A stretch of 64,000 nucleotides of DNA from assembly GCF_000482865.1 (NCBI RefSeq), contig NZ_AXWW01000010.1, forward strand, positions 1 through 64,000. Direction: 5' to 3'. Below the pieces are notes generated by a model. The model saw only the letters and a list, made by a program, of their open reading frames with translations, was not told the DNA's origin and searched no databases. Below, piece by piece: positions 1-64,000 of the stretch. A program made the translations under genes and the position numbers. This DNA is from Actinokineospora inagensis DSM 44258. Its GTDB lineage: Bacteria; Actinomycetota; Actinomycetes; Mycobacteriales; Pseudonocardiaceae. Every line of letters begins with the position of its first letter. Positions within the stretch are counted from its first letter, which is position 1.

Positions 1-153
1 TGGCGGGTAAGGCCACGTCTTTCCAGTGGCCCCGCCTTTTTGCCTTACCCAGGCTGCCGCTAGGGGCCCCAAACAAAACAACTTCACCACAACGGGCACC
101 CCCGCTTTAATCTGGCGCCCGAGGCCGGCGTCGCCGCCAGGCGACAAGGCCGA
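1..153 (-). repeat. Dispersed palindromic repeat, copy 1 (cut by window start)
   Basis: This is the reverse-oriented first copy of a repeat also found at 17480-17718 and 54204-54443. One 31-base terminal arm lies at 67-97 and the central stem at about 1-50; the other arm is beyond the window edge. Similarity to the 17.5 kb copy continues outward to about position 190. It lies just downstream of the GTPase gene that ends at 186. No transposase is nearby. Short open frames through it are conserved only because the DNA repeat is conserved. Confidence 0.85.
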
Positions 154-185
154 ACAGCGAGGCGAAGCCGAAGCCCAGTGACCCC

Positions 186-1970
186 TCACACCTCCCCAAG
201 AACACGCCCAAGCACCCCCGCCCGCTCCACCAGTCCCGCCGCAGCCCCCGCACCCCCTCCCCCCACACCAGCAACAGTCAACGCCTTCCGCCGAGCAACC
301 AACCCCTCATGCTGCTTCACCAAAGCCTCATCAACCGCCTGCTCAGCCACCGCCCGCCAAGTCAGCACCGCCCGATCCACCGCATGCGTCATATCAACCG
401 CCGCAGCCCCAAACGCATCCCGCAAAGCACTGGTCAAAGCCGCCCGAGTCCGCCCAGTAGCAGCCAACCGCCGCTTGTGCGTAAAGAACCCCACAGCCAA
501 CACCGACCCCAACGCCAGCGGCGCCAACGGCGACAACGCCGCAGCACCAAGCGCCGTGGCCAAATAGCTGACACTCCCCGCCATCATCACCGTCGGCAAC
601 CCCTCCGCAAAGAGATCAAACCGAGCCGCCACCCGAGTCGCGGTGAACGAAGGACCGTCAGGCCGGGCAAGAATCGCAAGATCTACCACCTCGGCATCCA
701 CCCCCGAAAGATACCCGGCAAACGCCGGAACAGCGATCTCCTCCACCGCCACCGTGATCTCCACCCAAGCAGCAGCCATCGACTGATCAAGGCTGTCCGG
801 CAACGCGTCCACATACCGCGACATCGCCCCCGGCGAGCTCAGCTCAGCGATCTCATCCTCATACACCCGACGAAACCGATCCAAAACAGCCTTCACCTGC
901 CGACCAGCATCACGAGCAAGAAGCTGCTGATCCAGCGCGTGCAGCTTCCGATCACGACGCCGACCGGCAAGCGCGGCCAACTCCCCGTCCACCTCAGCCA
1001 ACCGAGCAGCCACCGCGGCCTCATCCTCAGCCGCCACAGCCGCCGCATCCCCTTCAACCGAGGCCAGTTCACGCGCCGCAGCCGTCGCCAACGCCAGCAC
1101 ACCCCCCGCCCGAATCAGCTCACGCCGCTCCGCCCACATACCCACATGCCGCTCCAGCGCCGAAAACCCACTCCGTTCCCGTCGCGCGGCAGCACGCTCA
1201 CTCTCCCCCGCCGCAGCCAACACCTGAGCCGCCTCGGCAAGTTTCGCGCTGACCGGCAGCCACGGAGCACTCAGCAAACGCGCGGCAGAGCCATCAACCG
1301 ATCGGGCGAGCCGCTCACGGTTCTCAGTCAGCAACTCACGCCACCCCGCCGAGTCCTCCACCTTGGTCAGCACAAACGCCACCGTGGGCACCCGCGAAGC
1401 AGCCTCACGAAGAAAGTCCAACTCATGCCGCAGAATCGGCTGATCCTGCGCGGACACCGCGAACAACAACACATCCGCCCGACACAGCGCAGCGACCGTC
1501 GCATGCCGGTGCCCCACCGTCAGGCTGTCCACCCCGGGCGTGTCCACCAGCCGAATCCCCCGCAGCACAGGGCTGTTGACCGTGATGTCCACCCCCGTGA
1601 CACCACGACGCCGCGCCGGATCACCGAGAACCGAGGCGTACTCGGCAAGGCGAGCCGGATCGATGGTTTCGGACTCCTCACCCCGGCGAACCACAGCGGT
1701 AACCGAGTCCCCATAGGACAGTGTCACCTGCGTCTCACTGGCGATGTCCGCGTCGACCGGCAACAACCCGGGCACGCCCGCCAACGCGTTCACCAGTCTG
1801 CTCTTGCCGCGCTTCTGCGCCCCGGCGACAACCACCGTGGTGACCGACTCCGACCACCGGTTCGCCTGTTCAGCCAGGACCCCGGCCAGGTCTTCCCGCC
1901 CCAGCCGCACCGCGAGGCCGTGTGTGTCGTTGGCCAGCCGTAGGACCTGGCGGACGATGTCTTGGGTCAC
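186..1970 (-). CDS. Dynamin-like GTPase, second of a coupled pair (IniC/IniA-like)
   Basis: The 594-residue protein is a large dynamin-family GTPase. The P-loop GAQKRGKS is near residue 50, the G3 motif DTPGVDS follows, and the G4 motif is TKVE. A hydrophobic stretch near residues 445-480 could be the membrane-inserting paddle typical of bacterial dynamin-like proteins, and long Ala/Glu-rich helices surround it. Its GTG start at 1970 overlaps the stop of the upstream GTPase gene (GTGA), so translation is probably coupled. An upstream ATG would extend it by 12 residues but has no support. Known pairs of this type, such as mycobacterial IniA/IniC, act on the inner membrane under envelope stress. 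The precise role here is inferred. The family is clear; orthology to IniA or IniC is not settled. Confidence 0.85.
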   Translation of the reverse strand: MTQDIVRQVLRLANDTHGLAVRLGREDLAGVLAEQANRWSESVTTVVVAGAQKRGKSRLVNALAGVPGLLPVDADIASETQVTLSYGDSVTAVVRRGEESETIDPARLAEYASVLGDPARRRGVTGVDITVNSPVLRGIRLVDTPGVDSLTVGHRHATVAALCRADVLLFAVSAQDQPILRHELDFLREAASRVPTVAFVLTKVEDSAGWRELLTENRERLARSVDGSAARLLSAPWLPVSAKLAEAAQVLAAAGESERAAARRERSGFSALERHVGMWAERRELIRAGGVLALATAAARELASVEGDAAAVAAEDEAAVAARLAEVDGELAALAGRRRDRKLHALDQQLLARDAGRQVKAVLDRFRRVYEDEIAELSSPGAMSRYVDALPDSLDQSMAAAWVEITVAVEEIAVPAFAGYLSGVDAEVVDLAILARPDGPSFTATRVAARFDLFAEGLPTVMMAGSVSYLATALGAAALSPLAPLALGSVLAVGFFTHKRRLAATGRTRAALTSALRDAFGAAAVDMTHAVDRAVLTWRAVAEQAVDEALVKQHEGLVARRKALTVAGVGGGGAGAAAGLVERAGVLGRVLGEV

Positions 1971-3637
1971 GAACGGCTCCCGGCAAGACTTTCGAAGGCA
2001 GCGCACGCGGCTTCCAGCGCGCGTCGGACAGCGGGCGGCAGCGGCCGGTGCAGCAGGGCGCGGAACCTGGTCGCCGTGCCCAATTCATCCACATCGGACG
2101 TTCGGCCGTCCAGCAAACACCGCACCGCCCGGCGATCCGCCTCGGCGATGAGCGGTTCATCGCGCAAACGTTCCACCAGCGCGCGATCAAAGCTCACCGG
2201 AGCAGCCGCGTCGGCGATGTCCTCCAACGCGGCGAGCACGTCGTGCGCTCGGTGCCCCGCGACGGTGTGACCCGAGACGAGCGCTACCTCGCGCCAGGAC
2301 CGGGAAGCCTGACGAGCGGCCCGGACGACTTCCTCGGCCCTCGATCCCGGTGGGAGACCAAGTCGGGCAGCGGCCGTGTCCCCGCGAACCAGCCGGAACA
2401 ACTGTTCGGTCATGTCCTGGTCCAGCACCAGACCACCGGCGGCCACGGCGGCACACGCGGAAAGCACCCGCAGGCCACCGAGTTCGTCCGCGAGCGGCCG
2501 GTTCTCGTCCACAGTGGACATCAGCTTGCCGATCAGGGCGCCGTCCGGACCACCCGCGAACCGGCTGCCGAGACCACGCAGCCTGACCAGGGCGGCATGC
2601 GCCTTGAGCAGGTCCGCGTGCCGGGTGAACCGACCGATCACCGCCGCCAGACCGGGTTCGACGAACCCGGAACACCGCACGAGTTCCCGGTGGACCTCGT
2701 CAAGCCCGGCGTCGGGATGGTTCCGCAGATACTCGACCGCGACGGTGATCCCGTACCTGTGCAGCCGCTCCACCAAGCGCTCACCGGCCGGGTCCGCGCC
2801 GAACTCGGTCAGGTCCAGCAGCAGGTCTTCCACCACGACCGGCGACTTCGCGGCCAGCGAGCGCAGCTCGACCAGGTCCTCGGTGCTCAACAGCCGCGCC
2901 CGCCCGGTCTCGGCGAGCAGCCCGATGACCGGGGTCACGTCCAGCACGGTCGGACCGAGTTCCGCCGCCGCGCGAGCCGTCAACCGACGCGCGGTCGGCC
3001 ACGGGTCGGTGTCGTCGGCACGCCGGTCGACCTGGCTGAGCACGGCGGCCGTGTTGACCGCGGTGAGTCCGCACGCGGTGGCGAGCGACCTGAACTGGTC
3101 CAATGTGTCCGCGTCGAACCGCTGGACGTAGCGCAAGACATAAACCAGGGCCTGTGCGTGCTCGGCCGCGGCGTCGCCGAACAGGAGGGCGCGGGTCGTT
3201 TCCTCGGAGTCGGTGACGGTGTTGAGGCCCGGGGTGTCGATCACGGTGACGGTGCGCAGCCACGGGTCCGGCAGGCGCACCCGGATCCGGACGACGTCCC
3301 CAGCAGGCCCGCCGAGGTCACCGAGCGGCAGCGGGACCGACCGGGTGCGGCCCGCGGCGTCCTCGACCAGGGCGTGCGGGGTCGGGCCGTACTCGTACCA
3401 GGTCACGACCCGGGTGCACTCCCCCGCGTCGACCGCCGCCACCGGGCGACCGAGGATGGCGTTGATCAGGGTCGACTTGCCCGCGCTGACCGCTCCGGCC
3501 ACGGCGAGCTGCAGCGGTCGGTCGAGCCGGTCGGCGATGGCAGCGAGCTCCGCGCGCAGGCCGAGGTCGGTCGCGCGGTCGGCACCCGAGCGGCACAGGG
3601 CGCGCAGGACCGCCGCGGCCCGGTCGGGATGGGTCAC
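1967..3637 (-). CDS. Dynamin-like GTPase, first of a coupled pair (IniA/IniC-like)
   Basis: The 556-residue protein carries P-loop GAVSAGKST near residue 48, G3 motif DTPGLNT and a G4-type SQVD. The remainder is Ala/Leu/Arg-rich and predicted helical, as in the stalk of bacterial dynamin-like proteins. It shares only the fold and motifs with its downstream partner, so the two may work as a heteromeric pair. The GTG start at 3637 overlaps the stop of the His/Asp-rich gene by four bases, and its own stop overlaps the next start. The three genes therefore form one tightly coupled operon. Expected location is the cytoplasmic face of the membrane. Confidence 0.85.
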   Translation of the reverse strand: MTHPDRAAAVLRALCRSGADRATDLGLRAELAAIADRLDRPLQLAVAGAVSAGKSTLINAILGRPVAAVDAGECTRVVTWYEYGPTPHALVEDAAGRTRSVPLPLGDLGGPAGDVVRIRVRLPDPWLRTVTVIDTPGLNTVTDSEETTRALLFGDAAAEHAQALVYVLRYVQRFDADTLDQFRSLATACGLTAVNTAAVLSQVDRRADDTDPWPTARRLTARAAAELGPTVLDVTPVIGLLAETGRARLLSTEDLVELRSLAAKSPVVVEDLLLDLTEFGADPAGERLVERLHRYGITVAVEYLRNHPDAGLDEVHRELVRCSGFVEPGLAAVIGRFTRHADLLKAHAALVRLRGLGSRFAGGPDGALIGKLMSTVDENRPLADELGGLRVLSACAAVAAGGLVLDQDMTEQLFRLVRGDTAAARLGLPPGSRAEEVVRAARQASRSWREVALVSGHTVAGHRAHDVLAALEDIADAAAPVSFDRALVERLRDEPLIAEADRRAVRCLLDGRTSDVDELGTATRFRALLHRPLPPAVRRALEAACAAFESLAGSRS

Positions 3638-3978
3638 CAGTGCACTCCAGGATGGCCGTCGTCACCCTGCCCATCGGTGTGGTCGTACCAGTCGCTACCG
3701 GGATCACCGTGGTCGGCCATGTGGTGGTCATCAACGTGGTGGTCATCGGAGTGGTGATCGGCGTGGTCGTCAGCGTGGTGGTGGTCGAACAGGTCGTAGC
3801 CGAGGTCCTCGTGGGAGTGGGGCTCGGCGTGGTCGAGGTCGGGCAGCAGGTCGTGCTCGACGGGCTCGTGGCCGGTGAAGGTCACGTCGAGCATCGCCGC
3901 GCTGGTCTCCGGCGGCAGCGGCCGGACACTGTCGAGCAGCAGCGCACGCAGCGCGTCCTGGGAGAACTCCTCAGTCAC
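3634..3978 (-). CDS. Small His/Asp-rich protein heading the dynamin operon (IniB-like position)
   Basis: The 114-residue protein has an acidic N-terminal part (about residues 1-50, with a short ALRALLLDS helix) and a C-terminal half dominated by alternating His and Asp. The His/Asp tail suggests binding of divalent metal such as Zn, Ni or Cu; that is inference from composition. It starts with GTG at 3978, preceded by a good ribosome binding site (GGAGG about six bases upstream), and overlaps the first GTPase gene. Its place matches IniB in iniBAC-type operons, and the N-terminal segment could be a short IniB-type domain, but I cannot confirm homology by eye. The reverse strand also reads open because of the repetitive composition and is not considered coding. 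Confidence 0.7.
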   Translation of the reverse strand: MTEEFSQDALRALLLDSVRPLPPETSAAMLDVTFTGHEPVEHDLLPDLDHAEPHSHEDLGYDLFDHHHADDHADHHSDDHHVDDHHMADHGDPGSDWYDHTDGQGDDGHPGVHW

Positions 3979-4060
3979 CGATGACCTCCGGGCGATAACG
4001 CGACCCCCGGTCGCGGCGAATCACCGACTGACCCCGAGAGATCGTCGAGAGTGGAGCGCG
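3979..4060. promoter_or_regulatory. Divergent promoter region between the dynamin operon and the ECF sigma gene
   Basis: Only 82 bases separate the two divergent starts. A perfect 7-base palindrome, CGCGACC-ccc-GGTCGCG, lies at 3999-4015 near the centre and could be an operator shared by both directions. I do not see convincing -35/-10 boxes. Confidence 0.4.
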
Positions 4061-4597
4061 GTGACCCCTGGCCCCTTCCCGGACCCGGAGGCCGACCTCG
4101 TGCGGGCCGCCGCGGCCGGTGACCAGGCGGCGTTCCGCGTGCTCTGGGCGGACGCGGAGCGGCGGGCGTACGCGCTGTGCGTGCGGCTCACCGGCAACCA
4201 CGCCGACGCGGCGGACGCCCTGCAGGAGACCCAGGTCGCCGCGTGGCAGGGCCTGCCCCGGTTCACCGGGTCGTGCACGTTCGCGGTGTGGGTCTACGCG
4301 ATCGCCCGCAACGCCGCACTGACCGTGCTGCGCACCCGCAAGCGCCGCGCCGAGGTCGACCTGGACGGTGTCGCCGAGCCCGCCTCCGGCCCGTTCGCCG
4401 ACGCGGTCGCGACCACCATGGACGTCCGGTCGGCGCTGGCGACCCTGCCCGAGCGGCACCGGGAAGCCATCCTGCTGTGGGCGGGCGGCCTGACCTACGA
4501 CCAGGTCGCGTCCGTCATGGCGGCCCCGGTCAACTCGGTGCGCGTGTGGATCCACCGTGGACGCCGCGCACTGCGCGAACAGCTCGGGCACCAGTAG
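4061..4597 (+). CDS. ECF-type RNA polymerase sigma factor
   Basis: The 178-residue protein has sigma region 2 (about residues 15-70, including LTGNHADAADALQET) and region 4 (about 115-170, with LPERHREAI, LTYDQVA and the helix NSVRVWIHRGRRAL). These define a two-domain extracytoplasmic-function sigma factor. The GTG at 4061 is chosen because GGAG sits four bases upstream and region 2 begins soon after; the open frame extends further but into the neighbouring promoter. No anti-sigma gene is adjacent. It lies between the dynamin operon (divergent) and the GrpE-like operon (convergent, 10 bases apart), so it is a natural candidate to control both. That is inference. Confidence 0.88.
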   Translation: MTPGPFPDPEADLVRAAAAGDQAAFRVLWADAERRAYALCVRLTGNHADAADALQETQVAAWQGLPRFTGSCTFAVWVYAIARNAALTVLRTRKRRAEVDLDGVAEPASGPFADAVATTMDVRSALATLPERHREAILLWAGGLTYDQVASVMAAPVNSVRVWIHRGRRALREQLGHQ

Positions 4598-4607
4598 CTC
4601 GACCTCC

Positions 4608-5441
4608 TCAGCGGTACAGGACGACGTCCGGCAACCGCAGCACGGCGCCGCGGTCGAGGTACCCGGGTTTGACCGTCTCGGCCACCCGATCGCGCAGGTC
4701 CGGCCGCGGCGCGTCAACCGAGCCGACGGCGGTGTGCCGGTGCGGGTCGAACAGCTCGCCGTCCGCGCGGACCGGCGTGACCCCGACCGCCCCCAGCGCC
4801 CCGAGCAGGTGGTCGGCCAGGCCAGGTCCGCGTTCGGTGAGCTGGTCACGCAACCGGATGGCTGCCTGGACGAGGGCGGCGCGGTCGTGCGGCTGGTCGA
4901 GCAGCCGGGTCACCTGGGTGCGGATCGCCTCGCCCGGCGCGTTGGCCGCGACCACCCGCAGCGCGTCCGCCAGCACCACGCTGTCCTCGGGCCGCCGGTG
5001 TTCGGGCAGACCCAGCATCGGCGTGGGCGACAAGCCGTCGCCGAACCCGGCGACAGCGGGCGGGACCGACACCCGGCGGCGGGTGATCGCGAACCCGGCG
5101 CCCGCCAACACGAGCACGCCGAACCCGATCAACGCGGGCAGCAGCCAGGGCGACCCGCCCGATTCCGGTTCGCCGGGCTGGGGGGCGTTCGTGCCGTTAC
5201 CCGCCGTGGGCTGCTGGGTGCTGGGCTGCTGAGTACTGATCTGCTGGGTGCTGGGCTGAGCCGTGCTGGTCTGCGGCGCCGTGACAACGGGCGTCCCGGG
5301 CACCGCCGTTGTCGACGGCGGCGCGGCGGGCTGGGTCGGCTGCGGCTGGGCGTGCGCGGACGGCGCCGCAAGCACGAACAGGGCGGTCAGGACGCAGGCG
5401 ACGGCGGACAGGCGGGGGCGGGTCACGGGGGGATTGTTCAC
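4608..5441 (-). CDS. Membrane-anchored GrpE-like protein
   Basis: The 277-residue protein has a cleavable-looking signal (residues about 10-31, ending in AHA), then a Pro/Thr/Gln-rich low-complexity spacer with repeated STQQ units, and a transmembrane helix near residues 100-122 followed by RRR. The C-terminal domain has the layout of the GrpE beta-wing: GVTPVRADGELFDPHRHTAV, then a spacer, then VKPGYLDRGAVLRLPDVVLY. In GrpE this head contacts the DnaK nucleotide-binding domain. The order signal-spacer-TM-GrpE-like puts this head in the cytoplasm if the spacer is outside. The GTG start at 5441 overlaps the upstream stop (GTGA). No hsp70 gene lies in the window. The GrpE assignment rests on the C-terminal motif only. 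Confidence 0.72.
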   Translation of the reverse strand: MNNPPVTRPRLSAVACVLTALFVLAAPSAHAQPQPTQPAAPPSTTAVPGTPVVTAPQTSTAQPSTQQISTQQPSTQQPTAGNGTNAPQPGEPESGGSPWLLPALIGFGVLVLAGAGFAITRRRVSVPPAVAGFGDGLSPTPMLGLPEHRRPEDSVVLADALRVVAANAPGEAIRTQVTRLLDQPHDRAALVQAAIRLRDQLTERGPGLADHLLGALGAVGVTPVRADGELFDPHRHTAVGSVDAPRPDLRDRVAETVKPGYLDRGAVLRLPDVVLYR

Positions 5442-6088
5442 CCGTCGATGGCGTCTTGAGCGCGGGAGATGGCCTGGTCGGTCCCGATGTAGAGGTCGGT
5501 GGCCGTCTCGTGCGCCTCGGTGAGCGCCGAGCGCTGCGCGTTCTCGACGGTGATCTGGTGGTCGACCTGGTCGGCGTAGATCTGGCCCTCCAGGGCGGCG
5601 GTGTTGCGGGACACGGTGTCGATGTGCTGGTTGGCGGCCGCGACGTCGTCGGCGGACACCGAACCGGGGTGCAGCGCGTCCTGGTAGAGCGTGTGCGCGT
5701 CGGCGAGACCGCTGGTGGTCATGTCCATGACTGCCTGGGTGCCGCTGGGGATGTCGTACGGCGCCGGGTAGGCCGAGGAGATGTCGCTGTAGTCGGTGTG
5801 GGCCGCGTCGGGGTAGATGGCGGCGGTGCTCAGGTCGCCGTAGGTCGGGTCCGTGGAGTAGCCCGGGTCGGCGGAGTAGCCGGGGTCGATCGAGTGGTCC
5901 AGGGCGGCCGTGTGGTCGTAGGCCACGTCGGCGTACCCGTCGCCGCTGAGGTCGTACACGGTGACGTCGACCTGGCCGTCACCGTCCACATCGGACGCGA
6001 CGGCGTCCGCGACGTGGTCACCGTTGGTGTCGACCATGGCGGTGTCCACGGTTCCGTCGTTGTTGGCGTCGGCGACGTAGAGGTCCAT
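5438..6088 (-). CDS. Protein with Ca-binding-type DxNxDG repeats
   Basis: The 216-residue protein starts with four short acidic repeats in about 55 residues: DANNDGTVD, DTNGDHVAD, DVDGDGQVD and DLSGDGYAD. These resemble dockerin, VCBS or thrombospondin-3 calcium loops. A Tyr/Asp/Pro-rich middle follows, then an Ala/Gln-rich C-terminal helical segment. There is no signal peptide, so the protein may be cytoplasmic or exported by a non-Sec route. The ATG at 6088 has GGAAGGA just upstream. Its stop overlaps the GrpE-like gene start, so the two are co-translated. It resembles actinobacterial proteins of unknown function; the link to GrpE and dynamin genes is positional. Confidence 0.75.
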   Translation of the reverse strand: MDLYVADANNDGTVDTAMVDTNGDHVADAVASDVDGDGQVDVTVYDLSGDGYADVAYDHTAALDHSIDPGYSADPGYSTDPTYGDLSTAAIYPDAAHTDYSDISSAYPAPYDIPSGTQAVMDMTTSGLADAHTLYQDALHPGSVSADDVAAANQHIDTVSRNTAALEGQIYADQVDHQITVENAQRSALTEAHETATDLYIGTDQAISRAQDAIDG

Positions 6089-6121
6089 CGTCCGTCCTTC
6101 CGTCCGGGGTTCGCTGACTAC

Positions 6122-6149
6122 CAGACGGCGGTGGCGGCGGAAGAGTTAC
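6122..6149 (-). promoter_or_regulatory. Candidate ECF-type promoter for the Ca-repeat/GrpE-like operon
   Basis: On the minus strand GTAAC (6149-6145) is followed after about 17 bases by CGTCTG (6127-6122). This resembles the GGAAC-N16/17-CGTC pattern of many ECF sigma factors and would give a leader of roughly 30 bases before the ATG at 6088. The match is imperfect. Confidence 0.3.
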
Positions 6150-6196
6150 ACCGACTTCGAAACAAGCTCCCCGGGTGCGTTGACCTGGGAGAAGAG

Positions 6197-6257
6197 GAGT
6201 GCGGCCCCGTCAAGGCTGATCGGGGGGCTGTCAGAAGACTTGGCCGGGGCCGCACTC
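6197..6257. repeat. Long-armed inverted repeat between the Ca-repeat operon and lysC
   Basis: Thirteen-base perfect arms, GAGTGCGGCCCCG (6197-6209) and CGGGGCCGCACTC (6245-6257), flank 35 bases. It could fold as RNA or be a protein-binding site. It lies beyond the terminator hairpins of the lysC operon and upstream of the gene starting at 6088. Confidence 0.6.
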
Positions 6258-6271
6258 ACCAGTTCGCGGCA

Positions 6272-6346
6272 CCGGGGGGCCGTGTTACACGCCCCCCGGA
6301 AACTCCCCCGGACGGGGCTGGTGTTGACCGTCGGTGACGGAATCGA

Positions 6347-6357
<11 letters not shown>
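6272..6357 (-). terminator. Tandem hairpins ending the poly-amino-acid operon
   Basis: Two hairpins follow one another at the end of the aspartokinase gene. GGGGCTGGTG (6314-6323) pairs with CACCAGCCCC (6348-6357), overlapping the stop codon. CCGGGGGGC (6272-6280) pairs with GCCCCCCGG (6291-6299). No T-run follows, as is common for actinobacterial terminators. Confidence 0.55.
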
Positions 6358-7609
<1,252 letters not shown>

Positions 7610-7610
7610 G

Positions 7611-8987
7611 TCAGCCCCGTTCCCGGTGTGGCAGGGCCTCGATCGCCTCGACGAGGAGGTCGCAGGCGGTGTCCAGGACCTCGGCGGTGACGTTGAGCGG
7701 CGGCAGCAACCGGACCACGTTGTCGTCGCGGCCGCCCAGTTCGACGATCAGGCCCTGGCGGAGCACGGTGTCGCGCACGGCGGCGGCCAGCGCCCCGGCC
7801 GGGGTGCCGTCGGGGGCGTCGGCCAGCTCGATGCCCCACATCAGGCCGAGGCCGCGCACCTCGCGGACCAGCGGGTGCCCCTCGATCCGGGCGAGCCGCT
7901 CGACGACCTGCTCACCGCGGGCGACGACGTTGCCGAGCACGTTGTCCCGCCGGATGATCCGCACCGACTCGGCGCCCGCGGCGAAGGCGAGCTGGTTGCC
8001 GCGGAAGGTGCCGGTGTGCGAACCGGGGGCCCACACGTCCAGCCGCTCGTCGTAGAAGATCACCGCGACCGGGGAGCCGACGCCGCTGAGCGCCTTGGAG
8101 GCGATGACGACGTCCGGGACGATCCCGTACTGCTCGAAGGCGAACCAGGTGCCGGTGCGGCCGCAGCCGGTCTGCACCTCGTCGACGACCAGCGGGATGT
8201 CCAGCTCGGCGGTGACCGCGCGGACCCGGCGGACGAACTCCGGCCGGGCCGGGATCACGCCGCCCTCGCCCTGCACCAGCTCCATGATCACCGCGGCGGG
8301 CTTGGCGATGCCGCCGTTCGGGTCGCGCAGGGACCGCTCCAGGTAGGTGACGCAGTTGGTCTCGCAGGTGTCCGGGCGCAGGCCGAGCGGGCACCGAGCG
8401 CACGACGAGTACGGGAAGAAGTGCACGCCCGGCATGCCGTTGGCGATCGGCCGCTTCTGCGACACGAGACCGGTCAACGCCATCGCGGCGTGGCTGGCGC
8501 CGTGGAAACCGCCCTGGAAGGACACGATGTCGCCGCGACCGGTGGCGGTCTTGCACAGCTTGATGGCCGCGTCGACCGCGTTCGCCCCGGTCGGCCCGCA
8601 GAAGTGGATCTTCGTCCGGTCCCGCATGGCGGCCGGGAGCATGGACAACTGCGCCTCGGTGAACGCGTCCTTGGCCGGGGTCGGGAAGTCGAGGCCGTGG
8701 GTCAGCGACCCGAGCTGCTCGACCATGACCCGCACCAGCTCCGGGTGGTTGTGCCCGAGGGAGAGCACCCCCGCGCCCGCCAGGAAGTCGATGAACACGT
8801 TGCCGTCGACGTCCCGGACGAAGCTGCCCTCACCGCGCTCGATGGCGATCGGCAGGCCACGCGGGTAGCTGCGCGCGTTGGACTCGGTGCGCGCCTGCCG
8901 GGCCAGGTACTCCGCGGAGCGCGGGCCGGGCAACGGGGTCTCCACCCGCGGCCTGCGCAGCTCGGTCTCGGCGATCAGGTTGGTCAT
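7611..8987 (-). CDS. Diaminobutyrate-2-oxoglutarate aminotransferase (EctB/Dat family)
   Basis: The 458-residue PLP class-III aminotransferase should convert aspartate-4-semialdehyde plus an amino donor to L-2,4-diaminobutyrate. Visible features are [11 protein letters not shown] near residue 115, the cofactor aspartate in VVDEVQTG, and the Schiff-base lysine in IASKALSG. A Cys-containing insertion ([10 protein letters not shown], then CETNC) is typical of this subfamily. The ATG at 8987 overlaps the synthetase stop (ATGA), fixing the start; an upstream in-frame ATG lies inside the synthetase gene. Ectoine genes ectA and ectC are absent, so this is not an ectoine locus. Its neighbours suggest the diaminobutyrate is polymerised. 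Confidence 0.88.
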
Positions 8988-11900
8988 CGGGTCACTCCCG
9001 GGGTGTGCGCGGTTGCGGGGGTCGCGGAGGCGGCCGGGGCGGCGGTCTCCGTTGGCTCGGTCAGCTCGACGGCGGGGTTGCCGCACCACCGGGACCCCGG
9101 GGCGGTCTCGCTGCCCTTCATCAGGAACGCGTCCGCGTCGACCACGGTGTTGTCGGCCATCTTCACTCCATAGTGGACGAACGCGGCGACGCCGACCGCG
9201 GTACCGGCGCCGAGCGCGATCCGGTCGGACTTGAAGGTGCCGTCCTCCAGCGAGTGCCCCTGGACGACGGCGAAGGCGTTGAGCGCGGTGTCGGCGCCGA
9301 CGGTCACCAGGGACCGCTCCGGGATGCCCACGCCGTCATCGAACACCCGGCGGCCCATCCGCACCCCGAGCAGGCGCCACACGAGGACCTTGGCCGGGGT
9401 CCCGTTGAACAGGTTGATGTAGCGGCCGGAGCTGAGCTTCCAGTAGCGCTCGTGCCGCCAGAACGACCGGTCGTAGATGGAGCAGAACCGGGGCTTGAGC
9501 GGCCGGAACCCGTGCACCAGCCGTTCGGCGAGGGCACCGAACAGCAGCACGAACCCGGTGGTCGCCAGCAGACCCGCCGCCGTCGCCCAGGTGCCGTACC
9601 GGGGATAGAGACCCGCCGCGATCGTGTTGATCACCACGATGCCCCACAGGTCGACGCTGCGGGTGAGCAGGAACAGCAGGATGGTCACCAGGTTGAACCG
9701 GTTCTTGGCGGCCAGCCGCCTGCGGAACTCCGGTCCGGACTTGAGGTGGTCGAACCGGCTGTCCCGCTGGACCGACCGCGGGATCTCGAAGGCGGGCGAG
9801 CCGAGCAGACCGGTGTCACCGCGCGGCGGGCCGTCCACCGGCACCATCACCTTGGTCGCCAGCAACACGTTCTCGCCGGTGCGGCCGTCCGGCGGGTAGA
9901 GGATGTTGTTGCCGAGGAAGTTGCGCGGTCCGATCTCGGTGCGGCGCAACCGGAACGCGGTCGACGAGAACTCGGCGTTGGCCACCGAGAGGCCGTCGGA
10001 CACCATCGTGCCGGGGCCGACCCGGGTGAGCAGCGGCGAGTCGTGCTTGACCTCGATGCCGAAGTTCGAGCCGGTCTGGATGTAGCCACGCAGGTTGTAA
10101 CCCAACCAACGCAGGTAGTGCACGATGTAGGAGCTGTCGCCGAACAGAAACAGGTATGTGCGCATGTTCGTCAACCGGGAAGTCAGGCGCTGCATCGTGT
10201 ACTTGACGCCGTAGAGCGGATACACCTTGTCCGGCTTGAGGAACAGGCTCAAGAACCTCGGAATCGCCGACACCAGAAGCAGACCGACGAGCACCGCGGC
10301 GACGAACACCGCGCCCGCTCCGGCCAAGTCGACCAGGTAGAAGCGCGGGTCGGCGGCGTTGACCGGGACCAGGTTCAGGAACAGCTCCCACACCAGGTCA
10401 CCGACCAGCATCACGACCGGCAACGTCCAGCAGGTGAGGAACACCAACTGGGCCAGGCTGTAGAACACCCGACGCACCCGACCTGCCCGCGCCTCGACGT
10501 CCGGTCGGTAGTCCACTGTGGTCGGTCGAGCGGGTGAGCCGTGCCAGCTCTCCCCCGCCGGGACCGCCTCACCCGCGGACAGGTGCGAGGCGTGCGCGAG
10601 TTGCGCGTCGTCGCCCAGGGTCGTGTTGATGTCCAGGACCGCGGTCTCGCCGACGTAGGCCCCGGCGCCGATGGTGACCCGGCCGATGGTGATCTTCCCG
10701 GCCTCGGCGCGGTAGCCGAGCAGATAGGTGTCCTTGCGGACGACCGCGCCCGCGCCGATGGTGAGCAGGTCCGTGCACACGGGCACGTTCTGGGTCAGCA
10801 CCAGCGCGCCCTTCCCGACCTTCGCACCCATTGCCCGCAGGTACAGGGAATACAACGGGGAACCGGTGAACATCCGGATCGGGTTGAACCTGGTGACCGA
10901 GCGGACGACCCAGAACCTGAGGTAGGTCAACCCCCAGATCCGGAACGTCCCCGGTTTCCACCTGCCGACCAGCAGCCATTTCAGCGCCACCGGCACTACG
11001 CAGGCGACCAGGAACGCGGCGCCGCTGAACCCGGCGGCCCGCAGGTACATGCTCGGCGCGCTCGTCCCGGCCATCACCCAATCAAGGCCGATGTCGAGGA
11101 GCAGACCGGACAGGTAGGTGTAGGCGAGGAAGAACAGGGCCTGCGCGGCGCCGCACAACACGTAACGCCACCCCTTGATCGGGTCGACCGCGGCGGCCAC
11201 CCTGGCGGCGGTCCGCGGCTTGCCGGGCAGGGCATCGGCAAGATCGCGGACGGACGGGTGTTGGTACACCTGCTGCATGGTCACAGTGGCGAGGTCCGCG
11301 CGCGCACGGACCCTGGCGCAGAACCGGGAGATCAACAGCGAGTCGACCGCGAGGTCTTTGAAGAAGTGACCAACGGCGGACACCCGCTCGACCCCGAGCA
11401 CGCCGGCCAATTCCTCGGCCAACGCCGCCTCAAGCGGCGACCCCGGCGCGACGTAGTCCTTTGTGGATGCTTGACGCCGACCGCTCGGCACGGGCAGGTT
11501 CTTCCGGTCGGCCTTGTTGCTGGTGGTCAACGGAATGGCGTCGAGCCGCTCCAGGTAGGCGGGAACCATGTACGCCGGTAAGCGCTCACGCAGGTGTTCG
11601 CGGAGGTCGTCCTCGTCCACCCGCCCCGAGGTCGAGTAGTAGCCCACCAACTCCACCGTGTCCGGGTTCGGGCGGTGGGTGTCCACAACGGCCGCCGCCA
11701 CCCCGGGGGCGCTGAGCAGGACCGACTCGATCTCGGTCAGCTCGATCCGGTAGCCGCGGATCTTCACCTGGGTGTCGATCCGGCCCAGGTACTGGATGTG
11801 GCCGTCGTCGTCGACCCGGCCCAGGTCGCCGGTCCGGTAGATCCGGCCGGACGGGTTGTTCCCGATCCCGACGAAATCGTCGATGAACGCCTTCTCGGTC

Positions 11901-13039
11901 AGGTCGTCCCGGTTCAGGTAACCCCGGGCCAGTCCGATACCTGCGATCCCGATCTCCCCGGTCGCGCCGCGCGGCAGGACGACCTGGTGCTCGGGGTCGA
12001 GGATCACCACCGAGTAGGTCGGCAGCGGGACGCCGATGGTCACCGGGCGGTCCGGGGCCAACGGGGTCCACGTCGCCGTCACGGTCGCCTCGGTCGGGCC
12101 GTAGACGTTCAGGAACCGGCGATCCGCGTGGTGCCAACGGGCCACCAGGTCCTGCGGGCAAGCCTCGCCGGACACCAGCAGGAACCGCAGCCCCGGCAGG
12201 TCGTCCGGCAGGGTGGCGAGCAGCGTGGGCACGCAACACAACGCGGTGATGTCGCGCTCCCGCAGGAACTCGCCCAACTCGTGGCCGACGAGCGCCCCGC
12301 CTGCCTGCCGGGGCACCAGCGTCGCCCCCACCGCCCACGGCACCCACGTCTCCTCGACGGAGAAGTCGAAGGCGATCGTCATGCCCTGGTAGACCCGGTC
12401 GTCGGGGCGCAACCCGTACACCTCGGCCGCGACCCGCACGAAGTTGCAGATGCTCGCGTGCTCCACCGCGACACCCTTCGGGCGACCGGTGCTGCCGGAC
12501 GTGTAGACGATGTAGCACAGGTCGTCGACCGGCCCACCGCACTCGTCGTCGGCCAACGGCGCGCTGTCCACCGCGTCGATCGCCGCCGCCGCCGAATCCA
12601 CGCCGAGCACGGCCGTCTCGCTGTCGGCCAGCACCGGCACCAGGTGCTCCTGGGTGAGCACCAACCGCACGTCGGCGTCGCCGACGATGTAGCCGACCCG
12701 GTCCGGCGGGAACCCCGGGTCCAGCGGCACGTACGCCGCGTTGACCTTCAACACCGCCAACATCGCGATGTACGCCAGCCACGCCTGGTCGAACAGCAGG
12801 CCGACCCGGTCACCCGCGCCGACCCCGCGACCGAGCAGGTAGCGCGCCAACCGGTTCGCCCGGTCGTCGACGTCGGCGTAGCTGAGCACGAACTCGCCGG
12901 TGTCGACGGCCGGGTGATCCGACCGCCGGAACAGGTGCTGCAGGCGCTCCCCAGCGCGCCACCGCACCCCGTGTGCGAAGCCCACCCCCATCAGGACCCC
13001 GGTGTCGTCGACGAGCGCCTCGGACTCCGGTGCTGCCAT
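8984..13039 (-). CDS. Pls/PosA-family membrane NRPS, probable poly-diaminobutyrate synthetase
   Basis: The 1351-residue single-module synthetase has an adenylation domain (about 30-520) with core motifs [28 protein letters not shown] and [10 protein letters not shown] carrier domain follows (about 530-600), with the phosphopantetheine serine in [10 protein letters not shown]. From about residue 615 pairs of transmembrane helices alternate with three soluble left-handed beta-helix-like domains (for example [14 protein letters not shown] and [13 protein letters not shown]). There is no condensation or thioesterase domain. This is the layout of epsilon-poly-L-lysine synthetase, where the C-terminal tandem domains link monomers by isopeptide bonds. 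By eye the specificity residues are about D-F-E-C-L-S-V-V; the acidic E at the third position suits a basic side chain. A ribosome binding site GAAGGG precedes the ATG. Confidence 0.9.
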
Positions 13040-13546
13040 ATCGAATTCCCTTCACCTAGCAGCGACCCCACATGGATTACACGCAGATGCCGCCAACCGG
13101 CATTCACAGTCGTCGCCAGAGTTGCGACCCGCGAAACATAACCGGTGCTAAGTAACCACAACCAGCCCCTACCGGGTGTATGAATTCACAATTCACCACC
13201 TGAAAGGACTAGCATTCCCACAGGTTCCCATTCTGTGAATGTTCCGATACCAAAGTCTTGAACGTCCAACGACCAACACATAACGCTACCGACCAGTCCG
13301 GTCCGATTCGCTGGGAACCCTACTCAAGTGGTAGGCTGAACGAGCCATCAGTATGGCCCACGCGCGGCAGGCTGATTCGCCTTGTATAAGCTAGGCCAAT
13401 AACACTCATCCATTCGTGGGACGTGCGCCGTTTTACCAGGATGATGACCTCAGCGGATGTTTACAAACTGTGCGCGCTATCCCGTAGTCCCCTGACACAC
13501 AGCTAATTCACAGACCGGACAATCCACACGCGCTGGTTGTGAAAAA
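13040..13546. promoter_or_regulatory. Long leader/promoter region of the synthetase operon
   Basis: About 500 bases without a gene, visibly more AT-rich than its surroundings. An imperfect inverted repeat, CATTCCCACAG (13213-13223) and CTGTGAATG (13233-13241), looks like an operator. A palindrome TGAATTCA lies at 13181-13188. I see no certain promoter boxes. All of it is available to control the minus-strand synthetase gene, since the next gene upstream ends in a terminator. Confidence 0.5.
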
Positions 13547-13571
13547 CCCCACCGGCTCTCGTCCGGTGGGG
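13547..13571 (-). terminator. Rho-independent terminator of the DUF2630 gene
   Basis: The stem CCCCACCGG (13547-13555) and CCGGTGGGG (13563-13571) closes a 7-base loop. On the minus strand it is followed by TTTTTC, a classic U-tract. It lies 23 bases after the DUF2630 stop and insulates the synthetase promoter from upstream readthrough. Confidence 0.85.
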
Positions 13572-13593
13572 CTTTCCGTGTTATGGACACGCG

Positions 13594-13839
13594 TTACTGC
13601 CGATATCCCCCAACCTCACCCGCCGACCGAGCCCGCGCCCCGTCCGGATCCAACCCGACCTCCCGCCGAGCCCGCCGCTGCCGCAACAGATCCCAACATT
13701 GGTCCAGCGCCGCCTCCACCGCCCCCAACCGCTCCCGCTCCTCGGCAGGCGGCACCTCCCCACGCCCAACCCGCTCCCGAAGCCCGTGCTCCTCGTCAAC
13801 CAACGCCGTGATCCGCCCGAGAATGTCCGTGTCGTCCAT
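13594..13839 (-). CDS. DUF2630 family small protein
   Basis: The 81-residue protein begins MDDTDILGRI and contains LVDEEHGLRERV and LDQCWDLLRQRRARRE. This matches the short helical DUF2630 proteins common in actinobacteria, whose function is unknown. The ATG at 13839 fits the family start; an in-frame ATG four codons earlier (13851) is possible. The frame is open much further upstream only because it passes through a frameshifted DUF3558 gene. A strong terminator follows. Confidence 0.82.
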   Translation of the reverse strand: MDDTDILGRITALVDEEHGLRERVGRGEVPPAEERERLGAVEAALDQCWDLLRQRRARREVGLDPDGARARSAGEVGGYRQ

Positions 13840-13873
13840 ACCCCCCAGCATGTCAGATTCCCGCCGCACAGCC

Positions 13874-14402
13874 TCAGGGCAACTTCGGCTCAACCAACTC
13901 CGCGGCAGCCTCGGCCGGACACAAAGCCCCACCTGATCACCACCCCCCACCGTCGTCACATCCACCCGCGACGTCCCGGTGACCCCCATGGCGACCACAC
14001 AACCGAACTCGTTGTCATCCCCCAACGCCGCACACCGTCATGCCCACCGACCTTGACCTGCTCCCGCTGGTGGACACCGACGAGGTCCCCGACCCCCTGC
14101 GTCTCCAGGAACGCCACCGAGATGCTGTAGCTGTCACCCGGATCGGCCTTCTCAACCCGCCAAGTACACGCGCTGGAGCCCTTGACGTCTTTGGGCCTTC
14201 CCGAGGTATTCGCAACCCCCAACCGCGAGAGTTCGGCTTTCAACAGCAGTTGACACGGCTTGATGCTGTTCGAGGACGCAGCGGTTGTCACCACCCGCGT
14301 CGGTTCGGCCGCTGAGTTCCCGCCAGTCGGCAGCCCAGGCGTGTGCTCGGTGCAACCGGCCAGAACCCCGGCGACCAACACCAACCAATACGCGCGTTTC
14401 AC
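13874..14402 (-). pseudogene. Frameshifted DUF3558 lipoprotein gene
   Basis: The reading starts at GTG 14402 with a lipoprotein signal (LVLVAGVLAGC) and runs through the DUF3558 motifs CTWRVEKADPGDSYS and VGGHDGV. Around 14025 the frame breaks: the continuation LGDDNEFGCVVAMG is in another frame. Near 13915 it breaks again, and the C-terminus CPAEAAAELVEPKLP plus stop is in the third frame. Each break equals one missing or two extra bases (an extra CG in cggcg, an extra TG in tgtg). When the three frames are joined the protein matches the intact paralogues along its whole length. This is either a recent pseudogene or a pair of assembly errors. Confidence 0.8.
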
Positions 14403-14416
14403 CCGCCCGGCGTCCT

Positions 14417-14959
14417 TCAGGGCAGGTTGGGTTCGATCGCGGTCGCGGTATCCAGGGCGGGCCGGCACAGGGAGGCCGAGTCTCCGCCAATAGCTCGCAC
14501 GTCCACACGCGATGTGTCAGTGATGCCGAATGTCACCACGCAACCGGTGTCCTCGGCGCCGAGGGATTGCACTGCGTCGTGGTGGCCGACTCGGACGGGT
14601 TTCTTGTCGTGGCCGCCGATGTCTTTCACACCGCGGTCCGAGAAGAAGGCGATGTCCAACAGGTAGCTGTCTGCGGCGGTCGCCTTTTCCACTCGCCATG
14701 AGCACGAGGAGATTCCGGTGAAATTCTTCTGCTTCGGTGTTCCCGCAGCGCCCAGGGAATGAGCCGCCGAATCGGACAGCAACGTACACGGCTGCACCGC
14801 AGGCGTGTCAGAGGAGGTCGTGGTCTGCGGTCCGCCAGACGTCGTGGGCAGCTCGGTCGCCTGGGAATCACCGGGGACAGGCGTGCCTCCCGTGGTGGAC
14901 GTGCACCCGGCCAGCGCAAGGGCCAAGGCCGCGGGAATCAACCACAGCGGGCGCTTCAT
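14417..14959 (-). CDS. DUF3558 lipoprotein, partner of the WXG-like protein
   Basis: The 180-residue secreted lipoprotein has MKRPLW, a hydrophobic core and lipobox LALAGC, then a Thr/Pro-rich linker and the DUF3558 domain. Family landmarks are PCTLLSDS, SCSWRVEKA, GHHDAVQSLG, GCVVTFG and a C-terminal ALDTATAIEPNLP. The ATG at 14959 is chosen because GAGGGA lies seven bases upstream; a GTG at 14974 overlaps the stop of the upstream gene and is an alternative. DUF3558 proteins are anchored outside the membrane and have no assigned function. It is one of four DUF3558 genes in the window. Confidence 0.85.
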   Translation of the reverse strand: MKRPLWLIPAALALALAGCTSTTGGTPVPGDSQATELPTTSGGPQTTTSSDTPAVQPCTLLSDSAAHSLGAAGTPKQKNFTGISSCSWRVEKATAADSYLLDIAFFSDRGVKDIGGHDKKPVRVGHHDAVQSLGAEDTGCVVTFGITDTSRVDVRAIGGDSASLCRPALDTATAIEPNLP

Positions 14960-14970
14960 GGATTCGTCCC

Positions 14971-15357
14971 TCACCCGAGTGACCCTGCCGCCAGGTCGTC
15001 GGTTGCCCGGTAGTTCGCCATGGCCTGGGTGATGGCCTTTTCTGCAGTCCCGAGCGAATCGCGCAGTTGCGCTAGCTGGGTCAGGAATCCTTGGCCGTCA
15101 GAGGCGACCTGTTGCATGAACGGTTTCATCACCTCGGCGTTGGTGGAACTGCCGAGCTTGGCTCTTTCCCGCAGGTTCACCAGTTCCGACCGCTGGCTGT
15201 CCAGCCATTCGATCATGTTGTGGATCGCGGTGAGCAGCGCTTGGCCGCCGTGCTCGTTGACCTCGAACCCCCCGCTGGCGGCCAAGGCCGCGAACTCCCC
15301 CATCGCGCCACCGATGACACCCCCGAGCAGCGCGCCACCACCGTCCGCAGCGTCCAT
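14971..15357 (-). CDS. Small WXG100-like helical protein
   Basis: The 128-residue Ala/Gly-rich protein appears to form two long helices: GEFAALAASGGFEVNEHGGQ with its following segment, and a second from LGSSTNAEVMKPF to AMANYR. The helical-hairpin size and the helix-turn region around GLN/Trp residues resemble WXG100/ESX substrates, although no exact WxG turn is seen (EWLDSQ occupies that place). ATG 15357 has AGGGGG seven bases upstream. Its stop abuts the DUF3558 gene. Two close paralogues occur at 24610 and 26406, each again followed by DUF3558. Secretion is inferred, not shown; no ESX machinery lies in the window. Confidence 0.75.
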   Translation of the reverse strand: MDAADGGGALLGGVIGGAMGEFAALAASGGFEVNEHGGQALLTAIHNMIEWLDSQRSELVNLRERAKLGSSTNAEVMKPFMQQVASDGQGFLTQLAQLRDSLGTAEKAITQAMANYRATDDLAAGSLG

Positions 15358-15386
15358 CCGCGAGCCCCCTTGTCGCCGATCCCGGG

Positions 15387-15399
15387 GGAACTCTAGCAA
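15387..15399 (-). promoter_or_regulatory. Shared promoter-like element, copy 1
   Basis: TTGCTAGAGTTCC reads on the minus strand 42 bases before the WXG-like start. The same element occurs at the same distance before both plus-strand paralogues (24571 and 26370). TAGAGT has the form of a -10 box. Confidence 0.5.
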
Positions 15400-15428
15400 T
15401 TACCCGTCGAGTGTTCAGCCGAACGGGG

Positions 15429-15836
15429 TCAGTACTCGTCGCCGCCGAAGAACATTTCTTCTAGTTGGTCGGCGGTGCCTGCGAGGAGTTCGAGGGGGTC
15501 GGTGAACTCGTGCAGGTCGAGGTCTTTGAGGGGGAGGGAGTGGCGCAGGACGACGTGGTTGCCCATGACGGCGGCACCGCAGGCGATGGAGGAGTTGCCG
15601 ATTTCGGCGAGGAGGGCCTTGAGGTCGACCTTGTCGGCGAGGCCGATCGGGGAGGCGATCTGCACCCATTCGTGTTTGGCGTCCAAGACCTCAAGGGCGA
15701 CGATGACGACCTGGGTGCGCTGGTCGTCCTCGTTGAGCTCCTCGAAGTTGAACAGGATGCGCACCTCGTCCTCGGTGATCGAGATGACCTCGTAGTTCAG
15801 CCGGACGTACTGGACCAGGTCTTGCCATGTCGCCAT
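15429..15836 (-). CDS. YbjN/CesT-like small acidic protein
   Basis: The 135-residue protein starts MATWQDLVQYVR and shows the alternating strand pattern of YbjN and type III chaperone-like folds: YEVISITEDEVRILF, TQVVIVALEVL, WVQIASPIG, NHVVLRHSLPL and a C-terminal helix LLAGTADQLEEMFF. No signal peptide is visible. ATG 15836 is used; ATG 15842 is equally possible, as neither has a clear ribosome binding site. The fold suggests peptide binding or a chaperone role, perhaps for the nearby small helical proteins, but this is inference. It is separated from the SDR operon by a hairpin. Confidence 0.7.
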   Translation of the reverse strand: MATWQDLVQYVRLNYEVISITEDEVRILFNFEELNEDDQRTQVVIVALEVLDAKHEWVQIASPIGLADKVDLKALLAEIGNSSIACGAAVMGNHVVLRHSLPLKDLDLHEFTDPLELLAGTADQLEEMFFGGDEY

Positions 15837-15862
15837 GGGCATCAGCGTAGCGGGACCGGACA

Positions 15863-15894
15863 GCGGTGGCGGCCCCCTGCCGAGCCGCCACCGC
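15863..15894 (-). terminator. Terminator hairpin after the SDR genes
   Basis: GCGGTGGCGG (15863-15872) pairs perfectly with CCGCCACCGC (15885-15894) around a 12-base loop, eight bases after the SDR stop. No T-run follows. Confidence 0.55.
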
Positions 15895-15901
15895 ACCCGG
15901 G

Positions 15902-16690
15902 TCAGTCGAAGGCGATCGTGGGCAGGTCGACGGCGCTGGAGCCCGCGTCGGCGGTGACCACGGCGCCGCTGACGATGGAGGCGTCCCGGGAGGCCAGGAA
16001 GGTGATGACGGAGGCGACCTCCTCCGGCTCGGCCGGGCGGCCCAGCGGGACGTTCTCGGTGACGATGCGGTACGCGCCGTCCCGGTCGACGTCCTTGGCC
16101 TTGCCGAGCTCGTCCATCTGGTCGTCGGCCATCGGGGTGCGGACCCAGCCGGGGCACACGGCGTTGGCGCGGACGCCGTGCTTGCCGTAGTCGCGGGCGA
16201 TGGAGCGGGTCAGGCCGATCAGGGCGTGCTTGGTGGTGACGTACCCGGCGACCGCGGGACCGGCGAACAACCCGGCCAGCGACGACACGAGGACGACGGA
16301 GCCGCCGCGCTCGCACAGGGCGGGCAGCGCCTCCCGGATGGTGACGAACGCCGAGGTCAGGTTCACCTCGACGGCCAGCTTCCAGCCCGCGTCGTCGGTG
16401 TCCAGGGCCGTGCCGAGGCCGTGGCCGCCCGCGTTGGCGACGACCACGTCGAGCCTGCCGAACTTCTCCACCGCCGCCGCCACGACCGCCTTCATGGCCG
16501 CGGAGTCAGCCGCGTCGGCGGGCACCACCAGGGCCGAGTCGCCCAGGTCGGCCGCGACCGCGCGCAGCGGCGCCTCCCGCCTGCCGGTGAGCACGACCTT
16601 GCCGCCCTCGGCGACGATCCGGCGGGCCGTGGCCGCGCCGATACCCGTGCCCGCTCCGGTGATCAGCGCCACCGTGTCCGCGAACCTCAT
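15902..16690 (-). CDS. Short-chain dehydrogenase/reductase
   Basis: The 262-residue classical SDR has a complete active site: cofactor motif TGAGTGIG near residue 11, NAGG, catalytic Ser in VLVSSLAG, YVTTK, and PGWVRTPM. TGRRE after the second strand suggests NADP preference. The ATG start at 16690 overlaps the preceding SDR stop (ATGA), so the two are co-translated. It lies downstream of the homoprotocatechuate operon, separated by a mobile-type repeat. A role in oxidising or reducing an aromatic side-chain alcohol is possible but not shown. Confidence 0.85.
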   Translation of the reverse strand: MRFADTVALITGAGTGIGAATARRIVAEGGKVVLTGRREAPLRAVAADLGDSALVVPADAADSAAMKAVVAAAVEKFGRLDVVVANAGGHGLGTALDTDDAGWKLAVEVNLTSAFVTIREALPALCERGGSVVLVSSLAGLFAGPAVAGYVTTKHALIGLTRSIARDYGKHGVRANAVCPGWVRTPMADDQMDELGKAKDVDRDGAYRIVTENVPLGRPAEPEEVASVITFLASRDASIVSGAVVTADAGSSAVDLPTIAFD

Positions 16691-17343
16691 GCACCCGTTC
16701 CTCTCGTCTTGATCGTCTGTCCAGCGAACCGCTCACCGGCCGGACCGACCAGGTCCAGCACGGCGGCGGCGATGTCCTCGGGCACCAGGAAATCGGCGCA
16801 GTCCGGGGCGAGGCCGCCGACCCGGATCCCGAGCGGTGCGACGTCACGGGCCACGGCGGCGGTGAAGCCGCGCATCGCACCGTCGACGGCGCTGTGGTGG
16901 GCCAGGTGCCCGCACTCGGCCGCCACGGTGATGATGACGCCGCCCTGGCCCTTCATGGCCCGCAACGCGGCGCGGGTGCCGTAGAAGGCACCGTCGAGCC
17001 GGGCGGCGAGGGCGGTGTGCCACTGTTCGTCTGTTATGTCCATTGTGGAGCCGGGGGCGGCTGGGCCGCATTCCCAACCGCCTGCGTTGTTGACCAGGAC
17101 GTCCAGTTTGCCGTAGTGGTCGAGGACGGCTTGGACGGCGTGGTCGACCTGGACGGGGTCGGAGACGTCGGCGCGGACGACCATGCCCGCGCGGAGAGCT
17201 CTGGAGGCGAGCTCGGCGGCGGTGGAATCGGCGTCGAGCACGGCGACGGTGGCGCCCGCGTCGGCGAAGCACCGCGCGATGGCGGCGCCGACGCCGGAAC
17301 CCGCGCCGGTGACGAGAGCCACTCTGCCGTCCATGCTGCCCAT
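16687..17343 (-). CDS. SDR-fold protein lacking the catalytic Tyr/Lys
   Basis: The 218-residue protein keeps the Rossmann motif TGAGSGVG, a DADS acidic loop (NAD-type) and NNAGG. At the place of the active site it reads TVAAECG instead of xSS, and SAVDGAMRG instead of YxxxK. The catalytic serine, tyrosine and lysine are therefore absent, so normal SDR chemistry is unlikely. The protein may bind nucleotide, partner with the coupled intact SDR downstream, or be a decaying gene. The start at 17343 is 144 bases before the mobile repeat. Confidence 0.78.
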   Translation of the reverse strand: MGSMDGRVALVTGAGSGVGAAIARCFADAGATVAVLDADSTAAELASRALRAGMVVRADVSDPVQVDHAVQAVLDHYGKLDVLVNNAGGWECGPAAPGSTMDITDEQWHTALAARLDGAFYGTRAALRAMKGQGGVIITVAAECGHLAHHSAVDGAMRGFTAAVARDVAPLGIRVGGLAPDCADFLVPEDIAAAVLDLVGPAGERFAGQTIKTRGTGA

Positions 17344-17479
17344 GGGTGGGGACGCTAATTCCCGTGGGGGTGGATGCCTGCATGGTCGAGGTCAGTGGTG
17401 CGCGGGCGAGCAATGAATGTTCGCCATGGGGCAACTGGGGGGTGTGAGGGGGCACTGGGCCTCGGCTGCGCCTCGGGGG

Positions 17480-17718
17480 TCGGCCTGGTCGCCTTCGGCG
17501 ACGCCGGCGCTCGGGCGCCAGATAAAGCGGGGGTGCCCGTTGTGGTGAAGTTGTTTTGTTTGGGGCCCCTAGCGGCAGCCTGGGTAAGGCAAAAAGGCGG
17601 GGCCACTGGAAAGCGTGGCCTTACCCGCCGGCCGGCTTAGACCACCGCTCCCCCCAAACAAAACAACTCCACCACAACGGGCAGTTGGTATCGGCGGGTT
17701 TCGAGGCGCGCGGTGCGG
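17480..17718 (+). repeat. Dispersed palindromic repeat, copy 2
   Basis: The core element is 148 bases, 17535-17682, bounded by 31-base inverted arms (17535-17565 and 17652-17682) matching at 30 of 31 positions. A second internal stem surrounds 17582-17625 (GGTAAGG with CCTTACC and GGCCAC with GTGGCC). Similarity to the 54.2 kb copy spans 239 bases. It separates the SDR pair from hpaE in what looks like one original operon. Confidence 0.9.
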
Positions 17719-17795
17719 GGGTGGGGGTTGGGGTACTTGGCCTGGGGTTTCGTTGGTGGTGGGTGGGTGGGGTGGGGTGGGGTGGGGGTAAAGGT

Positions 17796-17826
17796 GAGGG
17801 CGGCCCAAGTGTGTTGGGCCGCCCTC
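17796..17826 (-). terminator. Terminator hairpin after hpaE
   Basis: GAGGGCGGCCCAA (17796-17808) pairs perfectly with TTGGGCCGCCCTC (17814-17826) around a 5-base loop, 24 bases after the stop. On the minus strand it is followed by ACCTTTACC, a weak U-tract. Confidence 0.7.
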
Positions 17827-17849
17827 GATGGAAGAAACTATTGTGACAA

Positions 17850-19346
17850 CTACTTGCCGAACTGGGGGACGTGGAGGTCGGCGACGGCGACGTGGATGGC
17901 GCGGAGGTCGCTGTAGAAGTCGATGCTGTGGGTGCCGCCTTCTTGGCCGACGCCGGAGGCTTTGATGCCGCCGAAGGGGGTGCGGAGGTCTCGGACGTTG
18001 TGGGAGTTGATCCAGACCATGCCCGACTGGACGGCGCGGGCGACGCGGTGGCCGCGTTGGAGGTCGGTGGTCCAGACGTAGCCCGCGAGGCCGTACTTGG
18101 TGGCGTTGGCCAACTCCACGGCCTCCTCTTCGGTGTCGAAGGGGGTGACGGCCACTACTGGGCCGAAGATCTCCTCCTGGAAGATGCGGGCGTCGGGGGC
18201 GACGTCGGCGAACACCGTGGGCTGGAGGAAGTTGCCCTCGGTCAGGTGGGCGGGGCGGGAACCGCCTGCGACGAGACGGGCTTCCTGCTTGCCGATCTCG
18301 ACGTACTCCAGGACCCGGGCGTAGTGCTCGGGGTGGATGAGGGCGCCGACCTCGGTGGTGGGGTCGGCGGGCATGCCGACCTTGACGGCGGAGGCGCGGG
18401 CGGCGAGGGCGTCGACGAAGCGGTCGTAGATCTCGCGTTGGACGAGGACTCGGGAGCTCGCGGTGCAGCGCTCGCCGTTGAGGGAGAAGACACCGAACAC
18501 CGCCGAGTCGACGGCGCGGTCGAAGTCGGCGTCGGCGAAGACCACGCAGGGGGACTTGCCGCCGAGCTCCATCGACACCTCCTTCAGGTTGTCCGCCGAC
18601 GACTTCATGATGATCTGGCCGGTGCCGCTCTCGCCGGTGAAGGAGATGCGCGGGACGTCCGGGTGGGCGACCAGCGCGGCGCCCGCCTGCTCGCCGATGC
18701 CGTGGACCAGGTTGAACACGCCGTCCGGGACACCGGCCTCGGCCATGATCTCCGGGAGGAGGCTGGCCGAGAGCGGGGACCACTCGGCGGGCTTGAGGAT
18801 CACGGTGCAGCCGGACGCCAGGCTCGGCGCGAGCTTCCAGGTCTCCAGCATGAACGGGGTGTTCCACGGGGTGATCAGACCCGCGACACCGGCAGGCTGG
18901 CGGATCGCGTAGTTCACCTGCTTGTCGCCGACGATGTAGGCCTCTTCGTGGATGGCCACGATGACGTCGGCGAAGTAGCGGAAGTTCTCGGCGGCGCGGT
19001 GCGCCTGGCCGCGGGCCTGGGTGATCGGCAGGCCCGTGTCGAAGGTCTCCAGCTCGGCGAGGCGCTCGGCGCGGACCTCGATGCCGTCGGCGATCTTGTT
19101 CAGGACCTTGGCGCGCTCGCGGGCGCTCAGCCGCGGCCACGGGCCCTCGGTGAAGGCGCGCTTGGCGGCGGCCACCGCCAGGTCGATGTCGGCGGCGTCA
19201 CCGGCGGCGACCCGGCCGTAGACCTCGTTGGTCACCGGGTCGGCGACCGGGAAGGTCGCGCCGTCCACACTGGACGCGGGCTTGCCGTCGATGAAGTGCC
19301 GCAGGTCGCTGGGCAGGTCCGCGGGGCGGGGGACTTCGGTCGTCAT
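17850..19346 (-). CDS. hpaE: 5-carboxymethyl-2-hydroxymuconate semialdehyde dehydrogenase
   Basis: The 498-residue NAD-dependent aldehyde dehydrogenase oxidises the ring-cleavage product of homoprotocatechuate. It has the subfamily signatures ITPWNTPFMLETWK, the glutamate motif MELGGKSP, and the catalytic cysteine in NGERCTASSR. HIDFYSDLRAIHVA at the C-terminus is also typical of HpaE. ATG 19346 is preferred because GGAG lies eight bases upstream; a GTG three codons earlier is directly on top of that site. It is the last gene of the operon that begins with hpaD. Confidence 0.88.
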   Translation of the reverse strand: MTTEVPRPADLPSDLRHFIDGKPASSVDGATFPVADPVTNEVYGRVAAGDAADIDLAVAAAKRAFTEGPWPRLSARERAKVLNKIADGIEVRAERLAELETFDTGLPITQARGQAHRAAENFRYFADVIVAIHEEAYIVGDKQVNYAIRQPAGVAGLITPWNTPFMLETWKLAPSLASGCTVILKPAEWSPLSASLLPEIMAEAGVPDGVFNLVHGIGEQAGAALVAHPDVPRISFTGESGTGQIIMKSSADNLKEVSMELGGKSPCVVFADADFDRAVDSAVFGVFSLNGERCTASSRVLVQREIYDRFVDALAARASAVKVGMPADPTTEVGALIHPEHYARVLEYVEIGKQEARLVAGGSRPAHLTEGNFLQPTVFADVAPDARIFQEEIFGPVVAVTPFDTEEEAVELANATKYGLAGYVWTTDLQRGHRVARAVQSGMVWINSHNVRDLRTPFGGIKASGVGQEGGTHSIDFYSDLRAIHVAVADLHVPQFGK

Positions 19347-19378
19347 GGTGGTCACTCCTAGCTGTCCGGTGCGGGAAG

Positions 19379-20305
19379 TCAGTTGGCGGGGCGGACGAGC
19401 AGGTGCTCGGCCTGGGCGCGCAGCGCGTTGATCCGCTCCAGCCCCTTGGCGGTGGGCTCGATCAACGGCGCGCGGACGAACCCGCTCTCGAGCAGACCCA
19501 GGTCCTGCAGGATGTGCTTGGCGGGCGCCGGGTTGGTCTCCACGAACAGCAGCTCGACCAGCGGCGCGAGCTGGTAGTGCAGGTCGATGGCGCCGTCGTG
19601 GTCACCGGAGACGTAGAGCTCGTACATCCGGGCGACGGCGGCGGGGGCGATGTTGGCCAACGCGGAGACGAAACCGATGCCGCCGATCGCCAGCAGCGGC
19701 AGGCACAGCAGCTCGATGCCCGACCACATCAGGAAGTCGCGGCCGCACTTGTGCAGCACGTGCGAGAAGTGCTCGAAGTCCTTGGTGGTTTCCTTGATGC
19801 CCACGATGTTGTCGTGCTTGCGGCGCAGCGTCGCCACCGTGTCCGGCGCGATGTCCAGCGCGGTGCGCGAGGGCACGTTGTAGACCACGATCGGCAGGTC
19901 GGGGAACTCGTTGGCCACGGTGCCGTACCAGGCGATCAGACCCTCCTGGGTCGGACGGCTGTAGTACGGGGTGATGACCAGCGCGATGTCGGCGCCGAGG
20001 TCCTTGGCCGCCGCGGTCAGCTCCAGCGTCTCGTCGAGCTTGGCGGAGCCGGTGCCGGGCAGGAACGGGACGCGGTCGTCGATCACCTCGGCGACGGCCT
20101 TCATCGCCGAGATGCGCTCGGCGATGGTCTGCGCGCTGGGCTCACCGGTCGAACCGCCGATGGAGATGCCGTGCGAGCCCGAGTCGAGCTGCCAGCGCAC
20201 CAGGTTGCGCAGACCGTCGAGGTCCACGGCGCCGTCTGCGGTGAACGGGGTGACCACCGGGGCGATCGAGCCCTTGACCGCGGCGGGGGTGGAACGGAAC
20301 TTCAT
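19379..20305 (-). CDS. DapA-family aldolase/lyase of the homoprotocatechuate operon
   Basis: The 308-residue protein belongs to the class I aldolase family of dihydrodipicolinate synthase. The Schiff-base lysine is in VGIKETTKD, the catalytic tyrosine in VVYNVPSRT, and the GGSTGEP turn is near residue 50. In aromatic catabolism operons such proteins act as pyruvate-releasing aldolases or hydratases on open-chain keto acids. Here it probably takes the place of HpaI or HpaH; which one cannot be told from sequence. It is unlikely to serve lysine biosynthesis in this context. The ATG at 20305 has GGAGAAG just upstream. Confidence 0.83.
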   Translation of the reverse strand: MKFRSTPAAVKGSIAPVVTPFTADGAVDLDGLRNLVRWQLDSGSHGISIGGSTGEPSAQTIAERISAMKAVAEVIDDRVPFLPGTGSAKLDETLELTAAAKDLGADIALVITPYYSRPTQEGLIAWYGTVANEFPDLPIVVYNVPSRTALDIAPDTVATLRRKHDNIVGIKETTKDFEHFSHVLHKCGRDFLMWSGIELLCLPLLAIGGIGFVSALANIAPAAVARMYELYVSGDHDGAIDLHYQLAPLVELLFVETNPAPAKHILQDLGLLESGFVRAPLIEPTAKGLERINALRAQAEHLLVRPAN

Positions 20306-20350
20306 CTACTTCTCCAGGCTGGTGTCTGAATCGGAGGTCTGCGGTGGGAG

Positions 20351-21001
20351 TTATGCCCGGCCCGCCACGGCGTTCACCGTGTTGAGCTTGTGCTGGCGGG
20401 CGAAGGCCTCGACGGCGGCGGCGGGGGCCCCGGTGCTCAGCAGGCGTAAGAGCTCGTCGTGCTCGTCGACGGACTCGCGCGCCCGGCCCGGGACGATGCT
20501 GAACGTGGAGCGGCGCAGCACGTCCAGCAGGTTCCACTCGCGGGTGATCAGGTCGCGCAGGTGCGGGTTCGCGCAACCGCCGCACAGCAGCAGGTGGAAC
20601 TCGCGGTTGAGCCGGGTGAAGCCCAGCGGGTCGAACTCGGTGAGGGTGGACCGCATCCGGTCGTTCAGCTTGACCGCGCGGGTCAACGCGGCCGGGGTGA
20701 ACTTCGCGGTGGCCATGGCGTGGCCCTCCAGCAGCGCGAGCGTGTGCATGGCGTGCCGGTACTGGTCCGGGTCGACCCCGGCGACCTGCGCGCCGACGTT
20801 GCGCTCGAACACCACCCAGCCCTCGGCCTCCAGCCTGCGGACCGCCTCGCGCACCGGGACGGCGCTGACCCCCAGGTCGCGGGCGATCCGGTCGAACACC
20901 AGGCGGGTGCCGGGGCCGTACCAGCCGTCGACGATGCGCTGCTTGAGGGTCTCGTAGGCGTACTGGGTCTTGGAGCGGCCCTCCAGCGCGGGGATGGTCA
21001 C
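20351..21001 (-). CDS. GntR-family (FCD) transcriptional regulator
   Basis: The 216-residue protein has an N-terminal winged helix (about 10-75; SVSAVPVREAVRRLEAEGW-like recognition helix) and a C-terminal all-helical FCD domain with metal-ligand pattern: FHLLLCGGC and the histidines near DEHDELLRLL. FCD regulators bind small carboxylates and usually repress catabolic operons until the pathway intermediate appears. Its GTG start overlaps the stop of the FAH-RraA gene (GTGA), so it is encoded inside the operon it probably controls. Confidence 0.86.
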   Translation of the reverse strand: MTIPALEGRSKTQYAYETLKQRIVDGWYGPGTRLVFDRIARDLGVSAVPVREAVRRLEAEGWVVFERNVGAQVAGVDPDQYRHAMHTLALLEGHAMATAKFTPAALTRAVKLNDRMRSTLTEFDPLGFTRLNREFHLLLCGGCANPHLRDLITREWNLLDVLRRSTFSIVPGRARESVDEHDELLRLLSTGAPAAAVEAFARQHKLNTVNAVAGRA

Positions 21002-22395
21002 TCGCCCTCCCAGCGGTCGTAGGCCTCACGCCACTTCGGACCGAGCGGGTAGAGCCCGTCGACGGACTCGCCGTCGTCGACCCTGGCCAGGATGAACCGC
21101 TCCTGCCGCTCCATCTCCAGCGCGTCCTTGGCGACCTCGTCGACGATGGCGGGCGGGATCAGCAGCACGCCCTCGCCGTCGCCGACCAGGACGTCACCCG
21201 GTCGCACGAGGACACCGGCGCAGGCCACGTCCACGCCGATCTCCCACGGCACGTGCTTGCGGCCCAGGACAGCCGCGTGCGCGCCCGCCGAGTAGGTCGG
21301 GATCTCCAGCGAACCGAACGAGGGGCTGTCGCGCAGGCAGCCGTCGGTGACGATGCCGACCGCGCCGCGGCGGGCCGCGCGCAGCGCCAGGATGTCGCCG
21401 ATCGTGCCCGCGCCGTGCTCGTCGCGGCAGTCGATGACCAGCACCTGGCCCGGTCCGATCGCCTCGACCGCGCGTTTCTGGGCGTTCATGCCGCCGCCGC
21501 GCTCGTCGAACATGTCCTCACGCAGCGGCAGGTACCGCAGCGTGTGCGCGGTGCCGACCATCCGCAGGTCGGGGCGGGCGGGGGCCAGCCCGGTGAGGAA
21601 CGTGTGGTTGAGCCCGCGCTTGCGCAACTGGCTGGACAGGGTCGCGGTGGACACCCGCCGCAGCGCCGCCTCGGTCTCCGACTTAATGGCGGGGACGTCC
21701 TTGCCGAACGCCGCCGCCCGGTCGACCGGGGTGACCTGGGGCCGCGCGCCCGGCTTCGGCAGCTCGTCGACCGACTCGACGACGGTGTTGACCAGCTTCT
21801 CGGTGTCGCCGACGGCGATCTCGACCACGTCACCCGGCTCGACGACGGTGGCACCGGTCGGGGTGCCGCACAGGATGATGTCGTCGGGTTCGAGGGTGAT
21901 CGTGCGGGACAGGTCGGCGATCAGGTACGCGAAGTCGAACAGCAGCTCGTCGGCCTTCGCCTCCTGCACCAGCACCCCGTTGACCCAGGTGCGCAGGGTC
22001 AGGTCGGCGGTGGTCGGGTCGAGCAGCACCGGGCCGACCGGGGTGTAGCCGTCGGCGCCCTTGCTGCGCAGGTTCGAGCCGCGGTCGGCGTAGCGCAGGT
22101 CGTGCACGCCGAAGTCGTTGGCGGCTGCGACACCCTTGACGTAGGACAGGGCGTCCGAACGCTTCACGTTCTTCGCGCGCTTGCCGATGACAACGGCGAT
22201 CTCACCCTCGAACGCGGAGAGGACAGTGCCCTTGGGACGGATGAGGTCCGCTCCGCTGTGCGACAGCGACGACGGCGGCTTGACGAAGTACGACGGCTCC
22301 TCGGGGAACCGACCCCGCTCGGCGGCCCGACTGCGGTAGTTCAGGTGCACGGCGATGATCTTCGACGGCTGGAGACCCAGCGGGTGCGCGCTCAC
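20998..22395 (-). CDS. hpaG: FAH-family isomerase/decarboxylase fused to an RraA-like domain
   Basis: The 465-residue protein joins two enzymes. Residues about 1-215 form a fumarylacetoacetate hydrolase domain with SAFEGEIAVVIG, NDFGVHDLR and CGTPTGATVVEPGD, as in HpaG isomerase/decarboxylase. Residues about 230-455 resemble RraA/4-hydroxy-4-methyl-2-oxoglutarate aldolase, with GAGTIGDILALRA, VTDGCLRDS and a GDVLVGDGEGV loop. Classical HpaG is a tandem of two FAH domains, so this combination is unusual. It probably performs the decarboxylation and isomerisation after HpaE. The GTG start overlaps the hpaD stop. Confidence 0.82.
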   Translation of the reverse strand: MSAHPLGLQPSKIIAVHLNYRSRAAERGRFPEEPSYFVKPPSSLSHSGADLIRPKGTVLSAFEGEIAVVIGKRAKNVKRSDALSYVKGVAAANDFGVHDLRYADRGSNLRSKGADGYTPVGPVLLDPTTADLTLRTWVNGVLVQEAKADELLFDFAYLIADLSRTITLEPDDIILCGTPTGATVVEPGDVVEIAVGDTEKLVNTVVESVDELPKPGARPQVTPVDRAAAFGKDVPAIKSETEAALRRVSTATLSSQLRKRGLNHTFLTGLAPARPDLRMVGTAHTLRYLPLREDMFDERGGGMNAQKRAVEAIGPGQVLVIDCRDEHGAGTIGDILALRAARRGAVGIVTDGCLRDSPSFGSLEIPTYSAGAHAAVLGRKHVPWEIGVDVACAGVLVRPGDVLVGDGEGVLLIPPAIVDEVAKDALEMERQERFILARVDDGESVDGLYPLGPKWREAYDRWEGE

Positions 22396-23258
22396 GCGGG
22401 CACCGGGAAGTCGACGATGACCTGGCCGGTACCGCTGCTCGGGAAGTAGTCGCAGAGCTGCTCGCCCTTGCCGGTGTAGTCCGACCAGCCGAGCAGGCCG
22501 AACATCATCGCCGTGTCGGCCATCGCGGCCTCACCGGTGCAGCGCTCGTTGTAGGTCGGCAGCGTCGCCAGGAACTCGGCGATCCGGCCGTCGCGCCACT
22601 GCTCCAGCACGATCCGGTCGGCCTGCTCGTTGAACGGGTTGGAGATCGTGTTCAGGTACTGCGACGAGATCTCGTTGGTGGGGAACTGGTGCGACAGCGA
22701 ACCCGAGGCCAGGAACGCGACCTTGCGGTCGGAGCGCTTGATGGCGCGCAGCATCGCCTCGCCGACCCGGCGGTTCTCCGCGATGGTGGAGTAGATGTTG
22801 CAGCCGATCGGCAGCACGTCGAGCGGCTGGGCGTCGCCGATGTTCTCCTGGCGGTTCATGAAGTGCATCGGGACCAGCGTCGCGTACTCCAGACCGAGGT
22901 CCTTCACGTCGTGGACAAGGGCTTTCTGTCCACCGGCGTTGATCTCCTCGCCGATCAGGTTCGCCAGGTCGGGAGCGCCTTCGTAGTCGTACTCCAGGTC
23001 CTGGATGAAGTGCGGCAGCTCGTGCGAGGCGTACGAGCCGGAGTGCCGGGCCTTGGCGTTGAGGTGGAAGCCCATGCTGTTCATCCAGTGCGAGTCGGCC
23101 ACCAGGAACGTGTCGGCACCGCGCTCCCGCGCGCGTCGACCAACCTCGGCCAACCCCAGCTCCGCAGGCCTGCGGATACCGTGGTTCTTGCCGGGCTGGA
23201 TGGACAGCCAGATCGACGGCACGTGTGTGATCTTGGCGGCCAGGACCAGCTCACCCAT
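22392..23258 (-). CDS. hpaD: 3,4-dihydroxyphenylacetate 2,3-dioxygenase
   Basis: The 288-residue class III (LigB-like) extradiol dioxygenase opens the ring of homoprotocatechuate using ferrous iron. Visible signatures include ITHVPSIWLS near residue 8, the metal/active-site histidine region FLVADSHWMNSMGFH, and LASGSLSHQFP. The ATG at 23258 is decided by a perfect GGAGGAGG five bases upstream; an ATG five codons earlier lies on top of this site. It is the first gene of the catabolic operon and diverges from the AraC gene. Confidence 0.88.
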   Translation of the reverse strand: MGELVLAAKITHVPSIWLSIQPGKNHGIRRPAELGLAEVGRRARERGADTFLVADSHWMNSMGFHLNAKARHSGSYASHELPHFIQDLEYDYEGAPDLANLIGEEINAGGQKALVHDVKDLGLEYATLVPMHFMNRQENIGDAQPLDVLPIGCNIYSTIAENRRVGEAMLRAIKRSDRKVAFLASGSLSHQFPTNEISSQYLNTISNPFNEQADRIVLEQWRDGRIAEFLATLPTYNERCTGEAAMADTAMMFGLLGWSDYTGKGEQLCDYFPSSGTGQVIVDFPVPA

Positions 23259-23523
23259 GGTGACCTCCTCCATCGGACTTCATGGAGGGAATCATGTAGC
23301 GGATCGCATATGATTTCCACTCCAACGGCGGTGCACACCACCGATGGGAACAGGTGTACCCACTCGTGGCGTTGTTTGATTGGTTGGTCGTGCACAGCGG
23401 TTGACCCGGAGCGCATCGCAGTGTTGCGGGTCGGACTCGGTGCGGGACCGACCCTTGACGTGACTGGGCCGAAAGGCAGAGTGTTCCCAGTCACGCAGTG
23501 TCACTCTGGCAAGGAGGTCAGCG
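23259..23523. promoter_or_regulatory. Divergent promoter region between hpaD and the AraC gene
   Basis: The 265 bases contain the strong ribosome binding sites of both genes at either edge. I cannot define certain -35/-10 boxes. Its position makes it the likely site for both the AraC and the GntR regulators. Confidence 0.45.
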
Positions 23524-24489
23524 TTGACGTACTCGGTGACGACGGCGGGCGCGCCAGCGGCGCAGCAGTTCGACCTGTGGGAATCCGCGGTGTCGCAGAC
23601 GTTCGTCCCGTTGGAGGCGGCCCCCGGTGAGCGGTCGGCCTTCCGCGGCCGCCTGCGCGGCCAGAACCTGGGCAGCCTCGCCGTCTACGAGGCCACCGCG
23701 GACGCGCACACCGTCCGGCGGACCCAACGCGCCATCGCCAGGGCCAACCCCGAACTGTACAAACTGGGCCTGCAGTTGCACGGATCGGCGCGGTTGAGCC
23801 AAGACGGCAGGCAGGCCGCCTTGGACCCGGGCGACTTCGCCATCTACGACACGACCCGCCCGTACACCCTCGCCTTCGACGACGTTTCGTCTACGCTCGT
23901 GTTGATGTTCCCGCGGGACATGCTGTGCCTGCCGTCCGGCCACGTGGAACAGCTCACCGCCACCCGGTTCAGCGGCGGCTCCGGGGTCTCCGGCATCGTG
24001 TCGTCGATCCTGGTGCAACTGGCCAGGAACCTCGACGACCCGCAGGTCTACGGCAGCGTCCGCCTGGCCCGCAACGTCGTCGACCTGCTCGGCACAGCCC
24101 TGGCCGACCGCGTCGACTACTCCAACGTCCCCGCCGAATCCACCCGCGGCGCACTGCTGGTCAAAATCAAGTCCTATGTGGAAACCCACCTCAACGACCC
24201 CGCGCTGAGCCCCACCGAAATCGCCGCCGCCCACCACATCTCCACCCGCTACCTGCACAAACTCTTCAGCGACGCAGGCGTCACCGTCTCCGGCTGGATC
24301 CGCCAACGCCGCCTCGAACGCTGCGGCCAAGACCTCGCCGACCCGTCCAAGCAACAATTGGCCATCGGCGCCATCGGCGCACGGTGGGGCCTGGTGGACG
24401 CCTCCTACCTGAGCCGAGCGTTCAAGACCGAATACGGCCTCAGCCCCAGCGAATACCGCCAACGCAGCGCCACGCATCGGGGAGACTGA
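23524..24489 (+). CDS. AraC-family transcriptional activator (FeaR-like layout)
   Basis: The 321-residue protein has an AraC-type cupin sensor (about 40-180; LDPGDFAIYDTTRPYTL) and a C-terminal double helix-turn-helix (about 215-315; ISTRYLHKLF and YLSRAFKTEYGLSPSEYR). This architecture is shared by FeaR, which activates amine oxidase and aldehyde dehydrogenase genes. The start is TTG at 23524: AAGGAGG lies six bases upstream and no better start is in frame. Candidate targets are hpaD, the aldehyde dehydrogenases at 27.5 kb and the amine oxidase at 46 kb. Its 3-prime end has been copied at 26222. Confidence 0.87.
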   Translation: MTYSVTTAGAPAAQQFDLWESAVSQTFVPLEAAPGERSAFRGRLRGQNLGSLAVYEATADAHTVRRTQRAIARANPELYKLGLQLHGSARLSQDGRQAALDPGDFAIYDTTRPYTLAFDDVSSTLVLMFPRDMLCLPSGHVEQLTATRFSGGSGVSGIVSSILVQLARNLDDPQVYGSVRLARNVVDLLGTALADRVDYSNVPAESTRGALLVKIKSYVETHLNDPALSPTEIAAAHHISTRYLHKLFSDAGVTVSGWIRQRRLERCGQDLADPSKQQLAIGAIGARWGLVDASYLSRAFKTEYGLSPSEYRQRSATHRGD

Positions 24490-24570
24490 GGTCCAGCACT
24501 CCCCTGCCTTCACAGTGACCGGCGAGCACGCCACAGATGCGCCCAATCCCCGGTTGAGTTCAGGGCAACG

Positions 24571-24583
24571 TTGCTAGGCTTCC
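24571..24583 (+). promoter_or_regulatory. Shared promoter-like element, copy 2
   Basis: TTGCTAGGCTTCC lies 39 bases before the start of the WXG-like gene; the sequence CAGGGCAACG just upstream is also similar in the third copy (AGGGCACCG). TAGGCT has the form of a -10 box. Confidence 0.5.
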
Positions 24584-24609
24584 GACAGGGGAAGACCAGG
24601 GGAGTGTGC

Positions 24610-24981
24610 GTGTCCACCGACGAGATCAGCGGCCTGATCGGCTCGGGCGTGGGTCAGTTCGCCGCGCTTGCGGCGAGCGGTGGCTTCGCGGTCAACGAAC
24701 GCGGCGGCCAAGCCTTGATCGCGGCCATTGAGAGACTGGTGGGCTGGATCGACGACCAGCAGGCCTCACTGCTCCAGTTGGCCCAGACCGCCAAGCTGGG
24801 CAGTTCCACCAACGCCAAGGCCATGCAGCCGTTCATGAAGCAGGTCGCCACAGACCAAGCGGGTTTCCTCACGCAACTCAAGCAGTTGCGCGAGTCCCTG
24901 GTGACAGCGGAGACGAGCATCAAGCAGGCCATGGCAAACTACCGACAGGCTGACGACCACGCTGCCGGCACATTCGGCTGA
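24610..24981 (+). CDS. Small WXG100-like helical protein, paralogue 2
   Basis: The 123-residue protein is a close paralogue of those at 14971 and 26406. Conserved blocks are FAALAASGGF, NERGGQALI, KLGSSTNAKAM, PFMKQVATD, GFLTQL and KQAMANYR. The GTG at 24610 is chosen: AGGGGAG ends five bases upstream and the paralogue at 26406 begins at the equivalent residue. A DUF3558 gene follows after 16 bases. Predicted to be a helical hairpin; the function is unknown. Confidence 0.75.
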   Translation: MSTDEISGLIGSGVGQFAALAASGGFAVNERGGQALIAAIERLVGWIDDQQASLLQLAQTAKLGSSTNAKAMQPFMKQVATDQAGFLTQLKQLRESLVTAETSIKQAMANYRQADDHAAGTFG

Positions 24982-24997
24982 AGGGCGACTGGGGTCT

Positions 24998-25540
24998 GTG
25001 GGGCGAACGTTCTCAGTGGTGTTGGTGGTCGCGCTGACGGTGCTGGCCGGGTGCACGACCCAAACGACCGGAACGCCGTCACCACAGGACACGGGGACAG
25101 CGCCGACGTCGACAAGCGCAACCGAGACCAGTGGCACACCAGCGGCAGCCGTGCGGCCCTGTGAGTTGATCACCGACTCGACGGCAGCGCAGCTCGGAAT
25201 CACCGGGGCGCCCGCCAAGGGACCAATCCACGGTGTGGATTCGTGCCGCTGGCGGGTCCGCAAGGCGGACGCGGGCACGAGCTACACGATCGACGTTGCC
25301 TACTATCCAAAACTCGGGCTGGCGGACCTGGTGGCCGACGGGCAGCCGACCCCGATCAGCCTCGGCAGGCACAAGGCAGTTCAGGCATTCGGTCCGGACG
25401 GGCTCGGCTGCGTGGTCAGCATCGAGGTCACCGCGAAGTCGAGGGTGGACGTCTCGGTCCTCGGCGGCGACCCGAGCACACTCTGCGCACCGGCGAAGAA
25501 CGCGGCTCAACTAGTGGAACCACTGCTCCCGCCGAGCTAG
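24998..25540 (+). CDS. DUF3558 lipoprotein, paralogue 2
   Basis: The 180-residue lipoprotein has signal VVALTVLAGC, a Thr/Ser linker and the DUF3558 domain (PCELITDS, SCRWRVRKAD, GRHKAVQAFG, GCVVSIE, AQLVEPLLP). The GTG start at 24998 aligns with that of the next paralogue, including the preceding bases GCTGAAGGG. It shares a transcript with the WXG-like gene. The extracytoplasmic domain could receive or shield the small helical protein; that is speculation from the constant pairing. Confidence 0.85.
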   Translation: MGRTFSVVLVVALTVLAGCTTQTTGTPSPQDTGTAPTSTSATETSGTPAAAVRPCELITDSTAAQLGITGAPAKGPIHGVDSCRWRVRKADAGTSYTIDVAYYPKLGLADLVADGQPTPISLGRHKAVQAFGPDGLGCVVSIEVTAKSRVDVSVLGGDPSTLCAPAKNAAQLVEPLLPPS

Positions 25541-25602
25541 TCGACCCGACTGGTCCGCGTCAGTAGGCGGCGGTCCGGCTCGGCTGAAGGGTGACAGGGT
25601 CC

Positions 25603-26136
25603 GTGAGGCGCTCGTTCCGGTTCACGATGGTCACCGGTGCGTTACTTATCGTCACGGGGTGTACTGCGCGGCAAGCGGGGACACCTGTCCCCGGGAACGT
25701 CGTCGCCACTCCCCCTGCCTCGCCGAGCACGCATGCCACCAGCACGTCCGCGGCCAAGCCGTGTGACTGGTTGTCCGGCAAGACGCTCACCGACCTCGGG
25801 ATCACCAGTTCACCGCGCCCCAAGGAAACCAAGGGGGCGACATCGTGCAGTTGGCGGGTTGAGAAGGCCACCGCCGCCGACAGCTACACGATCGACATCA
25901 CCTACTACCAAAAGAACAGCCTCGACGACATGGTGGGCGACCAGCCACGCACTCCAGTGCGCGTCGGCACACACAACGGCGTCCAGACGCTCGACGACAC
26001 GAACTCCGGTTGCGTTGTCGCCATGGGTACCAGCGCTACCAGTCGAGTGGACGTCTACATCATCGACGGGCCACAGGCCGACTGGTGCAAGACGGCGACC
26101 ACCGTGGCCACCTTGATCGAGCCCCGCCTGCCCTAG
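25603..26136 (+). CDS. DUF3558 lipoprotein, paralogue 3
   Basis: The 177-residue lipoprotein has lipobox LLIVTGC and DUF3558 landmarks PCDWLSGK, SCSWRVEKATAADSY, GTHNGVQTLD, GCVVAMG and VATLIEPRLP. It follows paralogue 2 without its own WXG-like gene. GTG 25603 is preferred over GTG 25591 because it aligns with the paralogue and the earlier codon abuts the GAAGG site. A rare TTA leucine codon occurs at 25642, inside the signal peptide, so translation may depend on the bldA-type tRNA. Confidence 0.83.
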   Translation: MRRSFRFTMVTGALLIVTGCTARQAGTPVPGNVVATPPASPSTHATSTSAAKPCDWLSGKTLTDLGITSSPRPKETKGATSCSWRVEKATAADSYTIDITYYQKNSLDDMVGDQPRTPVRVGTHNGVQTLDDTNSGCVVAMGTSATSRVDVYIIDGPQADWCKTATTVATLIEPRLP

Positions 26137-26221
26137 TTTTCATTTGCAGTCAGACCGTGTCAGGTGGTGCTGCCACGGTGAGCGGGGTCGAGCGGGGATA
26201 GCCCTTGTGCGCCGACCAGGA

Positions 26222-26287
26222 ACCTCAGCCGCGCCTTCAAGCCCCTCCCCCAGCGAATACCGCCAACGCGGCGCCACCCACCGGGGG
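26222..26287 (+). pseudogene. Remnant of the AraC gene 3-prime end
   Basis: This stretch is clearly similar to the last 75 bases of the AraC gene (24409-24484), including AGCGAATACCGCCAACG, with a short deletion. It encodes SPSEYRQRGATHRG in one frame. It precedes the third WXG-like gene at the same relative place as the intact AraC gene precedes the second, so AraC end plus WXG-like gene plus DUF3558 were copied as a unit. Confidence 0.8.
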
Positions 26288-26369
26288 ACCGACCTGGTTC
26301 TCAGCGTTCGTGGCATCTCCACTGCCCGCTTCCGTCCAGTTCAATCCGCGCTTGCGCTGAGGGCACCGT

Positions 26370-26382
26370 TGGTAGGCTTCCC
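26370..26382 (+). promoter_or_regulatory. Shared promoter-like element, copy 3
   Basis: TTGGTAGGCTTCC lies 36 bases before the ATG of the third WXG-like gene and matches the other two copies at 12 of 13 or 10 of 13 positions. Confidence 0.5.
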
Positions 26383-26405
26383 TCGAACACACCGGGGGAG
26401 CACGC

Positions 26406-26777
26406 ATGTCGGCTGACGAGAGCACCGGGACCATCGGTTCCGCCGTGGGAGACTTCGCGGCACTCGCCGCCCGGGGCGGCTTCGAGGTGAACGAGCACGG
26501 TGGTCAAGCGTTGTTGAACGCGGTCAACAACATGATCGACTGGATCGATAGCCGGGCTCAGAACTTCTACGAGTTGGGCCAGACGGCGATGCTGGGCAGC
26601 TCCACCAACGCGACCGCCATGAAGCCGTACCTCCAGCAGGTCGCCACCGACAAGGCAGGGTTCGTCACGCAGGTCAAACAACTGCGCGGATCGCTGGCCG
26701 CTGCGGCAGTCGCCATCCAGCAAGCCATGGCAAACTATCGGCAAACCGATCAGCACGTCGCCGAGAACCTGACCTGA
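26406..26777 (+). CDS. Small WXG100-like helical protein, paralogue 3
   Basis: The 123-residue protein has the same blocks as its paralogues: GDFAALAARGGFEVNEHGGQ, MLGSSTNATAMKPY, QQVATDKAGF and QQAMANYRQTD. IDWIDSRAQN marks the turn between the two helices. The ATG at 26406 gives exactly the length of the 24610 paralogue. A DUF3558 gene follows after 15 bases. Confidence 0.77.
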   Translation: MSADESTGTIGSAVGDFAALAARGGFEVNEHGGQALLNAVNNMIDWIDSRAQNFYELGQTAMLGSSTNATAMKPYLQQVATDKAGFVTQVKQLRGSLAAAAVAIQQAMANYRQTDQHVAENLT

Positions 26778-26792
26778 GGGGTGTCAACATCA

Positions 26793-27344
26793 GTGAGGCG
26801 CTGTTCCCGGTTTGTCGCCGGCGTGACCCTGCTGATACTCGCGTTGGCCGGGTGCACCGACCGGACACCCGGCACGCCGGCCGCTGTCCACCCACCAGGT
26901 CCCACAACCAGCGCCGAGTCCACGAACACGACCGAATCCACGAAGACGACCACCGAGGACATCAAGGCTTGTTCACTGCTGTCCACGGCGGATCTCGGTC
27001 GGTTGGGGGTGACTGGGGAAGCCAAGCCCGGGGCGAGCAAGGGGGTGACCTCGTGTGAGTGGCGGGTCAGCAACGCCCAGAGCGGGGACGGTTACACAAT
27101 CGGCTTACACGTCTACGGCAACCGGAGTCTCAAGGACGCGGTGAGTGCCAACCCCAAGACGTCCGTGCGGGTCGGTGGTCATGATGGCCTTCAGTACGTC
27201 GCCGACGGTGGTACCGGGTGTGCGGTCGCGATCGGGGTCGGCGCCGCATCGCGGGTGGATGTGTTCGTGTCGGGGGCGGGTGAGGCGGCGCTGTGCCGGC
27301 CTGCGTTGGATGTCGCCAGGCTGGTCGAGCCGCGCCTTCCATGA
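26793..27344 (+). CDS. DUF3558 lipoprotein, paralogue 4
   Basis: The 183-residue lipoprotein begins VRRCSRF, has lipobox LILALAGC and a linker with repeated STNTTEST units, then DUF3558 landmarks ACSLLSTADLG, SCEWRVSNA, GHDGLQYVA, GCAVAIG and VARLVEPRLP. GTG 26793 is preferred by alignment with paralogue 3; GTG 26781 is possible. A TTA leucine codon occurs at 27105. Confidence 0.83.
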   Translation: MRRCSRFVAGVTLLILALAGCTDRTPGTPAAVHPPGPTTSAESTNTTESTKTTTEDIKACSLLSTADLGRLGVTGEAKPGASKGVTSCEWRVSNAQSGDGYTIGLHVYGNRSLKDAVSANPKTSVRVGGHDGLQYVADGGTGCAVAIGVGAASRVDVFVSGAGEAALCRPALDVARLVEPRLP

Positions 27345-27521
27345 TCGGCGCGCCACGGTGAGCGGGATGGGCGTGGGGTAAGTACGTTGCTGGGGTGGAC
27401 GCGGACAGTGGCACCGGGCACGCCTGGTCAACGGCCATGCGCTGACAGGCAATCACCGGGTGGCTTCGGCGTTCGACACTGGTTACCGCGTTCGTCCAGT
27501 GGCGGCAAGGAAGGGGAGCCG

Positions 27522-28973
27522 ATGCGCACCGAGAGTCTGTACATCGATGGGGAGTGGGTGCGCCCGGAGGGCGTCGGCGAGTTCGCCAGCCTGGACCCGG
27601 CGACCGGGGAGCAGATCGCGACGCTGGTGGACGCCGGGCAGGCCGAGGTGGACGCGGCGGTGGCGGCGGCGCGGGCGGCGCTCCCGGCGTGGACGCGGTT
27701 CCCGGCGACCGAACGCGCGCGGATCCTGTGGAAGATCGCGGACCTGATCGAGGCGCACGGTGACGAGATCGCGGCGCTGGAGACGTTGGACCAGGGGCAG
27801 CCGCTGGGGGTGGCGAAGGCGGTCAGCGTGACGGGGGCGGTGGAGCACTTCCGCTACTTCGCCGGGTTCACCACGAAGATCGACGGCGCGGTGCGGCACG
27901 TGTCGTTCCCGGACACGCTGCAGTTCGACAAGCGGGAGCCGGTCGGCGTGTGCGCGTTGATCGCGCCGTGGAACTTCCCGCTGATGATCATGGTGTGGAA
28001 GCTGGCGCCCGCGCTGGCCTGCGGCAACACCGTCGTCCTCAAGCCCGCCGAGCAGACCTCGCTGACCGCGGCCTACCTGGTCAAGCTGTGCGTCGAGGCC
28101 GGTATCCCCAAGGGCGTGGTCAACCTGATCACCGGTGGCCCCGAGGCCGGTAAGGCCCTGGTCCGCCACCCCGGCGTCGACAAGGTGTCGTTCACCGGCT
28201 CCACCTCGGTCGGCAAGGACATCGTCGCCGCGTCCGCGAACGACCTGAAGCGGGTCACCCTGGAGCTGGGCGGCAAGACCCCGACCGTCATCGCGCGCGA
28301 TGCCGACATCGACGCCGCCGTGGCGGGCTCGGTCGCCGGTGGCCTGCTCAACAGCGGCCAGGTGTGCGCCGCGTACGCCCGCCTCTACGTCGACTCCGCG
28401 CGGGTCGACGAGTTCGCCACCAAGCTCGGCAAGGCCGTCGACGCGCTCAAGATCGGGCCGGGCACCGCCGCCGACACCCAGCTCGGCCCGCTCGTCACCG
28501 CCGAGCACCTGGCCAAGGTCGACTCCTACGTGCGCAGCGGCGTCGCCGACGGCGCCCAGCTCGTCGCCGGTGGCTCGCGCGGCGAGGGTGACCTGGCCAA
28601 GGGCAACTTCTACCGGCCGACCGTGTTCGCCGGGGTCCGCGACGACATGGCCATCGTCCGCGAAGAGATCTTCGGACCGGTGCTGACCGTCCTGGACTAC
28701 GGCGACGAGGACGAGCTGCTGCACCGGGTCAACGACTCGCCGTACGGCCTGGCCGCCTCGGTGTGGACCGACAACGTGCGCACCGCGCACCGGCTCGCCG
28801 ACGGCATCCGCGCGGGCGCCGTGTTCGTCAACATGCCGTGCATCCCGGACGCCGTCGCGCCGTGGGGCGGGTTCAAGTCCAGCGGCTGGGGTCGCGAGAT
28901 GGGCCCGTACGCGATCGAGGCGTACACCGAGGTCAAGGGCGTGTGGATGCACTACGGGCAGGCCGGGCAGTGA
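27522..28973 (+). CDS. NAD(P)-dependent aldehyde dehydrogenase (phenylacetaldehyde/betaine aldehyde type)
   Basis: The 483-residue enzyme has the full aldehyde dehydrogenase active site: APWNFPLMIMVWK, the glutamate in TLELGGKTP, and the catalytic cysteine in NSGQVCAAY. The C-terminal motif WGGFKSSGWGREMG is standard. It resembles phenylacetaldehyde and gamma-aminobutyraldehyde dehydrogenases; the exact substrate cannot be read from sequence. ATG 27522 has GGGGAG four bases upstream. It is coupled to a second aldehyde dehydrogenase. With an amine oxidase and HPA genes nearby, an aromatic aldehyde is the reasonable guess. Confidence 0.85.
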   Translation: MRTESLYIDGEWVRPEGVGEFASLDPATGEQIATLVDAGQAEVDAAVAAARAALPAWTRFPATERARILWKIADLIEAHGDEIAALETLDQGQPLGVAKAVSVTGAVEHFRYFAGFTTKIDGAVRHVSFPDTLQFDKREPVGVCALIAPWNFPLMIMVWKLAPALACGNTVVLKPAEQTSLTAAYLVKLCVEAGIPKGVVNLITGGPEAGKALVRHPGVDKVSFTGSTSVGKDIVAASANDLKRVTLELGGKTPTVIARDADIDAAVAGSVAGGLLNSGQVCAAYARLYVDSARVDEFATKLGKAVDALKIGPGTAADTQLGPLVTAEHLAKVDSYVRSGVADGAQLVAGGSRGEGDLAKGNFYRPTVFAGVRDDMAIVREEIFGPVLTVLDYGDEDELLHRVNDSPYGLAASVWTDNVRTAHRLADGIRAGAVFVNMPCIPDAVAPWGGFKSSGWGREMGPYAIEAYTEVKGVWMHYGQAGQ

Positions 28974-30400
28974 CCGTGACGCCCTACTGGGTCGCGGGCA
29001 AGCCCCGCACCTCCGACTCCCCGGTGACCGTGCGCAGTCCTTACGACGCCGCGGTCACCGGGGTCACCAGCAACGCCACCGCCGAGGACATCGAGGAGGC
29101 GGTGGCCGCCGCTGCCGCCGCCCGCGACGAGGTCGCCGCGCTGCCCGCGCACGTGCGGGCCAACGCGCTCGACCACGTGTCCCGGCGGCTGGACGAGCGG
29201 CTCGACGAGGTCGCCGCGCTGATCACCGGCGAGTCCGGCAAGCCGATCACCTGGGCGCGCACCGAGGTGACCAGGGCGGTCGCCACGTTCCGCTGGGGCG
29301 CCGAGGAGGCCCGCCGGTTCTCCGGGTCGGTGCAGCGGCTGGACACCGACCCCGGCTCCGAGGACCGGGTCGCCCTGGTCCGGCAGGTGCCGCGCGGGCC
29401 GGTGCTGGGCATCACCCCGTTCAACTTCCCGGTGAACCTGGTCGCGCACAAGCTGGCCCCGGCGATCGCCGCGGGCTGCCCGGTGATCATCAAGCCCGCG
29501 CCCGCCACGCCGCTGTCGGCGCTGCTGCTCGGCGAACTGCTGGCCGAGACCGACCTGCCCGCGGGCGCCTGGTCGGTGCTGCCGATGACCAACGAGCAGA
29601 TCGCGGGCATGGTGGGCGACCCGCGGCTGCCGGTCATCTCGTTCACCGGTTCGGACGCGGTCGGCTGGCGGATCAACGACGCCAACCCGCGCAAGCACGT
29701 GCTGCTCGAACTCGGCGGGAACGCGCCGGTCATCGTCGCCCCGGACTGGAGCGACATCCCCGGCGCCGCCACCCGCGTCGCCGCGTTCGGCATGCACCAG
29801 GCCGGTCAGTCGTGCGTGTCGGTGCAGCGGGTCTACGCGCACACCGACATCTACGACGAGTTCGTGCCCGCCCTGGTCGACGGCGTCCGCGCCCTGGGCA
29901 CCGGCGACCCGGCCGACCCGGACACCCACGTCGGCCCGCTCATCAACGCCGACGCCGCCCGCCGGGTGTCCGGCTGGGTCGCCGACGCGGTGAGCCGCGG
30001 CGCGACCCTGCTGACCGGCGGCCGCACCAACGGCAACGCGATCGACCCCGTGGTCCTGGCGGACGTCCCCGAGGGCTGCGCCGTGGTGACCGAGGAGGTC
30101 TTCGGCCCGGTCATCGTCGTCGAACGGGTGTCGTCGGTGGACGAGGCGATCACCCAGGCCAACAAGTCCCGCTACGGCCTGCAGGCAGGCGTCTTCACCC
30201 ACGACCTCCGCGTCGCCGCCCACACCACCGCCAAACTCCAGGTCGGCGGCGTCATCATCGGCGACGTCCCCACCTACCGAGCCGACCAGATGCCCTACGG
30301 CGGCATCAAGGACTCCGGCGTCGGCCGCGAAGGCGTCCACTCGGCGATGGTGGACCTGACCGAGCCCAAGGTGATGGTGCTGACCGAGTTCCTCGCCTGA
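28970..30400 (+). CDS. Second aldehyde dehydrogenase, coupled
   Basis: The 476-residue protein is a different aldehyde dehydrogenase branch (lactaldehyde/sulfoacetaldehyde-like): ITPFNFPVNLVAHK, LLELGGNAP, catalytic cysteine in AGQSCVSVQR, and PYGGIKDSGVGREG. The GTG start at 28970 overlaps the first gene's stop (GTGA), so the two are made together. Two non-identical coupled aldehyde dehydrogenases could handle consecutive or alternative aldehydes. A hairpin follows. Confidence 0.84.
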   Translation: MTVTPYWVAGKPRTSDSPVTVRSPYDAAVTGVTSNATAEDIEEAVAAAAAARDEVAALPAHVRANALDHVSRRLDERLDEVAALITGESGKPITWARTEVTRAVATFRWGAEEARRFSGSVQRLDTDPGSEDRVALVRQVPRGPVLGITPFNFPVNLVAHKLAPAIAAGCPVIIKPAPATPLSALLLGELLAETDLPAGAWSVLPMTNEQIAGMVGDPRLPVISFTGSDAVGWRINDANPRKHVLLELGGNAPVIVAPDWSDIPGAATRVAAFGMHQAGQSCVSVQRVYAHTDIYDEFVPALVDGVRALGTGDPADPDTHVGPLINADAARRVSGWVADAVSRGATLLTGGRTNGNAIDPVVLADVPEGCAVVTEEVFGPVIVVERVSSVDEAITQANKSRYGLQAGVFTHDLRVAAHTTAKLQVGGVIIGDVPTYRADQMPYGGIKDSGVGREGVHSAMVDLTEPKVMVLTEFLA

Positions 30401-30412
30401 CCCGTGCTGAGC

Positions 30413-30435
30413 GCCCCCGCCTGCTGGGCGGGGGC
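30413..30435. terminator. Bidirectional terminator between convergent genes
   Basis: GCCCCCGCC (30413-30421) pairs with GGCGGGGGC (30427-30435) around a 5-base loop. It lies between the stop of the second aldehyde dehydrogenase and the stop of the minus-strand transpeptidase gene. Confidence 0.6.
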
Positions 30436-30439
30436 ATCC

Positions 30440-31105
30440 TCACGCGGTGCCGATGTCGATGACGGGATGGGCGGCCGGGTCGAGCCAGGTCAGGATCGTG
30501 TCGATGGTTGGCGCGGGGACGCTGACGCAGCCTGCGGTGGGTTTGCCGGAACTGATGTGCAGGAAGAAGGCTGAGCCTGCGCCCTTGACGACGGGGTTCC
30601 GGTTGTAGTCGATGACGACGGCCCGGTCGTAGACGGCGCCTACCTTGCCCAGGTCTTCCCCGGCCTTCTCGTTGAAGGGGCAACTGCCGGGTGCGCAGCG
30701 GTACGGGGTGTTGTAGCGCGGGGAGTTGACGTCGGAGACCCACCAGTCGGAGGTGTCGACCTGGCGGTAGGGCAGGCGGGTGCCGTTGGTCGGCTTGTGG
30801 CCGAAGGCCTCGGTGAGGGTCCAGACCCCGGCCGGGGTCTTGGTACTGCCCTCACTGGCGAACCCGACTCCGGCTTCGCCGACGTACGCGGCAACCGGCC
30901 CGACGTCAGCCCGCCACCCGCCCCCGGTCCGCCGCCACGCCGTCAAGGTCGCCGTGGTGGCTCCCGAACCGGAGGTGACAACGGTGATGACCTGGTCAGC
31001 CCCGCCCGAGTAGGGCAACGGCAACCCCCGCTCCACCGCCACCGCCGTCCCCGCACCAGCGACCAACCCGGCCACGACGAACGGTACGAGCAATCGACCC
31101 CGCAT
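30440..31105 (-). CDS. Secreted L,D-transpeptidase-like (YkuD-fold) protein
   Basis: The 221-residue protein has an N-terminal signal or anchor (MRGRLLVPFVVAGLVAGAG) and a YkuD-type domain. The active-site pattern is FFLHISSGKPTAGCVSVP, giving His and the catalytic Cys in the order required. SEGSTKTPAGVWTL also matches the fold. Such enzymes form 3-3 peptidoglycan cross-links or attach proteins to the wall. ATG 31105 is chosen over upstream starts: GAGGG lies seven bases ahead and the signal begins there. Confidence 0.82.
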   Translation of the reverse strand: MRGRLLVPFVVAGLVAGAGTAVAVERGLPLPYSGGADQVITVVTSGSGATTATLTAWRRTGGGWRADVGPVAAYVGEAGVGFASEGSTKTPAGVWTLTEAFGHKPTNGTRLPYRQVDTSDWWVSDVNSPRYNTPYRCAPGSCPFNEKAGEDLGKVGAVYDRAVVIDYNRNPVVKGAGSAFFLHISSGKPTAGCVSVPAPTIDTILTWLDPAAHPVIDIGTA

Positions 31106-31455
31106 ATGCACACCCTCTTCGATTCCGGCGCGGAAACCCGCCACAACACGCCTATCAGGTAAGCGCGCATATTTCGCCGGGACACGGACTGAACTACACA
31201 ACCGGGTGGGCCGATCGGTCGAACTTGCCCCGTACGCGTTACGATGATCCGCAGGATCCCGACGATCCTGGTTGTACGCACTGGGATCCGTGGGAAGATG
31301 ATCTTGCTGCCCAACCGAGCGGGGGAACCGAAGGTGCACCATGGTGAGTGGTTGTCAAAAACCGGCTCAGCACAACCGGTTCGAACGAGCCCACGCCACC
31401 GCATGAGCCAGTACGCTGGCCACACCCCGGACGCGCAGTGGTCAGGATTGGTTTC
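31106..31455. other. 350-base gap between the transpeptidase gene and a plus-strand ORF
   Basis: It holds the promoters of two divergent genes. I see no further gene, repeat or hairpin. Short open frames here have no signal peptide, start site or codon pattern to support them. Confidence 0.4.
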
Positions 31456-31803
31456 ATGAACGCTCACAAGGCCCGCGTTTTCGCAGGTTACACCGCCTAC
31501 TTCGCCGGTGTCGCGGTAGCGACCACGACTCTCGCGACGGTCGTTTCCGACGCTCTGTCCTTGCGTTTTCCCGCCAATGTGGCGCCATACGCCTGCGCTC
31601 TCATCGTTTCGTTAGCGGCAGGACTTTCCGCGGACCACTTGGCAAATACGTTACGAAGGCTTGCCCTTCCGCTTCCGGCTGCGCGAAACCGCCAGGCCCA
31701 ACCCGGACCACATCAGGCTATCGGCACCGAACAGCGCGGCGCCCAAGGTTCTCGTTTCGGAGTAAGCGGCAAGTACACTGGAAATCACCAACAGCAACAC
31801 TGA
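31456..31803 (+). CDS. Putative small membrane protein overlapping an antisense gene
   Basis: The 115-residue frame has two hydrophobic helices (about residues 10-30 and 42-60) then a hydrophilic tail. Its last 150 bases lie antisense to the better-supported gene at 31651-32004. It contains two TTA codons, including one at 31612. The first half reads like a real membrane protein, the tail like a shadow. It may be a true overlapping gene or a gene whose end has been lost. Confidence 0.35.
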   Translation: MNAHKARVFAGYTAYFAGVAVATTTLATVVSDALSLRFPANVAPYACALIVSLAAGLSADHLANTLRRLALPLPAARNRQAQPGPHQAIGTEQRGAQGSRFGVSGKYTGNHQQQH

Positions 31804-32004
31804 GCCGATGCAATATGTCACCACAACGACAGCGATAATCCGGTGCACGAAGACGACATTTCGTCGCGACATCTCGTTCTTGCTGTTCTTCGCCTCACCA
31901 GCAAGAAAGCCCAGAAGCTGCTGCAGCCAGCCGATCTGCTCGGTCGACTTGGGCTCAGGCGGGTCCGGCTCGGGAGGTCGGGCTCGTTGAGTCAGGTCGC
32001 TCAC
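31651..32004 (-). CDS. Small membrane protein coupled to an XRE regulator
   Basis: The 117-residue protein has a Pro/Glu-rich N-terminus, then LQQLLGFLAG, an Arg-rich turn and two transmembrane helices (about residues 50-75 and 82-105), ending in basic SRSRKRKGK. The GTG start at 32004 overlaps the regulator stop (GTGA). No family is recognised. In this place some XRE/DUF5753 loci carry a small effector, so a toxin-like or signalling role is possible but unproven. Confidence 0.65.
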   Translation of the reverse strand: MSDLTQRARPPEPDPPEPKSTEQIGWLQQLLGFLAGEAKNSKNEMSRRNVVFVHRIIAVVVVTYCIGSVLLLVISSVLAAYSETRTLGAALFGADSLMWSGLGLAVSRSRKRKGKPS

Positions 32005-32864
32005 CAGCCGAGCCTCCGGATCTGCTCGGCGATCAGGTCACGCGATCCGTCCTCGGGGAGAGCCGAACTCAGGATTTCGTGCCATTTGTACTTGTACAGC
32101 CGCAACAGGTCTGAGTTGTCCCCGGTCAAGAAGTCGGTGTCGGACTGCTCCCGGTAGAGCACGGTCTCCGGCCCGCGCAGCGGGTTGTCGATGTCGAGCA
32201 GGATGAAGGGGCCCTCCAACCCGGCGTGCCAACCCGAGGCGAACGGGATCACGCGGATCACCTTGGTCGGGTCCTCGCTCGCCGCCAGCAACCGCTCCAA
32301 CTGGCCGCGCATGACATCCTCGCCACCGACCAGCCTGCGGATCGCGCTCTCGTCGATCACCATCACCGCAGGCGGCTTGCTCGTACCGCAGTTCCGTTGT
32401 TGTCGTTCGCAGCGGGCCTGGACGGCGCGCTCCAGTTGGTCACCGACGTAGTAGGGCTTCAACTGCTCGCGGGCGTACTCGGGGGTTTGGAGTTGACCGG
32501 GAATGTGGAGCGGGCTGAGCACCCGGATCCCGGTGCAGATGGACTCGTAGGCGAACAGGCGCATGGCATTGCCGCTGAGCACATCGCGGTAGGGCTCGTA
32601 CCACGAGGTGCCGTTCCCCTCGTCCGCCATGGCGAGGTACGCGCCGACCTCGGCCGGGGCGGTGACCTCGTACAACTCAAGGATGGCCCGCAGGTCGGGG
32701 GCGGACACCCCGTGGGTGCCCGCCTCGATCCGGACGACCTTGGACTGCGACCACCCCAGCGCTCGCGCGGACTCCGCCTGGGTCAGGTGGCGCTGATCGC
32801 GCAGGTCGCGCAGTGCCCGACCGACCAGCCTGCGGCACACCCAGGGGTCACGCTGTCCAGCCAC
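32001..32864 (-). CDS. XRE-family regulator with DUF5753 (Scr1-type)
   Basis: The 287-residue protein has an N-terminal helix-turn-helix (about 10-65; LTQAESARALGWSQSKVVRIE) and a C-terminal DUF5753 domain with IPGQLQTPEYAR, CERQQR, VIDESAIRR and VIPFASGWHAGLEGPF. These are common actinobacterial regulators that usually pair with a DUF397 protein, and one is present divergently at 33167. The start is GTG 32864. Confidence 0.9.
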   Translation of the reverse strand: MAGQRDPWVCRRLVGRALRDLRDQRHLTQAESARALGWSQSKVVRIEAGTHGVSAPDLRAILELYEVTAPAEVGAYLAMADEGNGTSWYEPYRDVLSGNAMRLFAYESICTGIRVLSPLHIPGQLQTPEYAREQLKPYYVGDQLERAVQARCERQQRNCGTSKPPAVMVIDESAIRRLVGGEDVMRGQLERLLAASEDPTKVIRVIPFASGWHAGLEGPFILLDIDNPLRGPETVLYREQSDTDFLTGDNSDLLRLYKYKWHEILSSALPEDGSRDLIAEQIRRLGW

Positions 32865-33166
32865 GCCTTTACACCCTTCAGTGGTAACCCATCAGGAGGT
32901 CGACGCAGCATCGTGCCTATAGTCATGACGAACTTCACCGACCCGGGACCCAAAGTACCATCACCCCCGGGCGGGGTACCGCAGCGCCGGGGGTGTCGCT
33001 ACCCGGTTGACGCCACCCGAAAGATACGTGTCGCTACCGTGGGTGATGGAAGCGCGCTGGCGGAATGCGGCCCACCCGGGCAGCGGATTTCTCCGGTCGG
33101 GAAAGTCGGAAACAATCGTCGGGTCGCCTCCACTCCGAGAGGCCGGAAACCCGGGTGGGGATTTTC
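32865..33166. promoter_or_regulatory. Divergent control region between the XRE and DUF397 genes
   Basis: The 302 bases include an 11-base direct repeat, GTGTCGCTACC, at 32993-33003 and 33028-33038, a centre-to-centre distance of 35 bases. This is a reasonable operator pair for the XRE regulator. TTGACG occurs between them at 33006, but no convincing -10 box follows at the right spacing. Confidence 0.45.
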
Positions 33167-33364
33167 GTGACCATCTCCGAAACCGCCCGCTGGCGGACCA
33201 GCAGCCGTTGCGAAGCGGGCAAGTGCGTTGAGTTGACAACCACCGCGGTGCGGAATTCGACAAATCCGAGACAAATACTGGACATGCCCGCGGCAGCAAT
33301 CCGCGGCCTGGTGGAATTCGCCTGCGGCGTCCTTACGGCCAGGTCGGTTCCGCGCCGCGGGTGA
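33167..33364 (+). CDS. DUF397 family small protein
   Basis: The 65-residue protein has the DUF397 pattern: ARWRTSSRCEAGKCVEL, then VRNSTNP (normally VRDSKdP) and a terminal LVEF. DUF397 proteins partner XRE/DUF5753 regulators in developmental control and some have antitoxin-like roles. The GTG at 33167 is set by the domain start, with GGGG seven bases upstream. Its end overlaps the convergent LuxR-type gene by 32 bases. Confidence 0.8.
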   Translation: MTISETARWRTSSRCEAGKCVELTTTAVRNSTNPRQILDMPAAAIRGLVEFACGVLTARSVPRRG

Positions 33365-34364
33365 GGCGGGGGAGGTGGCCGACGCCGGTGGGGGTTGGGG
33401 TGGGGCGGATGATGCCCGCGCGGGCGGCTACGCCTGCGGCTTCGCCGCGGGATTGGCAGTCGAGTTTGGCGAGGAGGCGTTCCACGTACGTCTCGACGGT
33501 GCGCCTGCTGACGACGAGGCTTTCGGCGATGGCCTGGTTGCTCAAGCCCGCGACGATGCCGGTGGCGACGTCTATTTCGCGGGTGGTGAGGCCGATGGCG
33601 TTGGCGTAAGGCGCCGTGGCGAGGATGACGGCGGTGCGGACACCATCGGTGATGCGCAATAACCGCACCCGGTACCAGCCATCGGGGCTCGGCCACAGGA
33701 ATGCCACCGTGCCGACGCCGAGGTCGCCGAAGGCGGCGCCGAGGGCGGTGATGGCGGGGTCTTCCGCGAGCGGGGACGGGTCGCGGTCCGCCAAGGCGAG
33801 TGGGGGGCCGCCGGGGACGAGGTGGCTGGCGGTCCACTCGGGACCGAACCAGGCGTCGAAGCGGGGGGAGCGCAGCGGGTCGACGCGGCGGGCGATGGCG
33901 GTTTCCAGTTCGCCGACGAAACAACGGGCGCGTTCACCGAACGAGCGGGGCAGCGCGGCGCTCAGGTGCAGGATGCCGACGACCTGGTGGGCACCGCCGC
34001 GCAACGCGGCGGACAGGCCGTCCTCCAAACCCGCCGGGCGGAGGTTTTCCCGGTAGTGCGGGGATTCGCGGAAGTTGTGCGGGGCGTCGTCCATCAGCAG
34101 CGGGACCGGGGAGTCGAACAGCAGGCCGCCCCAGCGGGTGCGCGGCAACTCGTGCGCGAGGTCGTGCGAGATGGACCGGGAGTAGCCGCGCTCGGCGAGG
34201 ACGACGAACCGGCGCAGCACCGGGTCCCAGCCGGTGACCTGGGCGGCGCGCAACTGCGGCACCGCCCCGGTGATGGCCTCGAAGACCTCGTCCCACTCGA
34301 CCGCGGCGGCGGAGCCGAGCGCGGACCCGATCCGCACCGCCGACGCCACCATCGTCGGGTCCAT
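33333..34364 (-). CDS. LuxR-type transcriptional regulator
   Basis: The 343-residue protein ends in a LuxR/NarL helix-turn-helix (about residues 265-325; LTTREIDVATGIVAGLSNQ, RRTVETYVERLLAKL). The N-terminal 250 residues resemble a GAF-like sensor but no certain domain is recognised. No receiver aspartate region or transmembrane helix is seen. The gene is alone; the pseudogene region lies upstream. Confidence 0.82.
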   Translation of the reverse strand: MDPTMVASAVRIGSALGSAAAVEWDEVFEAITGAVPQLRAAQVTGWDPVLRRFVVLAERGYSRSISHDLAHELPRTRWGGLLFDSPVPLLMDDAPHNFRESPHYRENLRPAGLEDGLSAALRGGAHQVVGILHLSAALPRSFGERARCFVGELETAIARRVDPLRSPRFDAWFGPEWTASHLVPGGPPLALADRDPSPLAEDPAITALGAAFGDLGVGTVAFLWPSPDGWYRVRLLRITDGVRTAVILATAPYANAIGLTTREIDVATGIVAGLSNQAIAESLVVSRRTVETYVERLLAKLDCQSRGEAAGVAARAGIIRPTPTPTGVGHLPRLTRGAEPTWP

Positions 34365-34670
34365 CGACGCCGCCCACCTTCCGCCTCGACCAGCCCAGCG
34401 AACTTACGATCATTCCGCCGAACGGGGCAATACGGTGGGGCCGGGTGACCCGCGGCGCATGCGCACCGTGCGCCACGGGTCAACCCGGGGTTCTCGGAGG
34501 GACAAGTCCCCTGCGGGACCGTCTAGCGGCTCGACCCGGAACGTTGGCCGGGTCTCGACCTGCCCACGACGTCCCTGGCCGCGTTGCCGAAACGCCCAAG
34601 TACGAGGCCGTTCCGGCGCCTCGCCAAGAACACCGTGGACAGGCCGATACCCAGCAGGCGTCCGGGTCGG
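34365..34670. other. Gene-free stretch upstream of the LuxR gene
   Basis: About 300 bases with the presumed LuxR promoter near 34365-34440. The rest shows no recognisable gene or clear similarity to other parts of the window, and probably belongs to the decayed region that follows. Confidence 0.4.
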
Positions 34671-34775
34671 GTCCACCACGTCGCGGTCGAGCCAGAGGTC
34701 GGCGACGGCCTCGCGGATCACCAGGCCGTGCTCCTCGGCGAGCGCAACACGCCGAGGCTGGCCCCGAGCTGGGGA
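34671..34775 (-). pseudogene. Duplicated C-terminal fragment of the aldo/keto reductase gene
   Basis: Bases 34671-34775 repeat 34928-35030, the end of the adjacent aldo/keto reductase gene. The translation ALAEEHGLVIREAVADLWLD matches the intact gene except for one residue. No start or upstream part remains. Confidence 0.85.
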
Positions 34776-34788
34776 ATCCGGTGACCCA

Positions 34789-34909
34789 CCTCGTCCGGGT
34801 AACCGAAGTGCCCCGGCGACAGCGGCGCGACGAACGCCAGGCCGAAGTCCTCGACTCCCAGCGCCGCAGCGCCGCCTGCCACTGCTCATCCGCGCGGACC
34901 AGGAGGGAC
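34789..34909 (-). pseudogene. Fragment of the copper amine oxidase gene
   Basis: This stretch is similar to 47751-47859 inside the amine oxidase gene. In the broken frames LVRADEQWQAALRRW then VEDFGLAFVAPLSPGHFGY-like residues can be followed. It is joined directly to the aldo/keto reductase fragment, so two genes now about 12 kb apart contributed to this scar. Confidence 0.82.
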
Positions 34910-34918
34910 AACTACCGT

Positions 34919-35887
34919 CTAGCGCCCGGTCGGGTCCACCACGTCGCGGTCGAGCCAGAGGTCGGCGACGGCCTCGCGGATGGCCAGGCCGTGTTCCTCG
35001 GCGAGGGCGACGGCGCCGAGGTTGGCCTCGAGTTGGGCGAGTCGGGAGGTGCCGAACAGGACGGTGGACACCAGGGGGTCGGCCAGGCAGAACGCGATCC
35101 CGGCCTGGGCGGCGGTGGCGCCGAAGCCCTCGGCGATGCCCGCCAGCTTGACCGCGGCGGCGGCGACCTGCTCGCGGATGCCGCCCGGGTCGCGGCCGAT
35201 CATGCGGTCCGGCACCAGCTTGCCAGCCAGGATGCCGCCCTCGAACACGTCGGAGGCCTGGATGGTGATGCCGGTCTCGTCGGCGAGGGCGCGGAACGGC
35301 TGGCCGTCCGGGATGGACCGGCGGACCACGCTGTACTTGAGCTGGGCCATCTGCGGGCCGGGGACGCCGAGTTCGGCGGCGGCGTCGTGCGCGGCGCGCA
35401 GGTGGTCGACCGACCAGTTGTTCACGCCCCAGGCGCCGAGCTTGCCCTTGGCGACGAGCTCACCGAGGGAACCGGTGAGCGCCTTCATGTCCGGCTCGGT
35501 GCCGAACAGGTCGCCCAGGACGGCGAAGTCGGCGTGCTCGACGCCGACCCGGGTGAACAGGTTGTCCAACTGGCCCTCGAAGGTGTTCTCCGGGAAGCCC
35601 TGCAGCCACAGCTTCGCGGAGAGCTTCCAGTCCTCGCGCGGGATGCCCGCGGCGGCGATGGCCCGACCGAACAGGATGTCGGTGTACGACTCGGGGACCA
35701 CGGTGCCGTCGGTGGAGAAACCGGCGTAGTAGGCGGCGTCGAACAGGTTGATGCCTGCCTCGTGCGCGCGCTGCAGCATGGCGACGGCCTCGCGGAAGGG
35801 CATCCGGTCGTAGATGTGCCAGGAGCCCATCGACAGCACGGAGACCTCGGGTCCGCTGGTGCCGATGCGGCGGCGGGGAATGGTCAT
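34919..35887 (-). CDS. Aldo/keto reductase-fold protein
   Basis: The 322-residue TIM-barrel protein shows the family landmarks LFDAAYYAGF (Asp and Tyr of the tetrad), KLWLQGF (Lys) and FGTSRLAQLEANLGA for NADPH binding. The usual catalytic histidine (as in DLYQLHRPD) is replaced: the strand reads DFAVLGDLF. Reductase activity may be altered. The ATG at 35887 overlaps the hydrolase stop. It is the last gene of the five-gene operon beginning at 41209. Confidence 0.8.
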   Translation of the reverse strand: MTIPRRRIGTSGPEVSVLSMGSWHIYDRMPFREAVAMLQRAHEAGINLFDAAYYAGFSTDGTVVPESYTDILFGRAIAAAGIPREDWKLSAKLWLQGFPENTFEGQLDNLFTRVGVEHADFAVLGDLFGTEPDMKALTGSLGELVAKGKLGAWGVNNWSVDHLRAAHDAAAELGVPGPQMAQLKYSVVRRSIPDGQPFRALADETGITIQASDVFEGGILAGKLVPDRMIGRDPGGIREQVAAAAVKLAGIAEGFGATAAQAGIAFCLADPLVSTVLFGTSRLAQLEANLGAVALAEEHGLAIREAVADLWLDRDVVDPTGR

Positions 35888-36858
35888 GACTGCCTCTCGG
35901 TGGTGTTGGTCAGGGACAGGCCCCGGGTGAAGACCTTGCGCAGCGAGTCGATCGCCCGCTGGTGGGCCACGGCGGAGATGCTGAGCCGGTCGGCCAACAG
36001 GGCGAAGAACCCGTGGATCTGGCCGTGGTACCGGACGAGTTCGGTGGGCACGCCCGCGTCCATCAGGCGGTGCCCGTACTCCTCGCCCTCGTCGCGCAGC
36101 GGGTCGTACTCGGCGGTCATCACGAGGGCGGGCGGCAGGCCGGTGAGGTCGGTCGCCTGGAGCGGGTTGAGGTACGGGTCGCGCAGGTCGGTCGGGTCGC
36201 GCGGGTACTGCTGGAAGAACCACTCCATGCTCGCGCGGGTCAGGAAGTGGCCCTCCGCGTAGTCCACATAGGACTGGCGGTCGGTGCTGGGTGGGGCGAT
36301 CACCGGCGCGGCGAGGACCTGCAGCAGGGGTAACCGGCCGCCGCGGTCGCGGGTCTTCAGGCAGGCGACGGCGGCGATGTTGGCGCCGGTCGCCTCCCCG
36401 GCCACCGCGATCCGGGCCGGGTCGACGTCGATCTCGGCGCCGTGCTCGGTGATCCAGGCGAGCGCGGCGTCGGCGTCGTCGGCCGCGGCCGGGAAGCGGT
36501 TCTCCGGGGCGAGCCGGTACTCGACGGACACGACGACGGACTCGGCTTCCCGGCACAGGACCCGGCACACGGCCTCGTTCTCCGCGAACGACCCCAGCAC
36601 CCAGCCGCCGCCGTGGAACCAGAGGACACCGGGGAACGGGCCGTCCCCGGTCGGCACGTAGACGCGGACGCGCAGCTCGCCGCCGGGTCCGGGGATGGCG
36701 CGTTCGTAGACCCGCCCGACCGGTTCGAGGTCGTCGGGCAGCCGCCAGTTCGCGGCGAAGGTGGCCCGCAGCTCGGCGGCGGGGACGCCGAGCGGGATCA
36801 ACCCGCCGAGGGCGTCGGTCTCCGCGATGATCGCTCTCGCCTCGGGGTGCAGCGGCAT
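35884..36858 (-). CDS. Alpha/beta-hydrolase (HSL family) lacking the nucleophile serine
   Basis: The 324-residue protein has the hormone-sensitive-lipase layout: oxyanion motif WFHGGGWVLG, YRLAPENRFPAA, the acid in YDPLRDEG and the histidine in HGQIHGFF. At the nucleophile elbow, where GDSAGGN is expected, it reads GEATGAN, so the serine is alanine. It therefore cannot be a standard serine esterase; a scaffold, binding or alternative hydratase-like role, or loss of function, are possible. The ATG follows the dimethylformamidase-like stop with no gap. Confidence 0.8.
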   Translation of the reverse strand: MPLHPEARAIIAETDALGGLIPLGVPAAELRATFAANWRLPDDLEPVGRVYERAIPGPGGELRVRVYVPTGDGPFPGVLWFHGGGWVLGSFAENEAVCRVLCREAESVVVSVEYRLAPENRFPAAADDADAALAWITEHGAEIDVDPARIAVAGEATGANIAAVACLKTRDRGGRLPLLQVLAAPVIAPPSTDRQSYVDYAEGHFLTRASMEWFFQQYPRDPTDLRDPYLNPLQATDLTGLPPALVMTAEYDPLRDEGEEYGHRLMDAGVPTELVRYHGQIHGFFALLADRLSISAVAHQRAIDSLRKVFTRGLSLTNTTERQS

Positions 36859-39048
36859 CTAGCGCTCCTTTCCGTACCGGTCGGCGGTGAACGAGCGCAG
36901 GACGGCGGCGGTGAGCCGGGAGACGTCGTTGGCGTCACCGCGGTGCGACAGCGCCGCGCACCAGCCGATCGAGCCGACGGCGAACACGCGCCCGCCGCCG
37001 GGGGTGTCCAGCAGGGTCAGGTCGGACCGGCGGCGGTCCACCGGGTCGGACAGCGGGTGCGGGGTGGTGGGGCCGGTGTCGGCCTGCATGTAGTTCTCGC
37101 CGAGCGGCGCGCGGCCGATCAGCCGGGTGTCCGGCGGGCTGCCGAGGAGCTCGTCGTAGCCGTCGGTCTCGAAGGACGCGGCGGCGCCGAGCAGGGCGCC
37201 GAAATCACCCAACGGGGTGTCCCGGTCGATGCCGCGCAACAGTTCGTCGACGGCCGCGTCGCCGGGCTTGGCCCGGATCTCGTAGGCGGCGCCCGGGGTC
37301 AGGCCGGCCGCGGTGGTGCCGATGCCGAACAGCCGGTGCGGGGAGCGGCCGCGCTCGGCCCACAGCCCGCCGGGCTCACCGGTGGACGCCAGGTGCAGCT
37401 CCCCCGGCTCGCTCTCCCACATCCGGACCCCGGAGTAGCCGCGGCGCAGTTCGGCGACGTGCCGCTTCTCCGGGTGGATCGCGGTGACCCAGTAGGCGCC
37501 GTTGCCGCCGAGGTACGCCAGCGCGCCGCCGCCGTGCAGGTGCCCGGTCGCGGCGTCGAGCATGGCGCCGGTCCAGTACTCGGGGTGGCTGCCGGTGACC
37601 ACGGCGGCGTACCCGGCGAGCGCGTCGGCGCCCTCGGCGTCCAGGTCGTGGTCGGTGACCAGGTCGAAGTGGAAGCCCTGGCGGCCCAGCCAGCCGACCA
37701 GGTGCAGGTCCTCGCTGTACTGGTGCGGGCCGCTCGCGTGCCGGAACACGTGGTCGTCGCGCAGGCCGAGCAGCGGCCGCAGCAGCGAGGCGGTGGCCGC
37801 CCCGGCGCCGTCGTGGTGGCGGTCGTAGAGGCTGTGCAGCCGGTTGCGGCGGGCGAACGGGGCGGCGATCTCGCGCGGGTCCTCGGGCAGGAACGGCATG
37901 TGCACGTGTTCCAGCGCGTACGCCAGGTAGCTCAGGGTCGGCACCAGGAACGCGATCGGCGCGCGCGGGGCACCGGCCCTGGGCCGGACGAAGAACGGGA
38001 CGCGGTCGACCCCGGCGTCGGAGGCGAGCTCCACGCAGTAGCAGCCGCCGGGCAGGTCGTCGGGCAGGTCGACGGTGAGCACCGGCTCCCAGCCCGCGTC
38101 CTCCAGGTCGGTGCTGTGGAAGTGCACGGCGCCGTAGCCGGTGTCGGCGAACCGCCAGTCGAGCACCTCGCCGGTCCAGTCGTGCGCGGTGACCCCGCGC
38201 AGCGGCCCGTTGTGCAGGGTGCCGTGCCTGCCGTCGACCAGGTCGAGCAGCCGGTCGCCGCCGATCTCCTGGCCGAGGTCCCACTGGGCGGCGGCACCGC
38301 GGTGCCAGGCGCCAGTGGTGTCCGCGGCCAGCTCGGCGACCTGGGCGGCGTCCAGCGCCCGGTCGAACAGGCAGGGCGCGCTGAGCTTGCCGTCGAAGTT
38401 GTCGGTGACCACCCCGTCGACCACGCGGGCGGCGAACACCAGCGGCTCGTCCGATGCGGCCAGCGCGCCGCGCGGGGCGGAGACGACCACGGTGGCCGGT
38501 TTCTCGCTCGCCAGCGGCGACCCCGGCCGGACCTCCAGCCGGATGCCGCGCTCGGAGTAGGAGCCGGTGAGCAGGTACCAGCGGCGCACGCACAGCGGCG
38601 CCGACGCGGTGACGGTCAACGAGCCGTCGTCGGTGTGCGCGGTGAACTCCGGGCGGCCCGCCGCGTCGACGCCCAGCTCGGCGACCCCGGCCTGGGTCAG
38701 CACGCCGACCCGGCCGTCGCCGAGCGCCGTCGGCCACACCCACACCGCGAACGTGGTCGCCCCGGCGACCGCGCCCGCCCCGCCGCCGAACGACGGCGGG
38801 TTCGGCACCAGGCCGTAGGAGCCCTGGTCCAGGTGCTGGTGCGGCACGGTGACCCGGTCCGGGAGCCCGGCGTTGACCGGGACCCGGACCGGGGCGGTGC
38901 CGTCGTGGTCGACCAGCAGCAGCCGGACCCGCACGTCCGGCTCGGTGGAGCTGGCGCGCACCACCACCCGCTCCCCCGGCCGGGCGGAGAGCCGGTCGAG
39001 GTAGCCGGTGATGGGGGCGTCGGTGTGGTCGACCGGACGACGGGTCAC
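36859..39048 (-). CDS. N,N-dimethylformamidase large-subunit-like protein
   Basis: The 729-residue protein resembles the catalytic large subunit of N,N-dimethylformamidase. It has an N-terminal beta-sandwich, a LamG-like concanavalin domain (about 80-260; DNFDGKLSAPCLFDRAL), and a C-terminal class-I-amidotransferase-like domain (about 350-700). Likely iron ligands of the family are in PTLSYLAYAL, GPHQYSEDLH and GSHPEYWTG. The small subunit of the enzyme is not seen nearby. The substrate is probably an N-substituted formamide or other amide. Confidence 0.78.
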   Translation of the reverse strand: MTRRPVDHTDAPITGYLDRLSARPGERVVVRASSTEPDVRVRLLLVDHDGTAPVRVPVNAGLPDRVTVPHQHLDQGSYGLVPNPPSFGGGAGAVAGATTFAVWVWPTALGDGRVGVLTQAGVAELGVDAAGRPEFTAHTDDGSLTVTASAPLCVRRWYLLTGSYSERGIRLEVRPGSPLASEKPATVVVSAPRGALAASDEPLVFAARVVDGVVTDNFDGKLSAPCLFDRALDAAQVAELAADTTGAWHRGAAAQWDLGQEIGGDRLLDLVDGRHGTLHNGPLRGVTAHDWTGEVLDWRFADTGYGAVHFHSTDLEDAGWEPVLTVDLPDDLPGGCYCVELASDAGVDRVPFFVRPRAGAPRAPIAFLVPTLSYLAYALEHVHMPFLPEDPREIAAPFARRNRLHSLYDRHHDGAGAATASLLRPLLGLRDDHVFRHASGPHQYSEDLHLVGWLGRQGFHFDLVTDHDLDAEGADALAGYAAVVTGSHPEYWTGAMLDAATGHLHGGGALAYLGGNGAYWVTAIHPEKRHVAELRRGYSGVRMWESEPGELHLASTGEPGGLWAERGRSPHRLFGIGTTAAGLTPGAAYEIRAKPGDAAVDELLRGIDRDTPLGDFGALLGAAASFETDGYDELLGSPPDTRLIGRAPLGENYMQADTGPTTPHPLSDPVDRRRSDLTLLDTPGGGRVFAVGSIGWCAALSHRGDANDVSRLTAAVLRSFTADRYGKER

Positions 39049-39104
39049 GGCGGGGTCATCCCTTCAGCGACAGTGCTGCCTGCGGTTTGTTGCGGTACGG
39101 CTGG

Positions 39105-40082
39105 TTACACGGCTTCCGCGACGATGACGCGCGGCGAGCCGGGCACCGGGCGGGTCTCCACCCAGCGCCAGCCGGTGGCCTCGAGCCAGCCCTTGACCTC
39201 GTCCTCGGGGTAGACGACGGTGCCGTCGATGACCAGGTACTCACCCGCGAGGACCGGGTCGAGGCGGCGGCCGTCCGAGGCGTCGAGCAGGAAGTCCAGC
39301 ACGAGCAGCTTGGCGCCCGCGTCGACGACCTCGCGTGCCTTGGTCAGGATGGTCTTGTTCTCCTCCGGGGTGAACCGGTGCAGGACGTGCTCGAGCAGCA
39401 CTCCGTCGTAGTGGCCGGGGACCGACTGGGTCAGCGGGTCGGCCTCGTGGAACTCGACGTAGTCCGAGAAGCCCTCGGGCGCGCCGCCCTTGGCCATCTG
39501 CAGCATCATGTCGGTGCTGACGAACGCGCCGCGCAGCTTGGGGTTGCGCTTGTGCGCCTCGTCCAGGAACGCGGTGGACAGGCCCGCCAGGTCGAGCAGG
39601 TTCTCGTGCGCGGTGAAGTCGTAGACCTCGGCCAACTGCTGCGCGTGCAGCGAGTTGTAGGTCTGGACGCCGCCCATGAAGGTGCCCATCCGCTCGCCGC
39701 CCATGTCGAACGGCTGCGGCTCGGCGGTGCGCATCGAGTCGGTGTAGCCCAACCAGTGCGGGTAGCTCAGCGCGTCCCAGAACGCCAGCCACGGGCGCAG
39801 GTCGAGGCCGTCGCCACCGGAGAGGTAGGCGGCGGTGGCCTCGGTGTTGGTGTACTTGCCGTCGGCGTAGGTCAGCAGGCCGAGGCCGACCATGGCGTCG
39901 GTCAGGATGCGCGCCGAACGCTCTGGCACGCCCGCCTTCGCGGCGACCTCGGCGGAGGTCGCCGGACCAGCGGCCAGCGCGGCGAAGATGCCCAACTCGC
40001 TGGCGGCGAAGAACTGCTTCGCGGCCATGAAGCCGGACGCGACCGCGGCCAGCGGGCTGGGGTCAACGGGGTTGGTGGTCAT
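39105..40082 (-). CDS. O-methyltransferase-family protein with a degenerate SAM site
   Basis: The 325-residue protein has the N-terminal dimerisation winged helix of plant-type and antibiotic O-methyltransferases (about 10-90; ATSAEVAAKAGVPERSARILTD) and the C-terminal Rossmann domain (HEADPLTQSVPGHYDGVLLEHVLH). The SAM-binding glycine motif is not intact: DxGxGxG is replaced by LLDLAGLSTAF. Methyl transfer is therefore doubtful; related proteins have been recruited to other reactions. The ATG overlaps the dehydrogenase stop. Confidence 0.78.
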   Translation of the reverse strand: MTTNPVDPSPLAAVASGFMAAKQFFAASELGIFAALAAGPATSAEVAAKAGVPERSARILTDAMVGLGLLTYADGKYTNTEATAAYLSGGDGLDLRPWLAFWDALSYPHWLGYTDSMRTAEPQPFDMGGERMGTFMGGVQTYNSLHAQQLAEVYDFTAHENLLDLAGLSTAFLDEAHKRNPKLRGAFVSTDMMLQMAKGGAPEGFSDYVEFHEADPLTQSVPGHYDGVLLEHVLHRFTPEENKTILTKAREVVDAGAKLLVLDFLLDASDGRRLDPVLAGEYLVIDGTVVYPEDEVKGWLEATGWRWVETRPVPGSPRVIVAEAV

Positions 40083-41209
40083 CCGGAGATCTCCTCACAG
40101 TCGAGTGCTGGGTCGACGACGGCCTTGACCGCCGCCATGGACGCCATGTCCTTGATGGCCTGGTCGGCACCGCCCAGGCCAACGGGCTCGCCGAACATGG
40201 CGTCCCAGTCGAAGCGGTCGCGGAAGGCGTTCAGGAACCGCAGCGAGCGGTCCAGGTCGGACACGTCCCCGTTGAGGGAACCGATGACCTGGATCTCCCG
40301 GCTCAACACCACGTCCATCGGGACGGGCATGGCCTGCGGGCCGGTGAGCCCCACCACGACGTGCTTACCACGGAGGCCGCACATCAGCACGCCCTCGCGG
40401 TTGGCCGAGGGGGACCCGGCGAAGTCGAACACCAACTCCGCGCCCCTGGCCTCGGTCAACTCCTCCACCCTGGCCACCCGCTCGTCCGGGTCGGACACCT
40501 CGTCGACCGAGATGGTGACGTCCGCCCCGTAGCGCGCGGCGATGGCCAGCCGGGTGGCCGGTCCCCCGATGGTGATCACCCGGCCCGCACCCGCCGTACT
40601 GGCGAGCGCGGTGGCGACCAGGCCGAGCGGCCCGGCGCCCTGAATGACCACTGTGGACTCCGGCCGGACCCCGCCCGCGTTGGCGAACGCGCGCAGCACG
40701 GTCTTCACCGCGCAGCCCGCGGCCGCCGCCCACCGGTGGGGGATGTCGTCCGGCACCACGAGGCGGTGCGCGCCCGGTGGGAGGTAGGTGTACTGGGTGA
40801 GCCCGCCGACGACGAACGGCCACTTGTCGGCGCGTTGGCGGAACCCGTAGCCGCGTTCGGCGCACAACACCGGCTGGCGCAGCACCGTACACGCGTGGCA
40901 GTGGCCGCAGACGGACTCCGACCAGACCAGCCGGGTGCCGATGTCGACCGGGCGGCCGAGGGCATCCTCGCCCGCGTACGGGCCGAGCGCGACGACCTCG
41001 CCGACCGTCTCGTGGCCCAGGACCATCGGCAGGCCCGCGAACGGCAGCACGCCCTGCCACAGGTGCGCGTCGGTGCCGCACAGCGTGGCGGTGAGCACCT
41101 TGACCAGCGCGGCGCCCGGCGGCAGGTCGACCGGCAGCGGGAGCTCCTCAAGCTCCAACGGGGCGTTGAACTCGCGCAGCACGGCGGCCACGGTCACTCT
41201 CGGCCTCAT
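40079..41209 (-). CDS. Zinc-dependent alcohol dehydrogenase
   Basis: The 376-residue medium-chain dehydrogenase has the catalytic zinc ligands in TLCGTDAH and GHETVG, the structural zinc cysteines in CGHCHAC and VLC, and the nucleotide motif GAGPLGLVA. ATG 41209 has GAGGAGA four bases upstream. First gene of the operon adh - methyltransferase-like - formamidase-like - hydrolase-like - aldo/keto reductase. The alcohol substrate is unknown. Confidence 0.88.
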   Translation of the reverse strand: MRPRVTVAAVLREFNAPLELEELPLPVDLPPGAALVKVLTATLCGTDAHLWQGVLPFAGLPMVLGHETVGEVVALGPYAGEDALGRPVDIGTRLVWSESVCGHCHACTVLRQPVLCAERGYGFRQRADKWPFVVGGLTQYTYLPPGAHRLVVPDDIPHRWAAAAGCAVKTVLRAFANAGGVRPESTVVIQGAGPLGLVATALASTAGAGRVITIGGPATRLAIAARYGADVTISVDEVSDPDERVARVEELTEARGAELVFDFAGSPSANREGVLMCGLRGKHVVVGLTGPQAMPVPMDVVLSREIQVIGSLNGDVSDLDRSLRFLNAFRDRFDWDAMFGEPVGLGGADQAIKDMASMAAVKAVVDPALDCEEISG

Positions 41210-41289
41210 GCGGTCTCCTCGCTCACGGACACGGGCACGCCGTCGAGCACGGGACGCGGCGCGTCGGGCGAGCGGCCTCAACAGGATAC

Positions 41290-41295
41290 ATTATA
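41290..41295 (-). promoter_or_regulatory. Consensus -10 box of the adh operon
   Basis: TATAAT on the minus strand stands out in an AT-rich patch 81 bases before the adh ATG. The upstream -35 region (TTTTGGTC, about 15-17 bases away) is weak, so activation by a regulator is likely. Confidence 0.55.
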
Positions 41296-41377
41296 AGTCT
41301 CCCTTCGTAGACCAAAAGATCCCGGCAGGGCACCAAAATCCTCCGATCGACCTCCTTCCCACCCCCGGGTGGGGTGA

Positions 41378-42244
41378 CTACGCGGGCTCGTCCCAACGAT
41401 CGGCGCGCCGGGTCCACACGAGCACGACCAGGATGACCACGAACGGCAGCACGCCGCGGAACTGCTGCACGTCGGTCCAGGTGCTGGCCACCCCCTGCAG
41501 CACGCCGAGGGCCAGCCCGCCGACCAGGGTCAGCGGGAAGCTGCGGAACGCGCCGACCAGCACCGCGGCCAGCGCCGGGGTGATCAGCCCGGCCTGCGAG
41601 CCGAAGTCGCTGGCCAACTGCGGCGCGATGATCATGACGGCGAGCGAGCTGGCCGCCCCCGCGACCGCCCACACCACCATGGACAGCCGCGGCACCCGCA
41701 CCCCGATCAGCTCGGCCGTGGTCGGCCGCTCCGACTGGGCGCGCAGCAGCAGCCCGGTGCGGGTCCGGTTCAGCAGCACCGCGGGCAAGACGGCGAACGC
41801 GATGGCCAGCACCAGGGTGACCACGGCGGTCCAGGTGACCACGACGCCGCCGGTGGTGAACGCGGGCGCGTCGAACGGGCTGGGGAACCGGTGCGGGTGC
41901 TGCGCGCCGAACAACCGCAGCCCCACGGCGACCAGACCGGCGTAGACCGCGATCGTCACCGCCGCCTTGACCCCCTCGCTCGCCTCGGAGAACCAGCGGA
42001 CCATGACGGCGCCGAGCGCGCAGTGCAGCACCGCCCCGATGACCATGCCGGTGGGCACCGCGAGGTAGAGCGGCACGCCGTCCTCGTAGGGCACGACCAT
42101 GGCGAACGCGCCGAAGGCGCCGACGGCGGCCTGGGCGAAGTTCACCACCGACACGAGCCGGTAGGTCAGCAGCGTGGACAACCCCATCAGGGCGTACGCG
42201 CCGCCGGTCACCAATCCGGCGATGGCCGCGGACAACTGGAGCAC
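41378..42244 (-). CDS. livH: Branched-chain amino acid-type ABC permease (LivH)
   Basis: The 288-residue membrane protein has eight or so hydrophobic helices and the LivH features GGAYALMGLS, LVSVVNFAQ and a late GLITPALAAVLVGAF. It forms the channel with the LivM domain of the fusion protein at 43494. The start is GTG 42244. Genes run ATPase, permease-ATPase fusion, binding protein, permease. Confidence 0.86.
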   Translation of the reverse strand: MLQLSAAIAGLVTGGAYALMGLSTLLTYRLVSVVNFAQAAVGAFGAFAMVVPYEDGVPLYLAVPTGMVIGAVLHCALGAVMVRWFSEASEGVKAAVTIAVYAGLVAVGLRLFGAQHPHRFPSPFDAPAFTTGGVVVTWTAVVTLVLAIAFAVLPAVLLNRTRTGLLLRAQSERPTTAELIGVRVPRLSMVVWAVAGAASSLAVMIIAPQLASDFGSQAGLITPALAAVLVGAFRSFPLTLVGGLALGVLQGVASTWTDVQQFRGVLPFVVILVVLVWTRRADRWDEPA

Positions 42245-42292
42245 GGGCTGGGGCCTTTCGGGCTCGACGGGGTTCAGCGGGGCTTGGGGCCG

Positions 42293-43450
42293 TCAGTTGG
42301 CGGCGGGAACGGTGATGAAGTCGCCGAGCGGGACCCAGGTGCCGCCCTGGAGCTGGACCATCTTGCAGGTCTTGCTCGGCTGGTGGACCTGCTCCGGGCC
42401 GAACACGAACGGGTTACCCACCATCGGGTCGCTGATCGGGCGCATGGCGCGCAGGGCCTTGTTGACCGAGTCGCGGGTGATGTCGCCGCGGATGCTCCTG
42501 AGCACGTCCACGGTGAACTTCGCGGCGAGGTAGCCGCCCTGGGAGAACGCGGTGGCCGGGGCCTTCGCGCGGGCCACGGTGTCCCGCCAGTCCTTGTTGG
42601 CGGCGGAGTCGGCGGTGAACGGCTCGAACTCGCTACCGGCGTAGACCTTCAGACCGAGCCCGCCGACGGTCTTGGCGACGCTGTCGGTGTAGGCCGAGGC
42701 CAGCAACAGGAAGTCGGTGCCCGCCATGCCCTGGGTGCGCGCCGCCTTGAGGAACGGCACCACCAGTTGCTCGGTGGGGTTGAACATGATCGCGTCGCAG
42801 CCCGCCTGCTTGGCGCGCAACAGGTACGGGGTCGGGTCGCCGGACTGCTGCACGGTCAGGTCGTTGACGACCAGGTGCTTGCCGGTGATCCGCGACCACT
42901 GGTCCAGCGCCTTCTTGACCGGGTCCTCCGAGCCGGGCAGCACGACGGTGAAGTTGCACAGCCGGGTGTCGTTGAGGGTTTCCGAGGCGAACAGCAACTC
43001 GGCGGTCATCAGCGTGTACGGGCCGACGTTGACCGGGGCGATGTTCGGGCTCTGGTAGCACTTGGCGCTGGCGCCGACGGCCATCACCGAGCTGATCTTC
43101 TTCTGCCGGTAGAAGGCGTCGTTGACGTCGCAGTCGGTGAAGCTGGCCGAGGCGGCCATCGACACGATGTCGGAGTCGGCCAGCTCCCTGGCGACCTGGG
43201 CGGTGCGTTGCGGGTTGCCCGTGTCGTCCTTGACGATGAACTCGATCTTCCGGCCGCCGATCCCGCCCCGGTCGTTGACGTCGTCGAAGACCCGCTGCGC
43301 GGTCTTGACCACCTCGGCCGTGATGAAGCTGCCGGTCAGCCCGGCGATCGCGCCGATCTTGATGCTGTCGTCGGAGCTGCAGCCGGTCAGCAGGGTGGAC
43401 GCGAGCGCCGCCGCGGTGGCGAGGCTGCCTAACTTGGTTGCCGCTCTCAT
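42293..43450 (-). CDS. Periplasmic-type binding lipoprotein of the ABC importer
   Basis: The 385-residue protein has a lipoprotein signal (ASTLLTGC) and a type I solute-binding fold: IKIGAIAGLTGS, FDDVNDRGGIGGRKIEF, DDTGNPQ. It captures the substrate for the LivHMGF-type transporter. The ligand cannot be predicted; the neighbours suggest an amine, amide or aromatic compound rather than leucine. Confidence 0.85.
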   Translation of the reverse strand: MRAATKLGSLATAAALASTLLTGCSSDDSIKIGAIAGLTGSFITAEVVKTAQRVFDDVNDRGGIGGRKIEFIVKDDTGNPQRTAQVARELADSDIVSMAASASFTDCDVNDAFYRQKKISSVMAVGASAKCYQSPNIAPVNVGPYTLMTAELLFASETLNDTRLCNFTVVLPGSEDPVKKALDQWSRITGKHLVVNDLTVQQSGDPTPYLLRAKQAGCDAIMFNPTEQLVVPFLKAARTQGMAGTDFLLLASAYTDSVAKTVGGLGLKVYAGSEFEPFTADSAANKDWRDTVARAKAPATAFSQGGYLAAKFTVDVLRSIRGDITRDSVNKALRAMRPISDPMVGNPFVFGPEQVHQPSKTCKMVQLQGGTWVPLGDFITVPAAN

Positions 43451-43493
43451 GCGGGGCGCTCCGGACGGGATCGGGGACGGGGACGCGGGGAGG

Positions 43494-45254
43494 TCAGTGC
43501 CGGGTGCGGGACTCGCCGAGGTAGGCGGCGATGACGACCGGGTCGGTGAGCACCTGCTCCGGCGGACCGGCGGCGATCACCTGGCCGAAGTCGAGCACCA
43601 CGACCTGGTCGCAGGTCGCCCGCACCACCTCGATGTCGTGCTCGACCAGCAGCAGCGAGGTGTCGAACCGCTCCGGGATCTCCACCAGCCGCTCCACCAG
43701 CAGCCGGGTCTCGTCGGCGGAGTGGCCGGCGGCGGGCTCGTCGAGCAGCAGCACCGGCGGGCGGCCGACGGCGAGCCCGGCGACCTCCAGCAACCGGCGG
43801 GTGGCCACGTCCACCGCCTCCATCGGGGTGTCCGCGGGCGGGCAGCCGAACAGCGCGAGCTGCTCGTCGATCTCCTTGGGCGACACCGACCGGCCCGCGG
43901 CCACCTGCAGGAACATGCCGACCGAGATGGCGGTCGGCACCCGCAACTGCTGGAACGAGCGGCGCACACCCGCGCGGGCGCGGTGGTGGGCGGACAGGTC
44001 GTCGATCGGCTTGCCGTCGAGCAGGACCCGGCCGGTGTAGCCCGCGGCGAAGCCGGTGACGGCGTTGATCAACGTCGACTTGCCCGCGCCGTTCGGCCCG
44101 ACCAGGCCGACCACGTGCCCGCGCGGGACGACCAGGCTGACGTCGTTGACCGCGACCAGGTTGCCGAAGGCGACCCGCAGGTCGCGGACCTCCAGCGCGG
44201 GGGCGCCGCGGCCGAGCACCCGCACCGGCCGCATCGGGCCGAACACCGACACGTGCGGCACCGCGGCCACCGGCGGGTTCTTCGCCAGCCTGCGGCGCCG
44301 CCAGCGTGAGCGGGTGAGGTCGGTCTGGCTGCCGCCCATCCGCAGCACCTGGATGGCGCCCACGGCGAACAGCAGCGCGGCCAGGTCCTGCGGGATGCCG
44401 ATGGAGTCCATGACCTCGGGCACGACCGCGCCGATGAGACCACCGGCCAGCGCGCCCTCGATGTGGTTGGTGCCGACGAAAAGCGCGATGGCGAAGAGGG
44501 TGACCGAGGTGAACGAGGCGAAGTTGCCCGCGGTCAGCACCCCGAGCTGGCCGGCCATCAACCCGCCGCCGATGCCGGCGACGAACGCGCTGAGCGCGAA
44601 CGCGGCGAGCTTGCCGATGGTGACGCTGATGCCGTGCGCCGCGGCGGCCCGCTCCGAGTACCGGATCTCCACCAGCGCGCCACCGAGGCGGCTGCGGTCC
44701 AGGAAGTAGAGCGCCACGAAGATCACCGCGACCACGATCGCGGTGAGCACGAAGTAGGCCTCGTCGGTGTCGAACAGGTCCGGCCTGCGCACGAAGTCGT
44801 AGGTGTCGAGGCCGGGGTAGGCGACCCCGCCGAACACCACGTCCAGCGCGGTGGCGAAGGCGAAGGTGGCCACGGCCAGGTTCACCCCGCGCAGCCGCAA
44901 CGCCGGGAGCCCGATGAGCAGGCCCGCCACCACCGCGGCGAGGCCGCCGAGCAGCAGCCACACGTAGAAGCCGCCGGGGACGTCGGCCACGTTGGCCCAG
45001 CCGACCACCCAGGCGCCGATGCCCGCGAAGGACAACTGGCACAGCGAGATGACACCGGCCCGGCCGGTGATCAGCCCGTAGCTCTGCATGAAGACGACCG
45101 ACACGGCGGCCGTGGTCAGCACGAACAACTGGTAGCTGCTCGCCACGCCGGTCAGCACGGCCACCACCACCGCCGCGGCCACCAGGCCGAGGACGAGCGG
45201 TCTGGCTGGCCGCGCGGCCTGCCGCGACCGGGGAGACTCCAGCGCAGTGTCCAC
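43494..45254 (-). CDS. Permease-ATPase fusion (LivM-LivG)
   Basis: The 586-residue protein joins a LivM-type permease (about 20-325; SLCQLSFAGIGAW, GIGGGLMAGQLG) to an ABC ATPase (about 345-580). The ATPase has Walker A GPNGAGKST, Q-loop SFQQ, Walker B VLLLDEP and the switch histidine in LLVEHD. The signature motif, normally LSxGQ before RRLE, reads VDVATRRLLE, so it is degenerate. The dimer site opposite would depend on the partner ATPase at 45288. GTG 45254 has GGAG six bases upstream. Confidence 0.86.
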   Translation of the reverse strand: MDTALESPRSRQAARPARPLVLGLVAAAVVVAVLTGVASSYQLFVLTTAAVSVVFMQSYGLITGRAGVISLCQLSFAGIGAWVVGWANVADVPGGFYVWLLLGGLAAVVAGLLIGLPALRLRGVNLAVATFAFATALDVVFGGVAYPGLDTYDFVRRPDLFDTDEAYFVLTAIVVAVIFVALYFLDRSRLGGALVEIRYSERAAAAHGISVTIGKLAAFALSAFVAGIGGGLMAGQLGVLTAGNFASFTSVTLFAIALFVGTNHIEGALAGGLIGAVVPEVMDSIGIPQDLAALLFAVGAIQVLRMGGSQTDLTRSRWRRRRLAKNPPVAAVPHVSVFGPMRPVRVLGRGAPALEVRDLRVAFGNLVAVNDVSLVVPRGHVVGLVGPNGAGKSTLINAVTGFAAGYTGRVLLDGKPIDDLSAHHRARAGVRRSFQQLRVPTAISVGMFLQVAAGRSVSPKEIDEQLALFGCPPADTPMEAVDVATRRLLEVAGLAVGRPPVLLLDEPAAGHSADETRLLVERLVEIPERFDTSLLLVEHDIEVVRATCDQVVVLDFGQVIAAGPPEQVLTDPVVIAAYLGESRTRH

Positions 45255-45287
45255 TTCAGACTCCAGTCGCGGGTTCGGTGGCGGGGT

Positions 45288-46004
45288 TCAGTGGCGGGTT
45301 TCGCCGAGGTAGAGCGCGTGCAGCAACCTGCCGTCGGCGCGCAGCGCGGACCCGTCGCCCGCGTAGACCAGTTCACCGCGGGCCATCACGTAGGCGCGGT
45401 CGGCGATGCTGAGCGCGAGGTTGGCGAACTGCTCGACCAGCAGCACGCCGACGCCGTGGTCGGCCAGCCTGCGCACCGCCCTGGCCAGCCGCTCCACCAC
45501 GATCGGGGCGAGGCCGAGGGACATCTCGTCGATCAGCAGCACCTTGGGCCGACCGAGCAGCGCCCGGCCGACCACCAGCATCTGCTGCTCGCCGCCGGAG
45601 AGCAGCCCGGCGGGCGCGGAGATCTGCTTGCGCAGCTCGGGGAACAGGTCGAGCACCGGGTCGATCGCCCGCCCCGGCGGACAGGCGGCCCGCAGGTTGT
45701 CCTCAGTGGACAGATCGCGGAACACGGTGCGGTCCTGCTCGATGTGCGCCAACCCGGCCCGCGCCCGGCGCCACGCGCGCAGCCGCTCCACCCGGGTGCC
45801 GCCGAGGGTGATCCGCCCCGAGGCGATCGGGATGGCCCCGGAGATGCCCTCCAGCAGGGTCGTCTTGCCCGCCCCGTTCGCGCCGAGCAGCACGGTGACC
45901 GCGCCCCTGGCCACGGTGACCGTCGCACCGCGCACGATCGGCAGACCCGACCGGTGCACGTACACGTCCTCAATGGACAGAACGTTCACAGGGAAAAGCA
46001 CCAT
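45288..46004 (-). CDS. livF: ABC transporter ATPase (LivF)
   Basis: The 238-residue ATPase has Walker A GANGAGKTT, the complete signature LLSGGEQQMLVVGRAL, Walker B VLLIDEM and LLVEQFANLAL, all LivF-type. It pairs with the fused ATPase. ATG 46004 is used; the frame runs further upstream without support, and GTG 45989 is a possible alternative. Confidence 0.86.
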   Translation of the reverse strand: MVLFPVNVLSIEDVYVHRSGLPIVRGATVTVARGAVTVLLGANGAGKTTLLEGISGAIPIASGRITLGGTRVERLRAWRRARAGLAHIEQDRTVFRDLSTEDNLRAACPPGRAIDPVLDLFPELRKQISAPAGLLSGGEQQMLVVGRALLGRPKVLLIDEMSLGLAPIVVERLARAVRRLADHGVGVLLVEQFANLALSIADRAYVMARGELVYAGDGSALRADGRLLHALYLGETRH

Positions 46005-46137
46005 CCTAGGGGATAACGGGGCGCGGCGGTGTGGCGAACAGCCTGCGCCCGCGCGCACACCCCCGGTGTCCGTAGAAATACCGAAAAACCGTGGAACCGC
46101 TGGACACGCCGACCGGAAACCGGCACGCGCGCGAGAA

Positions 46138-46166
46138 CGGCCCACCCCGAAGTCCAGGGCGGGCCG
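46138..46166 (-). terminator. Terminator hairpin after the amine oxidase gene
   Basis: CGGCCCACCC (46138-46147) pairs with GGGCGGGCCG (46157-46166) with one mismatch. It lies 82 bases after the amine oxidase stop and before the ABC operon. Confidence 0.5.
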
Positions 46167-46247
46167 CTTTCTCGTCGCCATCCCGCCAACCGCGGGACCA
46201 CTATCGGCAACAAACGGAGACGAACGTTCGGTCGTCGGACGAAAGGA

Positions 46248-48197
46248 CTAATGACCACAACCGCATTGCCCCGGCGGGCAGTGCGCGCAGCCCTTGGCGC
46301 CGTCGGGCAGGTCGAGGGCGGGGTTGCGGTCGCAGAAGCCGTGGGGGCGCAGCAGGAAGCCGCTGTAGTCGACCGGCATGACCGGCCAGTCCTCCGGCCG
46401 GGGCACGTGCGTCGGGCCGAACACGTGCCAGAGGACGAGGTCCTGGCCGTCGAGATCCCGGTCGGCTTTCGTCCACGTCGGTAGACCCGATCCGCCCGGG
46501 TGCTGGTTCGGGTAGTCGCCAGCCGGGAAGTTCTGCGCCTCGTCGTGCCGGGTGACCCACAGGTGCTTGGTGGCGAACGCGGCGCGCTGGGCCACGGTCG
46601 ACTCGGGTTGGGCGAGCAGCGCCGGGCCGGTGTGCGGCATCAACTGGTAGGCGCGCGGCTTGCCGAGCCGGTTGGCGCTCTCGGCGCTGCGGATGATCCA
46701 ACTGCGCGCCTTGGTCGAGTCCGACATCCGCTGGGCGGTGGACTCGCTGGTCAGCGGGGTGGTCGTGGTGGTGAACGCGTTGCCGTACGGGTTGTCCGGC
46801 CCCATCGGGATGCCGACCACGTCGACCTCGTCGACCGAGTTGCGCTCCCCCGCGACCTCCATGTCCAGCCGCGCGCAGAACAGGTGCTGGTGCACCGGCG
46901 CCATCAGCCCCGGCGCGATCTCCGCCGCGTACGGGGAGGTGCTGCCCGGCTCGGCGGCGCCGCAGAACACGATGCCGGTGGCCTTGGCCTCCAACTGGAT
47001 CGAGCCGTCCTGGTAGAAGTACCAGAAGAAGCCGTAGTCGTAGTTGCCGATGGTCGCGAAGAACGACACGACCAACCGGCGCGAACGCCGGACCTCCACC
47101 GCGCCGGTGAGGATGTTCGTGTGCTTCCAGAGGATGCCGTAGTCCTCTTCGTGCATGCAGATGGCCTGCGGGATCGTCACCGCGTTGGCGTGGTCGTCGG
47201 CGACGACACCGTCGAAGTAGTGGATGACGCCCAGGCAGTCGCAGCCCAGCTTGAGGCTGTTGGCGTTCTTGCCGAGCAGGTACTCACCCGCGTCGAAGTA
47301 CGAGATCCAGTACCGCCACGGCGCCGGGTCCCCGTAGGGCACGACCATCTCGGCCATCGACGCCCGGTACGCGACCGACCGGTACTCCCCCGCGTTCTCG
47401 GCGAACTCGATCCGGTGCAGGGTCAGCCCCTCCCGGGCGTTGAACCCGACCCGGAACCGCCAGCCCTCCCAGGTCACCTCGTTGCCGTCGACGGTGAAGC
47501 TCACGCCATCGGGCTGGGTGATCTCGATCGGCTTCAGCGTGGTCCGCGCGGGGCCGACGTGCTCGGCGTCGAAGTTGCCGTGCTCGGCGGGGACGGGGAC
47601 GTCGCCGGAGTCCTCGACCGAGATGACCTCACCGGTGATCAGGTCGACCTTCGCGAGCAGCCCCTCCACCGGGTGCGCCCACGGGCTGTCCTCCTCGAAG
47701 TCGCGCAGGAAGGTCAACGCGCGGAGAACCCGGCGCCCCTCTTCCTCCGGGTAGCCGAAGTGCCCCGGCGACAACGGCGCGACGAACGCCAGGCTGAAGT
47801 CCTCGACTCCCCGGCGCCGCAGCGCGGCCTGCCACCGCTCGTCCGCGCGGACCAGGTCGGCGCTGCGGTCGTACTCCTCGAGCAGGACGGCGGGCTGCCC
47901 GGTGCCGACCGCGAGGTCTTGCCAGCTCGTCAACTCGCCCTTGACCAGGTCGACGGTGGCCTCGCTGGCCACCCCGGTCGCCACGTCGAGCACCACCGCG
48001 AGCGCCCGCCTGCTGAACACGTCGCCCTCGACGAAGCTCCTGACCTCGGCCTTCGGCGGCTCGACCAGCAGCACGCTGGGGAACCGGGTGGTCTCACCCA
48101 CCCGCCCGGCCGCGACCAGGACCTCGCGGACACGGGCGATCTCCGCGCCTGCCAGCGGGTCGAGCGGGTGTCGGACGAGCGGGGTCGTGGCAGTCAT
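46248..48197 (-). CDS. tynA: Copper-containing primary amine oxidase
   Basis: The 649-residue enzyme oxidises primary amines to aldehydes with topaquinone. The cofactor tyrosine is in TIGNYDYGF, the copper histidines in HQHLFCARLDM and near HVFGPTHVPRPEDWP, and the substrate-channel Asp in SYFDAGEYLLG. Length and domains match actinobacterial histamine and phenethylamine oxidases. A Cys-rich tail, CAHCPPGQCGCGH, is an uncommon addition and may bind metal. ATG 48197 begins the family's N-terminus. An internal fragment is duplicated at 34789. Confidence 0.92.
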   Translation of the reverse strand: MTATTPLVRHPLDPLAGAEIARVREVLVAAGRVGETTRFPSVLLVEPPKAEVRSFVEGDVFSRRALAVVLDVATGVASEATVDLVKGELTSWQDLAVGTGQPAVLLEEYDRSADLVRADERWQAALRRRGVEDFSLAFVAPLSPGHFGYPEEEGRRVLRALTFLRDFEEDSPWAHPVEGLLAKVDLITGEVISVEDSGDVPVPAEHGNFDAEHVGPARTTLKPIEITQPDGVSFTVDGNEVTWEGWRFRVGFNAREGLTLHRIEFAENAGEYRSVAYRASMAEMVVPYGDPAPWRYWISYFDAGEYLLGKNANSLKLGCDCLGVIHYFDGVVADDHANAVTIPQAICMHEEDYGILWKHTNILTGAVEVRRSRRLVVSFFATIGNYDYGFFWYFYQDGSIQLEAKATGIVFCGAAEPGSTSPYAAEIAPGLMAPVHQHLFCARLDMEVAGERNSVDEVDVVGIPMGPDNPYGNAFTTTTTPLTSESTAQRMSDSTKARSWIIRSAESANRLGKPRAYQLMPHTGPALLAQPESTVAQRAAFATKHLWVTRHDEAQNFPAGDYPNQHPGGSGLPTWTKADRDLDGQDLVLWHVFGPTHVPRPEDWPVMPVDYSGFLLRPHGFCDRNPALDLPDGAKGCAHCPPGQCGCGH

Positions 48198-48306
48198 ATG
48201 GCCGAGTATCGCCGCTGCGGCCGGGAGGGGTCTTGCCGTGGGGTGCCCACCGGTTGACCGGCAGGGAACCCCACCCGATCGAGTGGATGCCGTACGGTGT
48301 CCGGCC

Positions 48307-48636
48307 ATGGAGCTCGGGGAGTTGGCCGATCAGGCCGAGTCGGTGTCGGCGGCGTACGCGGCGCGCAACGGGTTCGCCCGGGACGGCGACTGGTTCATGG
48401 TCAAGCTGCAGGAAGAGATCGGCGAGGTTGCCCAGGCGTACCTGCGTCGCGCCGGGCGTGGACGGTCCCAGGGCGCGAGCGCGGCGGAACTCGACGCCGC
48501 GTTCGGGGACGAGGTCGCGGACGCGCTGTGCCACCTGCTGCTGTTGGCCCGGCACGAAGGGGTCGATGTGGCGGGGCACGTCACGGCGAAGTGGCTGAGC
48601 CGGCTGCCGGGCGCACCCGAAGTCACGGACGCGTAG
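48307..48636 (+). CDS. MazG-like nucleotide pyrophosphohydrolase
   Basis: The 109-residue protein has the all-alpha NTP pyrophosphatase motif: LQEEIGEVAQAYL followed by FGDEVADALCHLLLLA. It probably hydrolyses non-standard or alarmone nucleotides. ATG 48307 has no clear ribosome binding site and may be leaderless. Its end overlaps the convergent CheW gene by 14 bases. Confidence 0.82.
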   Translation: MELGELADQAESVSAAYAARNGFARDGDWFMVKLQEEIGEVAQAYLRRAGRGRSQGASAAELDAAFGDEVADALCHLLLLARHEGVDVAGHVTAKWLSRLPGAPEVTDA

Positions 48637-50038
48637 TACCGAGATCCACCAGGCTGACCTCGGGCAGGGTGCGCGCGGGTCCGTCGCCGCTGACCCGGAT
48701 CAGCGGGAAGCCGCGGGGGTGGGTTGAGCCCGCCGTCTCCTCCCACACCGAGTCCTCGATGGCGTGCAGGGCGGAGACCACGAACCCGACCAGGTCCGTG
48801 CCCGTGCCCACCAGCAGGACCTTCCGCTCCGACGAGCCGGTTTCCGGTTTGCCCAGCGCGTCCGCCAGTTCGACCAGCGGCACGGCGGAGCCCCGGTGGG
48901 TGAACAGGCCGAGGATGCCCGGCGTGCTGACCGGCAGCACATCCGCCGGGTAGTCCAGGACCTCGTTGATCTGCATGAGGTCGGTGGCCACCTCGATCCC
49001 GGCGCGGTAGGTCAGCATGGACCGCGTGGCGGGCCGCACCGCGCGACCGGTGTCGTCGGTTTCCCGGACCACGGCGGGAGCCTCGTCCGGGGTGTCGACG
49101 ACCGCCAAGGTCAGCGCGCCGAGGCTGAGCACCTCCGGGTCGGCGACGACGGCGTCGGAGTCGATGACCAGGTGTTGGACGTCGTTCTCGGTGAGTGTCC
49201 CGGCCAGGAACGGCATGGCGGACCTGACCGCGCGCGGCGGCGGCATGATGTCGTCGGACACGATCGACGCGACGTTGGTGACCTCACCGACGGCGAGCAC
49301 CACCATCCCCCGGCCGAGCCGGAGGCACACCCCGCGCGTCAGTTCGGCCTGCGTGCCCAGGCCGAGCAAGGCGAGCGTGTCGACGACGGCGACCCACGAG
49401 TCGCCGACCTCCGCCACACCCACGCAGGCACCCTTCGCCATCGGCGACGGCTTCACCCGCAGTTCGGGCACCACGGAGTGCACGTGCTCGACCCCGACGC
49501 ACAGCCGGGTTTCCGCGCAGCGCAACAACAACACCGTGTTCAGCGACGCCCCGGTCTCCCGCTGGTGGGTCCGCAACTCCTCCTCCTGACGTCCACGATC
49601 GCGCACCGAGGGAACCCCCGGGAGCGCGGTCACGGCGTCGAAGTCGAGGATGCTGACCAGGCCCGCCGCGGACTCGAAGCTCGTCGAGAACAGGCCGTCG
49701 GAGGCGCCCGCGAAGCGCAGGTGGAACAGGTCGTCCGGGACGACCGACTCGACCCCGAGGATCTCGTCGGCGAGCAGACCGATGACGTGGCCGTCGTGCG
49801 CGGCGACCACGATCACCTCCGGTTCACCGGTCGGGTCGCCGCCCACCAGGTCACGCAGGCTCAGGACCGGGATGGCCAGGTGGCGCAGGGTGACCGCGCC
49901 GCGCACGGCGGCCGAGCGGATCGGCAGCGGTTCGAGGCGGTCGGGCGCCGGGATGACCTCGCGCAACTGCGACAGCGGCAGCGCGATCCGGCGACCGTCG
50001 ACCAGGAACGCCCCGTACAGCAGGTCGACGCCGGTCAC
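48623..50038 (-). CDS. Triple CheW-domain scaffold protein
   Basis: The 471-residue protein contains three CheW-like domains in tandem (about 5-140, 165-300 and 330-465). The repeated strand pattern is visible in [29 protein letters not shown] and [14 protein letters not shown], each followed by an hydrophobic [23 protein letters not shown]-type segment. CheW couples chemoreceptors to a CheA kinase. No CheA is in the window. The GTG start overlaps the chemoreceptor stop, so the two are stoichiometric partners. Confidence 0.82.
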
Positions 50039-52842
50039 CGGGTCTCCCCGGTGAGCTGCTTGATGAGCGCGTTCACCTCCGAGGAGGTGTCCTGCTGGCG
50101 TCGGGTCGACTCGGCGATCACCTTGATCGACTCGGTCGTCTTCTCGACGCTGGCCAGGATCTCGGTGAACGCGACCTGCGCGCGCTGGGACACGGTGGCG
50201 CCGTGGCCGACCCGCTCGGCCGAGTCGCGGATCAGATCGGTGATCTCGCGGGCGGCGTCCGACGAGCGCTCGGCCAGCTTGCGGACCTCGGCGGCGACCA
50301 CGGAGAAGCCGACGCCGTGCTCACCGGCGCGGGCGGCCTCGATGGAGGCGTTGAACGCCAGCAGGTTGGTCTGCCCGGCGATCTCGGAGATCACCCGGAC
50401 GATCTGGGCGATCTTGTCCGAGGACCGCTCGATCAGCCCGATCGCCTCGATCGACTGGTGCAGCTCCTGCGCGCCGACCTCGGCGTTGCGCTGGGTCTGC
50501 CCGGCCAGGTCGCTGGCCCGAGCGCTGCTGCGGACGATCTCGTCGATCGAGTCGAACAGCGCCTGGATGGCGGTGCTCATCTGGTCGGTCTTGCTGGCCA
50601 GCCGCTGCTCCAGGGCGACCTGCTCGGTCACGTCGTAGGCGTACTTGACGACCTTGAACGGCTCGCCGCGCAGGTTGAAGATCGGGTTGTAGCCCGCCTG
50701 GATCCACACGTCCCGGCCGAACTTGCCGACCCGGTGGAACCGGCCGGCGAGGAACTCGCCGTTGCGCAGCCGCAGCCAGAAGTCGCGGTACTCGGCGGAG
50801 GTCACGTAGTCCTGGGTGCAGAACAGGCTGTGGTGCTGACCGACGATCTCGCGCACCGAGTAGCCCATGGTGCGCAGGAAGTTGTCGTTGGCGCTGAGCA
50901 CGGTGCCGTCCAGGTCGAACTCGATGACCGCCTGGGACCGGCTGACCGCCTCGACCTTGCCCTCGAACTCGGCGTTGCGCAGCTTCTGCTCGGTCACGTC
51001 CATCGCGTACTTGACGACCTTGTACGGCCGCCCGTCCAGATCGTAGATCGGGTTGTACGTGGCCTGGATCCAGATCTCCCGACCGTCCTTGCCGATCCGC
51101 TTGTACTCACCCGCGTCGTGCTCACCACGACCCAGGCGCTCCCAGAACAACTGGTACTCCACGCTCGCGGCGTGTGCGGCGTCCACGAACATGCGGTGGT
51201 GCTGGCCGACGACCTGGCCGCGGCTGTACCCGACCAGGTCGAGGAAGTTCGCGTTGGCGTCGAGGATCTTGCCGGTCAGGTCGAACTCGATGACGGCCTG
51301 CGCGCGGTCGATCGCGTTGACCTTGCCCTCGAACTCGGCGTTGCGCAGCCGGGTCTGGGTGACGTCCATGGCGTACTTGACGACCTTGTACGGGTTGCCG
51401 TCCAGGTCGTAGATCGGGTTGTACGTGGCCTGGATCCAGATCTCCCGACCGTCCTTGCCGATCCGCTTGTACTCACCCGCGTCGTGCTCACCACGGCCCA
51501 GGCGTTCCCAGAACTGCCCGTACTCGGCGGAACCCGCGTAGACCGGGTCGCAGAAAACGCGGTGGTGCTTGCCGATGACCTCTTCGTGCGAGTAGCCCAG
51601 CAGCTTGAGGAACACCGGGTTGGCGCTGATCACGGTGCCGTCCAGGTCGAACTCGATGACCGCCTGGGCGCGGCCGAGCGCCTCGACCTTGCCGACGAAC
51701 TCGGCGTTGCGCAGCTTCTGCTCGGTCACGTCCATCGCGTACTTGACGACCTTGTACGGCCGCCCGTCCAGGTCGAAGATCGGGTTGTAGCTGGCCTGCA
51801 GCCACACCTCGTGCCCGCCGCGGGCGACCCGCTTGTACTCGCCGGTCGCGTGCTCGCCGAGGCCGAGCCCGCGCCAGAAGTCCCGGTACGCCTGGCCGCG
51901 GGCCTCGTCCCGGTCGACGAACAGCCGGTGGTGCTGGCCGACGACCTCGTCCCGGCTGTAGCCGAACAGGGACAGGAAGTTCTCGTTGACGTCGAGCACG
52001 ATCCCGGCCAGGTCGAACTCGATGACGGCCTGCGCGCGGCCGATCGCGTCGACCTTGCCCTTGGCCTCGACGCTGCGCAGCTTCTCCTGGGTGATGTCCA
52101 GGGACAGCTCGACCACCTTGTGCGGGGCGCCGTCCAGGTCCAGGATCGGGGTGAACGACGTGCGCAGCCACACCTCGCGGCCGTCCTTGCCGATCCGCTT
52201 CACCTCGGCGGTCGACGACTGACCGGCGCGCAACCCGTCCCACAGCCTGCGGTAGGCCTCGCTCGCGGTGTGCGCGGGCTCGCACAACTGCCGGTGGTGG
52301 ACACCGGTCAGCTCGTCGTGGGTGTAGCCGAGCAGGGCGAGGAAGTTGTCGTTGGAGGTCAGCACGCTGCCGTCGAGACCCAGCTCCAGCACGGCCATCG
52401 AGGAGTTCACCGCGGCCTGCTTGGCGGCCAGTTCGTGCGCGTGGCGGTAGCGGTCGGTCAGGTCGTCCCACACGACCAGCACCTCGGCGCCCTCGCCGAT
52501 CGGGCTCGCGCCCAGCCGCACCCAGCGGGTCCGACCGGCGCCGTCGAGCACCGGCTGGTCGGTGGCGCGCTCGCCGGTGCCGTCCAGCAGCCCGGCGACC
52601 ACGGCGGCGGGCAGCTCCCACAGGCCTGCCAACGGGGTGCCGACCAGGTCGTCCAGGGTGCGAGCGGTGAACGTCAGCGCGGTCTCGTTGGCACCGAGGA
52701 TGGTGCCGGTCGCGGCGACCTTGAGCACGGCCCGGTTGACCAGGACCATCCGCAGGCTCGCCGCCTGGGTGGCCGCGTCACCGGGGCCACCACCCGCGAC
52801 CAAGGCGTCCAGCGGGGTCAGGCCGTCGATGCTGTCGCTCAC
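50035..52842 (-). CDS. Soluble methyl-accepting chemotaxis protein with six PAS domains
   Basis: The 935-residue protein has a first PAS-like domain (about 30-140) and five closely similar PAS units of about 122 residues starting near 150, 271, 392, 513 and 634. Their shared blocks are [47 protein letters not shown] and [12 protein letters not shown]. The MCP signalling domain (about 760-935) has [20 protein letters not shown] at its tip. No transmembrane helix exists, so it is a cytoplasmic receptor, probably sensing oxygen, redox or flavin/haem ligands. GTG 52842 has GAGGGAG five bases upstream. Confidence 0.88.
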
Positions 52843-53063
52843 AAGTACTCCCTCGTGCCTCACCGGGGGGCGAACCCGCTCCCATCGGACCCCATCGGGT
52901 CTTGGCCGGTTGAGCTGAGGCAGGCGCGCGACATCACACCGCGTGGAGCGGGAAGACAACCCGACCCGGGGTGGGGCTATTCCGGGTGCCCACATCCCGG
53001 GCTGGGTGTGACCAGGCGGGTAGCGTCGGTGGGGACCCATACTGGCGAGGAAGGGGACCTCCG

Positions 53064-54191
53064 GTGGCTACCCCGCTGTCCATCCTGGATCTGGCGCCGA
53101 TCGCGGCAGGCCGAACCGCAGGCGACGCGCTGCGGGAGACGATCGAACTGGCGCGTCGGGCGGAGGAGTTCGGCTACCAGCGGTACTGGGTGGCCGAGCA
53201 CCACTTCACGCCGGGGGTGGCGGCGTCGGCGCCGCCGGTGCTGGTGGCGTTGATCGCCTCGGCGACGAGTCGGATCCGGGTGGGGTCGGGGGCGGTGCTG
53301 CTGGGGTACTACCCGGCGGTGACCGTGGCTGAGCAGTTCGGGACGGTGGCGTTGGCGCATCCCGGGCGGATCGACCTCGGGCTGGGGCGGTCGGGGTTGG
53401 TGAAGGCGGCCGACTTGGTCAAGCGGTTTGCCTCGGTGAGTGCTCCGGCTGCGGTTGATCGGGTGGTGGATGGGTTACTGATTCCTGGGAAACCCCGGTC
53501 CACGCTGAATCGGACTGAGGTGTTGGAGCGGCTGGAGACGAATCAGCGGCTTCTTGGTGCTCGGGATGAGAAGGTTGATTACGGGGATCATGTTCGGCAG
53601 GTATTGGCTTACTTCGCCGGCGGGCATACTCATGCTGATGGGCGGGTGTTTCATGCGCCTGCTGCTGAAGGTGCTGATGCGCAGGTTTGGGTGTTGGGGT
53701 CTGGGGCGGGGCCGAGTGCTCAGGCCGCGGGGGAATTGGGGCTTCCGTTTACTGCCAACTACCACGTGAGTCCGTCGACGGTGTTGGAGGCTGTTGAGGC
53801 TTACCGTTCCGCTTTTGTGCCCTCGCCGGCGTTGGCTGAGCCGTATGTGATGGTGTCGGCGGATGTGGTGGTTGCGGAGGATGGGGAGACTGCGCGGGAG
53901 CTTGCTTCGCCTTATGGGCAGTGGGTTTTGAGCATTCGTCGTGGCGAGGGGGCGATTCCGTTTCCGTCGCCGCGGGACGCCGCGGAGTTTGAGTGGACGG
54001 ATGAGCTTCGGTCGTTGGTGGCGGATCGGATTGCTACCCAGTTCGTGGGGACGGCGGCGGATGTGGCGGAGCGGTTGCGGACGTTGCAGCGGGTGACTGG
54101 GGCGGATGAGTTGATGGTTACGACGATTACGCATGAGTTTGCTGATCGGGTGCGGTCGTTTGAGCTGTTGGCTAAGGAGTGGGGGAGTTAG
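53064..54191 (+). CDS. Luciferase-like flavin monooxygenase
   Basis: The 375-residue protein is a bacterial luciferase-like (LLM) oxidoreductase: [10 protein letters not shown] at the first strand, [29 protein letters not shown] and [10 protein letters not shown]. It uses reduced flavin or F420. The substrate is unknown. GTG 53064 has AGGAAGGGGA just upstream. From about 53400 to the end the third codon positions are far richer in T and A than in the first half, and a TTA codon occurs at 53475. It is followed at once by a palindromic repeat. Confidence 0.86.
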
Positions 54192-54203
54192 GGGTTCGGG
54201 ATT

Positions 54204-54443
54204 TCGGCCTGGTCGCCTGGCGGCGACGCCGGCCATTGGCGCCAGATAATGCTTGAGTGCCCGTTGTGGTGAAGTTGTTTTGTCTGGGGCCCCTAGCGGC
54301 AGCCTGGGTAAGGCTAAAAGGCGGGGCCACTGGAAAGCGTGGCCTTACCCGCCCGCCGGCTTAGGCCACCGCTCCCCCCAAACAAAACAACTCCACCACA
54401 ACGGGCGGTTGGGATCGGCGGGTTTCGAGGCGCGCGGGGCGGG
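54204..54443 (+). repeat. Dispersed palindromic repeat, copy 3
   Basis: The 148-base core is 54259-54406, exactly the length of copy 2, with arms at 54259-54289 and 54376-54406. Similar flanks extend 55 bases left and 37 bases right. The right flank unit TTCGAGGCGCGCGGGGCGGG is repeated at 54473-54493. It lies between the LLM gene and the terminator of the peptidase gene. Confidence 0.9.
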
Positions 54444-54500
54444 AGTGGGGCTTCGTCGATATGGGCGGGCTGGTTCGAGGCGCGCGGGGCGGGTATGGCG

Positions 54501-54538
54501 GTGTGGGCGGACCACCGGTAGCGGTGGTCCGCCCACAC
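54501..54538. terminator. Strong terminator hairpin after the peptidase gene
   Basis: GTGTGGGCGGACCACCG (54501-54517) pairs perfectly over 17 bases with 54522-54538 around a 4-base loop. It lies nine bases beyond the peptidase stop and can serve both convergent genes. Confidence 0.8.
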
Positions 54539-54546
54539 CTTGTGGG

Positions 54547-57500
54547 TTAGCTGGTTTGGAGGGTTACGTCGTCGATGAGGAAGCTGGTTTGGAGGCTGGC
54601 GTCTTCGACGCCGGTGAACTTGATGGTTACGGACTGGCCTGCGTATTGGCCGAGGTTGATTGAGCGCTGCTCGTAGCCGCCGTTGGCGTCGGTGTTGGAG
54701 AAGGTGCCGACGGTGGTGCCGTTAACGGTGACGGCCAGGGTGTCGTACTGGACGGCTTCCGTCTCGGCGGTGGTGATGTGCAGCCAGTAGGTCAGCGTGG
54801 AGTTGGAGCAGCCCGCCGGGATGGTGACGGTCTGCGCGGCGCTGTCCGTGCGGGGGCTGCCCCAGCCGTTGAGCCATGCCTTGTAGTTACCGGCGCGGGG
54901 AGACTCCTGGGCGGAGTTGTCGATTACGCCGGAGGTGGTGGTCCAAGGGGAGGTACCACTCTCAAAGCCGCCGTTGACGATGACGTCTTGGCCGCAGCCG
55001 CCGGGGTTGCCCTGGTTGACGGTGAGGGTGAACGACGCCGAACGGGTTGCCGAGCCGACGCCGGAGATGGTGATGGGGTAGGTGCCTGCGGCTGCTGATT
55101 GGCCGACCGAGATCGTTGCCGTGGCGGACGATCCTGTTTGGATGGAGGTGGGGTTGAACGCCACTGTGACGCCGGTGGGGGCGCCGGTGGCGGACAGGGT
55201 CACCGTTTGGGCCGAGCCGGAGGTGGTTTGGGTTGAGACGGTGGTGGTGACGGACTCGCCGGGCTTGGCGGTGCCGGAGCCGGGGTTCACCGCGACGGTG
55301 AAGTCGTTCACCGGGGGTGGGGTGTTGGTGACGGCCTGTTTCCAGAGGGCGTAGGCGACGCCGTCGGCGGAGCGATCAAGCGCAGTGGTGTTGATGTTGC
55401 TGGTCGTGTCGCAGGCGCTGTGGTAGCAGGAGTCGTACGCCGCGTTGGCGGTGCCGCCCCATTTTTGGGCCTGGGCGGCGGTCTTGCGGGCCGACGCGCC
55501 GGTGGCGTAGCCGGAGGCGGCGATGCCCGCCTGGGTGAAGGGGTAGTCGTCGGAGCGGCCGACGCCCTCGACGTCTTCCTCGGGGGACAGGTTGAGGGTG
55601 TCCCAGTAGGCCTTGAGGGGGGCGGAGGCGGCGCTGTTGATGTTGTTGATGAAGTAGCCGCCGTTCTTGGAGGCGACCATGTCGAAGTTGTAGTAGGCCT
55701 TGATCGCGGTCTTCTGCGCCTGGGTCAACTGCGCGACGTAGTGCTTGGAGCCGTTGAGGCCCTGCTCCTCGTCGGTCCACCAGGCGAAGCGGACGTGCTT
55801 GGCCACGGTCGGGTTCTTCGCCGCCAACTGCAGCGCGACCTCCAGGATGGTGGCCGAGCCGGAGCCGTTGTCGTTGATGCCCGGACCCGCCGAGACGCTG
55901 TCCAGGTGCGCACCGAACATGATGACCTGGGAGGCGTCGCCGCCCGGCCAGTCGGCGATCAGGTTGTTGGACACGTAGGTGCAACTGGTGCAGCTCTGCT
56001 CGGCCACGGTGAAGCCCGCCGCCTGCAGCTTGCCCTTGATGTAGGCGACCGACTGGGTGTAGCCGGCGCTACCGGCGCGACGGGTGTTCCCGTTCTGCTG
56101 CGCGATCGTGTAGAGCTGGCTCAGGTGCGCCTGGATCGCGGCCGGGTCGATGTTCGGCGGGTTGTTGTCGCCGGGCGGGTTGCCGGTCCCCACGGTGAGG
56201 CTGTAGGTCGCCGTGTGGCTGGTGGAACCCTGCGCGGTCACCGTGATCGAGTACGAGCCCTGGGCCGCCGACTGTCCAACCTGGACGGTCGCGGTGGACG
56301 CGGCGCCGGTCTGCACCGACGACGGGTTGAACGACACGGTCACACCCGCGGGCTGGCCGGTCGCCGACAGCGTCACGTTCTGCGCCGAACCCGAGGTGGT
56401 CTGGGTGTTGACGGTGAAGGTGCCGGAGCTGCCCTGGGTCACCGAACCCGAGGACGGGTTGAGCGAGAGCGAGAACTCGTTGCCGCCCTGCGGGGTGCAG
56501 GAGGTCGGCTCACCGGACTGCGTGGGCAGCGAGATCGCGTCCCAGGCGGCCTTGGTGCGGTTGTACAGGTTGCAGGTCTGGTCCAGGCTCTTGGCCGCGG
56601 TCAGGGTCGCGACGCGGTACTTCTTGTAGGTCATGCCGCTGGTCTTGAGCAGCATGGCGCCGTAGAAGACCCGCCCGGCGTCCTTGACACCGACGCCGGT
56701 GACGCTGGAGCTGTTGCAGGTCGGGCTGGTCGGCTTGCCACCGCCCGGGTTCGAGCCCTCGGCCAGCAGGTAGAACCAGTGGTTGATCGGACCGGCCGCC
56801 GCGTGCACCTCGGTGCTCGGGATGGACGCGCTGTAGCAGTTCGGGTTGTTGCCGACCTGCGAGGGGTTGTACATGTTCCGGATCGGACCGGAGCCCTGCA
56901 GGTTGATCGTCTCGCCGACCAGGTAGTCCGGGGTGTCCTTGGGGTTGTTGGCGTACGCCTCGGTCAACGCGCCGAAGATGTCGCCGGTGCCCTCACCGAG
57001 ACCGGCCTCGGACGAGGTGCCGCCGGGGGTGTTCTGGTCGAGGCCGTGGCCGTACTCGTGGCCGACCACGTCCATCGACGCGATCCACTTGTTGGCCGAG
57101 TTGTGGCCGATGGTGATCTGCGAGCCGTCCCAGTAGGCGTTGAGCTCGTTCAAGCCGACCTTCGCGGGCCAGCTACGGCCGGAGCCGGTGTGACCGTTGC
57201 GGCCCAACCAGTCCCGGAGCATGTTCCACTCCTGGCTGGCGTCGTAGACGACGTCGCCGCAGCCGGTTTCCTTGCTGGACGCGCTACCCGTGCCCCAACT
57301 GTCCGAGGACTTGGAGAACACGGTGCCACCGCTGTAGTCGGCGCACTGCAGACCCGGACGGGTCGGGTCGGCCAGCGTGTACGTGCTGCCGGAGTGGGTG
57401 GTGTCGATGGACACCTGGCCGTTCCACTCGCTGTTGAGCGTGCCGTCGGCGGCGTCCTCGACCTGGTCCAGGACAGCGCCGGTGGTGGCGTCCACCCAGA

Positions 57501-58047
57501 CGGTCAGATGGCTCGGGCCGCCCGCCTTCTTGGTGCCGATGAGCAGGTGCTCCCAGGCCAGCGCGGGCTTGTCCGCGGTGACCTTGACGACCAGCCTGCC
57601 GGTCTCGACCTTGGCGGTGCTCGCCTGCAGGCCGCGGGCGGTGCGCTCGGCGTCGGCCTTGGCGACCTTGGCGGTGGTGGACGGGACGGCCACCTTCGCC
57701 CTGGTGCCCGCGACCGTGCCGCGCACGGTGCCCTGGCCGTCGGCCAGCACGGTGGCGTCGCCGCCGACGACCGGCAGGCCGCGCCAACTGCGCTGGTAGC
57801 TCACCGAGTAGAGGTCGTTGACGAACGGGGTGACCTGGTCCCGGGTGTAGGTCTCGTCCGGACCCTTGACCAGCGCGTCGAGACCGCTGGTGGCGGCCCG
57901 GTCGGCGGCGGAGACGGCGAGCGCCTGCCGGTCCTGGACCTGGTTCGGTTGGCTCTGACCGGCGAACACCGGTGGCGCGGCCACCGCGACCGCCGCACCG
58001 GCCAGCACGGCAAGGGCGACCCCGGCCGTCAGCGTTCTGCGTTTCAT
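54547..58047 (-). CDS. Secreted double metallopeptidase: M4 (thermolysin-like) plus M28 aminopeptidase
   Basis: The 1166-residue protein has a signal peptide (about 1-29), an FTP/PepSY propeptide (about 50-205), and an M4 domain with [10 protein letters not shown] near residue 329 and the third zinc ligand in [12 protein letters not shown]. An Ig-like/BACON-type linker ([17 protein letters not shown]) follows. Then comes an M28 aminopeptidase with [17 protein letters not shown] near 714, TDEEQGL and YHSACDTT. A second near-identical Ig-like linker and a C-terminal beta-sandwich binding domain ([15 protein letters not shown]) end it. It should cut proteins internally and trim the peptides. ATG 58047 has GAGGAG upstream. 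Confidence 0.88.
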
Positions 58048-58375
58048 GTGGATGCTCCTCGTGGGCAGGGTTTTCGCCCGGTGCCCGCGGGAGTGGGCGG
58101 ATGTCACCGAGCGCAACGAAGCATTCACATATGGCCATGTGACAGTCAATGGTGTCCATGCCGGCAACGCCCGTTTGTCAACATCAGGCAAACCCCTCCC
58201 CATGAATTCGCCCACCCATTCACGCGGAGCCCGAGGCGAATATCTCGACGGCGCGCTGGAATTCCACCCGCCGGAATTGTGTTATGCCACGGTGCTATGT
58301 CGACGCGTTATGCCGAAGTGCTATGCGGACAACGCCACACGGCGACGCCGAACGGACGAGGACGGCCGACCGGCG
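58048..58375. promoter_or_regulatory. Upstream region of the peptidase gene with a direct repeat
   Basis: The 328 bases contain two 24-base direct repeats, starting GTTATGCC and each containing GTGCTATG, at 58281-58304 and 58307-58330 with a 26-base period. GGAATT occurs twice just before. They could bind a regulator such as the XRE protein encoded next door. No certain promoter is seen. Confidence 0.45.
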
Positions 58376-59725
58376 CTATTCGGCGAAGGCGCGGACCTCG
58401 GGCACGGCGGCCCAGCGGCGGCCCAGCCGCGAGCGCAGCCCGGCCAACTCCGCCGCGATGGTCACCCGGCCCGCCGCCTCGGCCTCGGCCCGCACCGGCT
58501 CCGCAACGGCGACCGCAGCGTCCGGCTCCCCGGCGCAGGCGTGCGCGTCGGCCAGCCGCAGCGTCAGCAGCAGCCCGGCCGGGCGCATCCAGTCCGGCAC
58601 CAGCGCGCACGCCCCGGCGGTCACCACGACGGCCTGACGGGCGGCGGCGGCGTCACCGGTCAACGCGGCCAGGTCGCGCAGGGCGGCGCCTGCGGCGGCG
58701 TCCACCCGGAGCCTGCCCGGGTCGCCGACCAGCCACGGGACCTCCAGCAGGTCGCGCTCGCCGAGGCGGCTCAGGCCGGTCTCGGCGGCGGCCAGGGCGC
58801 GCAGGCACTCGGCGTCGTCCCCGGCGAGGGCGTGCCCCCTGGCCAGGGCGACCTGGGCGAGCACCCTGGTCCACGCCCGGTCCCCGTCGGCGACGGCCAT
58901 GGCCCGACCGCAGGCCAGGGCCGTGTCGGCGTCGCCGTCGAGCCGGGCCAGCGTGCTGACCTCGGCGAGCAGCAGCACCCGGGCGGGCACGTCGCCGACC
59001 ACGTCGGCGCGGGCCAGGCCGTGGCCGAACCAGGCCATGCTCAGCGCCGTCTGGCCGCGCAGCATCCGCAGCCTGCCCGCGATCGCGGCGTAGTGCGCGA
59101 CCAGCCGCTGGTGCGCCGCGTTGGGTTCGGCGTCGCCGTCACCGAGCCGGATCAGGGCGTGCAGCAGCCACTCGACGGCGGGCAACACGTCGTCCGGGCG
59201 GCTCGCCAGGCTGGTGTGCGCGTACTCGACCAGCAGGGCGGTCAGCACGTGCGTCAGGTCCGGCTCCACCCCGTGCGGCGCGGACCGCCGCGGGCCGATC
59301 AGCGCCAGCAGGTCACGCGCGGTCGCCAGGTCCGGCACCGGGCACCCCAGCGGGCCGTGCAGCGGGCAGCCGATCCCGTCGACCGGCAGCGCGGCAGGCC
59401 AGGACCGCACGGTGACCGGGGCGGTCGCCGGGCGGGCGCCGGGCAACAGGGACAGCAGCGTCCGCTGCGGCGGCTCGGGCTCGCGCACCGGTTCCCGGCA
59501 CAGCGCGGCCAGTTCGCCGTCGGTGCCCAGCAGCCGGTCCAGGGCGTCGACCAGGTCGGCGGGCGGCACCCGGACGCCGCTCTCCAGCTTCGAGATGAGG
59601 CTGTGGTGGTAGCCGACCCGACCACCGAGCTGGGCCTGGGTGAGCCCGGCCCGGCGCCGCCACTCGCGCAGGCGGCGGCCGAACTCCGACCACTGGCGGG
59701 ACTCCCCGGTCGCGTGGACAGCCAT
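58376..59725 (-). CDS. XRE-family regulator with a helical-repeat (TPR-like) C-terminus
   Basis: The 449-residue protein has an N-terminal helix-turn-helix (about 12-70; LTQAQLGGRVGYHHSLISKLE) and then about 350 residues of Ala/Leu-rich helical pairs such as LSMAWFGHGLARADVVGD and ALACGRAMAVADGD, typical of TPR-type sensory regions in actinobacterial regulators. ATG 59725 has GGGAGG four bases upstream. It may bind a small peptide or protein signal. Confidence 0.85.
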   Translation of the reverse strand: MAVHATGESRQWSEFGRRLREWRRRAGLTQAQLGGRVGYHHSLISKLESGVRVPPADLVDALDRLLGTDGELAALCREPVREPEPPQRTLLSLLPGARPATAPVTVRSWPAALPVDGIGCPLHGPLGCPVPDLATARDLLALIGPRRSAPHGVEPDLTHVLTALLVEYAHTSLASRPDDVLPAVEWLLHALIRLGDGDAEPNAAHQRLVAHYAAIAGRLRMLRGQTALSMAWFGHGLARADVVGDVPARVLLLAEVSTLARLDGDADTALACGRAMAVADGDRAWTRVLAQVALARGHALAGDDAECLRALAAAETGLSRLGERDLLEVPWLVGDPGRLRVDAAAGAALRDLAALTGDAAAARQAVVVTAGACALVPDWMRPAGLLLTLRLADAHACAGEPDAAVAVAEPVRAEAEAAGRVTIAAELAGLRSRLGRRWAAVPEVRAFAE

Positions 59726-59992
59726 GCCGCCTCCCGCCTCGCGCGTCGTCGCGCGGCCCGGCACGCGCCGGTCGCGAAAGCGCGGACTGTAGCACCGCTC
59801 CCGGCGATTCGGTGTGGCCTGCCGCACAACCGGCGACTGGGAAATAAACAGTGCGACGGAACCGAACCGGTTCAGTACATCCGCCGCCCCCACTCGACGC
59901 GGCGGACCAATGACGGGCGCGCTATTCCAGAAAGGCGGCCCGTCGATTGGCCGTAATTGTTCGAAATGTCGGTCTTCACCGACGGTGACAAT

Positions 59993-60682
59993 TCACGCCT
60001 TGGGCGCGTCGTACCGGTACCCCATGCCGCGGGCCGCCTTGATCGGCGAGTCGTCGGCGGACCAGCCGAGTTTGCGGCGCAACCGCAGCACGGCGAACTT
60101 GACCCGGTCCGCGCCGATCCCGGTCGGGTCGTTCCACACGAGGTTCAACAACTGCCGCGGCGAGAGGACCGCGCCCTTGTGCTGCACGAAAGTCGAGAGC
60201 AACCGGTACTCGGTCGCGTTGACCTCGGCCTCCACCCCGTTGACGTACACCCGCCGGGACCGGTGGTCCATCCGCACCATGCCGTCGTCGTACACTTCGG
60301 ACTGGGCCGCGCCGCCCGCCTGCTCGGTGCGGCGCAGGATGGCCTCGATCCTGGCCAGCAACTCGCTGGTGGAGAACGGTTTCGTCAGGTAGTCGTCGGC
60401 GCCGCCGCGCAACCCGCGCACCTTGTCGGCCTCCATGCCGTGCGCGGTCAGCAGCAGCACCGGCACGTCGCTGACGTCGCGGATCCGTTCGAGCACCATC
60501 CAGCCGTCGATCACCGGCAGCCCGATGTCCAGCAGCACCAGCGTCGGGTGCGACTCGTGCAGCGCGCGCAGGCCCTGCCGCCCGTCCGGCGCGACCGTCA
60601 CCTCGTGCCCGGCCCGCTCCAGGATCACCCGCAGCGCCAGCGCGATGTCCGGCTCGTCCTCGACCACCAGCACCGTGCTCAT
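59993..60682 (-). CDS. OmpR-family response regulator
   Basis: The 229-residue protein has a receiver domain (phosphorylated Asp in LVLLDIGLP, Lys in YLTKPF) and a C-terminal winged helix (about 130-225; LNLVWNDPTGIGADRVKFAV, ARGMGYRYD). The ATG at 60682 overlaps the kinase stop (ATGA). It is the partner of the upstream PAS kinase; target genes are unknown. Confidence 0.92.
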   Translation of the reverse strand: MSTVLVVEDEPDIALALRVILERAGHEVTVAPDGRQGLRALHESHPTLVLLDIGLPVIDGWMVLERIRDVSDVPVLLLTAHGMEADKVRGLRGGADDYLTKPFSTSELLARIEAILRRTEQAGGAAQSEVYDDGMVRMDHRSRRVYVNGVEAEVNATEYRLLSTFVQHKGAVLSPRQLLNLVWNDPTGIGADRVKFAVLRLRRKLGWSADDSPIKAARGMGYRYDAPKA

Positions 60683-62499
60683 CGCTGCCCCATCCCGTCC
60701 GCGGTCATCCCCCCGCTGGTGACTCCCCCGGCCCCCACGACCTCGCGCGCGCCGGCCGGCCCGGCCGGATCCGCCGGATCGATGCCGATCGCGCCGGAGA
60801 GGTCGGCGTCGAGTTCCGGACCGAGCCCGGTGGGCAGGGTGACCCGCACCGTGGTGCCCACCCCCTCCGTGCTCTCGATGGTCATCGCGCCCTGGTGCAC
60901 GGCCACGATCTGCTTGCAGATGGACAACCCCAGCCCGCTGCCCGGGATACCGGCCGCGCCCGCGTTGGACGCCCGGGTGAACGCGTCGAACAGGCCGGGC
61001 AGCTCCGCCGCGGGCACGCCGATGCCGGTGTCGGCCACCGAGATCGTCCAACTCGCCCGGTCGGATCTGGCGTCCACCCGCACTGCGCCGCCCGCCCTGG
61101 TGAACTTCAGGGCGTTGGTGAGCACGTTGTCCAGCACCTGGGTCAACCGGGCCGGGTCGCCGTGGATCTGCGGACCGGGGCCGACGGTGGCGGTGACCGA
61201 GATGCCGGAGCGGGCCCCGATCGGCACGTGGTTCTCGGTCGCGCCGGTCACCAGGTCGGCCACGTCGATGTCGGTGAACCGCATCGACAACTGGTTGGTC
61301 TCCAACCGGGACAGCAGCAGCAGGTCGTCGACGAGGCGCAGCAACCGGTTGGCGTTGCGGCTGATCACCGCGAGGTGCGCCGCCTGCTGCGCGGTCAGCG
61401 GCTCGGTGCTGTCCTCCAGCATCTCGGCGAAGGCGAGCACCGCGGTCAACGGGGTGCGCAGCTCGTGCGACACGGTGGCCACGAACCGGCTCTTGAGGTT
61501 CGCCGCCTCCTCCAGCGCCCGGTTGGTCTCCTCCAGCTCCGAGCGGGCCACCGACTCGCGGGTGATGTCCCGGAAGTACCAGAGCGTGCCCATGGTTGAG
61601 CTGGCCCGCAGCGGCACCAGGTCGCAGGCGACCACCCGGCCGCCCGCCAGCGACAGCCGCACCGCCCGGTGGGTCTGCCCGGAGCGGATCATCCGGTCCA
61701 GCATCTCCCAGGCCACCGCCGGATCGGCGCACTCGCTGGCCACCAGGTCGAGCAGCTCGGCAACGGTGGCGCCGGTGACCTCCTTGCCCGGCCGGAAGAT
61801 CCGGTCGAACGCGGTGTTGTCCATCAGCACCCGGTAGCCGTCGTCGACGACGACGCCGCCCGCCAGGTGCAGCACCAGTTCGCGCAGCCGGGACCGCTCG
61901 ATGGCCAGCGCCCGGTCGGCGGCCCGCTTCTCGGTGACGTTGTGGCCGTGCGCGACGACCGCGTTGATCCCGGTCGTCTCCAACAGGTTGATCATGCTGA
62001 CCGCCAGCACCAGCCACCGGCCGTCGGCGTGCCGGACCCTGGCGTCCACCTCGACCTGGGTGCCGGGCGCGGCGGCCAGCGAGCCGAACGCGCGCTGCAG
62101 GCCCGCGAGGTCGTGCGGGTGCACCAGGTCGCGCATCTGCCGCGGGGTGATCGAGCCGACCGGGTAGCCGAGCACGTCGTGCAGGGCGTCGGCGGCCGCG
62201 CTCATGGTGCCGTCCTCGGCCACCGTGACCACCAGCGCCCGGTCGGCGACCGGCTGCGGGCCGCTTCGCGGGCGGGGCACGTCGGCCGGGTCCGTGTCGC
62301 GCACGTCGAGGGCGCGCACCAAGCCGATGACCGAGCGCAGCACCGTCGTGTCGTGCGGGTCGAGCCCGCCGAGGACGGCCTCGCCGAGCAGATCGGCCAC
62401 CTGGCTGGGATCGTCCTCGGCGCCGAGCAGCCGGGTGGCCTCGTCGAGCAGGCCCGCGAGCGCGGGCCGAGCGCGGTGACCTGGCTGGTCCGACGACAT
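60679..62499 (-). CDS. PAS-domain sensor histidine kinase
   Basis: The 606-residue kinase has no transmembrane segment. Two PAS domains (about 85-200 and 205-320) precede the HisKA domain with H-box VATVSHELRTPL near residue 343 and the ATPase motifs DNVLTNALKF, VADTGIGVP and GSGLGLSI. A Gly/Ala/Pro-rich tail ends it. It is translationally coupled to the response regulator. The ATG at 62499 has GGAG upstream. Confidence 0.9.
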   Translation of the reverse strand: MSSDQPGHRARPALAGLLDEATRLLGAEDDPSQVADLLGEAVLGGLDPHDTTVLRSVIGLVRALDVRDTDPADVPRPRSGPQPVADRALVVTVAEDGTMSAAADALHDVLGYPVGSITPRQMRDLVHPHDLAGLQRAFGSLAAAPGTQVEVDARVRHADGRWLVLAVSMINLLETTGINAVVAHGHNVTEKRAADRALAIERSRLRELVLHLAGGVVVDDGYRVLMDNTAFDRIFRPGKEVTGATVAELLDLVASECADPAVAWEMLDRMIRSGQTHRAVRLSLAGGRVVACDLVPLRASSTMGTLWYFRDITRESVARSELEETNRALEEAANLKSRFVATVSHELRTPLTAVLAFAEMLEDSTEPLTAQQAAHLAVISRNANRLLRLVDDLLLLSRLETNQLSMRFTDIDVADLVTGATENHVPIGARSGISVTATVGPGPQIHGDPARLTQVLDNVLTNALKFTRAGGAVRVDARSDRASWTISVADTGIGVPAAELPGLFDAFTRASNAGAAGIPGSGLGLSICKQIVAVHQGAMTIESTEGVGTTVRVTLPTGLGPELDADLSGAIGIDPADPAGPAGAREVVGAGGVTSGGMTADGMGQR

Positions 62500-62698
62500 T
62501 GATTCACTCCACTGGCGGTACGGGGCGTCCCCCGCGCCACATTACGAGCGCGGCCGGTCCGGGAGCGCTCATCTGGTCCACCTGGGACGTTTTTCACCAC
62601 ATCGGGTGGTGGCCGGTAGCGAAACCGGTGCGGAACGGTTGTCCCGACCGAGACCGGGGGGTCCACGTTCGACACACTGATCACGACAAGGAGGTCAG
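62500..62698. promoter_or_regulatory. Promoter region between two divergent kinase genes
   Basis: The 199 bases separate two PAS kinases. AAGGAGG at 62688-62694 is the ribosome binding site of the plus-strand gene. No certain promoter boxes are visible. Confidence 0.4.
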
Positions 62699-64000
62699 AT
62701 GGCGGACACCACCGCGGGTTCCCCGTGGGACTGCGCGGCCGCGGTGCGCGCCGTGACGTGGGCCGACCGCTCGGGCCGGGCCGTCCACGCCGCGCTCGCC
62801 CTGCTGCGCGCCCTGCCCGGGGTGGTCGACGCGGGGGTCGGGTCCCCGGTGGACGGTGCGACCACCACCGTCGCGCTGACCTCCGGCGGGGTGGTGTCGG
62901 TGCGCTGCGACGGCGAGCCGGACCCGCGGCTGGCCCCGCTGGTGGACACCGTGGCGGCCACCCTGGACGCGGCGCGGGCGGACGAGGTGATCGACTTCCG
63001 GGACGCGGTGATCGCCCAGATGCCCAGCATCGCCGCCCTGTTCGGCCCGGACGACCTGCTCCGCTGGAGCAACATGGTGCACTGGCCGGACGGCACCCCG
63101 GTCCGCTACGGCGAGACCACGCTGTCCGCGATCACCGCGCTGGTGCACCCGGACGACCAGGCCGCGCTCGGCGCACTGCTGGCGGCGCTGCGCACCGACC
63201 ACCCCGGCGGCCAGGTCCGGCACACGGCCAGGGTGCGCACCCCGGTGGGCTGGCGGGTGCTCGACATCGACCTGCTGGACCGGTTCGACGACCCGGTGAT
63301 CGGTGGCCTGGTCGCCTTCGCGCACGACGTGACCGAGCTGCAGGAAGCCCAGCGGCGCAACAAGGTCACCGCGACCCGGCTCAAGGTGCTCGTCGACTCG
63401 CTGCAGGTCGGGGTGCTGCTGCAGGACGACGACCGGGTGCTGATGATCGCCAACACGACCGCGACCACGATCCTGGAGCTGCGCAAGCCCCCGGCGGAAC
63501 TGGGTGGGCTGCCCGCCGAGGTGGTGCGCGGCCTGCGCGGCATGCCGCCCGAGTACTACGCGGAGCTCGACGAGCTCGCCCGCCGGTGCATGGCCGAGGG
63601 GGTGCCGGTGCGCGGGGCGGTGGTGAACCTCGGGCCGAACCGGGTGGTGGAGGTGGACTTCGTCCCGGTCGAGGTGAGCGAGGAACACCTGGGGCACCTG
63701 TGGGTGCTGCGGGATGTCACCGAGCAGGTGGAGTCGCAACGCTCGCTGCGCCGCCGCAACGCGGAGCTGTCCCGGTTGGCGTCGTTGAAGACCGAGTTCA
63801 TCGCGACCGTGTCGCACGAGCTGCGCACCCCGCTGACGACGTTGACCTCGTTGGCACCGCTGCTGATCGACGGCCACGGCGACCCGACGCTGGCGCAGGC
63901 GGTCGACCGGAACGTGCACCGGATGGCGACCCTGGTCGAGACGCTGCTGTTCCTGGCCGGGCTCGAGTCGCACAGCCGGACGTTGACGTTGACGCCGATC
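62699..64000 (+). CDS. PAS-domain sensor histidine kinase (cut by window end)
   Basis: The first 434 codons are present. ATG 62699 is set by AAGGAGG four bases upstream. Two PAS-like regions (about 105-220 and 225-345; ending FAHDVTELQEAQ and VLRDVTEQVESQ) precede the HisKA H-box ATVSHELRTPL, with the phosphorylated His at residue 373. The catalytic domain lies beyond the window. No membrane segment is seen, as in the divergent kinase, which it resembles in plan. Confidence 0.88.
   Translation, partial: MADTTAGSPWDCAAAVRAVTWADRSGRAVHAALALLRALPGVVDAGVGSPVDGATTTVALTSGGVVSVRCDGEPDPRLAPLVDTVAATLDAARADEVIDFRDAVIAQMPSIAALFGPDDLLRWSNMVHWPDGTPVRYGETTLSAITALVHPDDQAALGALLAALRTDHPGGQVRHTARVRTPVGWRVLDIDLLDRFDDPVIGGLVAFAHDVTELQEAQRRNKVTATRLKVLVDSLQVGVLLQDDDRVLMIANTTATTILELRKPPAELGGLPAEVVRGLRGMPPEYYAELDELARRCMAEGVPVRGAVVNLGPNRVVEVDFVPVEVSEEHLGHLWVLRDVTEQVESQRSLRRRNAELSRLASLKTEFIATVSHELRTPLTTLTSLAPLLIDGHGDPTLAQAVDRNVHRMATLVETLLFLAGLESHSRTLTLTPI

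Follow-up and report, generated by a model that had tools for sequence, protein, structure and literature searches.

Conserved linkage of a dynamin-like GTPase pair with Hsp70-type and GrpE-like genes and an ECF sigma factor in Actinokineospora inagensis and other actinobacteria

In the soil actinobacterium Actinokineospora inagensis, two genes for dynamin-like GTPases belong to a set of seven genes that, as compared by sequence, are held together across three families: the dynamin pair, an Hsp70-like gene, a GrpE-like gene, an ECF sigma factor gene and two genes for small or repeat-containing acidic proteins. Conservation of the set makes a joint dynamin-Hsp70 module well supported. With moderate confidence it is read here as a membrane-remodelling module, in which an Hsp70-type ATPase and a membrane-anchored GrpE-like exchange domain would be dedicated to a dynamin pair of the IniA/IniC class and the ECF sigma factor would be the local switch. 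Six of the genes lie at one end of the window (the whole stretch of 64,000 nucleotides that was analysed); the seventh lies on another contig.

Layout of the locus

All six open reading frames that a sequence-only reading had picked out (window 186-6088) were recovered (Table 1). The genes dynA and dynB overlap by 4 bp and form one overlapping minus-strand operon with the gene for a 114-residue His/Asp-rich protein. The sigma gene is divergent from this operon, with 82 bp between them, and the genes for the GrpE-like and Asp-repeat proteins make up a second minus-strand operon that is convergent on the sigma gene (10 bp from the sigma stop to the GrpE-like stop).

Table 1. Features of the dynamin locus at the start of the window (strand: +, forward; -, reverse;., none assigned).
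Feature	Position	Strand	Basis
156-bp repeat element, right part (31-bp perfect terminal inverted repeats)	1..99	.	99-mer, inverted repeat, copies
dynA, IniA-class dynamin-like GTPase, 594 aa	186..1970	-	Dynamin_N above Pfam cut-off (51 bits), IniA match, clade
dynB, partner dynamin-like GTPase, 556 aa	1967..3637	-	Dynamin_N above Pfam cut-off (51 bits), PDB matches, clade
His/Asp-rich protein, 114 aa, opens dynamin operon	3634..3978	-	conserved N-terminal segment and acidic tail
candidate sigma-gene promoter, GATAAC-N17-CGAAT	3994..4021	+	same pattern in four Pseudonocardiaceae
ECF sigma factor, 178 aa, GTG start	4061..4597	+	Sigma70_r2 and Sigma70_r4_2 above cut-off
GrpE-like protein, 272 aa (277 with GTG start at 5441)	4608..5426	-	Pfam, AlphaFold2, Foldseek, TM scan
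Asp-rich protein, 216 aa, first gene of grpE operon	5438..6088	-	sequence and relatives
ECF-type promoter of Asp-repeat/grpE operon, TGTAAC-N17-CGTCT	6123..6150	-	motif kept in sigma-type loci

The His/Asp-rich protein (20% D, 17% H) matched no family in Pfam or NCBIfam, and similar small proteins sit between sigma and dynB in related loci. Several families share an N-terminal LRxLLFDxVxP..MFxxTF segment before the His/Asp-rich tail of this protein and its relatives. To judge by sequence, the small acidic protein could be a regulator of the divergent sigma factor or an IniB-like accessory. The Asp-rich protein carries the repeat D-x-x-x-D-(G/H) four times and has a helical segment at its C-terminal end that is conserved. 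It had been read as a calcium-type repeat protein; the D-x-[DN]-x-D-G pattern is the sole basis for that label, and no Pfam family matched above cut-off (FG-GAP and EF-hand matches were sub-threshold only).

The module is followed in the window by a minus-strand operon (6347-13039) for an aspartokinase, a class III aminotransferase and a 1351-residue AMP-binding/carrier/membrane synthetase, resembling poly-amino-acid synthesis of the poly-lysine or poly-diaminobutyrate type. An aminotransferase and an aspartokinase also adjoin the module in A. enzanensis (locus L032, 5356-7984).

An Hsp70-like gene across the contig break

Because the window starts at the end of its contig (C7), just past dynA, a neighbouring hsp70 gene was invisible within it. 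Such a gene, for which the sequence-only reading had proposed a search, does exist: it is convergent to the dynamin operon and lies past the contig break at window position 1. Two congeners, A. terrae and A. enzanensis (genomes G011 and G012), are close relatives; both have an Hsp70-like gene convergent to dynA, and in A. inagensis contig C46 has its orthologue (85% identical) as final gene. The end of C46 and the start of C7 (1-99) are the same exact 99 bases, and in the joined contigs the hsp70 stop is 398 bp from the dynA stop. These 99 bases are part of a 156-bp repeat that the genome contains at least 40 times at 96-100% identity, for which reason a join on the overlap alone was doubted; it was kept because the exact 99-mer is found only at C7:1-99 and at the C46 end, and because synteny in A. 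terrae and A. enzanensis agrees. The hsp70-dynA junction is well supported, though inferred across the break rather than sequenced. The 156-bp element, which sits between dynA and the hsp70-like gene with the contig break inside it, was located at window 1-99 and 17533-17687 and at C46:57525-57680; it resembles a MITE or another mobile repeat of that sort and could be why the assembly breaks here.

The ATPase domain of the Hsp70-like protein scored 135.9 bits in Pfam, the protein aligned with DnaK over 346 residues (Z 41.8), and the phosphate and adenosine motifs are kept in 22 Hsp70-like homologues. No substrate-binding domain (SBD-beta and helical lid) was recognised in the A. inagensis protein, whose Pfam match stops at position 369 of the 599-position profile; among the 22 homologues no match to another C-terminal Pfam family was obtained. 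Residues 376-762 were predicted to be all strands, in about seven sets of four, with no helix of 4 or more residues after residue 362 and no helical lid. A search for the C-terminal fold by sequence gave no PDB match, and a fold search with the whole model was filled by ATPase-domain matches; from the predicted strands and the WD40 repeats of a paralogue, the C-terminus is described as putatively propeller-like. Dynamin-linked Hsp70s of several Micromonosporaceae loci carry a C-terminal transmembrane segment, which may be another sign of work at the membrane.

No J-domain gene was found beside any dynamin locus of the genome; its canonical dnaK and grpE and a dnaJ are on contig C57. The Hsp70-like proteins of loci L033, L107, L110, L119, L125, L130 and L135 have a strongly hydrophobic C-terminal helix, as if tail-anchored.

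The GrpE-like protein

The GrpE-like protein matched the Pfam GrpE family at 30.3 bits (cut-off 25.8) and PDB GrpE sequences at E 1e-6 to 3e-3, and the GrpE beta-wing signature (FDPxxHxA...GYxxxGxxLRxPxV) is present. An AlphaFold2 model of its C-terminal domain (128 residues) reached a pLDDT of 97.3, and the top Foldseek matches of the domain were the GrpE structures 3a6m, 4ani and 1dkg. In a transmembrane scan the order of parts was a signal peptide, a Pro/Thr/Gln-rich outer segment, one transmembrane segment (residues 96-114) and the GrpE domain (about 145-272); the protein is predicted to be membrane-anchored with its GrpE domain in the cytoplasm, and GrpE-like proteins with a transmembrane segment were found in many other loci. 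The long N-terminal dimerisation coiled coil is absent; in the model of the 128-residue domain the four helices are only 12-18 residues long, and the domain is preceded by the Pro/Thr/Gln-rich stretch and the transmembrane segment.

With the DnaK/GrpE machine the module has in common the GrpE beta-wing signature and fold and the Hsp70 ATPase domain. It differs in that its GrpE-like domain appears membrane-anchored, with short helices instead of the long coiled coil, and in that the C-terminus of its Hsp70, predicted all-beta and propeller-like, replaces the substrate-binding domain. The GrpE-like protein had been taken for an Hsp70 co-chaperone. The hsp70 partner gene is indeed present and travels with it, but the partner is non-canonical and without a recognisable substrate-binding domain, for which reason the protein is better read, on its sequence, as a nucleotide-exchange-type partner of the Hsp70-type ATPase.

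Conservation in related loci

Eighty loci around relatives of dynA were fetched, genes were called with a home-made caller and typed with HMMER, and in the closest group, 21 sigma-type loci from three families, the genes were recounted by tblastn. Hsp70 was found in 21/21 of these loci, the GrpE-like gene in 20/21 and sigma in 18/21; one more sigma orthologue, in the L062 genome (C3:37943), falls a little outside the fetched locus to judge by its coordinates, and Pseudonocardia oceani has no linked GrpE gene. The usual order is Asp-repeat, GrpE-like, reverse sigma, small acidic, dynamin, dynamin, reverse hsp70. Sigma-type loci occur in Actinokineospora, Pseudonocardia, Dactylosporangium, Actinoplanes, Streptosporangium, Planobispora, Planomonospora, Planotetraspora and Acrocarpospora, among others. 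Within the genus the locus type is patchy (three of 16 congeners), and no other locus of comparable score was found among 101 genomes sampled from the order.

In the trees the sigma-type loci formed a clade at 100% in each dynamin half (dynA and dynB), their Hsp70s a clade at 100/100, and the GrpE domain one group at 91/98. In related genomes the GrpE-like, sigma and Hsp70 genes travel with the dynamin genes, with congruent clades, so the outcome that would have refuted the sequence-only reading did not occur. The idea of one module that combines dynamins with an Hsp70 co-chaperone stands, by this conservation, as far as the joint module goes; the co-chaperone wording and the identity with iniBAC do not.

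The sigma factor and candidate promoters

Sigma orthologues 51-63% identical to that of the window occupy the same place in related loci outside the genus. No anti-sigma family matched in the locus (Pfam, NCBIfam), in agreement with the earlier description of an ECF sigma factor that has no anti-sigma gene; the His/Asp-rich protein is a candidate for that part.

An ECF-type motif, [TC]G[ACT]AAC followed after about 19 bases by TC, was found 57-69 nt before the start codon of the Asp-repeat/grpE operon in 17/18 sigma-type loci. It was present before 4/307 other genes of the same loci and 14/982 genes of other loci, which served as controls (about 1.4%), and before 0/63 dynamin operons without sigma; since the same loci served to derive the motif, the counts measure its conservation and are not an independent test. 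The form TGTAACT-N15-17-CRTCT occurs twice in the 7.28 Mb genome, once here and once inside a short ORF, where it was rejected as a promoter. Before the sigma gene itself, G[AC]TAAC-N17-CGAA is present in three Actinokineospora and one Pseudonocardia, and this pattern was not seen in families other than Pseudonocardiaceae.

In nearly all loci the dynamin and hsp70 genes are not preceded by the pattern TAAC-N17-CG, and a motif shared by all four transcription units was rejected, as exact-dyad counts gave relatedness signals only. Because the motif stands before the Asp-repeat/grpE operon but is missing from the upstream regions of most dynamin and hsp70 genes, control of the dynamins by the sigma factor is no more than a possibility. 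In locus L073 the sigma gene is lost and the promoter kept, heading a co-directional acidic-grpE-dynamin-dynamin run; in L062 the promoter heads an acidic-acidic-dynamin-dynamin run; and in L082 the sigma gene is lost and the motif is also absent.

The dynamins and other dynamin systems

The best PDB match of dynA was IniA (6j72, E 4e-19), and dynB matched the Campylobacter dynamin pair 5owv and IniA. IniA cuts membranes in vitro, and its fission activity is weak when it acts alone (PMC6715688). The locus had been called iniBAC-like, which holds for the dynamins only. As in iniBAC with IniR, an IniA/IniC-class dynamin pair lies in one operon behind a small low-complexity gene. In contrast to iniBAC, the window locus is without iniB (neither small acidic protein of the window matched an NCBIfam family, IniB_NTERM included) and without iniR, the regulator there being an ECF sigma factor, and it has a gene for a membrane GrpE-like protein. 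The missing parts are found elsewhere in the same genome: a locus on contig C15 encodes an IniB_NTERM protein (60 bits, cut-off 40), a dynamin, an Hsp70-like protein and an IniR-like regulator (357 bits, under the equivalog cut-off of 750). By sequence, the window locus is a branch parallel to iniBAC, with the ECF sigma factor in the regulator's place.

Streptomyces DynA/DynB are likewise paired actinobacterial dynamins, and the Streptomyces pairs L077 and L080 also have an Hsp70-like gene nearby; they differ in forming a separate clade and in that no sigma or GrpE-like gene was found adjoining them. In Nostoc, a dynamin beside BDLP1 carries a DnaJ-like domain (PMC6104087), so that there too a bacterial dynamin pair is tied to part of the Hsp70 machine; the J-domain is fused to the dynamin, whereas the window locus has separate GrpE-like and Hsp70-like genes.

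Dynamins and Hsp70/GrpE-type genes beyond the sigma-type loci

Of 35 dynamin loci sampled from the 101 genomes of the order, a GrpE-like gene is present in 27, an Hsp70-like gene in 16 and at least one of the two in 32. An Hsp70-like gene lies within 6 kb in 42/80 fetched loci; the density of such genes (about 8 in 7.28 Mb) would lead one to expect about 2%. A phylum-wide GrpE search returned mostly canonical GrpE and was left out of the linkage counts.

The A. inagensis genome has three further dynamin loci, on contigs C9, C10 and C15, and three of its six non-DnaK Hsp70-like genes adjoin dynamin loci. A PF00350 match on C5 was not counted as a dynamin, since its sequence looks like an HflX-type GTPase. 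On C9 (L029, 8385-13725) the order is dynamin, GrpE-like, dynamin and DUF6802/acidic protein, adjoining PEP carboxykinase. The unlinked Hsp70-like proteins of the genome group among the dynamin-linked ones in the tree and might therefore act in trans for dynamin loci of which C9 is an example. Loci of the dynamin-grpE-dynamin type, like that of C9, were seen in many relatives. On C10 (L030, 9335-15431) one co-directional run encodes a dynamin, a 105-residue GrpE-like protein, a second dynamin and a fusion of an Hsp70 ATPase domain with WD40 repeats.

Discussion

In the membrane-remodelling module favoured here, disturbance of the membrane or wall would release the sigma factor and lead to transcription of at least the Asp-repeat/grpE operon. 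The GrpE-like domain, at the inner face of the membrane, would recruit the Hsp70-type ATPase and speed its ADP/ATP exchange, and the ATPase, with a propeller-like domain where a peptide-binding domain would be, would engage the dynamin oligomer and power its assembly or its disassembly, comparable to the way in which Hsc70 removes clathrin coats. The likeness to clathrin uncoating by Hsc70/auxilin (described in general terms in PMC4436892) is one of working only, in that an Hsp70 motor acts on a protein that coats membranes; the comparison implies no homology to clathrin or auxilin, and no J-protein was found in the module. We infer the action of Hsp70 on the dynamins; an envelope-stress role is suggested by analogy, the pointers being the ECF-type promoter and the parallel with IniA only. 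Counting against the model are the Hsp70 without a recognisable substrate-binding domain, the lack of a J-domain gene beside the dynamin loci of the genome, the lack of the promoter motif before the dynamin operon or hsp70 in most loci, the promoter kept without sigma in L073 and the lack of a linked GrpE gene in P. oceani.

The Hsp70-type ATPase and the membrane GrpE-like protein might instead serve chiefly to control the ECF sigma factor, taking the part of an anti-sigma factor and acting as DnaK does on sigma-32, with the dynamins as mere output genes. This would fit the lack of an anti-sigma gene in the locus, a predicted membrane-spanning GrpE-like protein whose outer segment could sense, and sigma and grpE genes that are convergent neighbours in nearly all sigma-type loci. 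GrpE-like and/or Hsp70-like genes, however, accompany dynamin pairs in most loci without sigma, so the sigma factor cannot be their main client, and this account is considered unlikely.

A role in cell division, with the dynamins stabilising septa and Hsp70/GrpE aiding divisome turnover, draws on Streptomyces DynA/DynB, which stabilise Z-rings (PMC8748795), and on the Streptomyces and Phytohabitans pairs with a nearby Hsp70-like gene, which belong to the same two subunit families but to another, related clade. The locus is absent from most congeners, unlike a division protein, and contains a stress-type sigma factor, which makes such a role quite unlikely.

The patchy distribution among congeners would also suit a dynamin-based membrane-surveillance or abortive system against phages, kin of LeoABC-type dynamins, and the PADLOC models LeoA and LeoBC matched the dynamins at 31-55 bits; such matches are common to many dynamins. 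The seven proteins gave no other anti-phage defence match in PADLOC, the locus is inherited with congruent trees across families and the GrpE/Hsp70 linkage extends to dynamin pairs generally; we rate anti-phage defence as very unlikely. That the genes are adjacent without acting together is highly improbable, for although the proposed interaction of Hsp70, GrpE-like protein and dynamins rests on gene linkage, order and orientation are kept in several families, the Hsp70 linkage far exceeds the expected 2% and the trees mirror each other.

The open-licence literature yielded no description of a dynamin-GrpE-ECF sigma module; subscription journals were outside the scope, and an earlier mention there is possible. 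Prior work on dynamins with Hsp70 machinery, in the same literature, amounts to two passing mentions (PMC5760070, PMC6104087), the first being of a dnaK-like gene that adjoins iniR in M. smegmatis.

The membrane-remodelling reading of the window locus may be one case of a broader rule. Tentatively, and as a possibility somewhat short of probable, actinobacterial dynamin pairs in general would have an Hsp70-type ATPase and a GrpE-type exchange factor of their own to work them, as a bacterial counterpart of Hsp70-driven coat remodelling; the window locus would be the branch that also acquired a private ECF sigma factor and a membrane-anchored exchange domain. It is largely an open question how the dynamins of bacteria reach membranes, assemble there and come off again. 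The Hsp70/GrpE genes beside nearly every sampled dynamin pair of the order are candidates for the missing partners and can be tested directly. They could bear on the drug-tolerance locus iniBAC, where the dnaK-like neighbour was mentioned in passing (PMC5760070). If action of Hsp70 on dynamins were shown, the broader rule behind the window locus would be well worth attention. Dynamins and Hsp70 machinery are found together again and again in actinobacteria, a hint that dynamin coats in bacteria may be driven by an Hsp70-type motor.
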